In this document: in pieces, positions 1-34,088 of the stretch
Numbering within the stretch: the stretch's first letter is position 1
Layout: each line of letters starts with the position of its first letter
Virus record (IMG/VR): IMGVR_UViG_3300032462_000036
Span: 1-34,088 of that record
Strand: one strand, 5' to 3'
Origin: a virus
Length of the DNA stretch: 34,088 bases
The notes under the pieces: model-generated
Told to the model about the DNA's origin: nothing
What the model saw: the letters and a program-made list of their open reading frames with translations, nothing else
Databases searched by the model: none
Program-made: the position numbers and the translations under genes

Positions 1-1091
1 CGTGAGCCTAGCGCTGCATAAAGCAGGCATTCGTCAAACGTTGCCATTGCGGGTGTGACGTTAAGCTCCTGATTCGCGGACAAATGGTCGTAGTAATTGC
101 GCGTGTCGTTTTCACCGGCCCCAGTAGTTCCGATTCCGCTGTGCGCTTTGCCGAACAGTCGCGACATTGGAACATCGCCAGCGCCGCATGCATTCTGGCT
201 GTACCGGTCCATGATGTCGGGCAAGCCTGCGAAGCTGTACGTCTTCTGTTCGTATTCCTCCGTGTCACCATCAAGGATCAGCATGCCGTTGTTGCCCTTG
301 GCGGTTGCAGCAAGAGCGTAGCGCGCCAGCAGCTTGCGTTCCTCGTAAGGATTGCCTGCGATCTGCATCAATCCCTTGACCTTGATCACGTCGATCTTGG
401 CCTCGAACACCAGAGACGCAATGTTAGCCGCAACGGAATCGAAGTGCTTAACCGCAGGCAGTGCCGCGGACAGCACGCTTGTTCCGAGACGAAATCCGAA
501 TCCTTCACGGCTTCCGATCAGCAGGTTCTCATCGGGGCTTTCCGCGCCCAGCAGAACAATAATGCGGGAAGGATGAATGCGCACGATGCCAGCCGTTGTC
601 GGACCAACCACGTCAAACCACTTCGGTTTTCCGAATAGATCTGACAGTGCATCCTGCTCAATCTCGCCTGGACTCAGCTGCCTGTGCGTCAGCACAGTTG
701 CAAACCGAATGCCCCCGAGTTTTACCTTTGTTGGATCGACCGGTTGGGATGGATCATCGCCGAGATCAAAGTAGACGTAGCAGCATCCGTACAGGCGCGC
801 CAACTTATACGCGCGCAGCATCTTCTCTTTGATGGCAAGCTTCTTCTCAAGCTCCTCCAGCTTCTCGATCTGGTCTTCTTCTGCCTGCCAGTCGCGCCAG
901 CGGCGAAACGTGTCGCTGGCTGGAATGTCGATGATCTTCTTGGCCAGCCACGACGTTTTGTATGCCGCCGTCAGCTGCTGATCGTCGATGTACTTCTCGA
1001 CGTACGCAACAGACGTCGCCTTATCACGTGCTGTTCCGAGAGACGCTGTGAGGCTCTCCAGTCCGTCTGAAAAGGCAGTAGGCTTATTCAT
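1..1091 (-). CDS. Phage portal protein, DUF1073 family (partial, C-terminus beyond the window)
   Basis: Reading from ATG at 1091 to the left edge gives 363 open codons with no stop, so the gene is truncated by the window. Portal proteins form the dodecameric vertex ring through which terminase pumps DNA. The family signature is the stretch RLFGKAHSGIGTTGAG followed by NDTRNYYD (residues 311-335), typical of DUF1073 portals, where the motif reads LFG-S-G-(N/T)-TGE-D-RNYYD. Other expected features are the N-terminal segment with WLAKKIIDIPASD (48-60) and the YGCCYVYF strand (101-108). The start is one base after the TerL stop (TGA C ATG), so the two are translationally coupled. The DUF1073 family is also known as the N-terminal region of some Acb1-like anti-CBASS proteins; the C-terminus needed to test that is not visible. 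Confidence 0.88.
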   Translation of the reverse strand, partial: MNKPTAFSDGLESLTASLGTARDKATSVAYVEKYIDDQQLTAAYKTSWLAKKIIDIPASDTFRRWRDWQAEEDQIEKLEELEKKLAIKEKMLRAYKLARLYGCCYVYFDLGDDPSQPVDPTKVKLGGIRFATVLTHRQLSPGEIEQDALSDLFGKPKWFDVVGPTTAGIVRIHPSRIIVLLGAESPDENLLIGSREGFGFRLGTSVLSAALPAVKHFDSVAANIASLVFEAKIDVIKVKGLMQIAGNPYEERKLLARYALAATAKGNNGMLILDGDTEEYEQKTYSFAGLPDIMDRYSQNACGAGDVPMSRLFGKAHSGIGTTGAGENDTRNYYDHLSANQELNVTPAMATFDECLLYAALGS

Positions 1092-1092
1092 G

Positions 1093-2616
1093 TCAAAGGT
1101 TGTCCAGGTTGATCCGGTCATTGCCGGAAAGCATGTCGTTTATCGCGTCCATCATCGGGTCGACTTGGTCATCGTGGCCGCTGCCAAGCCCGTCGAAGGT
1201 CGCAAGTTCGGATCGGAGGTGGTTAATCCATGGCGCATTCTTGGGTAGCCATACCATTCCCGAGGAAACCCAAGGCGCTGCATCCAGGCCTCGCGTATAT
1301 TTGTCCCTCTCGCGCGGGATGGCTTGGACGGGCACGCCCTTACGCTTGAGCCCCTGAATCAAGCCTGTGCCACTGGCCTTGTCCTCTATCTTGAAGCCGC
1401 GAGGGTGAATACCCATTGTCCGGTATCTGTTGTAGAAGAACAATGCATTCTTCTCTAGGTCCGGGGCTTCCCATTTTCCACGCAGCTGGTCGACCAGGTA
1501 GATGCCAGAGCGGTTCTTGGCCTTGCCCCAAAGCTGGAATACGCTGAAGTCGTTGCGTTCGCCAGTCTTAAGCGCTGTGTCACCGTACATCCCGAAATAG
1601 TCCATTTCAGGAAGCTCGTGCCACTCCCTGAAGCAGTCCATGTCGAAAAGCGCCCCCTCGATGCTCGTAGGTCGCTGGCGGTACTGGCTGTTGTATGTGT
1701 ACGCGTCGACCTTCAGAACCTCGATTTGCTCGAGGCTGTGCTTTTCTTCCCATAGCGGACCGACGGGCAGGTTGTGCGGAATTGGAATCCCGTGCGTCCA
1801 CTCCCTAGGATACTCGACGTCTGTGCTCTCGATGATAACAGGCAGATCAAGATGGTGCCAATAGTCGCCGGATCCGCCTCGGAGCAGATGCCCAACAAAG
1901 TCGTCGTTGTGCAGTCGCTGCATGTCCACAATGATCGGCACGCCCTCATGTGCCAGTCGGTTGCGGAATGTGTTTGTTGCCCTGCGATTGACCTGCAGCC
2001 GTTTGTTCGGGCTGAACGCGTCGTCAGGCTTCAGCGGATCGTCAATAACCAGCGCACCAGTGAACTTGGTCTTGTCCATGTAGCCAGCGCGGAAGCCTGT
2101 AATTGGTCCGCCGGCTGCTTTGGCCAGCACACCGCCGCCGGAGGTTGTCTGCCAGCGATCCTTGGCCTTGCTGTCTGTCTTGACCGTGAACTTTGGCTCC
2201 GCCATCGCTTGGTAGCTGTCGAGCGAGACAAAGTTTCGTATCTTTTCGCTGTTTTCACCAGCAAGCTGGTCTGAAAAAGTCGCGTGAATAAATCTCGCGG
2301 CCGGATTAATCTGAAACCCCTTGGCGATAAAGTTGACCACAGCAGACTCGGTCTTGGTGTATCCTGGAGGCATTGTGATGATCAGGCGTGTAATTTCCCC
2401 TGAATACACGCGGTCAAGAGTGTTCGTGATTATATGGTGGTGCGGACCGACGATAAGATCCAGACCCTCTCGTTCTGTAAAGTACCACCTCATGAACGGC
2501 AGAAGCGTTCCGCTCGGCCCCAGCTCCCGGCTTTTTCGAAGCGCTACGGCCGATGCGAGCAATTGAAGCGCAGCGGCGCTATCGATGGCGTTATGTTTTC
2601 CCAACACCAAATCCAA
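1093..2616 (-). CDS. terL: Terminase large subunit (ATPase and nuclease)
   Basis: This 507-residue protein is the DNA-packaging motor. The ATPase half shows a Walker A variant PPGYTKTE (83-90), a Walker B strand ALVIDDP (188-194) and a coupling motif QRLHNDD (233-239). The RNase H-fold nuclease half shows YGDTAL (Asp346), KIEDK (Glu411/Asp412) and GHDDQVD (482-486), giving the three acidic metal ligands. Length and motif order fit the Terminase_6/TIGR01630-like large terminases. The listed start is a TTG that overlaps the 3' end of terS by 26 bases; no strong Shine-Dalgarno is visible, and an in-frame GTG three codons later is an alternative. The gene lies between terS and portal, the classical order. 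Confidence 0.93.
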   Translation of the reverse strand: MDLVLGKHNAIDSAAALQLLASAVALRKSRELGPSGTLLPFMRWYFTEREGLDLIVGPHHHIITNTLDRVYSGEITRLIITMPPGYTKTESAVVNFIAKGFQINPAARFIHATFSDQLAGENSEKIRNFVSLDSYQAMAEPKFTVKTDSKAKDRWQTTSGGGVLAKAAGGPITGFRAGYMDKTKFTGALVIDDPLKPDDAFSPNKRLQVNRRATNTFRNRLAHEGVPIIVDMQRLHNDDFVGHLLRGGSGDYWHHLDLPVIIESTDVEYPREWTHGIPIPHNLPVGPLWEEKHSLEQIEVLKVDAYTYNSQYRQRPTSIEGALFDMDCFREWHELPEMDYFGMYGDTALKTGERNDFSVFQLWGKAKNRSGIYLVDQLRGKWEAPDLEKNALFFYNRYRTMGIHPRGFKIEDKASGTGLIQGLKRKGVPVQAIPRERDKYTRGLDAAPWVSSGMVWLPKNAPWINHLRSELATFDGLGSGHDDQVDPMMDAINDMLSGNDRINLDNL

Positions 2617-3106
2617 GCGCGGTCACGTCAATACCAAGTCTGCGCGCCTCGTCTAGGATGTGCGCCTCGGAAGCGAGATCAAGTGTTCTGATCGCGCCTC
2701 CGTTCGCGCCAGTGAGCTCTTGCTTGTCTGCCAGTCCCAAATCGCGACTGATAAGGCTCGCGTTCATGAGTCCTACGGCGGCGTGCTCAAACTTCTGCGT
2801 GTAGATAACTTGGTCGATAAGCTCCATGGCGGCACCAAAGTCAGCAACGTCTGTGCGATAGCGTTCCAGCCTTCCGATGCCAATGTTAAGGTAAATGGCC
2901 AATCCGCGCAGCGTGTACGGCCGCACCTTTTTCTTGTCGAAGCGTGTCACGTCACCTTGGTAGACTGCCACGTCCTCCTCGAGGAGCGGATGATCATCAC
3001 ACCACTGGAAGTACTCAGTCGCTGCCGCGAGTAGCTCGGCGGCTGTGGTGAATGGGTGGGATCCGTTGGAGAGATTGCGCCAAGCCTTCGTGCTGTTCAT
3101 GCGCAT
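2591..3106 (-). CDS. terS: Terminase small subunit, gp3/GP3_package-like
   Basis: This 171-residue protein should recognise the packaging site and load TerL. It matches the P22 gp3-type layout as remembered: an early AAELLAAATEYFQWCDD segment, then PYTLRGLAIYLNI (HTH-like), a helical middle, and a late LADKQELTGANGGAI motif, which resembles the ELTGKDGGPI motif seen near the C-terminus of this family. It overlaps terL. The start may be ATG 3106 or ATG 3100; the second overlaps the stop of a 15-codon reading frame that begins at about 3147 on the same strand. It is the first packaging gene after the NusG-like gene and is preceded by a GATTAGA element. Confidence 0.85.
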   Translation of the reverse strand: MRMNSTKAWRNLSNGSHPFTTAAELLAAATEYFQWCDDHPLLEEDVAVYQGDVTRFDKKKVRPYTLRGLAIYLNIGIGRLERYRTDVADFGAAMELIDQVIYTQKFEHAAVGLMNASLISRDLGLADKQELTGANGGAIRTLDLASEAHILDEARRLGIDVTALGFGVGKT

Positions 3107-3150
3107 ATCCGCCCTTTCGGCAAACTCCCTCTCGCGTGGGCCATCCCCAG

Positions 3151-3175
3151 CTTGATCTAATCGCGTCGTGCTTAG
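3151..3175 (-). promoter_or_regulatory. Possible promoter element upstream of terS
   Basis: On the minus strand this gap contains GCGATTAGATCAAGC. It shares the GATTAGA core with the promoter-like elements at 8234, 8695, 9895 and 10246. No convincing -35 box is seen, so the call is weak. Confidence 0.3.
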
Positions 3176-3807
3176 CGCGCAACAGCTGATTGAGTCGACA
3201 AATTGCCTGCCACAGGGATTAAGTCAAGCATTAAACGCGAAACCACGGCAGATTGAAGCACGCCGTTGGCAAGTGTGACCTTTATTTGGTCCCCTGAAAC
3301 ACGGTTGACCGTTCCGTGCAATCCCAGCACGCTGCTTTTTATGGTCACCTTGTCGCCTGGTTTGAGCTTCGGAAGCCCATGCTTGTCGGTTTTTGCTCGT
3401 TTTTCCCAGGAGGATCTTTCAATTGCACGCATGTGTGCCAGCTCCTGCTCCGCCACAAGGCACACGTGGTCGTTCACCATGAAGTGCTCCACCTTCACGT
3501 ACTTGCCTCCGAGGATAGTTTCCCCGCGCAGTGCACTCATGACAAGCTGGTCCGCGATTTCAGGATCCACAAAGACGACACCGCCCAGCATAAGTTGCAT
3601 TCGTTCGATGTACTTGCTTGTTCGGGGAAGTCTGTATCTGCTTGACGTGACAGGTGTCCAAGCGGCTGGTGCGTCTTGCGGAAAGGTAACCAGCGGACGC
3701 CCCTTGCGTGGTCCAGGAAGGTCGACAACGCAACCTGTTATCTTTTCCACTAGCTGAAATGTGGCTGCGTAGGGCTTGACGTTTAGTATCTGCCACACAT
3801 CGACCAT
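3172..3807 (-). CDS. NusG/RfaH-like protein with C-terminal KOW domain
   Basis: This 211-residue protein looks like a phage transcription elongation or antitermination factor of the NusG superfamily. The N-terminus VWQILNVKPYAATF resembles the start of NGN domains (W-Y-x-V-x-x-KP). LMLGGVVFVD (about 73-82) sits where NGN domains have the 'FPGYVFV' strand. Residues 149-182 (LKPGDKVTIKSSVLGLHGTV and onward) form a clear KOW/SH3-like motif. I chose the second ATG (3807) because the perfect Shine-Dalgarno GGAGGTG lies between the upstream in-frame ATG and this one. NusG-type proteins bind RNA polymerase or ribosomal S10. Its position just ahead of terS suggests control of late or packaging transcription. 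The KOW call is firm; the NGN call is weaker. Confidence 0.65.
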   Translation of the reverse strand: MVDVWQILNVKPYAATFQLVEKITGCVVDLPGPRKGRPLVTFPQDAPAAWTPVTSSRYRLPRTSKYIERMQLMLGGVVFVDPEIADQLVMSALRGETILGGKYVKVEHFMVNDHVCLVAEQELAHMRAIERSSWEKRAKTDKHGLPKLKPGDKVTIKSSVLGLHGTVNRVSGDQIKVTLANGVLQSAVVSRLMLDLIPVAGNLSTQSAVAR

Positions 3808-3870
3808 GAACACCTCCATCAGGGCAAGCTCCAGCGTTAGCTGAATCCCACCCCGATGGCAAGCTGCTGT

Positions 3871-4452
3871 TCAGGAAGTCCGGTAGACCCGTCCGCGACC
3901 ATCCACCTTTTCTGATGTGATGATGTAACCAGCCTTTTTGATGGCTCCGAAGATCGCGCCGCGCACTGTGTGGATTTCCCAGCCCAGACCGGCGGCAGCC
4001 TCAGCGGCTGTCGTTCCGGCAACCAGCATCTCGATCAGCGCAGCCTGCTTGCTGTTCTTGGCCTTGGCAGGCTTGGCCTTGACAGGCGTTTCTGCTGGCG
4101 CAGGGGCTGCATCCAGGGATGGGCTGGCAGCGTCGTGCGTGGGATCCGCCAGAGGCGCCTGTGGTGCGCTTTCTGGGGCGTCAGCAGGGGCTTCCGGCTC
4201 GATCCCGATAGCAGCCATCCCGGCTGCAGTGGCCATCAGCGTAACCCCGTGGCCGTCGCCGGTCTCGCGCCACATCGGATCGCCAACCCGCAGGTTGGCC
4301 TCGACCTCGATCAGCAAGCCCTTGGCCATCATCGATGCCACCGTCTTGGTGGCCGCGCCGCCGCGGAGATTGGCAGGCAAAGGCATGGCGATCAGCTCAG
4401 GGTGCTGCGATGCGCGGGTCAGGATGATCAGCTGCGTGTCGGTGAGTTGCAT
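3871..4452 (-). CDS. DUF3489 domain protein (winged-helix type)
   Basis: This is a 193-residue protein. The C-terminal 65 residues (KNSKQAALIEMLVAGTTAAE ... GWEIHTVRGAIFGAIKKAGY ... GRGRVYR) match the DUF3489 pattern, a winged helix-turn-helix-like module widespread in alphaproteobacteria and their phages: 'K-Q-A-L-L---G-T--E---GW--HTVRG---GALKK-G--V-SEKVDGRGRVYR'. A second helical segment (residues 1-75) and a low-complexity Ala/Pro linker precede it. It is probably DNA-binding and regulatory. The start is preceded by AAGGA (minus strand). It stands alone between small unknown genes and the NusG-like gene. Confidence 0.7.
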   Translation of the reverse strand: MQLTDTQLIILTRASQHPELIAMPLPANLRGGAATKTVASMMAKGLLIEVEANLRVGDPMWRETGDGHGVTLMATAAGMAAIGIEPEAPADAPESAPQAPLADPTHDAASPSLDAAPAPAETPVKAKPAKAKNSKQAALIEMLVAGTTAAEAAAGLGWEIHTVRGAIFGAIKKAGYIITSEKVDGRGRVYRTS

Positions 4453-4529
4453 GTTCGTGGTTCCTTCTGCGTTGGTTGCGGCAGGTTTGCCCTGACTCGT
4501 TTTCTAAGCAGTTACACCATCACAGTCAA

Positions 4530-4799
4530 CTACTTCATCCAAGGTTTATCCGACGACGCCAAATGCTGTATTTTCTTATGGCTTTCCGGTCGGCGATGCA
4601 GTCGTGCGTGGTTTGAAAGATCAATCTCTGCCACGGCGAGCAGGGGTCCGAGTGGGTAGTCGAACACATCCTTGTAGACCGGGGACAGCACAAGAACCCA
4701 TCCATTGTTTGGCTCCAGCTCTGCGCGCACTTCAAAGTGCGTTGCGTAAGGAGCTCCCGCGGCCAGCGCGAGAGCCTTCTTGGCGTGGTAGTACGTCAT
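4530..4799 (-). CDS. Small hypothetical protein (89 aa)
   Basis: The product is not recognised. It is a soluble-looking protein with alternating strands and no obvious membrane segment or metal motif. It overlaps the upstream gene by four bases (ATGA), the coupling used throughout this minus-strand operon, which is the best evidence that it is translated. Confidence 0.6.
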   Translation of the reverse strand: MTYYHAKKALALAAGAPYATHFEVRAELEPNNGWVLVLSPVYKDVFDYPLGPLLAVAEIDLSNHARLHRRPESHKKIQHLASSDKPWMK

Positions 4800-5017
4800 T
4801 TGTCTTCAATCACATACACCATCGTTTTCGGATCCACAACAGCGTCCTGCACAAGGTCATCGATGGTCGCTCTCGGGCATCCGCCGCCAGTTACGCGAAT
4901 GACGTTGTCATTCGGAAAGACGTGCATCCCAGCCGTCAGTCGATTATCCCTAAGCCATACTATAAGAACGCCGCGAAAGGCGTCAAACTTGTCGGCATCC
5001 AAGTAAAAAGTAATCAT
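4796..5017 (-). CDS. Small hypothetical protein (73 aa)
   Basis: The product is not recognised. It begins MITFYLDADKFDAFRG and ends MVYVIEDK, a compact alpha/beta-looking protein. It shares ATGA overlaps with both neighbours (5014-5017 upstream and 4796-4799 downstream), so it belongs to a tightly coupled operon. Confidence 0.65.
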   Translation of the reverse strand: MITFYLDADKFDAFRGVLIVWLRDNRLTAGMHVFPNDNVIRVTGGGCPRATIDDLVQDAVVDPKTMVYVIEDK

Positions 5018-5202
5018 GACGTCTCCAGTTTGTCAAAGCATGCATTGCATAGCGTTTTCCCATCGCGCCCCTCGTTCCAACCGTCGGAGTCGACGTGACC
5101 TGCCCCAAGGCACTGATCACAGGTGTTCATGAACTCGAGGCACCCGTCGCAGGTGTCGTCATTGGGGCAGTCCTTTGTTGATACCGGGCACCGGTCGGTC
5201 AT
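5014..5202 (-). CDS. Small cysteine-rich zinc-finger-like protein (62 aa)
   Basis: The protein carries repeated Cys pairs: CPVSTKDC, CDGCLEF, CDQCLGAGH and CNAC near the C-terminus. This arrangement suggests one or two structural zinc sites of DnaJ or rubredoxin-knuckle style. The listed start is the ATG at 5202, which overlaps the TGA of a 28-codon reading frame; a longer in-frame extension to 5310 exists but would run deep into the upstream gene and has no Shine-Dalgarno. Its function is unknown; small zinc proteins in phages often mediate protein-nucleic acid contacts. Confidence 0.6.
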   Translation of the reverse strand: MTDRCPVSTKDCPNDDTCDGCLEFMNTCDQCLGAGHVDSDGWNEGRDGKTLCNACFDKLETS

Positions 5203-5285
5203 GGCTTCACCGGCAGCGCATCCGGAGGCAGCGCAGCGAATGCAGCTTGGATTGCTGCTGATGTGATTGGTGTGCCAGCGGCCAT
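5199..5285 (-). CDS. Micro-ORF, 28 codons, linking two genes
   Basis: ATG at 5285 lies two bases after the TAG of the upstream gene. The frame ends in ATGA shared with the zinc-protein start at 5202. The peptide begins MAAGTPITSAAIQAAFAALP and is Ala/Pro-rich. It may encode a real micro-protein or simply act as a coupling leader that carries ribosomes to the next gene. The fit of both ends is exact; the function is unknown. Confidence 0.45.
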   Translation of the reverse strand: MAAGTPITSAAIQAAFAALPPDALPVKP

Positions 5286-5287
5286 GT

Positions 5288-5599
5288 CTAATCCATCCTC
5301 GTTGCTGCAAATGATCCGTCGTTCTGCACCACGGCCACCCAGTCGCATTCGAACAAGATTACGAGCTCATCGCGGATGTGCGTCCGTGAGCATTCATGCA
5401 TGGCAGGATCGCCGGGGTAGAGGAGCTTTGCGCAACCGATTCCCTGGTTCAAGTGCAGGCTGAAGCCGCTCAGGGGATTCCATCCGCCGCCGTGTGCGTA
5501 ATTGCTCTCAATCTGCTGGCGAACAGGTCGTGGATCGCGGTCGCTGATGATCTCAGGAAGATATCCTGCGGCGTCGATGTCAGTCCAAGCGTTGTTCAT
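5288..5599 (-). CDS. Hypothetical protein (103 aa)
   Basis: The product is not recognised. The minus-strand sequence before the ATG reads AAGGAGACCACA, a strong Shine-Dalgarno at ideal spacing, which fixes the start. The protein begins MNNAWTDIDAAGYLPEII and has a central Gly/Asn-rich part and a hydrophobic strand ELVILFECDWVAVV near the C-terminus, followed by QNDGSFAATRMD. It is probably cytoplasmic. Confidence 0.65.
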   Translation of the reverse strand: MNNAWTDIDAAGYLPEIISDRDPRPVRQQIESNYAHGGGWNPLSGFSLHLNQGIGCAKLLYPGDPAMHECSRTHIRDELVILFECDWVAVVQNDGSFAATRMD

Positions 5600-5627
5600 T
5601 GTGGTCTCCTTGTTTTCGATGGCGCAT
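5580..5627 (-). other. 15-codon micro-ORF overlapping the next gene start
   Basis: AAGGAG inside the last codons of the nuclease gene precedes ATG 5627. The frame encodes MRHRKQGDHNEQRLD and stops at 5580, 20 bases inside the next gene. It may be a translational coupler; protein status is doubtful. Confidence 0.3.
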
Positions 5628-5629
5628 CA

Positions 5630-6049
5630 CTACTCCTTAAACGTCGACGTCGCAACTACTAGCTTGCTTAAAAACCATTTCCTGAACTCTGCGCCGTCCA
5701 TGTCCAGGACGAGCTGATCGTTGCATGGCCAGACAAACGCCAAGACGCGAAACCGCCAAGGCTTTCTGTTCTGTCGCCACGCTAGGACGGGAGAGCAGCC
5801 AATCGCCTCCGCTTGTCGCGTGGCCTGTCGCCACCACGCGGGCATCGCCAAGGCCTCGACTCGTTTGACCTCGATGGCGATGCCGTATGGCTCGGTACCG
5901 ACCAAGTCGTGGCCGCCGGATCGGGTCTGTTCCAGGTTGCGCATCAGGTCGATGGAGATGCCGGCCGTGGTCGCCCACTCAGTGAGGATCGCTGCCAGCT
6001 CGCGTTCGGCAGTAGCGCCCTTGGCCTTCGCTCCGCGCGGTCCTAGCAT
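5630..6049 (-). CDS. PD-(D/E)XK nuclease, resolvase-like
   Basis: This 139-residue protein has the layout of small phage PD-(D/E)XK endonucleases related to Holliday-junction resolvases: KGATAERELAAIL with Glu15, then GGHDLVG with Asp48, then IAIEVKRVEAL with the E60-x-K62 pair, then RQATRQAEA with Gln79. A basic WRQNRKPWRF strand follows. Such enzymes resolve branched DNA before packaging. I chose the ATG at 6049 because it follows GGGGAGTCAAT; the frame stays open to 6136, but that region lacks an SD and would erase the divergent promoter region. It is the first gene of the leftward operon. Confidence 0.75.
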   Translation of the reverse strand: MLGPRGAKAKGATAERELAAILTEWATTAGISIDLMRNLEQTRSGGHDLVGTEPYGIAIEVKRVEALAMPAWWRQATRQAEAIGCSPVLAWRQNRKPWRFRVLAFVWPCNDQLVLDMDGAEFRKWFLSKLVVATSTFKE

Positions 6050-6179
6050 ATTGACTCCCCAGCATATTCGACTTACTTGCCCTAACGCAAATAAAACGGC
6101 AAGCTCGTCTTTTGATGTTGATAAGACGACGCGCATAACCTATACGATAACTACCGCAACCAAGAGGAGAGCAGGCTAT
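6050..6179. promoter_or_regulatory. Divergent control region with sigma70-like promoter and two inverted repeats
   Basis: The gap separates the leftward packaging arm from the rightward small-gene block. Rightward promoter: TTGATA (6118-6123), a 17-base spacer, TATACG (6141-6146). Inverted repeats: CTTGCC (6076-6081) with GGCAAG (6098-6103), and CGTCTT (6106-6111) with AAGACG (6123-6128). The second repeat overlaps the -35 box and could be an operator. The leftward promoter is unclear. Confidence 0.55.
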
Positions 6180-6476
6180 ATGGGACGCATCATCACCCCG
6201 ACCTACCGCGCAGAATACCAGGACCAGTCCGGATGGCACGCCATCAACTGGAACGTTCGCGGCAGCGCCAACGTCACAGCGCACGGCAAGCCGACGGACG
6301 CCAACGCGGAGATCATGCGCGGCAAGCTGAACGAGAGCTTCACGCACAACGGCTGCAACCACCACGTTTCGGTGGCGGTCGGCTACCTCATCTACGTGCG
6401 GCAGCTTCGCATCATCCACCAGTTTTCTGGCCAGCAGATTGCCACCACGCACGGGCCAGCGTTTGAAATCGTCTGA
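6180..6476 (+). CDS. Hypothetical protein (98 aa), first gene of the rightward small-gene block
   Basis: The product is not recognised. ATG 6180 follows AAGAGGAGAGCAGGCT, a good Shine-Dalgarno, and lies 34 bases after the promoter -10 box. The protein begins MGRIITPTYRAEYQDQSGWH and has several His residues in the middle (GCNHHVSVAVGYLIYVRQLR), with strand-rich character. The upstream continuation of the frame is spurious because it would run through the promoter. Confidence 0.65.
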   Translation: MGRIITPTYRAEYQDQSGWHAINWNVRGSANVTAHGKPTDANAEIMRGKLNESFTHNGCNHHVSVAVGYLIYVRQLRIIHQFSGQQIATTHGPAFEIV

Positions 6477-6493
6477 AACCAAGGAGCACTAAA

Positions 6494-6673
6494 ATGATTA
6501 TTTGCGGAATTGAAATCAGGAAGTGGGTCAACGAACCGACAAACCTGCTGGTGTTGGATCCCGATGGCACTGCCATCTGGTGCGAGAGCCTTTCGAAGGC
6601 GGGAGAGATCACTTGCGCCATTTTTAATGACCGTGGTGTCGAAGCTACTATTATCGACGTCAGTTACGAATGA
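6494..6673 (+). CDS. Small hypothetical protein (59 aa)
   Basis: The product is not recognised. It begins MIICGIEIRKWVNEPTNLLV and ends EATIIDVSYE, a small beta-rich fold by appearance. AAGGAGCACTAAA precedes the ATG, an excellent Shine-Dalgarno, and the 17-base gap after the previous stop fits operon packing. Confidence 0.6.
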   Translation: MIICGIEIRKWVNEPTNLLVLDPDGTAIWCESLSKAGEITCAIFNDRGVEATIIDVSYE

Positions 6674-6718
6674 CAAAACCAGGATTGCGTGATGCGCTTC
6701 CCAACAAGGAGAACCTGA

Positions 6719-7249
6719 ATGAAAACAATCGCTGACTACCCGATGCTGGTCGTTGACCCGAAACCGGACGACATCATGTGGATATTCGACGGCGAGTGGT
6801 CCATCCTAGACAACTTCGCGCCGCTGCCCATCGAGGTAGACATTGGCTGGGGCAGGAAGGTCTACCCGACCAGCGAGCACGCATTTGCAGCCGCCAAGAC
6901 AAATTCACCGCGATTGGCAGAAAACATCCGAAAAGCTCCTACCCCAGCGCACGCAAAGGGTCTGGGTCGCGCATGCAATCTCAAGAGCAGCTGGGAGGAC
7001 ATCAAGTTCCGCGTGATGTGGCATGTTTTGCAGCATAAGTTTGGCCAGCATCCTGAGGCATGCAAAGCGTTGCTGCAGAGCAATGACCGCTTGATCTTCG
7101 AAGGCACTACATGGGAGGATCGCGTGTGGGGAGTAGTGCGTCGTCCAGGATCAACGCGATGGGAGGGTCGAAACGCACTAGGCTCGATGCTGATGGAAAT
7201 CCGAGGCACGCTTAATGTGGCCTCCACAGTAAAGAGGCGCACCAAGTGA
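6719..7249 (+). CDS. NADAR family protein (predicted ADP-ribose glycosidase)
   Basis: This 176-residue protein contains the NADAR domain nearly end to end: SILDNFAP (28-35, the 'LSNF' motif), YPTSEHAFAAAK (49-60, 'YPTVEHYFQAAK'), Trp92, the KFGQ segment (107-110), FEGTTWEDRVWG (127-138, 'E-T--D-YWG') and GRNALGSMLMEIR (150-162, 'G-N-LG-ILM-IR'). Established family knowledge: NADAR proteins bind and hydrolyse ADP-ribose derivatives, and some reverse guanosine ADP-ribosylation made by DarT1-type toxins. In a phage this suggests repair of host-inflicted ADP-ribose marks or removal of NAD-derived signals; that role is inference. AAGGAGAACCTGA precedes the ATG. The following gene overlaps by four bases, suggesting co-translation. 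Confidence 0.88.
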   Translation: MKTIADYPMLVVDPKPDDIMWIFDGEWSILDNFAPLPIEVDIGWGRKVYPTSEHAFAAAKTNSPRLAENIRKAPTPAHAKGLGRACNLKSSWEDIKFRVMWHVLQHKFGQHPEACKALLQSNDRLIFEGTTWEDRVWGVVRRPGSTRWEGRNALGSMLMEIRGTLNVASTVKRRTK

Positions 7250-7542
7250 GGATATCCAACATCCGCGCAGCTGTCATGGTGGTCACTATTTTTGCATCCC
7301 CTGCCAATGCGATGAGTGAAGTTGAGTCGTGCAGGTGGGTCGCACGCCTGATCGAGGCTATTGCGATTATGCGTGACGCGGGCATGCCTATCAGTGCTGC
7401 ACAACGACTGATACTGGAGCAGGAGGACGTGGCTCTTGAAATCCGCACGCGTCTTATTTTAACCACTGTTCGAGTATACTCAGGATTGGCGTTCATGACT
7501 CCGAAAGAGATTCTGGACATTAACCTTAAAGGATGCGAATAG
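7246..7542 (+). CDS. Predicted exported small protein (98 aa)
   Basis: The GTG start overlaps the stop of the NADAR gene (GTGA), with AGAGG upstream. The N-terminus MRISNIRAAVMVVTIFASPANA is a convincing Sec signal peptide: a basic start, a hydrophobic core and an A-N-A cleavage site after about residue 22. The mature part is helical (VARLIEAIAIMRDAG ... LILEQEDVALEIRTRL) with few Cys residues. The function is unknown. Export to the periplasm, coupled to a cytoplasmic NADAR enzyme, is unusual. Confidence 0.65.
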   Translation: MRISNIRAAVMVVTIFASPANAMSEVESCRWVARLIEAIAIMRDAGMPISAAQRLILEQEDVALEIRTRLILTTVRVYSGLAFMTPKEILDINLKGCE

Positions 7543-7582
7543 GTAAAGCACTGCCGCACCAACGCGGCCAAGGAGAACCGGA

Positions 7583-7774
7583 ATGAAGATCCACGAATCA
7601 ATCACCCTCGACCGAGTCATGGAGGCTGTCGAAGCGGACGAACACCTCGGTTTCTGCCTCGCGTGTGGCGAAGAGGCTGATGGCTGCGAGCCTGATGCCT
7701 CCGAGTATGAATGCGACGTGTGCGGCGCACGCAGGGTCGAGGGCGCAGAGAACCTGCTCTTCATGTTGAGCTGA
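7583..7774 (+). CDS. Small zinc-ribbon protein (63 aa)
   Basis: Two CxxC knuckles are visible: CLACGEEADGC and CDVCGARR, a classical zinc-ribbon spacing. The start is fixed by AAGGAGAACCGGA before the ATG. The protein is acidic. Small zinc ribbons of this kind are common in phage early regions, with unknown partners. Confidence 0.7.
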   Translation: MKIHESITLDRVMEAVEADEHLGFCLACGEEADGCEPDASEYECDVCGARRVEGAENLLFMLS

Positions 7775-7788
7775 AAGGAGAACGACTA

Positions 7789-7974
7789 ATGCGAATCATC
7801 GACATCGAAGGCATGGTTCACCGCACGACGGAGAAGGCGATCCTGTTTTCCACGGACGGGAACCGCGCCAACGCAGAATGGCTTCCTCTCTCCCAGATCG
7901 AGGTCGAGTGTAAGCATCCGATCTGGACTGTTACCCTGCCCGAACACCTAGCACTTGAAAAAGGATTAATCTGA
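7789..7974 (+). CDS. Small hypothetical protein (61 aa)
   Basis: AAAGGAGAACGACTA precedes the ATG at 7789, so I chose this start over the longer frame that overlaps the zinc-ribbon gene. The protein begins MRIIDIEGMVHRTTEKAILF; the pattern 'K-AILF-TDGNRANAEWLPLS' is typical of a small beta-barrel. It overlaps the next gene by one base (TGATG). Confidence 0.65.
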   Translation: MRIIDIEGMVHRTTEKAILFSTDGNRANAEWLPLSQIEVECKHPIWTVTLPEHLALEKGLI

Positions 7975-8198
7975 TGAAAATCGAAGGATTCCACAACCGC
8001 ACCGGCCAATGGGTCACGCTGCTCGAGGCTGAAAAGGCGGACTGGCAGGCAAAGTCGTTTGTTAACGACTTTGCCATTGGCGGAAACTCCCATGCCACGC
8101 TGGAAGGTACGACAGTTAACCGCACGCACTTTTCGGCCTTCCGTATAGTTGACTTCACCCTGATCGCCACAAAGGATGACGATACGATCCCGTTCTGA
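7974..8198 (+). CDS. Small protein ending in an SSB-like C-terminal tip (74 aa)
   Basis: The protein begins MKIEGFHNRTGQWVTLLEAE and ends KDDDTIPF. The last residues closely copy the conserved tip of bacterial SSB proteins (DDDIPF), which docks DNA repair and replication partners. The rest is a small beta-rich domain related in look to the preceding protein. It could mimic SSB or be an OB-like protein; no catalytic motif is seen. It is the last gene before a strong terminator. Confidence 0.65.
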   Translation: MKIEGFHNRTGQWVTLLEAEKADWQAKSFVNDFAIGGNSHATLEGTTVNRTHFSAFRIVDFTLIATKDDDTIPF

Positions 8199-8204
8199 CG
8201 CGAC

Positions 8205-8232
8205 AAAACATCGCTTTTGCGCGATGTTTTCT
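8205..8232 (+). terminator. Rho-independent terminator
   Basis: A perfect 10-bp stem is formed by AAAACATCGC (8205-8214) and GCGATGTTTT (8221-8230), with a six-base loop and a T-rich end. It closes the 6180-8198 operon. Confidence 0.8.
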
Positions 8233-8233
8233 C

Positions 8234-8261
8234 TTGCGAACCTCGGTGAGAGTGATTAGAA
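8234..8261 (+). promoter_or_regulatory. Promoter-like element, copy 1
   Basis: TTGCGA (8234-8239), a 16-base spacer, then TTAGAA (8256-8261), followed by AATGGTCCAAC. It has the same architecture as the elements at 9895 and 10246 and sits directly after a terminator and before a gene. Confidence 0.55.
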
Positions 8262-8298
8262 ATGGTCCAACGGAAGCACAAGCCTAGGAGAAACGACC

Positions 8299-8490
8299 AT
8301 GAACACTCCCGCACAGCAAGCCAACACTCGCCGCCAAGAAGCCGCCCGCGTACGCTGCGACCAAGCAGCAGAGCGGCGCAGCGAAGCCAACAACCAGGCC
8401 GAATGGGACAGCGCACAGGCTGAATGGGACGCCGCCAACGCAGACTGGTGCGCCGAAACGCGCGAAGCCGCGGAGTGGAACAATCGCTGA
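8299..8490 (+). CDS. Small helical, Ala/Trp-rich protein (63 aa)
   Basis: CTAGGAGAAACGACC precedes the ATG. The sequence is one long charged helix with a repeated AEWDxAxAEWD pattern (QAEWDSAQAEWDAANADW), probably a coiled coil. No family is recognised. The gene is monocistronic, with its own promoter-like element and a long untranslated region behind it. Confidence 0.55.
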   Translation: MNTPAQQANTRRQEAARVRCDQAAERRSEANNQAEWDSAQAEWDAANADWCAETREAAEWNNR

Positions 8491-8758
8491 GAGTCGAAAC
8501 CGGTCACAAGCCGGTCTGGTTGGGGTGCCGCCCACCACTGATGATGACAGGCAACCAAGAAAGGACAAAACATGACACGCTGACAAGCTCCAGCAGACCT
8601 GCATGAGCTGGGTGGACGTAACCTAGCCAGAAAACAACCAGGTCGCCGCCGAAGGGTGGCGACCTACTATCTTGAGAAGCTGGTCAATTAAGACTGGCAA
8701 CGTACTGCGACTTCGATTAGAACTGTACCAACGCAACGCGAACCAGGAAGACACTAGG
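8491..8758 (+). other. Intergenic stretch with hairpin and promoter-like element
   Basis: This holds no convincing gene. It contains an inverted repeat ACCGG...CCGGT near 8500, two tiny frames (3 codons at 8573 after AAAGGACAAAAC, and 7 codons near 8600), a GC-rich hairpin GGTCGCC/GGCGACC (8641-8664) that may terminate or process the transcript, and a promoter-like element at 8695-8722. Confidence 0.5.
8695..8722 (+). promoter_or_regulatory. Promoter-like element, copy 2
   Basis: TGGCAA (8695-8700), a 16-base spacer and TTAGAA (8717-8722). The downstream CAACGCGAACCAGG resembles the sequence after the element at 10246. The -35 box is the poorest of the four. Confidence 0.4.
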
Positions 8759-8962
8759 ATGAAACTCGCAGCATACGTCAGGAACGAAATCAAAGCGGGT
8801 CGCTTTCCGTCTATTATGATCGACGCGGGCAATAACGGAACATTCTGGCTGCATGACGCTGATTGGCGCATGCTTGATCACAAGACACTGACAAGCCGCG
8901 AAGCTGCTGAAAACATGCGCAGCAAAGCAATCGAAGCGGGAACAAGAAAGTACGCGTCATGA
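8759..8962 (+). CDS. Small hypothetical protein (67 aa)
   Basis: The ATG at 8759 follows AGGAAGACACTAGG. The protein begins MKLAAYVRNEIKAGRFPSIM and has a central strand NGTFWLHDADW and a charged C-terminal helix. It overlaps the next gene by four bases (ATGA). No family is recognised. Confidence 0.6.
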   Translation: MKLAAYVRNEIKAGRFPSIMIDAGNNGTFWLHDADWRMLDHKTLTSREAAENMRSKAIEAGTRKYAS

Positions 8963-9189
8963 CCCTGATCGAGCAAATCAACGCCGCCCTGGACGCCAAC
9001 AAGACGGTCTGCATCACCACATACACCAAGTCGATCCAGGTCAAGGACAAGCACCGCGCCGACTGGGCCAAGGCTGGCTACGAGTTCTTCAAGACCGACT
9101 CGACGGGCGCGCCGATGATGATCAACGGCCAATCGCAGGGCAAGCCTCGCTACGCATGCTTTTCCGGCGCGAAGGTCACCGCCCACTAG
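8959..9189 (+). CDS. Small hypothetical protein (76 aa)
   Basis: The protein begins MTLIEQINAALDANKTVCIT, with YTKSIQVKDKHRADWAKAGY in the middle and a basic C-terminus. It is coupled to the preceding gene by ATGA. It looks like a small alpha/beta protein; the function is unknown. Confidence 0.6.
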   Translation: MTLIEQINAALDANKTVCITTYTKSIQVKDKHRADWAKAGYEFFKTDSTGAPMMINGQSQGKPRYACFSGAKVTAH

Positions 9190-9215
9190 GTAGGCACAAC
9201 AAAGGAGACTGAACG

Positions 9216-9323
9216 ATGATCGACCTGGATGACCACATCGCCCGCGCCCACGCCCCGAGCACTGGACCAAGACCCTCCAGCAGCGCCCTCCGCAGAGGAG
9301 CAAAGAATGAGGTTTCAAAATAG
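9216..9323 (+). CDS. 35-codon ORF overlapping the MazG-like gene start
   Basis: AAAGGAGACTGAACG gives this ATG one of the better Shine-Dalgarno sites of the block. The peptide begins MIDLDDHIARAHAPSTGPRP and stops 17 bases inside the MazG-like gene. It may be a leader peptide that couples translation; a programmed or accidental frameshift between the two frames is another possibility. Confidence 0.45.
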   Translation: MIDLDDHIARAHAPSTGPRPSSSALRRGAKNEVSK

Positions 9324-9660
9324 CGTTGACCGTTGGCTGCTCGCGTGTTTTGGGTTGGAAATCGCACGCGACAAAGTTGAGCGCAATCATCGCTTTCTTG
9401 AGGAGAGCCTTGAACTCGTGCAATCCACTGGATGCACCAAAGCAGAGGCGTTGCAGCTGGTCGACTATGTGTATGGTCGCGACGTTGGAGAGACTCGGCA
9501 GGAAGTCGGCGGAGTGATGAACACCCTCGCGGCCCTGTGCATTGCCCACGATATAGACATGATTGAAGCTGGCGAAATCGAGATCGAACGATGCTGGACG
9601 AAGGTTGAAAAGATACGCGCCAAGCAGGCAGCAAAGCCCAAGTTTTCGGTGACTCCATGA
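9307..9660 (+). CDS. MazG-like all-alpha NTP pyrophosphatase
   Basis: This 117-residue protein follows the phage MazG-like pattern: W-----CFG-EIA-DKVER-HRFLEE, then ELVQSTGCTKAEALQLVDYV, then R-VGETRQEVGGVMNTLAALC and a basic C-terminal helix. Acidic metal ligands are visible as EESLE (32-36) and Glu62/Glu66. The family hydrolyses (d)NTPs to monophosphates, for pool cleansing or for removing alarmone-like signals. The start chosen is ATG 9307, preceded by GAGGAGCAAAGA; the frame is open further upstream (to 9229) but that region codes better in the other frame. Confidence 0.72.
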   Translation: MRFQNSVDRWLLACFGLEIARDKVERNHRFLEESLELVQSTGCTKAEALQLVDYVYGRDVGETRQEVGGVMNTLAALCIAHDIDMIEAGEIEIERCWTKVEKIRAKQAAKPKFSVTP

Positions 9661-9679
9661 TCCTCATAAAGCACGCATC

Positions 9680-9886
9680 ATGAAAAGTAAGAATGTAACG
9701 GAACGCATACCCTTCAGACTGCTTAGCATGCAGTGCTGCCATTCGCTGCTTTGTCATGTGAACCACCGGATGCCGATGTACTGCTCAAACTGTGGTGCTC
9801 GATGCTGGCCTGACGTAAATGGGTGGGCGGTATTAACTGACCTGGACGCAACGTTGAAATACGAACGCAAGGACTGTGACGCCTGA
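9680..9886 (+). CDS. Small cysteine/histidine zinc-binding protein (68 aa)
   Basis: Cys and His cluster as CCHSLLCHVNHRMPMYCSNCGARC, a pattern recurrent in small phage zinc proteins (C--L-C-----R-P-YC-NCGA). Upstream SD is weak. The function is unknown. It precedes a promoter-like element. Confidence 0.6.
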   Translation: MKSKNVTERIPFRLLSMQCCHSLLCHVNHRMPMYCSNCGARCWPDVNGWAVLTDLDATLKYERKDCDA

Positions 9887-9887
9887 T

Positions 9888-9937
9888 ATTCTGGTTGCAC
9901 TCTCATGCAAGACTGATTAGAGATGGTTCAGCAGAAA
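9888..9937 (+). repeat. 50-bp direct repeat containing promoter, copy A
   Basis: This segment repeats at 10239-10288 with only a few mismatches. It contains TTGCAC (9895-9900), a 16-base spacer and TTAGAG (9917-9922). Both copies lie just upstream of a gene with its own Shine-Dalgarno. Confidence 0.7.
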
Positions 9938-9957
9938 CTCACACGGGAGACAAGACC

Positions 9958-10212
9958 ATGCCCCATCCGAACCAGATCACCGCCTGCGCCTCCGCCACAC
10001 GTCAGGGAATCTACACTCCCGAGATTCACATGTACCACGCGGAAGCCCACCCGCGCTACGGACTCCTCGCGACCAGCTACTTCTTCAAGGGCAGGACACG
10101 CAGCCGGATTGGCGCACTGGACATTGCACGCAGGATCCGCATGCAGGCTGAAAAGATGACTCCCACAGAGGCGCGCGAGTTTCTTCTCACCAACTGCATC
10201 CGCAGCCACTGA
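9958..10212 (+). CDS. Hypothetical protein (84 aa)
   Basis: GGGAGACAAGACC precedes the ATG at 9958, which I prefer to the longer frame running through the promoter. The protein begins MPHPNQITACASATRQGIYT and has a basic middle (KGRTRSRIGALDIARRIRMQ). No family is recognised. Confidence 0.55.
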   Translation: MPHPNQITACASATRQGIYTPEIHMYHAEAHPRYGLLATSYFFKGRTRSRIGALDIARRIRMQAEKMTPTEAREFLLTNCIRSH

Positions 10213-10238
10213 CAGCGAATTGCAACCAGGATCGCGAG

Positions 10239-10288
10239 ATTCTGGTTGAACTCTCATGCAAGACTGATTAGAGATGGTTCAACAGCAA
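10239..10288 (+). repeat. 50-bp direct repeat containing promoter, copy B
   Basis: This is the second copy of the 9888-9937 repeat, 351 bases downstream. Promoter boxes: TTGAAC (10246-10251), a 16-base spacer, TTAGAG (10268-10273). An inverted repeat CAACCAG/CTGGTTG begins just upstream at about 10222 and may separate the transcripts. Confidence 0.7.
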
Positions 10289-10309
10289 CGCGAACCAAGG
10301 ATAACGACA

Positions 10310-10477
10310 ATGACCCTCAAGATTGGCGACAGAGTAACATTCAAGAGCGGCGGGACCGAGGAGTACGGCACCATCACACACATCGACGGGCGGAACGCCA
10401 CCATCAAGGTTTGGGACAGCATGGCAGGAGAGTACTACACTGAAACCCAGCAGCTGGTACGATGCACCAAGGACTGA
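10310..10477 (+). CDS. Small SH3/KOW-like barrel protein (55 aa)
   Basis: The ATG follows AAGGATAACGACA. LKIGDRVTFKSGGTEEYGTI ... GRNATIKVWD has the pattern of a small SH3-like barrel similar to KOW or hypervariable Tudor-like modules ('GD-V-F-----G-I--I----A-V--'). It is possibly nucleic-acid-binding. Confidence 0.55.
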   Translation: MTLKIGDRVTFKSGGTEEYGTITHIDGRNATIKVWDSMAGEYYTETQQLVRCTKD

Positions 10478-10487
10478 CCACTAACCA

Positions 10488-10505
10488 GCGACCCTTCGGG
10501 GTCGC
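10488..10505 (+). other. UUCG tetraloop hairpin
   Basis: GCGACCC (10488-10494), loop TTCG, GGGTCGC (10499-10505): a perfect 7-bp stem with an extra-stable UUCG loop. No T-tract follows, so it may stabilise or process the mRNA rather than terminate. Confidence 0.6.
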
Positions 10506-10530
10506 ACCAACCATCAACAAGGAGACTGGC

Positions 10531-10578
10531 ATGAACGCATTCAAGAGAATGCATCTGGCGCGAGGGAATGGGGTCTAA
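10531..10578 (+). other. 15-codon micro-ORF
   Basis: AAGGAGACTGGC precedes an ATG encoding MNAFKRMHLARGNGV, ending two bases before the next ATG. The Shine-Dalgarno is strong. It is a probable leader or coupling peptide. Confidence 0.35.
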
Positions 10579-10580
10579 GC

Positions 10581-10796
10581 ATGGCAGACGACAGCAAAGG
10601 AACGGGAATGATGCACAGCAAAATGTTGAGCCTTCAAGTGCGCGTGGTAGAGTATGGTCGTTTGCAGCTTTTCGTCAGCATCGACGGGATTGATTATATG
10701 ATAGAAGGCGTCACGCACATAGACGTCAGCAAATTCAATCCTGCCGAGGTTCGGATAGTGCATGTGCAGGCTGTAATCGACGGGATCGAAACATGA
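10581..10796 (+). CDS. Small hypothetical protein (71 aa)
   Basis: It is a beta-rich small protein (LQVRVVEYGRLQLFVSIDG ... YMIEGVTHIDV). Two starts are possible: ATG 10581, coupled to the micro-ORF stop, or ATG 10608, preceded by AAAGGAACGGGA. The family is unknown. Confidence 0.55.
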   Translation: MADDSKGTGMMHSKMLSLQVRVVEYGRLQLFVSIDGIDYMIEGVTHIDVSKFNPAEVRIVHVQAVIDGIET

Positions 10797-10827
10797 CACG
10801 CACCAACCACCAACCAAGGAGACAACA

Positions 10828-11040
10828 ATGTTTTACGGCATCTACACCACAGAAGGTCTCTACGCCATTGCTTTGAACGCCACTGCGGCACGTGACATCA
10901 CGGACAATCTTTTTCAAACCACCAACGCTGTGTTTCGCACCGAGTTTGATGACGCCAACGCCCACATCAGCATTAACGAATGCATGGTCAACGGGAAATC
11001 GTTTGCTGAATCACTTCTGGTAGTGACTGGTATGATTTAA
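10828..11040 (+). CDS. Small hypothetical protein (70 aa)
   Basis: AAGGAGACAACA precedes the ATG. The protein begins MFYGIYTTEGLYAIALNATA and ends SLLVVTGMI. No family is recognised. It is the last gene of the rightward small-gene block, followed by a terminator. Confidence 0.6.
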   Translation: MFYGIYTTEGLYAIALNATAARDITDNLFQTTNAVFRTEFDDANAHISINECMVNGKSFAESLLVVTGMI

Positions 11041-11066
11041 ACCTCCACCAACCGCCAGCCACATGA

Positions 11067-11093
11067 GGGCCATCCTAACCGGGTGGCCCTTTT
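11067..11093 (+). terminator. Rho-independent terminator between convergent genes
   Basis: GGGCCA (11067-11072) pairs with TGGCCC (11084-11089), followed by TTTT. The stem covers the last codons and stop of the convergent HNH gene. Confidence 0.65.
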
Positions 11094-11770
11094 CCGTACT
11101 CCGCCAAACCTGCGCCACACAGGCCATAATCGGCCCCTGCGTATAAGCTATGGGGTTTCCATGATAGCCTACCCTTATGGTGCAGACAGTTCATAAAACG
11201 AGGAAAAGTCCAGGGAAGCCCCGTCTTTGTCGCGTATCCGTTTCTATTTAACCACAAAACAATGTCTTCCGTTGGCCACGTCTGTTTGTCGATCAATGCA
11301 TCGTGATACGTTATACCAAAATGATCAATAAGCTTTCTTTTTCCGCGTCGTGCTGTACACTTGGCTACTGTATCAGAAGATACATCTCGAATTGGCGACG
11401 GCTGGGAAGTATTTAACGCAAGATGACCTACGCGGGATAAAACTCTTGTCTGAAGTAGCTGATCGTACGCGTTTTCTTGGTAGCTTGATAAAAGACTTCC
11501 GTGCCGCAAGGTAACCAGTACCACAAGAGCTGATCTCGCCTCATTAATTGTGAACAGTGGTTTATCGCCAAGAAGTGAGTTACACTCAGCGCAGGAAGGT
11601 ACCAGCATGTGTACTAAAGATCTTTCGTCATCTGCAATGCTAATCGGTGGACGATGATCCATATGCGATGCTACATCTCCGCAATAAACACATGCGCCAC
11701 CGATTTGACCAAAGCAAATATATCGTTTACCGTACCGTTGAATATGTAAATCTCGATTTCCGCGTCCCAT
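11075..11770 (-). CDS. HNH endonuclease, free-standing homing-type
   Basis: This 231-residue protein has a zinc-bound HNH core near the N-terminus: CVYCGD (Cys27, Cys30), SHMDHRPP (Asp38-His39), VPSCAECNSLLGD (Cys60, Cys63, Asn64). The C-terminal part TEDIVLWLNRNGYATKTGLP with PWTFPRFMNCL resembles the HTH-like target-binding motif 'LN--G--T--G-PWT' seen in some recombinases and mobile nucleases. The coding region is markedly AT-richer than its neighbours (one 60-base line, 11281-11340, is 33% GC by hand count), which suggests recent arrival. It sits alone between the rightward block terminator and a minus-strand gene. Confidence 0.75.
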   Translation of the reverse strand: MGRGNRDLHIQRYGKRYICFGQIGGACVYCGDVASHMDHRPPISIADDERSLVHMLVPSCAECNSLLGDKPLFTINEARSALVVLVTLRHGSLLSSYQENAYDQLLQTRVLSRVGHLALNTSQPSPIRDVSSDTVAKCTARRGKRKLIDHFGITYHDALIDKQTWPTEDIVLWLNRNGYATKTGLPWTFPRFMNCLHHKGRLSWKPHSLYAGADYGLCGAGLAEYGKGPPG

Positions 11771-11961
11771 TTCATTACCCTATAACCGTAATCAGTTTCA
11801 ATCAATGTTTGGCACAAATAAGCGCGGCATGCAACAGCTACGTAAATTCGCACACAGGGGGCACAGGGGCGCGCAAAGCCCCTGGGACTGCCAACCCCCC
11901 ATGAAACCCCGCCATCGCGCTGTGTGGCCCACGTTTTGGCCCTTTTGGCGGCATCGCGGGG
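11771..11961 (-). other. Intergenic region behind the 277-aa gene
   Basis: No gene is seen. It holds a GC-rich hairpin CAGGGGC/GCCCCTG (11864-11884), which may end the minus-strand transcript although no T-tract follows. On the minus strand, TTGATT and TATAGG about 15 bases apart just before the HNH start could be its promoter. Confidence 0.4.
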
Positions 11962-12795
11962 CTACTCGGGATCCCACCAGCGCCCACCGCCGGAATCAGC
12001 GCCGCTCGGAAGCGGATTGCGCCGTAGCGCATGGCCTAAAGCCTCCACCACATGCATGCCAAACGCGTAGTGCTCGCGATCCCAAACTGCGCCGCCGATG
12101 ATCATGCCTCCGAATGGTCCAAGGCTCCTGCGGCTGCGCAGAACGACCTCGTCCTTTGCATCCTGATCGCCACGGACACGTAGGTCAGGAAACTTCTCCG
12201 CCACGAAGTGACGCAACCGCGGCCGACCAATCCGCGCAGCAATTTGTGCGCGATAGATATGCGAGTCCTGCTGATCAGCGGGTTTGAGCACATTGATCGT
12301 GCCCTTCCCGAACAGCGCGTTCCGCGCAGCCAACTCTGCCTCGTGCGCCATCCAAGTCACGCGCTTTCCGGATCCCAGTGCTGCGTCCGCCCATTGATCG
12401 TTGTTGCGCAGATTGTGTGTCGAAGCCCAGTTGATGTAGCACGCGTCGATGTTGTGCTCTCGGCCAAGGATAAAGAAGGTCCGCCGCCGTGCGTCGACAA
12501 CTGTTGCGCATCCAGAGGCTGCTCCGAAGATGGCCAGCAGCGCTCGCTCCTCTGCGCGGATGGCCTGCTTCACGTGCTTGACACGAAAAGGAAACTCCTC
12601 GTTGTACTTCTTTTCGGGCATCGCGAAAATCGAATCCTCCAGCGCCTCCTCTAGGCTCCAGTCAGCGAACCTGGTCACCACTCGAGCTATTGCCTCCGTG
12701 GTCGCCGCTGGACTCTCCGGTGTGGCAAATGTCATCTCCTCGACCGTTCCCCAGCGATCCGTCTTTCGTGCGCGCAGCTTTCTTCCCATTACCAT
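11962..12795 (-). CDS. Uncharacterised protein (277 aa)
   Basis: I do not recognise this protein with confidence. The start is well supported: AAAAGGAGTACGACC precedes ATG 12795. Order of features: a basic N-terminus (GRKLRARKTDR), a helical segment rich in Glu and Ala (about 30-90), a core with GCATVVDARRRTFFILGRE (about 113-133) that faintly resembles DUF7168/DUF2786-type phage proteins ('C-V------F-LVGRE-D'), a second basic part (RIGRPRLRHFVAEKFPDLRV), and a Gly-rich end. There is no signal peptide or membrane segment. It lies directly downstream of the repeat-rich region, so it is a candidate partner (binding protein or regulator) of those repeats; that is speculation from position only. 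Confidence 0.6.
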   Translation of the reverse strand: MVMGRKLRARKTDRWGTVEEMTFATPESPAATTEAIARVVTRFADWSLEEALEDSIFAMPEKKYNEEFPFRVKHVKQAIRAEERALLAIFGAASGCATVVDARRRTFFILGREHNIDACYINWASTHNLRNNDQWADAALGSGKRVTWMAHEAELAARNALFGKGTINVLKPADQQDSHIYRAQIAARIGRPRLRHFVAEKFPDLRVRGDQDAKDEVVLRSRRSLGPFGGMIIGGAVWDREHYAFGMHVVEALGHALRRNPLPSGADSGGGRWWDPE

Positions 12796-13034
12796 GGTCG
12801 TACTCCTTTTCCTGGATCCTCATTACCAAAGCCTGCTGGTTTTGCAAGCTTCTTCCGTATTATTGCCACTTTGAGAGTGAATCCCAAGCCTTTCAATAAA
12901 ATATCGCAATATTCTTAATAACAAGCCCCAACTAATCTCAAATCAGGTAATATTACTGCTAAAATATCAAAGATTTGAGTAATAATAACCAAATAATTAA
13001 ATAATATCATGATATTTTATACGCCAAACTTAAA

Positions 13035-13052
13035 TTATCCAAAGAAATCAAA
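13035..13052 (+). repeat. 18-base motif TTATCCAAAGAAATCAAA, copy B1
   Basis: Direct copy B2 is at 13445-13462 (one mismatch) and inverted copy B3 is at 13513-13530 (one mismatch). B1 precedes R1 directly, and B2 and B3 flank the tandem 10-base motifs. Confidence 0.75.
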
Positions 13053-13085
13053 CACTTCTGACAACTCCCCCCCTAGTCGCCAACT
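13050..13085 (+). repeat. Long C-rich repeat R1
   Basis: This block carries CTTCTGACAACTC, a run of seven C and TAGTCG. Its 25-base core (13055-13079) is identical to the R3 core, and the whole unit is inverted at R2 with 28 of the first 30 bases matching. Confidence 0.85.
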
Positions 13086-13136
13086 AATTTACCCTAAACC
13101 TTTGATTTCCTTACATAATATGAAATAAATCCAAAT

Positions 13137-13172
13137 AGCTGACGACTAGGGGTAGAGTTGTCAGAAGTGTTT
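13137..13172 (-). repeat. Long repeat R2, inverted copy of R1
   Basis: The reverse complement matches R1 at 28 of 30 bases, with further partial matches at the edge. R1 and R2 are about 50 bases apart and could form a long hairpin or cruciform. Confidence 0.85.
13139..13148 (-). repeat. 10-base motif CTGACGACTA, one of seven copies
   Basis: Inverted copies: 13139-13148, 13193-13202 (one mismatch) and 13201-13210 (one mismatch). Direct copies TAGTCGTCAG: 13418-13427, 13486-13495 and 13496-13505 (the last two in tandem). A degenerate direct copy lies in R1 at 13074-13083. The spacing and polarity suggest binding sites for an initiator or regulator. Confidence 0.75.
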
Positions 13173-13398
13173 GAAAACACAACACAATACCGCTGACGAC
13201 TTGACGACTACCCTTTTCCAAGACCTGCGGATTTCAGGTTTGAGATTACCTGCCCTGCGTTTATTATATTAACAAGTGTTTGACTTTTCCAATATTCTTG
13301 ATATTTTATTTGTGCGTTCAGTTTTGTCAGTTGCCACCCCTTTTTCATTTACAGGGCAAAAAGCGGATAGTCAGAGTATTTCCTTGTGTTATCAAAGG

Positions 13399-13427
13399 CT
13401 TCTGACAACTCCCCCCCTAGTCGTCAG
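13399..13427 (+). repeat. Long C-rich repeat R3, direct copy of R1
   Basis: The 25-base core (13399-13423) is identical to R1 and continues into TAGTCGTCAG. A degenerate fourth copy can be traced at about 13454-13495. Confidence 0.85.
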
Positions 13428-13598
13428 ACCCCCGAAAAGGCAACTTATCCAATGAAATCAAAGGGTACTGGCAGCGTGCGAATTGTAGTCGTCAGTAGTC
13501 GTCAGACAACCATTTGATTTATTTGGATAATTTTCCCTCGGCGGCCAGCTCATCTAGGCTTCGCGCTGATATTTTCGCATTAAAACTCGAAAACAATA

Positions 13599-16247
13599 CT
13601 AGAGTCTGCCAATAAGTGAATAATATGTAGTAGTTTTGCCATGCGCAATTTCCTGGTTGCAAAGCAATATCTTCTCTTCCACCAGCGAGTCCAGCTCTCG
13701 GTCGCAGACATATGCGGCGGCCTTGTTGCGCCTGATGAACGAACGCAGCTTGAATCTCTTAATCTCCACCCTGGTAATACCGAGGCTTGGCACGTTGACC
13801 CTGCGGAAGTCGCTGCCGAGACTTGTCACAAATTCAGGATCGTTTTCAATACGAACAAACATCTCTTTTATTCGGCTGTGGCACATGGCGATATAATTGT
13901 CGTCGTCGCTTCTAGTACTCGTGGCAGCGAGATGGTTTATTGACGCCATGACAATACTGTTCGCCCAGCGCACGCAGTCGACAGTGATAACTGGTGGCCG
14001 ACTTGGCGAAAGTTGCGCGAGTGCCGCGATGAGCGACAGCCTGCTGACGCGTTCCGGACCGCGGTTCATTAAGTGCGCGCGAGTCATCTCTCCGGCGGCC
14101 AAGGCATTTTGTCGCGCGTGGTCCATCTTCGCAATGAGGACGCCGAGCTCAGCGGCGGCATCAGCGTCAGGCACGAGCATATGAAAGCATCGGTACTGGC
14201 CGCGCCACGACATGCCGAGCGCGCCGTCCGGGTCTTTGGGGTTGGGCAGGCGTTCGGTTTGCGGTGCTGCGATGGACTCCATGTAGTCAAGCCAGAGCCT
14301 GACGTCTGTTGGTATGTCTCCCGCGAAAACACCGCGTTCTCTCTTCGGGAGATTCTTCGGATCCGAAACCGCGAAGCTGACGAATCGGCCGAGGAAGCCG
14401 CCCTCCGCATCCCGCTCTGAGAATGCCTCGGCGAAGCGTTCCGGCGTTGAGCTTAGGATGGCGCTGATGCAGGGGTTGTGGATTGCTGGCGTGGACTTGC
14501 CGCTGTCGGAGTTCTTGGACGCTCCGAGCCCTTCAACGAATGCTGACATGGCGTCTGTGAGCTTGGCCCTTTCGTCGTCGTGGTGGCCGCCGCTGGAGTT
14601 GCCCTTCATCGCGGATTGCCCTGCGCCGTACTCGCTGTCGATTACGATGGTGTTTGGGTACTGCGAGAGGTGGCGGGTGACCGCTGCGCCGGATGCGAAC
14701 ATGCGCACTTCTTGGCGCGAGTCGGCGGCTGGGAGCTCGTGGTACTTGTTGACCCTGCGGAACAGCTTGTTCGCGTCAGCCTTGCCTGTTCCCGAGTTCC
14801 CGATGAGCAGCATCGGAAGTGACGGCGGTGTGATGTGGCCTGAAAACCCCATGACAAACTTACCTTGGCATCTGTGCGCGACGACTCCGAGTGCGCCGAC
14901 GAGGCTGGGCACCAGCGTGGCCTTGGCCGAGAAGCTGGCGTTCTCTCGAACCAGCTTGCCGAGCACACCAGGCGCATGCCACGCGAGCCACTCCCACTCG
15001 TTGACGGTGTCTGAAAACTCGAACGGCACGTCCTTGGTCCAGTCGCCTCCCCAAAGCTGTTGCTGGTTTCGGATGCGGTCTGACTCGGCACGCTTTTGAA
15101 GCGCCGCCAATTCGATGGCTTCCTTCTGCGCACGATCTAGATCGGCTGTTTGCGCCTCGACAGACCAATGCACGAAACTGAGGCTGTTTACTCGCCTTTC
15201 GTTGATGGAAACCTCCATCGCAGGTAGGAGTCGCTGTGCTTGATCGCGGCCGTGTGCGAGGAAATAGTCCTGTCGTTTGTCACGGATCTGCGCAGCATGC
15301 GCCTTCATCTGGTTGTCGCCCTCCTTGCCCTTGTCAAACCAGATGTAGCGTGCGAGGTCGTACCCATCGTTGAAATACCAGCCGCCGTTGGTGGCGTGGC
15401 CGCCAGCCGCTGTTGGACCGCCGATGGAGGAGCTCAGTGTGAAGATTCCGCCATCGGGGTAGATGTCGGTGGCGAACGACTGGCCGGACTGCAGTTTCGG
15501 ATGGTGCCACGATATCCCGTTGCGCGTCACAAAGCCGAGCTGCTCAAGCAACTGCTCGGGTGGGTTTTCCGCGCGGAATGCATCAATATGCGAGTTGTGC
15601 CCGCTGCGCTTTATTCTTGACGTGTCCCCGCGCCGCTTTTGGTAATCTGTGTCGCGCAGCACGTAGTCTTGGTAGATCTCGATGGCGCGCGTGGTGAACC
15701 AGCTGTCAGCCAGATCAACTGCTGCGCCTTTCTGGTGGTGCGTCTCGTAGTGCTCGCCGACGTTTGGCAGGAAGCATATTCGATTGACTGAAACAGATGA
15801 AGAGTCTGGATGAAGGCTGAGCTTAGTCAGCGCCTCGTTCAACCCCTGCTGGTACGCAGCGTACGCGCGTCCTACAATTGGAATGGCGAGATGGATTAGA
15901 ATGCGCCATTTTCGATTTTCCGGTGTCGCGCCCTTGGTGGAGTACGCCAGCCATTCGCCGGTCGGGAAGATGCGCGTCATCGCGGACGTCACGTCCTGGA
16001 GGCTGGCGTTTCCTTTGTCGAGGTCCGCCCACATGTAGTGGAATTCACCTGCTGCGTTTTGCGCCGCGGCTTCCCTACCGTCCGCTTGTCGATACGTGGA
16101 TCCGATGGACCAGGCGGCGTCTTCCTTTTTGACCCGTTGTGGGCTGTCCAGCATTGCTACTACTTGGTGCCAGCTGATGCCGTCGTATGCCACCCCTGTG
16201 CCTGCGTGTGTCTGAAACCTTCCGACGCCATGGCAGAGTAAAATCAT
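13599..16247 (-). CDS. Primase-helicase, AEP-like primase plus DUF3987-type ATPase
   Basis: From ATG 16247 the protein has 882 residues. The N-terminal region carries an archaeo-eukaryotic-primase-like core: HYMWADLDKGN with the metal-binding D-x-D pair (Asp75, Asp77), then WLAYSTKGAT and RKWRILIHL. The C-terminal half is a P-loop ATPase of DUF3987 type: Walker A GNSGTGKA (483-490), Walker B TIVIDSEYG (around 533-541), and the family segment SSTPERFAEAF ... GGFLGRFV. It would unwind and prime phage DNA. ATG 16247 follows CGGGAG at nine bases; the frame stays open to a GTG at 16361 (920 residues) but no Shine-Dalgarno supports that start, and the extra 38 residues look low-quality. It is transcribed leftward, opposite to the other replication genes and toward the repeat region. 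Confidence 0.83.
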   Translation of the reverse strand: MILLCHGVGRFQTHAGTGVAYDGISWHQVVAMLDSPQRVKKEDAAWSIGSTYRQADGREAAAQNAAGEFHYMWADLDKGNASLQDVTSAMTRIFPTGEWLAYSTKGATPENRKWRILIHLAIPIVGRAYAAYQQGLNEALTKLSLHPDSSSVSVNRICFLPNVGEHYETHHQKGAAVDLADSWFTTRAIEIYQDYVLRDTDYQKRRGDTSRIKRSGHNSHIDAFRAENPPEQLLEQLGFVTRNGISWHHPKLQSGQSFATDIYPDGGIFTLSSSIGGPTAAGGHATNGGWYFNDGYDLARYIWFDKGKEGDNQMKAHAAQIRDKRQDYFLAHGRDQAQRLLPAMEVSINERRVNSLSFVHWSVEAQTADLDRAQKEAIELAALQKRAESDRIRNQQQLWGGDWTKDVPFEFSDTVNEWEWLAWHAPGVLGKLVRENASFSAKATLVPSLVGALGVVAHRCQGKFVMGFSGHITPPSLPMLLIGNSGTGKADANKLFRRVNKYHELPAADSRQEVRMFASGAAVTRHLSQYPNTIVIDSEYGAGQSAMKGNSSGGHHDDERAKLTDAMSAFVEGLGASKNSDSGKSTPAIHNPCISAILSSTPERFAEAFSERDAEGGFLGRFVSFAVSDPKNLPKRERGVFAGDIPTDVRLWLDYMESIAAPQTERLPNPKDPDGALGMSWRGQYRCFHMLVPDADAAAELGVLIAKMDHARQNALAAGEMTRAHLMNRGPERVSRLSLIAALAQLSPSRPPVITVDCVRWANSIVMASINHLAATSTRSDDDNYIAMCHSRIKEMFVRIENDPEFVTSLGSDFRRVNVPSLGITRVEIKRFKLRSFIRRNKAAAYVCDRELDSLVEEKILLCNQEIAHGKTTTYYSLIGRL

Positions 16248-16401
16248 TCGCGCGGACTCCCGTGGGACAGCTGATGTTGTCACCACAGGCAAAGCAACAG
16301 TCGTTGCGCGCAGCGAAGTCCCCTTGTAGCGCATTAGCGTAGAAAAAGGCAAGTCCCACACTTTGTGCAGTTAATCTCGCTTACGCACCAAATGTGGCCA
16401 G

Positions 16402-16430
16402 TTGACTGTTTGTCCCGTGGGAGCTACTGT
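16402..16430 (+). promoter_or_regulatory. Promoter of the replication operon
   Basis: TTGACT (16402-16407), a 17-base spacer, TACTGT (16425-16430). The -35 is near consensus and the -10 is the same TACTGY used at 17800 and 30771. It lies between the divergent primase-helicase and HD genes. Confidence 0.65.
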
Positions 16431-16471
16431 CGTCTCCAATGGCGGATTTCGCTGATTAATGGAGGTTTTCC

Positions 16472-17014
16472 TTGGCCTGGATTAGAACGTACACAGGACG
16501 CAATGTATACCCGCTTGCCCCGCACGAGGACGACATCGACATCGAGGACATTGCGCATGCGCTATCCATGCAGTGCCGCTTTGGTGGCCACACGCGCGAG
16601 TTTTACTCGGTGGCACAGCACTGCGTTCTGATGTGTGAACGTGTGCGAGGCGTTTATGGAGATCAAGACGCGCTGGCGGTACTCCTTCACGATGCGTCTG
16701 AAGCGTTCCTGGTTGACTTTGTGCGTCCGGTTAAGGAGGTCATGCCGGGATACGCAGCGGCGGAAGATCGGCTGATGAAGGTGATCAACAGCAAGTACGG
16801 TGTTGTTATCGACGCCAGAAAAGCGGCGATGATCAAGGAGCTGGACAACGCCATCTTATACGACGAGTCGATTGCTCTTTTTCCGCATGGCGAACCTTTT
16901 GTTGATCAGGTTGTCGACATTCCTACGTTTGGCATTGACCCGTGGGAGCCCCATCGAGCAGAACGCGCGTTTCTGTATCTGTTCCGCACCGTCACCAAGG
17001 GAGCCTTTCGATGA
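16472..17014 (+). CDS. HD-domain phosphohydrolase, YfbR-like
   Basis: This 180-residue protein carries HD-domain metal ligands: YSVAQHC (His50), LLHDASEAFL (His73-Asp74) and VDFVRPVK (Asp82). The opening W-RTYTG----P--P------DIAHALS--CRFGGHT is typical of phage and bacterial HD hydrolases related to YfbR 5'-nucleotidases, which dephosphorylate dNMPs. Role: nucleotide pool management early in infection. The start is TTG 16472, placed seven bases after GGAGG; no ATG in this frame fits. It is first in the replication operon and overlaps the Sak4-like gene by four bases. Confidence 0.75.
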   Translation: MAWIRTYTGRNVYPLAPHEDDIDIEDIAHALSMQCRFGGHTREFYSVAQHCVLMCERVRGVYGDQDALAVLLHDASEAFLVDFVRPVKEVMPGYAAAEDRLMKVINSKYGVVIDARKAAMIKELDNAILYDESIALFPHGEPFVDQVVDIPTFGIDPWEPHRAERAFLYLFRTVTKGAFR

Positions 17015-17769
17015 GCACGCCATTTGCCGTGGGACCGGCCGCCATGGCTGCTCCGGTAGCCGCTGTGCCGAAGGCAGCGCCGGTCGAGCTTAACTTCACC
17101 ACCACCGATAAGGCCAGCAACGACCACGGTATTAAGATGCTTGTCTATGGTGCGAGTGGTGCGGGCAAGACTGTCTTGTGCGGCACAATGCCGAGGCCGC
17201 TGATCATCAGCGCCGAGCAGGGGTTGCTGTCGCTGCGAGGCAAGTCAATCCCGGTCATCACTGTCACAAGTGCCGCCGAGGTGGACGCCGCACTTGAGTG
17301 GTGTCGCAACAACGCTGCCAAGCAAGGAATCGAGTCCATCGCGCTGGATTCGATTAGCGAGATCGTGGAAAAGGTGCTATTTAACGAAAGATCCAAGACC
17401 AAGGATCCGCGACAGGCGTACGGTGCAATGGCAGATCGCGCTATTCAGATGGTCAAGGACTTTCGAGATCTCAAGGGCTTTCATGTGCTGGTCATCGCCA
17501 AGCAAATGGTGGGAAAGGATCCGATGACCGGAATGGAAAAGGCGGCGCCTACCGCTCCTGGACAGCAGGTCGGACCAGCGCTGCCATACCTGTTTGATGA
17601 GGTCTTCCACGCGTTCACCGACAAGGACGCGAATGGCAACGTCTACCACGCACTGCGCACACACGCAGCGTTTAACGCGGACGCCAAGGATCGTTCGGGA
17701 GCGCTTGATGAGATTGAGTATCCGGACATCGCAAACATCATCGCAAAGATAAAGGCAGCGCCCGTGTAG
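17011..17769 (+). CDS. Sak4-like RecA-fold ATPase (AAA_24 family)
   Basis: This 252-residue protein has a single RecA-type core: Walker A GASGAGKT (47-54), Walker B SIALDSISE (Asp113), and the later motif VLVIAKQMVGKDP, followed by GQQVGPALPYLFDEVF, all typical of phage Sak4 and AAA_24 nucleotide-binding proteins. Such proteins promote single-strand annealing and depend on a cognate SSB; here a DUF669 protein follows three genes later, the usual pairing. The start ATG 17011 is preceded by AAGGGAG and overlaps the upstream stop. A Pro/Ala-rich N-terminal tail (about 27 residues) precedes the domain. Confidence 0.82.
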   Translation: MSTPFAVGPAAMAAPVAAVPKAAPVELNFTTTDKASNDHGIKMLVYGASGAGKTVLCGTMPRPLIISAEQGLLSLRGKSIPVITVTSAAEVDAALEWCRNNAAKQGIESIALDSISEIVEKVLFNERSKTKDPRQAYGAMADRAIQMVKDFRDLKGFHVLVIAKQMVGKDPMTGMEKAAPTAPGQQVGPALPYLFDEVFHAFTDKDANGNVYHALRTHAAFNADAKDRSGALDEIEYPDIANIIAKIKAAPV

Positions 17770-17776
17770 TTCAGAC

Positions 17777-17805
17777 TTGCGACTAGCTGGACTACTTGAT
17801 ACTGC
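17777..17805 (+). promoter_or_regulatory. Internal promoter of the replication operon
   Basis: TTGCGA (17777-17782), a 17-base spacer, TACTGC (17800-17805). The stretch TACTTGATACTGCT is identical to part of the promoter at 30748. Confidence 0.6.
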
Positions 17806-17830
17806 TGACGACAGCCTAGGAGGGATACTG

Positions 17831-18661
17831 ATGGATAAAATGTTCGACAAGTTCAGCCTTTCGAGCGGTCGAAAAGTTGGCAGCGTCGAGTATAAGTACA
17901 ACACTCTCTTTCTCGAGCGCCGCCATGTAGTCAAGTGCCAGGCATGCCGTAGCTACTGCTCGGTTGGAACCTACGCACATCACTACTGTGATGAATGCGC
18001 GCAGGACTACCTCGAGGAATGTTCGTCCTGCCTCGGCGAGTACAGCGCCAACTACGCCAACCCGCACGGCTGCGCGGACTGCTACAACACAGGACTTCAA
18101 CCCAAGCATAAGGAGAATCACACAATGAACGCCAAGGAAGCCATCGCGCTTATCCAGCTGACCAACGGAGCTACCATCTTCCGCGCGGAGTATCTCGGTG
18201 CGCAGATGGTACCGCAACCGGACGGGGCGACCATTCGAGGATACCACTTCAAGGACGTGATCGGCTTGAATCTTGAAGCTGACGACTTGGTGGTTGTGCA
18301 GACAAAGGATACATTCGGATTGGTGAAGGTTCTGGCGGTCAACGTGGCCCCTGCGGCGGTTGGATGCGCACTGGCGGATCTCAAGCATGCGGTGTGCCGA
18401 GTCGACTTCGGAGCGCTGGACTGCATCACCAAGGCGGAGGAATCAGCTGCCCATGAGCTGGCAATGTCGGAAGTGCACGAGCGCCTGGACGCGTATCGCA
18501 AGCAGCTGGGCGGCAGCTTTGACGCGGTAAAACGACTCCTTACAGGCGCGCAGCCTACGATCTTTGTGGATGCTGTCGCTGTCCTTGAGGACATCGACTT
18601 CGGTCCGACAGAGCTTAGGGACGACGCCGACTTCGGTCTGCCAAAGAACGGAAAACGCTGA
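17831..18661 (+). CDS. Zinc-finger protein fused to a second domain, or two nested genes (276 aa)
   Basis: The start ATG 17831 follows CTAGGAGGGATACTG. Residues 1-98 carry Cys/His knuckles: CQACRSYC, HHYCDECAQ, CSSCLGEY and CADCYN, enough for two zinc sites. At residue 99 there is an in-frame ATG (18125) preceded by AAGGAGAATCACACA, so the C-terminal part (residues 99-276, beginning MNAKEAIALIQLTNGATIFR) can be made separately. The C-terminal part has a strand-rich start with a small SH3-like look and a helical end. Neither part is a family I recognise. It overlaps the next gene by one base. Confidence 0.6.
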   Translation: MDKMFDKFSLSSGRKVGSVEYKYNTLFLERRHVVKCQACRSYCSVGTYAHHYCDECAQDYLEECSSCLGEYSANYANPHGCADCYNTGLQPKHKENHTMNAKEAIALIQLTNGATIFRAEYLGAQMVPQPDGATIRGYHFKDVIGLNLEADDLVVVQTKDTFGLVKVLAVNVAPAAVGCALADLKHAVCRVDFGALDCITKAEESAAHELAMSEVHERLDAYRKQLGGSFDAVKRLLTGAQPTIFVDAVAVLEDIDFGPTELRDDADFGLPKNGKR

Positions 18662-18846
18662 TGTCCACCAGCACAAATAAACTCGCGCTTTTGGCAAAGG
18701 CGGCCAAGATCGAGTACAGATCAAATCACCAACGGCCTGATCTTTGGCTTGCGGAGCTTATCGCCGACGCGCGACGTCTTCCTCGGGAGGACACCATCGA
18801 GGTGTACGAAGCTGCGTTGATCCAGTTGGTAAAGGGGAGCTCATGA
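18661..18846 (+). CDS. Small helical protein (61 aa)
   Basis: ATG overlaps the previous stop by one base (TGATG) and the next gene by four (ATGA). It is an all-helical, basic-to-neutral protein, with no recognised family. Tight coupling on both sides supports translation. Confidence 0.6.
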   Translation: MSTSTNKLALLAKAAKIEYRSNHQRPDLWLAELIADARRLPREDTIEVYEAALIQLVKGSS

Positions 18847-19304
18847 CATTCGAAGAGTACGTTCAGGATTGGGATGGCACCAAAGTAAAGATCGCCAATC
18901 TTGTCGATCAAAAGAAACGCTTGACGGCCGATATCGATGCGGAGATCGTCAAGCTGGCAGCGACTGAGATGACGATGCGCAAAGCCATCGCAAACAACGT
19001 GGTCACATCGCTTGGCGACAATCTGAAGGAGGGCGTGAACAACTGGAATATGAGCAACGGCAGGAGCCTCAAGCTTACGCACAAGATCGACCGCAAGATC
19101 GATGAAGCGCAGATCGCGATGGCGCGGGAGGAGTATGCCAAGGTTAACGATAGTGATGGCGTGACATTTGATCAGCTGCTTCGAATCAAGTACGAACTTG
19201 AAGTGCGAGAATTCCGAAAGATCGAGGACAAGGTCGGCGCTGCCTTGGCTGTGTCTCGAATGCTGGTGTCCTCCACTCCAGCACATGTTCTGGAGCTGAT
19301 TTAG
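18843..19304 (+). CDS. Hypothetical phage protein, DUF7173-like (153 aa)
   Basis: The start ATG 18843 follows AAGGGGAGCTC. A long N-terminal helix is followed by ATEMTMRKAIANNV, then LKEGVNNWNMSNGRSLKLTH and KIDRKIDEAQI. This order matches a widespread phage family ('LRK-----F----EGTN---L--G--LK-TYKI-RKIDEA') that lies beside recombination genes. The function is unknown. Its place between Sak4 and DUF669 points to recombination or replication. Confidence 0.62.
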   Translation: MTFEEYVQDWDGTKVKIANLVDQKKRLTADIDAEIVKLAATEMTMRKAIANNVVTSLGDNLKEGVNNWNMSNGRSLKLTHKIDRKIDEAQIAMAREEYAKVNDSDGVTFDQLLRIKYELEVREFRKIEDKVGAALAVSRMLVSSTPAHVLELI

Positions 19305-19540
19305 TGAAGAGAAGTGCGAACAGCATTGCTGCCTGGACGCACGGCAACCTGCGCGGAAAAGTGATTGCCGCGCAGCGAGGAATGACGTTGATTGAAGAAG
19401 CAGAAACTACATCAGCTTCCGCCAAAAGCGTGGCAGCTGATGTTCTTCAATTGCTACACGAACTGCATGAGCAACTTGACAAGGAGTGCATATACCCCGA
19501 ACCACTGAAAGACTGCCCTGCAAGCTCAACCCGCGAGTAA
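19304..19540 (+). CDS. Small hypothetical protein (78 aa)
   Basis: GTG 19304 overlaps the previous TAG by one base and follows TGGAGCTGATTTA. The protein is helical, with a predicted coiled segment (VAADVLQLLHELHEQLDKE). The family is unknown. Confidence 0.5.
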   Translation: MKRSANSIAAWTHGNLRGKVIAAQRGMTLIEEAETTSASAKSVAADVLQLLHELHEQLDKECIYPEPLKDCPASSTRE

Positions 19541-19578
19541 CATAACGAACCTCGCAAGTAAAAGAATCGGAGACTGCC

Positions 19579-20265
19579 ATCGTTGCACTTTCATTCGATC
19601 CGACCAAGTACGATCCTGCATCCACAGGAGGTGACATTTTTGAAACCGGTATGTACGACTTCAGGATCTCGAAGTCAGAGGCCAAGCAGACGAAGGATAC
19701 CACGGGCACCATGCTTGTGCTGACATTCGACTGCCTCAATCCTGAGCATGCAGGAAGGAAGCTCTTGATTCGCCTGAACTTGGTGAACCAGAATCCACAG
19801 GCGGTCGAGATTGCATACCGCGAACTTTCCGCGATCTGCCACGTCGTCGGCATCGGCAAACTCGAGGACTCGCAGCAACTGCACAATCGCCCGTTCAAGG
19901 CCAGCGTTGAAAAGCTGCCGCGGAAGGACGATCCGTCGAAGTTCAACAACGAGATCCGCGGCTACTTTGACAGCCATGGTAACGAGCCTGTTCTTGGTCG
20001 GTTTGCCGGCGGCGGAGCTGCCCCAAACGCAGCGCCCCCTGCCCCCACTGCGGCGGCCGCTGTGGCCCCTCTCGCAGCACCTGTGGCTCAGCCCACTGCT
20101 CCCGTCGCTCCTGCCGCTGAAGCCCAACCCTGGGCGCAGCCAGCGCAAGCTCAGGCACCCCAGCCTTGGGCGCAACCAGCAGCTGCAGCTGCGCCCGCGG
20201 CACCTTGGGCGCAACCCGCTGCAGCAGCTCCGGCTGGTGCAGCACCGCCTTGGCAGACCGCTTGA
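19579..20265 (+). CDS. DUF669 SSB-like protein, apparently with an ATC start codon
   Basis: The 228-residue reading matches the DUF669 single-strand-binding-like family: VALSFDPTKYDPASTGGDIF, then TGTMLVLTFDCLNPEHAGRK, then the RLNLVNQNPQAVEIAYRELS segment, ICHVVGIG and NNEIRGYF. It is the partner expected for Sak4. The only codon at the right place for the family N-terminus is ATC 19579, six bases after GGAG; no ATG, GTG or TTG exists in frame between the stop at 19543 and ATG 19651, which would delete the first strand. The C-terminal 75 residues are a Pro/Ala/Gln linker with repeated PWAQPA, ending PPWQTA; no acidic SSB tip is present. A perfect terminator follows. Confidence 0.75.
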   Translation: MVALSFDPTKYDPASTGGDIFETGMYDFRISKSEAKQTKDTTGTMLVLTFDCLNPEHAGRKLLIRLNLVNQNPQAVEIAYRELSAICHVVGIGKLEDSQQLHNRPFKASVEKLPRKDDPSKFNNEIRGYFDSHGNEPVLGRFAGGGAAPNAAPPAPTAAAAVAPLAAPVAQPTAPVAPAAEAQPWAQPAQAQAPQPWAQPAAAAAPAAPWAQPAAAAPAGAAPPWQTA

Positions 20266-20275
20266 CATCTTAACG

Positions 20276-20301
20276 GAGCGGCACGAAAGTGCCGCTCTTT
20301 T
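20276..20301 (+). terminator. Strong rho-independent terminator
   Basis: GAGCGGCAC (20276-20284), loop GAAA, GTGCCGCTC (20289-20297), then TTTT. A 9-bp perfect stem with a GNRA tetraloop just after the DUF669 gene; it may attenuate downstream genes. Confidence 0.85.
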
Positions 20302-20324
20302 CCTGACAACAGGTGGATGTCAAC

Positions 20325-20795
20325 GTGCGGGCAACAGTAATTTGCGATGCCAGCTTTTACAGATGCGCCAAGACTCGCGTAACATACGCAGGATGGGCGG
20401 CTTGGGTAAAGTGCGACAGCGGCGTGGCGGTCAAGGGATACGGATCCATCAAGGCGCGTGTGCCGGACAATACCGTAGCGGAAGTATACGCAGCGCTGAA
20501 CGGCGTATGGCTAGCAACGCAGAATGGTGCGACACACGTTCTTATCCGCAGCGATTGTCTTGTAGTGGTTGGTCTGGCAAACGGAACACACAAAAACACA
20601 AGACTGCTTGGTATTTGGGCGGCCGGAATTCAGAGCCATGGCATGCGTGGCGTGGTTACGATTGGGCGGCATGTCAAGGGGCACGGAGTCATCAAGGACT
20701 CAGCCACGTGGGTAAACAACTGGGCTGACGTCAACGCGCGCAGGGCGCAGCAAGATGCGCGAAAGGGAAAGCATGACGTGGTTATTCGGGGATAG
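20325..20795 (+). CDS. RNase HI-like ribonuclease
   Basis: This 156-residue protein carries the RNase H acidic set: ICDASF (Asp8), VAEVYAAL (Glu53), LIRSDC (Asp77) and WVNNWADVNARRA (Asp135), preceded by GRHVKGH. It would remove RNA primers or R-loops. The start is probably GTG 20325, which follows AGGTGGA; GTG 20313 is the alternative and adds four residues. It lies between a terminator and the methyltransferase, so it may need read-through. Confidence 0.78.
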   Translation: MRATVICDASFYRCAKTRVTYAGWAAWVKCDSGVAVKGYGSIKARVPDNTVAEVYAALNGVWLATQNGATHVLIRSDCLVVVGLANGTHKNTRLLGIWAAGIQSHGMRGVVTIGRHVKGHGVIKDSATWVNNWADVNARRAQQDARKGKHDVVIRG

Positions 20796-20813
20796 TGATG
20801 TCGCGGTGCAGAA

Positions 20814-21689
20814 ATGCTGATGCTTGGTAACTGCGCGGAACGTCTGCGCGAGCTGGCGGATGGTTCAATTAACTTGACCGTCACGTCTCCGCCGTATGAC
20901 AACCTTCGCACGTACAACGGCAACAACGATCTCTGGAACGACGACGTATGGAAAACTGTGCTCACGGAGCTCTTCCGCGTGACTGCTGACGGCGGCGTTG
21001 TCGTCTGGGTAGTCTCAGACGCGACCATCAACGGCAGCGAGACTGGGACCAGCTTCAAGCAGGCACTGTTTGCGATGGAGTGCGGATTTAATCTTCACGA
21101 CACCATGATTTGGACAAAAGAAGGCGGCGGAGCTGTGGGAAGTACCTTGTGCTACACGCAGAACTTTGAGTACATGTTTGTTATGGCAAAGGGCTCGCCC
21201 AGCCGAGTGAACCTTATACGTGACCGGCGCAATCGTTATATTTCATTCGGCGGTGCGCAAAAGGGAAGAAGAAAGCCGACAGGCGATCTTAAACTTGAAA
21301 TTCGAAAAGCCAGCAAAGAGTTCGGCAGACGAAATAACTGGTGGCCTGTACAGCCAGAGGTCGAAAATGAACACGGGCATCCGGCTGTGTTTCCATCGAG
21401 TATCGCAAGGGATCACATAATGTCCTGGTCGAACACTGGTGACACTGTGCTCGACCCGTTTATGGGCAGCGGAACTACCGGAATCGCGTGTGTCCTACTG
21501 GATCGCAATTTCATCGGCATTGAGCTTGATCCAGACTTTTTCGCAATATCAGAAAAACGAATCCAGGACGCCAGAGTGGCCAGAAGTGGTACCCTTTTTA
21601 GTGGGCAGGAGTGGTTCGCAGGACATTCTGAGTTGCAAGACAAGGAAGAGTATGTGCAACTACCCATTATTGAAAACAAGGAGACGTAA
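20814..21689 (+). CDS. DNA methyltransferase, N4-cytosine/N6-adenine type (beta class)
   Basis: This 291-residue protein shows TSPPYDNLR (24-32, catalytic motif IV) before DPFMGSGTTG (214-223, AdoMet motif I), the beta-class order. The TSPPY form is most common in N4-cytosine enzymes but does not exclude N6-adenine. GIACVLLDRNFIGIELDPDF completes the AdoMet pocket. The middle is basic (RDRRNRY, KGRRKPTGD) and would be the target domain. The start ATG 20814 has no clear Shine-Dalgarno; a ten-codon frame begins at 20798 and overlaps it. It is the first of three methyltransferases in 4 kb. Confidence 0.85.
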   Translation: MLMLGNCAERLRELADGSINLTVTSPPYDNLRTYNGNNDLWNDDVWKTVLTELFRVTADGGVVVWVVSDATINGSETGTSFKQALFAMECGFNLHDTMIWTKEGGGAVGSTLCYTQNFEYMFVMAKGSPSRVNLIRDRRNRYISFGGAQKGRRKPTGDLKLEIRKASKEFGRRNNWWPVQPEVENEHGHPAVFPSSIARDHIMSWSNTGDTVLDPFMGSGTTGIACVLLDRNFIGIELDPDFFAISEKRIQDARVARSGTLFSGQEWFAGHSELQDKEEYVQLPIIENKET

Positions 21690-21692
21690 CAA

Positions 21693-22649
21693 TTGGGCAG
21701 TGCCATTGTAGCCGCCATCGACAAAGCGCGTAGAGAAACCGTTGGTGAAAAACGTCGCGGCCATCTTGGTGCCAGCTCCATTGGTGGTCGATGCCTTCGC
21801 CAAGCTTGGTATGGATTTCGCTGGGCATACGAGGAAAACCACCTAGGTCGAGTCCGGCGTCTTTTTGATCGCGGCCACGAGGAGGAGTTCCGCTTTAATC
21901 GGTATCTCCGCGCGGCCGGTTTCGAAGTGCTGGATTATTCGGAACGTCTCTGCTACTCGCCCACGCAAGCGGACGCGGGATCCGACTACCTGTACAGGTG
22001 TGTTCCTTGGCACGAAGATGTACCAGTACACTACACTGACGTCAGCAACGACGCTGCGCACATCGCACTTGCCGCTGATGCTGGCAAAGGTCCGAAGCAG
22101 TGGGGCTTCAAAGATCATCGGGGGCACTTCGCTGGATCCAGCGACGGCATGATCCGCGGTCCCGGACTCCCCGAAGGATGGGGTGGGCTGGAGGAAAAGA
22201 CGCACTCGGACAAGTCGTTCAAGAGTTTGGTCAAGGGCGGCGTGCTGACAAGCAAGCCTGTCCACTACGTTCAGATGCAGATTTACATGCATTACTTTGG
22301 ATTGAACTGGACGCTGTACATAGCTGTCAATAAAAACGACGACGAGCTCTACGCAGAGATTGTCCACTACAAGAAAGAGGTGGCGCTATACCACATCGAC
22401 AACGCCAAGAAGGTGGTGGAGTCGCGATTGCCTCCGATGCGGATCACAGATGATCCCAGCTGGTTCGAGTGCAAGTTTTGCGCGTTCCGCGAGATCTGCC
22501 ACTACCAAACCAGCCCTGAAAAGAACTGCCGATCTTGTACGTTTGCGGAGACAGCTGACGACGGTAAATGGCATTGCAACAAATTCAACAGCATCCTTCC
22601 GGACGACTTCATCCCCAAGGGATGCGCGGGATGGGATCCGATTAAGTGA
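21693..22649 (+). CDS. Cas4/AddB-like PD-(D/E)XK exonuclease with Fe-S cluster
   Basis: This 318-residue protein carries GSSDGMIRG (Asp151), GLEEKTHSD (Glu167-x-Lys169) and YVQMQIYMHYFG (catalytic Gln), the PD-(D/E)XK core, plus four cysteines placed as in Cas4/AddB enzymes: Cys34 (GGRCLRQAWY) and C-terminal CKFC...C (260, 263, 269). These nucleases resect DNA ends to give single strands for annealing, which fits the Sak4/DUF669 pair. TTG start after AAGGAGACGTAACAA. Extra C-terminal CRSC...HC residues may hold another metal. It overlaps the C5 methyltransferase by four bases. Confidence 0.82.
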   Translation: MGSAIVAAIDKARRETVGEKRRGHLGASSIGGRCLRQAWYGFRWAYEENHLGRVRRLFDRGHEEEFRFNRYLRAAGFEVLDYSERLCYSPTQADAGSDYLYRCVPWHEDVPVHYTDVSNDAAHIALAADAGKGPKQWGFKDHRGHFAGSSDGMIRGPGLPEGWGGLEEKTHSDKSFKSLVKGGVLTSKPVHYVQMQIYMHYFGLNWTLYIAVNKNDDELYAEIVHYKKEVALYHIDNAKKVVESRLPPMRITDDPSWFECKFCAFREICHYQTSPEKNCRSCTFAETADDGKWHCNKFNSILPDDFIPKGCAGWDPIK

Positions 22650-23419
22650 CAAAGATACTGTCCGTGCTGGACCTTTTTTCCGGCGCTGGTGGCGTTCACA
22701 TGGCGATGGAAAGAACGGGTACGTTCCGGACAATCGCGTTTTCTGAAATCAACAAACACGCAGCAGCTACGCTGAAAAGACGTTTTCCGAGCATTCCTAA
22801 CCTTGGCGATATCACAAAGATATGCGCTTTCCCCGCAGCGGACATTGTCTCCGGAGGATTTCCATGCCAGGATTTGAGTGTGGCCGGTACGGGGGCTGGA
22901 CTTTCCGGCGCGCGATCCGGGTTGTGGTTTCGAATGCTGTGTGCTATACAGCAGACAAATCCGCGCGGCGTTCTAATCGAGAACGTGGCTGCTCTTAAAG
23001 ATAGGGGTCTCGACGTTGTCCTACACGGGCTTTCCGAAGCAGGGTATGATGCGGAATGGTACACTCTGCCTGCTTCCGCCATTGGTGCTCCCCATAAACG
23101 CGAGCGCATCTACATTATTGCCTACCGTAAGTGCGCGGGAGGGCAAGGACTGGTCGAGGCCTTTCGTCCTTGCGAATCTCGACAATGGAACTGGTGCGGG
23201 CAAGCGGATTTGCAGTCTATCGCCGACAGCCCTTTTGTACCAGGAACCGGTTGGCCTAGACCCCTCCTTCGCAGAGTGGATGATGGGATGGCCGATCGGG
23301 CACACCGCCTTACGCAAATAGGAAATGGCGTAGTGGTGCCAGTTGTTTTTCAGATTGCGCAGCTTCTTTACTGCCGCGTTATGGAGAGATGGTGGGGCGA
23401 CGATACGGTTTGGCGGTGA
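22646..23419 (+). CDS. C5-cytosine DNA methyltransferase
   Basis: This 257-residue protein shows motif I DLFSGAGG (9-16), the catalytic GGFPCQDLS (PCQ 73-75), IENV (111-114), GAPHKRER (147-154) and motif X QIGNGVVVPV near the C-terminus. It methylates cytosine C5 at a short target to block restriction. The target-recognition region (about 160-215) is short, as is usual for phage enzymes. GTG start overlapping the upstream TGA. It sits between the nuclease and a palindrome. Confidence 0.9.
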   Translation: MTKILSVLDLFSGAGGVHMAMERTGTFRTIAFSEINKHAAATLKRRFPSIPNLGDITKICAFPAADIVSGGFPCQDLSVAGTGAGLSGARSGLWFRMLCAIQQTNPRGVLIENVAALKDRGLDVVLHGLSEAGYDAEWYTLPASAIGAPHKRERIYIIAYRKCAGGQGLVEAFRPCESRQWNWCGQADLQSIADSPFVPGTGWPRPLLRRVDDGMADRAHRLTQIGNGVVVPVVFQIAQLLYCRVMERWWGDDTVWR

Positions 23420-23420
23420 G

Positions 23421-23445
23421 ATTAATGTTGACCATCAACATCAAT
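23421..23445. promoter_or_regulatory. 25-base imperfect palindrome (operator-like)
   Basis: ATTAATGTTGA (23421-23431), centre CCA, TCAACATCAAT (23435-23445); 10 of 11 positions pair. It is in the 85-base gap after the C5 methyltransferase. The methyltransferase itself or another regulator could bind here. Confidence 0.5.
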
Positions 23446-23504
23446 ATGGGTACCACTGAGCTTACAGCGACTCGATGGTCGAGCGCAGCCTGGAGGGCGA
23501 GACG

Positions 23505-23690
23505 ATGCGGGACTTTTCAAAAGCCACACTTGCGAAGCTGAACTTCCGATTCATTCAGATCACTGGCACCACGGTGATTCCTGGGGACAGCGATCTCCCG
23601 ATGGCCAGCGGAACGCGCGGCTATAAGGTGGCTGACAACGGCACTCAGCGGATCTGGACGCACGCACAGGTCATGGAGGCAGCAGCATGA
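23505..23690 (+). CDS. Small hypothetical protein (61 aa)
   Basis: ATG 23505 follows TGGAGGGCGAGACG, a better start than the in-frame ATG 30 bases earlier. The protein begins MRDFSKATLAKLNFRFIQIT and has the segment GTRGYKVADNGTQRIWTHAQ. The family is unknown. It overlaps the next gene (ATGA). Confidence 0.58.
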   Translation: MRDFSKATLAKLNFRFIQITGTTVIPGDSDLPMASGTRGYKVADNGTQRIWTHAQVMEAAA

Positions 23691-23938
23691 AGATCAATCG
23701 GTTTGTTCACGCGGACTTTGCTAAACTTGAAGCCTCCATTCTTGCGAGTGGGGGATTTACAGAGTTCGACGACTACTCTATGCACGCCACGATTCCCGGA
23801 AGGATAAGGTTGGTGGCAGACCTTCCGACAGCAGATCCATACGAAAGTGTCGATGTCGAATTTGATGAAGCGCCCAGCGAAGATCTTCTCCGAAGTCTTT
23901 GCTTCCCTTTTCGATCGGATACAGATATCAAAGCGTAG
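23687..23938 (+). CDS. Small hypothetical protein (83 aa)
   Basis: It begins MKINRFVHADFAKLEASILA; beta-rich middle, acidic (VDVEFDEAPSEDLL). Coupled to the upstream gene by ATGA. No family is recognised. Confidence 0.58.
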   Translation: MKINRFVHADFAKLEASILASGGFTEFDDYSMHATIPGRIRLVADLPTADPYESVDVEFDEAPSEDLLRSLCFPFRSDTDIKA

Positions 23939-23960
23939 GCAGCAGCAGGAAAGTGCACAG

Positions 23961-24659
23961 ATGAAGTACATGGGCAGCAAGCGTGCTATGGTCAAACACA
24001 TCCTTCCGCTTATGCTGGCTGCGCGAAAGCCAGGACAGCCTTGGATAGAGCCATTCGTGGGTGGCGGAAACATGATTGAGCATGTGGAAAACCAGAGGTG
24101 GGGCAACGATTTGAGCTTCAACCAGCTGGCGCTGCTGACTGCTGCGCGAGATGGATGGGTGCCTCCGGACTACGTGTCCGAGGCGCAGTACAACCACGTG
24201 CGGAACAACCAAAGCCTCTACCATCCGGCTGTTGTGGGTTTTGTTTCCGTTCAATGCAGCTTCGGAGCCACGTACTGGGGCAGCTACGCGAGACCGCCAA
24301 ATGGCACAAACTGCGCGGGCGGTCCGTCGCGTTCAATTGTTAAGCAGGGAAAGAAGCTTGAGGGTGTTCACTTCACGTGCATGTCCTACTCGGACATGCC
24401 AATCTCGGCAAACACGCCAAGTCTGATTTACTGCGATCCGCCATACGCAGGAACCGTTGGGTACAGCGACAAGTCGTTCAATTCGCTTCAATTCTGGAAG
24501 TGGTGTCGCGAGCGTGTTGCGGAAGGGCATACTGTCTTTGTCAGCGAATATAACGCACCTCCCGACGTAAAGGAGGTCTTACGGATAGAGCACAGCACGC
24601 GGGTTAACAAGGGAAACGCCACTAAGCGCGTCGAGAAACTCTTCCAGGTTGTGACCTGA
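23961..24659 (+). CDS. D12-class N6-adenine DNA methyltransferase (Dam-like)
   Basis: This 232-residue protein has alpha-class order: KYMGSKR (2-8) then motif I EPFVGGGNM (30-38), and later the catalytic YCDPPYAG (DPPY 159-162). The MKYMGSK start is typical of D12 enzymes acting on adenine. The start ATG 23961 follows AGGAAAG; the longer frame overlaps the previous gene and lacks support. It is shorter than E. coli Dam. It overlaps the helicase start by one base (TGATG). Confidence 0.87.
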   Translation: MKYMGSKRAMVKHILPLMLAARKPGQPWIEPFVGGGNMIEHVENQRWGNDLSFNQLALLTAARDGWVPPDYVSEAQYNHVRNNQSLYHPAVVGFVSVQCSFGATYWGSYARPPNGTNCAGGPSRSIVKQGKKLEGVHFTCMSYSDMPISANTPSLIYCDPPYAGTVGYSDKSFNSLQFWKWCRERVAEGHTVFVSEYNAPPDVKEVLRIEHSTRVNKGNATKRVEKLFQVVT

Positions 24660-26500
24660 TGCAGCCGCGAGACTACCAGATCGCATCCGCAGAGGCACTC
24701 TGGAGTCACGTGCACCAGAAACTGCATGACAATCCGCTGATCGTAATTCCAACAGGCGGAGGCAAAAGCTTGCTGCTGGCTATGTTCATTTGGCAGATGG
24801 TGGCCACGTACCCGAAGACGCGAATCGTGATGGCCACACATGTCAAGGAGCTGATTGAAAATAACTACAACACATTGATCAAAGTCTTTCCCATGGCACC
24901 AGCTGGTATTTTCAGTGCTGGACTCAAGCGAAGAGACGTTCACGCGCAAGTGACGTTTGTCGGCATCGCCTCCGTTGCCAAGCGGCCGCAGTCTTTTGGC
25001 CACATCGACTTCCTTCTGGTGGACGAGGCGCACTTAATCAGCGACAAGGATAACTCCTCGTACGGAAAGTTTATCGCTGGACTTCGTCTCGCTAATCCAA
25101 ACCTGGTGGTTATCGGATTTACAGCCACGCCATTCAGAACTGGATCAGGATCCCTGACCGACGGAAAGCTGTTTGACTCCATCGCGTTTGATATGAGCGA
25201 TGGCGAAGCTTTTGTCTGGATGATCGACAACGGGTACCTGATTCGGCCAGTACCAAGGTTCCCTGGATTTGAGCTTGACGCGGACAAAGTTAAGATTGTA
25301 GCTGGTGAATTTGACGCACGAGACGCAGCGGATGAAATGATTAGTCAAGGCATCCTTGAGCGCGCAGTCGACAAAACAATTGCTGTCGCGGAGGCAGAGG
25401 GGCGGCGTTCATGGCTGGTGTTTAACCAGTCAATCGAGCATACTGAGCTGGTGGCCGACATGATGACTGTAAAAGGATATCCCGCTGAGGCTGTCCACAG
25501 CGAGAGAAATGACGGAGACGACGTTCTTGCCCGATTTAAGAGCGGCGAGCTCCGTGCGGTTTGTAACATGGGAAAGTTGACAACAGGTTTTGACCAACAT
25601 AGCATCGACCTGATATGCATGCTGCGTCTTACCAGATCCCCTGGACTCCACGTGCAGATGATCGGTCGCGGTACGCGTCCACTATTCGCTGATGGCTACG
25701 ATATTAATACCAAGGCCGGGCGTCTCGCAGCTATTGCAGCCAGCATTAAGAAATCCACCACTGTGCTCGACTTTACTGGCAACACAGAACGTCTCGGTCC
25801 CATCAACTATCCTAATCTTCCCAGAAAGAAGGGAAAGGGGGGTGGGGATGCTCCTGTGCGACTTTGTCCTGATTGTAATACGTACAACCACATCAGCAAG
25901 CGTTGCTGCGAGGAATGCGGCTTTGTATTTCCGATTAAGGAAAAGATACACGCCAAGCCCAGCGAGGTAAATATCGTCGCCACAAGGGAAGAGCGCATCG
26001 ATCTTAACCTGCAGCCGCCGCCGAAAGAGTTTGAGGTGATGGACGTCTCGCTCATTGCGTACTCGCGAAATCTTGGCAAGAAGGGCAAGGCTGACACGCT
26101 GCGTGTTGACTACACGTCAAACTCCCGCCGGGTAAGCAGCTTCATCAGCTTCGACGCTGATCACGACTCGTTTGCGTATAAGTATGCAGTCAGGTGGTGG
26201 CGCAAGCACGAGGCATTTGCGCCACCACCTGTCGATGTGCTATCAGCGTTGGAGGCCGCAAAAGATATGCGGCGACCGAAGTTCATCAAGGTTTTGATTA
26301 GCTCTCAGCCGCCGGACGTGATTGCGTACGACTTCGAGGGCACGCGGTTTGAGCTTCCGCCATCCGCCGGGGGTCCGCCGTTGCAGGATCCTGAGAAGTA
26401 TCGTCCCATTATAGTGGCAGAGCCAACTCGTAGTAGGGAGCAAGCTCTAGCCGCAATGGGCTTGTCGAACGACTACACCGATGACGACATCCCATTTTAG
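24659..26500 (+). CDS. SF2 DEAH-type helicase with zinc knuckle and SSB-like C-terminal tip
   Basis: This 613-residue protein shows Walker A PTGGGKS (31-37), DEAH (122-125), TATP (155-158) and QMIGRGTRP (333-341), the RecQ/Rad25-like SF2 set. A four-Cys zinc knuckle follows (CPDC 403-406, CCEEC 416-420). The last residues are DYTDDDIPF: the final six equal the SSB C-terminal tip (DDDIPF), which in bacteria binds PriA, RecQ, RecO, ExoI and other partners. So the helicase may recruit host SSB-binding proteins, replacing a tip missing from the DUF669 protein. It probably acts in replication or recombination restart. Start by TGATG overlap with the D12 methyltransferase. Confidence 0.88.
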   Translation: MQPRDYQIASAEALWSHVHQKLHDNPLIVIPTGGGKSLLLAMFIWQMVATYPKTRIVMATHVKELIENNYNTLIKVFPMAPAGIFSAGLKRRDVHAQVTFVGIASVAKRPQSFGHIDFLLVDEAHLISDKDNSSYGKFIAGLRLANPNLVVIGFTATPFRTGSGSLTDGKLFDSIAFDMSDGEAFVWMIDNGYLIRPVPRFPGFELDADKVKIVAGEFDARDAADEMISQGILERAVDKTIAVAEAEGRRSWLVFNQSIEHTELVADMMTVKGYPAEAVHSERNDGDDVLARFKSGELRAVCNMGKLTTGFDQHSIDLICMLRLTRSPGLHVQMIGRGTRPLFADGYDINTKAGRLAAIAASIKKSTTVLDFTGNTERLGPINYPNLPRKKGKGGGDAPVRLCPDCNTYNHISKRCCEECGFVFPIKEKIHAKPSEVNIVATREERIDLNLQPPPKEFEVMDVSLIAYSRNLGKKGKADTLRVDYTSNSRRVSSFISFDADHDSFAYKYAVRWWRKHEAFAPPPVDVLSALEAAKDMRRPKFIKVLISSQPPDVIAYDFEGTRFELPPSAGGPPLQDPEKYRPIIVAEPTRSREQALAAMGLSNDYTDDDIPF

Positions 26501-26510
26501 GAGACTCAGT

Positions 26511-26705
26511 GTGAACCAGGACGAAAACGAAGTGCAGAACGCCATTTTTTCGCTTTTACAACGCGCGCAGCTGCACAGGTCGTGCGTAAGCTGTGCGTAT
26601 TTTACGGAGGTCACGGAAGGCTGCGAAAAGGCGAACGGCGGAAGACCGCCCGCGCGTGTTATCGCCACAAGCTGCGGCGAGTACACGGAGGCACCCCCGT
26701 TTTAA
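26511..26705 (+). CDS. Small zinc-binding protein (64 aa)
   Basis: GTG 26511 follows AGGAGACTCAGT. Cys residues are placed as CVSCAYF---TEGC---NGGRPPARVIATSCGEY, a pattern common in short phage proteins (C-xx-C...C...RPP..VI...C). Probably one structural zinc. The function is unknown. Confidence 0.62.
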   Translation: MNQDENEVQNAIFSLLQRAQLHRSCVSCAYFTEVTEGCEKANGGRPPARVIATSCGEYTEAPPF

Positions 26706-26727
26706 TCTGCGGTGATGTGCTGTTTTC

Positions 26728-26755
26728 TGTTGACCAGTTTGGTTCCATATGTTAA
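26728..26755 (+). promoter_or_regulatory. Weak promoter candidate
   Basis: TTGACC, 16 bases, TTAAAC, ahead of the basic H1-like gene. The -10 match is poor. Confidence 0.35.
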
Positions 26756-26803
26756 ACGACACGCATCGTGCTTACTTTAGCCATAAAAGCGTAGGAGCTT
26801 GTA

Positions 26804-27358
26804 ATGACCGAAAACGAAAATCCCATTTCTTTTGACCTGTCGCAGGAATCGCCGCAGGCGTCTCCGGCGGTCGTTCCAGCAGCATCTGCGCCGGATGTGC
26901 CCAAGAAAGTTGCTGTCGTGACGCCTCCGACTGCGGAAAAGGCAGCTCAGATTTGGGAAGTGGCCAGCGCGATTTCGCAGGCAAACCAGCGTCCAGCACT
27001 GCTCAACGAAGTGATCGCAAAGATCGAGGCCGACGGTCTTGAAATCGGGCAGGGCACCATCGGCGCGCAGTACACACGTTGGTGCACGTTCTATGGTGTG
27101 ACCAAGGAAATGCGAAAAGCACTGCGTGTCAACCTGGATCCGAAGGCCGGTGATCGCGCAGCCAAGACTGCCGCCAAGGTTGTTGAGAAGGAAGCTGCCA
27201 AGGCGGCCAAGGTTGCTGAAAAGGCAGCTGCCAAGGTAGCCAAAGATGTCGAAAAGACCGTCGCTGAAGCGAGCGCGCTTCGCGCAGCAGAGGAAGCCCG
27301 CGCGGCCGTGAACTGGAACAAGCTGCCTGACAATTTCAACCTCGGGACCATCGGCTGA
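26804..27358 (+). CDS. Histone H1-like basic protein with a helical N-terminal domain
   Basis: This 184-residue protein has an acidic N-terminal tail, a folded helical part (TAEKAAQIWEVASAIS ... IGAQYTRWCTFYGV, about 43-105) that could be a small winged-helix-like domain, then a C-terminal tail of repeated Lys/Ala/Glu (AAKTAAKVVEKEAAKAAKVA) similar to bacterial H1-like proteins such as HctA, AlgP or HC2. It may coat or bundle phage DNA. GTAGGAGCTTGTA precedes the ATG. A strong terminator follows, so it is nearly monocistronic. Confidence 0.6.
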   Translation: MTENENPISFDLSQESPQASPAVVPAASAPDVPKKVAVVTPPTAEKAAQIWEVASAISQANQRPALLNEVIAKIEADGLEIGQGTIGAQYTRWCTFYGVTKEMRKALRVNLDPKAGDRAAKTAAKVVEKEAAKAAKVAEKAAAKVAKDVEKTVAEASALRAAEEARAAVNWNKLPDNFNLGTIG

Positions 27359-27385
27359 TTCTTCGTTGAAAGCGCGGCGAGTGCT

Positions 27386-27425
27386 AATGCGGGCGTTCAG
27401 GTCAACTGAGCGCCCGCATTCTTTG
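27386..27425 (+). terminator. Strong rho-independent terminator
   Basis: AATGCGGGCG (27386-27395) pairs with CGCCCGCATT (27411-27420), extended by CAG/CTG around a five-base loop and followed by a T-rich tail. It separates the H1-like gene from the clamp/polymerase promoter. Confidence 0.82.
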
Positions 27426-27427
27426 TC

Positions 27428-27456
27428 TTGACCATTACTTGCACGCGTCGTATAGG
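27428..27456 (+). promoter_or_regulatory. Sigma70-like promoter for the clamp-like and polymerase genes
   Basis: TTGACC (27428-27433), a 17-base spacer, TATAGG (27451-27456); start 34 bases before the clamp-like ATG. It is the best consensus promoter of the right half. Confidence 0.72.
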
Positions 27457-27489
27457 TAGTCAATTGTAGCAGCCAGAGGACAGACCATA

Positions 27490-28452
27490 ATGCGCAGCGC
27501 ACTTCGTTTTACCAAAGGGGCGGTCAAAGAAAATGGAACGTCTCCTGAAATGGCGTACTACCAGATCAGCGGAGGCCGTATAACAAGTTTCAACGGTGTA
27601 ATCGCGATCAGCAGTCCAATTGACGTTGACTTTGAGGTCAGCCCAAAGGCTGAGATATTCCACAAGACTATACAGTCATGTGGCGATGACATTTCATTAA
27701 CGCTGGCCGACAACGGGATTCTTCACGTCAAATCGGGTGGATTTTCCGCGCACGTACCTTGCTTGGCGCAGTCTGCGATGTACAACGCTGTCCCCGAGGG
27801 CGATACATTTCCACTCCCCGGTGGATTTACCAACGCATGCAGACAAGTCTTTCCCGTGGTGCCAAAGGGCAATGCTGCAGCCTGGGCGGGTGTTATTCAA
27901 GCTGAAAACGGGTGCCTTACAGTGACCAATAACGCTGTTGTACTTCAGAGCTGGGTCGGCTTCGAAACACCGCCGTTTGATATCATTCGTGACGCAGCAC
28001 AAGAGGTGGTCAGGATTGGAGAAGACCCTACGCACGTTCAGGTATCCGGGTCGAGCGTAACATTTCACTACTCTGATGGTAGATGGCTGCGTACGCAGAG
28101 ATCTTCGGAAACATGGCCCAGCGCGCATGTCAATCGTATTCTTGACGCACCAGTTTCAAACGAGATGGCACCTGTTCCGTTTAATCTGTTTGACGTACTT
28201 GAAATGATTATGCCGTTTACTCCGGCAAATAGCTCAGCCGTATATTTCAAGGATGGCAGATTAACGACTGGCGACAACTTTACTGGTGCCGAATGCTTGG
28301 TTGAAGGGCTCCGCGAAGGGCCAGTTTTTAACGGCAAAAACCTATTCCTACTTCGTGATTTCGCGGAAGAAATTGATTTTGCAGCGTACCCAAAGCCATC
28401 GAGCTTTCGCGGTGCAAATTGTCGGGGTGTGATTATTGGCCTAACATCGTGA
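27490..28452 (+). CDS. Sliding-clamp-like (DnaN-type) protein
   Basis: This 320-residue protein looks like a phage DNA clamp. The repeated beta-strand pattern is typical: YYQISGGRITSFNGVIAIS, then the F-V-PKAEIFHKTIQSC helix, then ISLTLADNGILHVKSGGFSA, and in the last third SSAVYFKDGRLTTGDNF. The clamp-like look is by eye, as no catalytic residues exist to confirm it. It overlaps the DNA polymerase by a single base (TGATG), the position expected for a processivity factor. AGAGGACAGACCATA precedes the ATG. Alternative: another beta-rich binding protein. Confidence 0.58.
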   Translation: MRSALRFTKGAVKENGTSPEMAYYQISGGRITSFNGVIAISSPIDVDFEVSPKAEIFHKTIQSCGDDISLTLADNGILHVKSGGFSAHVPCLAQSAMYNAVPEGDTFPLPGGFTNACRQVFPVVPKGNAAAWAGVIQAENGCLTVTNNAVVLQSWVGFETPPFDIIRDAAQEVVRIGEDPTHVQVSGSSVTFHYSDGRWLRTQRSSETWPSAHVNRILDAPVSNEMAPVPFNLFDVLEMIMPFTPANSSAVYFKDGRLTTGDNFTGAECLVEGLREGPVFNGKNLFLLRDFAEEIDFAAYPKPSSFRGANCRGVIIGLTS

Positions 28453-30446
28453 TGGGTTTGTTTTGGGAGGACGTCGCGCCTCCGCACAAAACAACTCGTG
28501 CATCTTTAGCTCAGAGGGAGATGCCTCCGATTCCGGCAAGCTCATGGCGTGCACCGGAGTTCCCGAACTTGTCCTCCGCCAAGGTCATCGGACTCGACAC
28601 TGAGACAAAAGATCTCGAGCTTACGTCTGCCGGTCCAGGATGGGGAAGAAACGCTGGGCACGTGATTGGAGTGTCTTTGGCTGTGGCAGACAGAACCAGC
28701 TGGTACTTCCCGATGCGCCACGAGACGCAGCCCGAGACCAACATGGATCCAGATCAGGTTCTTCGATACTGCCAGCACGTTCTCGCAGACAGCAGGCCGA
28801 AGATTGGCGCTAACTTGATCTACGACGTCGGATGGCTGCGCCACGAGGGAGTTAATGTCGGCGGCATGCTTTACGATGTACAGTTTGCTGAGGCACTGCT
28901 CAACTCGGAAACTCCGGACGTCAGTTTGGATGGTTTAGCGAATCGCTACCTGGGCGTGGGGAAGGCCACAGCGGGGGTCTACGCGTGGCTGGCAGCCTGG
29001 TTGGGAGGAAAGCCTGACGGCCGCCAGCGGGCGAGCCTGTGGCGCGCACCGCCGTCCTTGGTGGGACCGTACGCCGAAGCCGACGCAGCACTTCCGATTA
29101 AGATAATGGAGGCGCAGTGGGCGCGTCTTTCGAACCGCGGTGTGCTTGATCTTTTTCATCTGGAATGCCGACTTATTCCGCTTCTTGTTGACATGCGTAT
29201 GAAGGGTGCGCCTGCTGATGTTGACATGGCGGATCAGATATACGATGAGCTCGGTGTGGATTTACTTAGAATCGGTGCTGAACTACGTGCTATCACCGGT
29301 TCCGATGTTAATCCGAACGCCGGCGAAAGCATACACGCCGCTTTTGTGCGACTGGGGATTCCTGTTCCCCTGGTGGTCGACAAAAAGAACGGCGGCACAA
29401 AGGTTTCTTTTGCCGCGCCACTTCTTGAGAAGATTGCACATCCGCTGTGCGATAAGATACTCGAGTACCGGCAAACTGCCAAGGTGCGCGACACGTTCAT
29501 TAAGTCTTATATAATCGACAAGAACGTAAACGGGCGCGTACACTGCACGTTTCATCCACTTAAAGGCGAAAAGAACGGTACGCGATCCGGGCGACTTTCA
29601 AGTTCTGATCCTAACTTACAGAACATCCCAATTCGAACAGAAATGGGTAGGCGAGTCCGTCGCGCGTTTGTAGCGCAAAAGGGAAAGAAGTGGGCGAAGT
29701 GGGATTTCAGCCAGATCGAGTATAGGATGCTGGCGCACCACGCAGTCGGTCCAGGAGCAGAGGAGCTTAGACTTTCGTACAACTCTGATCCGGATACAGA
29801 CTACCACGACCTAACTATCGAGCTTGTTCAAAATCTAACAGGTCTGCTACTACCAAGAAAGGAAATCAAGGGTATCAACTTCGGACTTATATATGGAATG
29901 CAGGAACCTAAACTTGTGGCCAACCTTGGATTATCAAAGGCTGATGGTAAGGCGCTGTTTATCAAGTACCATGCGGCAGCTCCCTTTGCCAAAGCGACCA
30001 TGGATGCAGCTGCAGACGAAGTCCGCGAGCTTGGCTACGTAGAAACTATCCTTGGGCGCAGGTCAGACTTTGATAGCTGGTCTTCGAAAACTTACGATCC
30101 GAAAAGAACCGCTCTTAGCCATGACGCAGCCTGCGCGAAGTGGGGATCCTTTAACATTGAGCGCGCGATGCTGCATAAAGCGCTTAATCGAAAACTCCAG
30201 GGCGGTGCAGCTGATGCTATGAAAAAAGCCATGGTTGACGCGTATGAGGCAGGATTATTTGCTGAAGATGCCTGCGGGATTCCGCTTCTCACTGTGCACG
30301 ATGAGCTTGACTTTGAAGTTGATGATAGCTGCAGAGGATCGCACTGGACAGAGTTTAAAAGAGTCATGGAAAACGCAATTCCGAGTATGCGTGTTCCGGT
30401 TAGAATGGACTTGTCCATGGGCGATAACTGGGGAGACGCTGATTGA
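28452..30446 (+). CDS. polA: Family A DNA polymerase with 3'-5' exonuclease
   Basis: This 664-residue protein has both domains of a replicative family A polymerase. Exonuclease: GLDTETKD (Asp49, Glu51), GANLIYDVGW (Asn121, Asp125) and YAEADAALP (Tyr207, Asp211). Polymerase: motif A WDFSQIEYR (Asp418), motif B RKEIKGINFGLIYG (469-482, with Lys473, Phe477 and Tyr481), motif C VHDE (615-618). All catalytic residues are intact, so proofreading and synthesis are expected. Start is ATG 28452, overlapping the clamp stop; the frame is open to 28419 but that region is inside the previous gene. It lacks a 5' nuclease domain, typical for phage enzymes. Confidence 0.95.
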   Translation: MGLFWEDVAPPHKTTRASLAQREMPPIPASSWRAPEFPNLSSAKVIGLDTETKDLELTSAGPGWGRNAGHVIGVSLAVADRTSWYFPMRHETQPETNMDPDQVLRYCQHVLADSRPKIGANLIYDVGWLRHEGVNVGGMLYDVQFAEALLNSETPDVSLDGLANRYLGVGKATAGVYAWLAAWLGGKPDGRQRASLWRAPPSLVGPYAEADAALPIKIMEAQWARLSNRGVLDLFHLECRLIPLLVDMRMKGAPADVDMADQIYDELGVDLLRIGAELRAITGSDVNPNAGESIHAAFVRLGIPVPLVVDKKNGGTKVSFAAPLLEKIAHPLCDKILEYRQTAKVRDTFIKSYIIDKNVNGRVHCTFHPLKGEKNGTRSGRLSSSDPNLQNIPIRTEMGRRVRRAFVAQKGKKWAKWDFSQIEYRMLAHHAVGPGAEELRLSYNSDPDTDYHDLTIELVQNLTGLLLPRKEIKGINFGLIYGMQEPKLVANLGLSKADGKALFIKYHAAAPFAKATMDAAADEVRELGYVETILGRRSDFDSWSSKTYDPKRTALSHDAACAKWGSFNIERAMLHKALNRKLQGGAADAMKKAMVDAYEAGLFAEDACGIPLLTVHDELDFEVDDSCRGSHWTEFKRVMENAIPSMRVPVRMDLSMGDNWGDAD

Positions 30447-30751
30447 GTATCGTGTGGCTTCCATGTCCTTTTTGCGGCTGTGCAATGGTGCCCACGAAGG
30501 TAGGCGCGCTGCATCCTGAGCTGCGGGTTCGCCTTGCGAACGGAGACGCATCTTTTTGCTTTATGGACGGACACCACGTGGGCAGCGCACTGCGCGACAC
30601 ATGGAACACCCGACCAGGCGATGCCGTAATTTCGTACGAAGTGATTAACGATACGCCTGTTTTCAACAATACCCGCGCGGGCACGAGAGCGACGGCTGCG
30701 ATTATTAACTCCTTCTTGAGCTACATTAGTAGCACGAAAATCACGCGTTAG
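30443..30751 (+). CDS. Restriction-alleviation (Lar)-like zinc protein (102 aa)
   Basis: TTG start following GGGAGACGCTGA and overlapping the polymerase stop. LPCPFCGCAM is a typical Lar N-terminal motif, with later HHVG and DTWNTRPGD, the 'W--R' part. The Lar family relieves host type I restriction in some prophages; here it would fit the counter-defence theme, but the match is short. The C-terminus is variable. Confidence 0.5.
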   Translation: MSIVWLPCPFCGCAMVPTKVGALHPELRVRLANGDASFCFMDGHHVGSALRDTWNTRPGDAVISYEVINDTPVFNNTRAGTRATAAIINSFLSYISSTKITR

Positions 30752-30776
30752 CACACTAGTTAGTACTTGATACTGC
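30748..30776 (+). promoter_or_regulatory. Promoter of the right accessory operon
   Basis: TTAGCA (30748-30753), a 17-base spacer, TACTGC (30771-30776), sharing TACTTGATACTGCT with the promoter at 17777. It lies 57 bases before the first gene of the accessory operon. Confidence 0.6.
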
Positions 30777-30781
30777 TCGAG

Positions 30782-30804
30782 GTACGCAGTATGGTTGTGC
30801 GTAC
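30782..30804. promoter_or_regulatory. Inverted repeat at the predicted transcription start
   Basis: GTACGCA (30782-30788) and TGCGTAC (30798-30804) around a nine-base spacer, just after the -10 box. Operator-like position. Confidence 0.5.
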
Positions 30805-30832
30805 TGCAGGCTCCCATTGCTGAGGATGCGAC

Positions 30833-31156
30833 ATGACCGAGACAGCACAAAGCATCCTGCGCGACATGCAGGCCGACCGTAATATAGGGACGGAAGATCA
30901 CTGGTGGGAATCCCAAGTAGGGGAGTTTTACCTTGAAGATGATTTTGGCGAATATGATCCGCAGAAAGCGGCCGATAAGCGCCGAATGATACGAGTGCCA
31001 GCCGTGGAGCGCGAACTGACCGCCGCCCTTGCGCGTGAATCGGCGCTGCGGGATGCGCTTAAGTTTTACGCGCCGAGTGAAGTCGATGGGATCGTCTTTT
31101 GCGGCGGCGATGATGCTGGCAAGCGTGCCCGCGCGGCCCTGTCGGTGAAGCCATGA
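30833..31156 (+). CDS. Hypothetical protein (107 aa)
   Basis: TGAGGATGCGAC precedes the ATG. Order: acidic N-terminus, then VPAVERELTAALARESALRD (helix, coiled), then ALKFYAPSEVDG and DDAGKRARAAL, a pattern frequent in phage proteins of unknown function ('LRDALKFYA----------D-G-RAR-AL'). First gene of the GC-rich right operon. ATGA overlap with the next. Confidence 0.6.
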   Translation: MTETAQSILRDMQADRNIGTEDHWWESQVGEFYLEDDFGEYDPQKAADKRRMIRVPAVERELTAALARESALRDALKFYAPSEVDGIVFCGGDDAGKRARAALSVKP

Positions 31157-31344
31157 CCCACCTGCACTATGGCGCGCCCTACATCGCAGCCGCCGCCAAG
31201 CGCGCTGCCGCGTACCAGCCAGAACACTTCGGGCGGGCGTTGATCGCATCCATGAATGACTCGCCCGAGGAAATTCAACCAATAACACATCCCGGAAAGC
31301 GCCCTGCAAAGGCGCTGCGGGCGGGAACGGAGGAACGGACATGA
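31153..31344 (+). CDS. Small hypothetical protein (63 aa)
   Basis: It begins MTHLHYGAPYIAAAAKRAAA; helical with a basic C-terminus. It is joined to both neighbours by ATGA overlaps. No family is recognised. Confidence 0.55.
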   Translation: MTHLHYGAPYIAAAAKRAAAYQPEHFGRALIASMNDSPEEIQPITHPGKRPAKALRAGTEERT

Positions 31345-31670
31345 GTACCCGCGAAAGATTGGCGGCAGAACTGCGCAAGGTTGCGGAAGGCGTAAAGCCT
31401 GTGCGCGCCGCCGAATACGAAAAGTTGGCTGTTCGCGCGGCAACAGGTGAGTTTGATGATTACTCCGATGTTCACGTTTGTGGCCCGACTGCGCTGCATG
31501 GCGAACTGAAGCGTTTCGGCTTTGACAAATTCGCAGCCCGTGTCGCTGATGGGGAGTTTGACGCAACACTGGCTGAAAGCGAGGAATGGGCGCGGGCTCA
31601 GACTGACCCCGAGACAATCCGTATTATGGATGCAATGGGCATAGGGCCTGATCGCAGTAAGGATCAATGA
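31341..31670 (+). CDS. Hypothetical protein with internal repeat (109 aa)
   Basis: Coupled by ATGA. Two similar segments are visible: LAVRAATGEFDDYSD and AARVADGEFDATLAE, i.e. a repeated 'A--A-GEFD' unit. The rest is helical with charged residues. The function is unknown. Confidence 0.58.
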   Translation: MSTRERLAAELRKVAEGVKPVRAAEYEKLAVRAATGEFDDYSDVHVCGPTALHGELKRFGFDKFAARVADGEFDATLAESEEWARAQTDPETIRIMDAMGIGPDRSKDQ

Positions 31671-31671
31671 C

Positions 31672-31932
31672 ATGACACGCACATCAGACGAAGAATGGGC
31701 CACGAAGCATAAGGCAGAAGTACGCGACTTCTTCCGCGAGCAATGCTTGGCTGCAATAGCCGTTCATCTGCCTTGCGCCGGAGACTCGGGCCACCTCACA
31801 CAGGCGGATATGGCCTTGGAATTGGCGAGCCTTGCTGTTTATCTTGGAGGCGGCAATGCGGAGATTGATGCCGACGAAGGAATGCACTGGCCGCGTGATT
31901 TCACCGGCAAGCAAGAGAGGTACAAGCCATGA
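31672..31932 (+). CDS. Hypothetical protein (86 aa)
   Basis: It begins MTRTSDEEWATKHKAEVRDF; helical N-terminus, then GHLTQADMALELASLAVYLG. The ATG follows GTAAGGATCAATGAC. ATGA overlap with the next gene. Not recognised. Confidence 0.55.
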   Translation: MTRTSDEEWATKHKAEVRDFFREQCLAAIAVHLPCAGDSGHLTQADMALELASLAVYLGGGNAEIDADEGMHWPRDFTGKQERYKP

Positions 31933-32468
31933 TTGATATTCACAATGAAGCGCGCGTTGCGTGGCGGCAAGTGGACGATGCCACAAAGGCGGAAATACAA
32001 CGTCAACACTTGGCTGGTGCAAAGGTGGATTTTCATTATCATCCGGTAAAAGGGTGGGCCGGTGTCGTCCACGGGGTCCCCATTTGGGCTGACTTGATCG
32101 CCTACCGCATCCGCCTCGGAACAGAAGCCCTGCCAGCGTTCATGCGCCCGGCTGATGAAATGGACCTGACGGCACTGTCACGCCCGCTTGGGCTGCTACA
32201 CGCGGAAACGCAGGCGGCGTTGCGGGAATGGCGGCATGGGTGGCTTTGGTTTGACGGTTTGTTGTGGCATGAATGTTTGAATTTTGGCGGGGGAGGCACT
32301 TACCGCGCCAAGCCAGCGCCCGCGCCAAACCTGATAGAGCGGCAACGTGATTTTTTCACATTCCCATCCGACACTGTGATTGCATTGTCGGCAGCCCACG
32401 CCTTGATCGCCACCATGTCCGGCGGCGACCCTGACCTGCGCAAAGCGTATGAAGAGGCGATAAAATGA
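31929..32468 (+). CDS. Hypothetical protein (179 aa)
   Basis: It is the largest gene of the right operon and is not recognised. It contains helical parts (residues 1-30 and 85-110), a Trp-rich centre (EWRHGWLWFDGLLWHE) and Gly-rich GGGGTYRAK. It may be a DNA-binding or enzyme-like protein; no catalytic pattern is visible. ATGA overlap on both sides. Confidence 0.58.
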   Translation: MIDIHNEARVAWRQVDDATKAEIQRQHLAGAKVDFHYHPVKGWAGVVHGVPIWADLIAYRIRLGTEALPAFMRPADEMDLTALSRPLGLLHAETQAALREWRHGWLWFDGLLWHECLNFGGGGTYRAKPAPAPNLIERQRDFFTFPSDTVIALSAAHALIATMSGGDPDLRKAYEEAIK

Positions 32469-32848
32469 CCAACAACAATTTCGCCGTAGCTCGCCGCCAC
32501 ATCAACAGCCCCTCGCGTGAGATTGCAATCGCGGCCTGCGAAATCCTTTCCGAAAGCACCGATCCGGCAGACATTCGGGCAGTTCGGGCGGCCCGCGTCA
32601 AGCTCCTCTACGACCTGCCCCGCTTCGCCAATCTGCGCGAAGGCGACATGGTGGAGGACGGACGGGGCTTTCCTGTCGTCCTGATCATCGCCGGGGCCAT
32701 CTTCACGCTCATGGCTCTCGGCGCATGGGCAATCTGGGCCGATCCAGTGGGGCGCGCATGGCACGGGCGTCCGGTGATCTGTTGGCGGTTTTGCGCAAGC
32801 CCTGAAACGCAAAAGCCCCCGGCTGTGATACCGGGGGCTGATGATTGA
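32465..32848 (+). CDS. Membrane protein with one transmembrane segment (127 aa)
   Basis: Helical N-terminal domain (residues 1-60) followed by one hydrophobic segment FPVVLIIAGAIFTLMALGA (about 69-90) and a short tail. Probably anchored in the inner membrane with a cytoplasmic N-terminus. Last gene of the right operon; its 3' end overlaps a terminator stem of the opposite strand. Confidence 0.55.
   Translation: MTNNNFAVARRHINSPSREIAIAACEILSESTDPADIRAVRAARVKLLYDLPRFANLREGDMVEDGRGFPVVLIIAGAIFTLMALGAWAIWADPVGRAWHGRPVICWRFCASPETQKPPAVIPGADD
32811..32839 (-). terminator. Rho-independent terminator for the leftward lysis transcript
   Basis: On the minus strand the stem AGCCCCCGG/CCGGGGGCT (32814-32822 with 32831-32839) is followed by TTTTG. 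The T-tract is on the minus-strand side, so it stops transcripts arriving from the right. Confidence 0.75.
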
Positions 32849-32866
32849 GACGCGGGCTGGTTAAAC

Positions 32867-33133
32867 TCATTCCCCGCGCAAGGGGCCTTGCACATACACC
32901 CCAGCTTCTTTGCGCCGCCGCGTCTCAGGAGGTGCGTCATACATGCGACTTCGCTTTCGCGCTGCAACGGTGCAAGTGCTCCGCCGATGATGCACCGCCA
33001 GAAAAGGCGGGTTGGCCGAGAGGGGGAATTTAACCCTAAGCGATGCATCGCCCACCATCAGATTACAAATCTGCCGCACTGCTTGTGCTATCCCGGAAGT
33101 CATAAACATACCCCGCCGCGCGCATTGCGTCAA
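32867..33133 (-). CDS. Doubtful basic small ORF (up to 88 aa)
   Basis: The frame starts at TTG 33133 with no clear Shine-Dalgarno; an internal ATG gives a 63-residue form beginning MVGDASLRVKFPLSANPPFL. It is very basic (RRSTCTVAARKRSR, ETRRRKEAG) and ends right before the terminator. A plus-strand frame of equal length overlaps, so the call is uncertain. Confidence 0.3.
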   Translation of the reverse strand: MTQCARRGMFMTSGIAQAVRQICNLMVGDASLRVKFPLSANPPFLAVHHRRSTCTVAARKRSRMYDAPPETRRRKEAGVYVQGPLRGE

Positions 33134-33154
33134 CCCGGCACACCCGCCGGATGA

Positions 33155-33355
33155 CTAAAGCACATCACCCCGCTTACATGCCGCCGCGATGAACACGACA
33201 GGCAGTCCGGCCGCATCCTCTGCGATCCATGCCTCAACCGGGCTGATCATCGCAACACATGCGTCGGGCGTGCGCTCCGTCCTGACTACAGCCGTCTGAC
33301 ATTCCACCGTCAGCAAGTCCAGCCGCAGGCAGATCGTGGCGGCGAGGATGATCAT
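33155..33355 (-). CDS. Small hydrophobic hypothetical protein (66 aa)
   Basis: ATG 33355 overlaps the o-spanin-like stop (ATGA). The N-terminus MIILAATICLRLDLLTVECQ is hydrophobic, a possible signal or anchor. The rest is soluble (SPVEAWIAEDAAGLPVVFIA). Part of the lysis cluster by position. The function is unknown. Confidence 0.5.
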   Translation of the reverse strand: MIILAATICLRLDLLTVECQTAVVRTERTPDACVAMISPVEAWIAEDAAGLPVVFIAAACKRGDVL

Positions 33356-33546
33356 CGCCCACACCCCGCGTCTATCAGTCGGATCAGGTAAGCCCCAGAT
33401 ACGACCGACCTATCCCCGCCATCCGCTGCAAGCGCCGCCGCATGTGCTGCCAACGCCTGCGCCGACCCTGTGCAGATCGCCGCGTCACTCCCCACGTTCC
33501 CGCAGCCAGCGGCGAGCAGCGTCAGGGTCATTACCGTTTTCCACAT
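33352..33546 (-). CDS. Rz1-like outer-membrane spanin lipoprotein, overlapping the i-spanin gene
   Basis: This 64-residue protein begins MWKTVMTLTLLAAGC: a short signal peptide with lipobox L-A-A-G-C, so Cys15 would be lipidated. The start lies 62 bases inside the Rz-like gene in another frame, the embedded Rz/Rz1 arrangement of Gram-negative phages. The body is Ala-rich with two further Cys. The o-spanin role is inferred from lipobox and overlap; sequence identity alone is not diagnostic. Confidence 0.62.
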   Translation of the reverse strand: MWKTVMTLTLLAAGCGNVGSDAAICTGSAQALAAHAAALAADGGDRSVVSGAYLIRLIDAGCGR

Positions 33547-33688
33547 CTTGCATGGCCTCTTTTCTTTTGATGCTCCGCTTTTCAGCGGCCTGCTTTGCCT
33601 TGTCAGTGCCGGACCGCCTGCCGCTGAACCAGACCGCTGCCAACGCTGCAATCAGCGCGGCCAGCCCAGCGAGCCATGCCTCGATCAC
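33485..33688 (-). CDS. Rz-like inner-membrane spanin
   Basis: This 67-residue protein has an N-terminal membrane anchor (WLAGLAALIAALAAVWF, about 5-21) followed by a charged helix (DKAKQAAEKRSIKRKEAMQD), the plan of i-spanins. It overlaps the holin stop (ATGA) upstream and the embedded lipoprotein gene downstream. It would span the periplasm with the o-spanin to fuse the membranes at lysis. Confidence 0.6.
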   Translation of the reverse strand: MIEAWLAGLAALIAALAAVWFSGRRSGTDKAKQAAEKRSIKRKEAMQDVENGNDPDAARRWLRERGE

Positions 33689-33864
33689 GTCTTGCCCCCC
33701 CGCGCTTTGGCATAGGCATAGCCGACCTCAACCAGTGCCCCGATGCCAAGCGCCAGCATCACAACCACGTCCTGATCCAGCGCCAGCGCAGCGCCCGCTT
33801 CGGAGCCGATTACATAGCCCACGCCGTAGCGCAGAACGATCCGCGCGATTGGGAAAAAGTCCAT
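33685..33864 (-). CDS. Holin-like small membrane protein (59 aa)
   Basis: Two hydrophobic stretches are visible: IVLRYGVGYVIGSEAGAALAL and VVVMLALGIGALVEVGYAYA. The order and small size fit a phage holin of the type found in Rhodobacterales phages. ATG 33864 follows AAAGGATCAAGTG; an in-frame GTG just before is the alternative start. The neighbours are spanins, which supports a lysis role. No endolysin is seen in the window. Confidence 0.6.
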   Translation of the reverse strand: MDFFPIARIVLRYGVGYVIGSEAGAALALDQDVVVMLALGIGALVEVGYAYAKARGGKT

Positions 33865-33915
33865 CACTTGATCCTTTTGGTGTGGCGGGGCGACCGAAGC
33901 CGCCCGCCGGTTGCA

Positions 33916-34088
33916 TTATGCTGTGACGTGCTTGACTGCCCACATGACGGCCTGCTCTGCGTTGGTCTTTGCCAGCGACAATTCACGGCTTCCGCCGATG
34001 GCGTCACACTTGGCAATGAACGCTGCGCCGAGGTCTTTCAGTTCAACCATGCTTTGCTTTTCGGCATCGGTCAAAATGCGATATGTGT
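33916..34088 (-). CDS. Acb2/Tad1-hairpin-like protein (partial, N-terminus beyond the window)
   Basis: The last 56 codons are visible: TYRILTDAEKQSMVELKDLG, then AAFIAKCDAIGG, then SRELSLAKTNAEQAVMWAVK and HVTA at the end. This follows the pattern of the Acb2/Tad1 hairpin family ('YR-LT--E------IK--G---------SRE-SLA-T--E-A-MWAVKHIT'). Established knowledge: Acb2 proteins from phages sequester cyclic nucleotides made by CBASS and related defence systems. The call is by remembered consensus, so the exact ligand is unknown. The gene runs off the right edge, and a small gap separates it from the holin. Conventional phage operons also use such small helical genes with structural roles. Confidence 0.6.
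   Translation of the reverse strand, partial: TYRILTDAEKQSMVELKDLGAAFIAKCDAIGGSRELSLAKTNAEQAVMWAVKHVTA

Follow-up and report, generated by a model that had tools for sequence, protein, structure and literature searches.

A putative replication origin with inverted box pairs and a co-varying stem-loop downstream of a phage primase-helicase gene

Does the long non-coding gap that follows a phage primase-helicase gene serve as the start site of replication? The window analysed here, that is, the whole stretch of DNA under study, is an entire IMG/VR virus record of 34,088 bases, which is possibly a fragment. The region of interest comprises about 640 bases, which separate the 3' end of the primase-helicase gene from a gene whose function is unknown (Table 1). 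The original prediction held that this region is non-coding and adjoins the primase-helicase gene; both points stand, as no ORF of at least 60 aa lies wholly inside 12900-13598 and the region begins just past the 3' end of that gene. The true start of the primase-helicase gene may be at 16247, as the homologue in the close relative L006 begins at residue 39. Judging from features of the DNA itself, we put the probability that the region is the phage's putative replication origin, directly downstream of its own primase-helicase gene, at roughly 0.68.

The region contains the most AT-rich DNA of the window. The stretch 12961-13020 has exactly the 8 G/C in 60 bases first reported and is the lowest 60-mer in the window, in which the lowest 60-mer outside the region has 19 of 60 G/C. 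The palindrome noted in the same segment is perfect. Clustered motifs lie adjacent to this AT-rich segment, as in iteron-type origins, and the middle stretch, between the overlapping B-boxes and R3, is moderately AT-rich.

Table 1. Features of the region and its flanking genes, in window coordinates.
Feature	Position	Strand	Evidence
Flanking gene, 277 aa, function unknown	11962..12795	-	L006 homologue 56% identical, order kept
AT-rich segment, candidate DNA unwinding element	12890..13034	.	AT-richest 150 bp of window, 77% AT from 12890
Perfect palindrome AATATCATGATATT	13003..13016	.	sequence check
A-box 1, TTATCCAAAGAAATCAAACA, module X outer	13035..13054	+	16/20 identical in L006
R1, 5' arm of long stem-loop	13048..13089	+	inverted repeat I2, 42 nt, 88% complementary; co-varying in L006
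B-box dyad 1, inverted, 6-bp CCCCCC spacer (R1)	13058..13083	.	B-box scan
A-box 2, TTATGTAAGGAAATCAAAGG, module X inner, overlooked in the original prediction	13099..13118	-	15/20 identical in L006
R2, 3' arm of long stem-loop	13133..13174	+	inverted repeat, fold, co-variation with L006
B-box dyad 2, CTGACGACTA-GGGGTA-GAGTTGTCAG (R2)	13139..13164	.	B-box scan
Two B-boxes overlapping, 8 bp apart	13193..13210	-	first copy identical in L006
R3, third R-unit copy	13391..13426	+	direct repeat of R1, 92%
B-box dyad 3, inverted, CCCCCC spacer (R3)	13402..13427	.	B-box scan
A-box 3, TTATCCAATGAAATCAAAGG, module Y	13445..13464	+	20/20 identical in L006
B-box tandem pair, perfect, TAGTCGTCAGTAGTCGTCAG	13486..13505	+	repeat search, B-box scan
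A-box 4, TTATCCAAATAAATCAAATG, module Y	13511..13530	-	17/20 identical in L006
Primase-helicase gene, 920 aa as called	13599..16361	-	PHROG 3022 DNA primase E = 9e-39; DUF3987; alignment

Two families of short motifs, which we refer to as A-boxes and B-boxes, are found in the region. An 18-base motif had been described in three copies (13035, 13445 and, inverted, 13513); all are present, but the count was too low, as a fourth, weaker inverted copy lies at 13101-13118. The A-box as defined here has 20 bases, and its four copies form two inverted pairs; when up to three mismatches in 20 are allowed, exactly these four sites are found in the whole window, and shuffled sequences give none. The inverted pairs bound two modules of about 85 bp each. 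Module X (13035-13118) consists of a forward A-box, a B-box dyad with a CCCCCC spacer and a reverse A-box, and module Y (13445-13530) of a forward A-box, two tandem B-boxes and a reverse A-box. The A-boxes begin with TTATCCAAA or similar, not with TTATCCACA, and 12880-13600 contains no DnaA box (TTWTNCACA); the arrangement is thus not that of a DnaA-box origin.

The B-box is the 10-base motif TAGTCGTCAG, for which seven copies had been claimed. The repeats are real, including the perfect tandem pair, but their number varies: there are four exact copies, two with one mismatch and ten at up to two mismatches (counted over 13058-13505), so that a figure of seven depends on the cut-off. Across the whole window, TAGTCGTCAG occurs 36 times at two mismatches where 20.6 are expected, and none of 100 shuffles reached as high a number. 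Several copies of a short motif are thus clustered in non-coding DNA, as is characteristic of iteron origins.

Longer repeats, R1 to R3, enclose some of these boxes. The 25-base core CTTCTGACAACTCCCCCCCTAGTCG is indeed identical at 13055-13079 and 13399-13423, and the inverted copy at 13137-13172 was recovered as well. The best 36-base matches have 32 identities in inverted and 33 in direct orientation, against maxima of 28 and 27 in 200 dinucleotide shuffles. The suggestion that R1 and R2 can pair into a long hairpin was borne out by folding with DNA parameters (z = -11.4 and -11.7, one per strand); the stem is 42 nt and the loop 43 nt long, and the structure begins some 425 bp beyond the stop codon of the primase-helicase gene.

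Conservation of the repeats at the same locus in relatives had been proposed as a check. Similar DNA was absent from the phage records searched; among the viral contigs searched, one close relative was found, L006, the primase of which is 84% identical. It keeps four A-boxes, seven B-boxes and the R1/R2 stem. The two gaps align collinearly with 63% identity and are flanked by homologous genes whose order is kept. Within pairs, the A-boxes start 64 and 65 bp apart in L006 and 64 and 66 bp apart here, and the distance between the pairs is 421 bp in L006 and 412 bp here; the starts of modules X and Y are separated by 410 bp. The A-boxes are 85% identical to those of L006, whereas the rest of the gap is 53% identical; the B-boxes (63%) turn over faster, with some copies identical and others gained or lost. 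A forward-strand match between modules hinted at an inversion of a segment between the two genomes; we rejected this, as the segment aligns best in line with its flanks and the region is quasi-symmetric. A loose A-box scan of viral contigs revealed no other loci with clustered A- or B-boxes, and other contigs that carry tandem TAGTCGTNAG proved to hold unrelated repeats, without A-boxes.

The R1/R2 helix provides a further point of comparison. In the alignment of the two gaps, 20 of 20 consensus pairs are kept in both sequences. Each arm has five substitutions, all on paired positions, which make up five double compensatory changes with no broken pair; a two-base insertion is also present on both arms. 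If substitutions are independent, the chance of full coincidence is about 6e-5, and sliding the partner arm by 1 to 6 columns as a control leaves 2-9 pairs. Within the limits of two aligned sequences, there being only one close relative, this shows that R1/R2 complementarity has been maintained between the window and L006. The cause of the kept pairing could be selection for a hairpin or cruciform, the presence of two inverted protein sites, or template-switch correction between the inverted repeats.

GC skew had been named as a second check. The cumulative minimum of the window lies at 13,873, near the region, but the signal is weak and its exact minimum is not reproduced in L006, in which the cumulative curve stays roughly level as far as the region and climbs beyond it, the region lying only near the minimum. 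The origin reading thus withstands the conservation check and, the skew being compatible with an origin, this one too; however, this support needs to be interpreted cautiously, as the L006 curve is only near its minimum and gene direction is a confounding factor.

The main rival readings are an early control region and a structured RNA. The former, in which phage or host regulators would use the boxes as operators and the leftward genes (11962-12795 and those after it) would have their promoters in the AT-rich DNA, appears unlikely to us. The gap sits ahead of a gene start, the B-box dyads with their 6-bp spacers resemble dimer-binding operators, and 12700-13700 contains 12 sigma-70-like promoter matches where 2.1 are expected. 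These are consensus matches only, however, and a rise in their number is expected in AT-rich DNA; moreover, an operator would not need some 640 bp, two symmetric modules set apart and a co-varying stem of 42 nt. The control-region and origin readings also overlap, as origins can themselves hold promoters.

A structured non-coding RNA, or a long structured leader, across R1/R2 and the modules would fit the co-variation of the two arms, and both strands of the region fold far better than shuffled sequences (z = -8.5 and -8.9; L006, z = -5.0). The folding excess is nevertheless equal on both strands, as the symmetry of the DNA predicts, and the A-boxes are conserved in their primary sequence as well. 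The region showed no terminator-like site, and Rfam returned no family at the gathering score, its weak matches being chance ones of a long hairpin to miRNA models. We therefore regard an RNA as quite improbable. A site for partition (centromere-like), packaging or site-specific recombination, for which paired short repeats and long inverted symmetry would also have precedents at centromere-like and recombinase sites, is very improbable: no ParA/ParB or integrase was found among the ORFs scanned (a subset of the ORFs of the window), the region is collinear rather than inverted relative to the L006 flanks, and packaging, which the original prediction had entertained together with partition, is unlikely given that the terminase genes lie at 1093-3106, about 10 kb away.

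If the region is an origin, which protein would act on it? The window encodes a replication set consisting of a Sak4-like recombinase, an SSB, a Cas4-type exonuclease, a helicase, a clamp and a family-A polymerase, and the module resembles that of Kilunavirus KL1, Septimatrevirus and Queuovirinae-like phages. The initiator would most likely be the primase-helicase itself, or else a small DNA-binding protein. It may bind the B-boxes, the A-boxes or both on double-stranded DNA, and the inverted sites would set the initiator complex symmetrically. The AT-rich segment would then melt, possibly with extrusion of R1/R2 as a cruciform. On the strands exposed in this way the helicase domain would load and prime, and the family-A polymerase, clamp and SSB that the phage encodes would carry the forks onward.

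The primase-helicase has a helicase-type domain of the DUF3987 type and an N-terminal domain with invariant WADLD-like and RKWR motifs. The latter looks like an AEP primase by eye; profile searches gave no AEP primase match for this domain, and no homologue of the primase was found in the genome collection searched. A match to the NrS-1 primase was discarded, as it probably derives from the KL1 row of the alignment, and a profile built from this protein's N-terminal domain together with its closest kin shows no such match. For the whole primase, the AF2 model (pLDDT 31) could not be used. The C-terminal 101 residues were modelled with confidence (pLDDT 83), but the model has no match among solved structures; the winged-helix-like look of the C-terminal 100 residues, judged by eye, is thus only a tentative sign of a DNA-binding fold. 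The primases of CRP-821 (L179) and Vibrio phage 1223 (L180) have the N-terminal domain of the window protein in common with it, at about 30% identity, and a profile that includes both matches RepA-type RecA-fold helicases, not DUF3987, an apparent swap of the helicase domain. Elsewhere in the window, three DNA methyltransferase-like genes lie within a 4-kb stretch inside the replication module, on the plus strand (20814-21689, 22646-23419 and 23847-24659), a NADAR-domain protein is encoded at 6719-7249 (plus strand; Pfam E = 4e-27), and a type II hammerhead ribozyme at 8492-8556 (plus strand) reaches the Rfam gathering score (39.1 bits, E = 1e-4).

Our survey covered 21 phages whose primases are related, counting the window and L006, and took in the DNA within 6 kb of the primase. 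The AT-richest 150 bp lies 0-1.6 kb past the primase stop codon in 13 of the 21, a result which is only descriptive, as the relatives were hand-chosen and are not independent; the remaining eight depart from this rule, and in some of these the AT-rich gap is found upstream of the primase. The blocks past the primase lie mostly in annotated gaps and often contain inverted repeats, and their sequence differs between lineages (GGGGATAGGGG in a Stenotrophomonas phage, GGGGCAGA in ART, TTATACAATTT in CRP-821). An A-box matrix scan of 18 wider relatives was not significant (an equally good result came from 75 of 400 column-permuted matrices), its best lead being TTCTTCAATGAAATCATAAG in Achromobacter phage ART, at 17.6 bits the top of its neighbourhood. 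In small samples, the folding of most gaps from wider relatives exceeds that of controls only somewhat; the excess is clear in CRP-821 (z = -5.8), with values near -3 for ART and the Stenotrophomonas phage.

In CRP-821, a 175-bp gap directly past the primase (L179, 9218-9392) is dense with TTATACAATTT repeats, which run in both orientations, and forms a compact analogue of the region. KL1 (L127, 12361-12729) and SCUT-S3 (L177, 36309-36621) resemble each other in an AT-rich gap that lies 1.3-1.6 kb beyond the primase; both gaps hold tandem TATTGATTAAAAGT repeats, and that of KL1 also an inverted pair, TAAGTCCTTGATT / AATCAAGGACTTA. Microcystis phage Me-ZS1 (L175) has an 850-bp gap without annotated genes at 48147-48996, full of GTTATGAACAG / CTGTTCATAAC repeats and with several copies of CTGTGGATAA that match the DnaA box (TTATCCACA), which makes it a second origin candidate in that phage.

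It is possible, though we offer this tentatively, that these siphophages, a large group, have in common a composite class of origin. It would consist of a self-complementary, AT-rich block past the primase-helicase, the position and symmetry of which are kept while its motifs turn over, each primase-helicase co-evolving with its own stem-loop and boxes, such that stem-loop recognition as in pRN1 and iteron recognition as in P4 are joined in a single origin. To our knowledge, replication origins are unmapped in most tailed phages, and in the literature searched we found no report of a mapped origin for the Septimatrevirus/Queuovirinae-like group. If the positional rule holds, origins would become predictable in many sequenced phages of that group, cultured ones included. 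Motifs that turn over while position and pairing stay conserved would reveal the joint evolution of initiator and origin. The region thus gives a testable prediction of a start site for a large phage group.

How does the putative origin compare with known systems? The gaps of KL1, Septimatrevirus and Queuovirinae-like phages share with it a similar position, an AT-rich core and, often, G-run or AT inverted repeats, whereas a sequence motif shared with the window is not demonstrable. In phage P4, the alpha primase-helicase binds repeats at the origin. The likeness lies in a primase-helicase as initiator (in the window only a probable one) and in short repeats in both orientations, arranged in separated modules; the repeat sequences differ, however, and the window protein is only a putative binder of its repeats, whereas alpha binds its own. 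The P4 primase is of the TOPRIM type (PMC4234260). For the NrS-1 primase-polymerase, recognition sequences have been proposed as the start site of the genome (PMC8718748, PMC7102993). NrS-1 likewise has a phage primase-helicase, and one TTTGGTTA lies at 12986-12993 inside the AT-rich segment, but the N-terminal domain of the window protein has no match to the NrS-1 polymerase; we did not retain the TTTGGTTA as an NrS-1-type site, as one copy per window is expected by chance and the L006 gap has none.

In pRN1, replication requires a stem-loop of about 100 nt that closely follows the primase-helicase gene (orf904), the putative origin; it has a 21-nt stem and a 58-nt loop, lies 54 bp past the stop codon and is kept as a structure although its sequence changes (PMC4234260). 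The authors of that study report a similar stem-loop in phage BIP-1, for which they propose the same, and state that direct evidence of origin function is lacking (PMC4234260). As in pRN1, a large stem-loop lies in non-coding DNA past the primase-helicase gene of the window, and its pairing is kept despite sequence change. The two differ in distance from the stop codon (54 bp against about 425 bp) and in protein, that of pRN1 having an AEP primase, an SF3 helicase and a winged helix that has been shown, and that of the window a DUF3987 domain, with AEP and winged helix not demonstrable. Furthermore, pRN1 is without iterons, whereas the window adds two box families and a strong AT-rich segment. 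The original prediction of an AT-rich segment beside iterons thus stands in so far as an origin is the best-supported reading, but iterons are only part of the layout, which also includes inverted A-box pairs, B-box dyads and a co-varying stem-loop. Taken together, the inverted A-box pairs, the B-box dyads with 6-bp spacers and the co-varying stem suggest a pRN1-like downstream stem-loop combined with iterons, and the candidate origin is best read as a pRN1-type stem-loop, P4-type iterons and an AT-rich unwinding segment, working by a largely conjectural mechanism.
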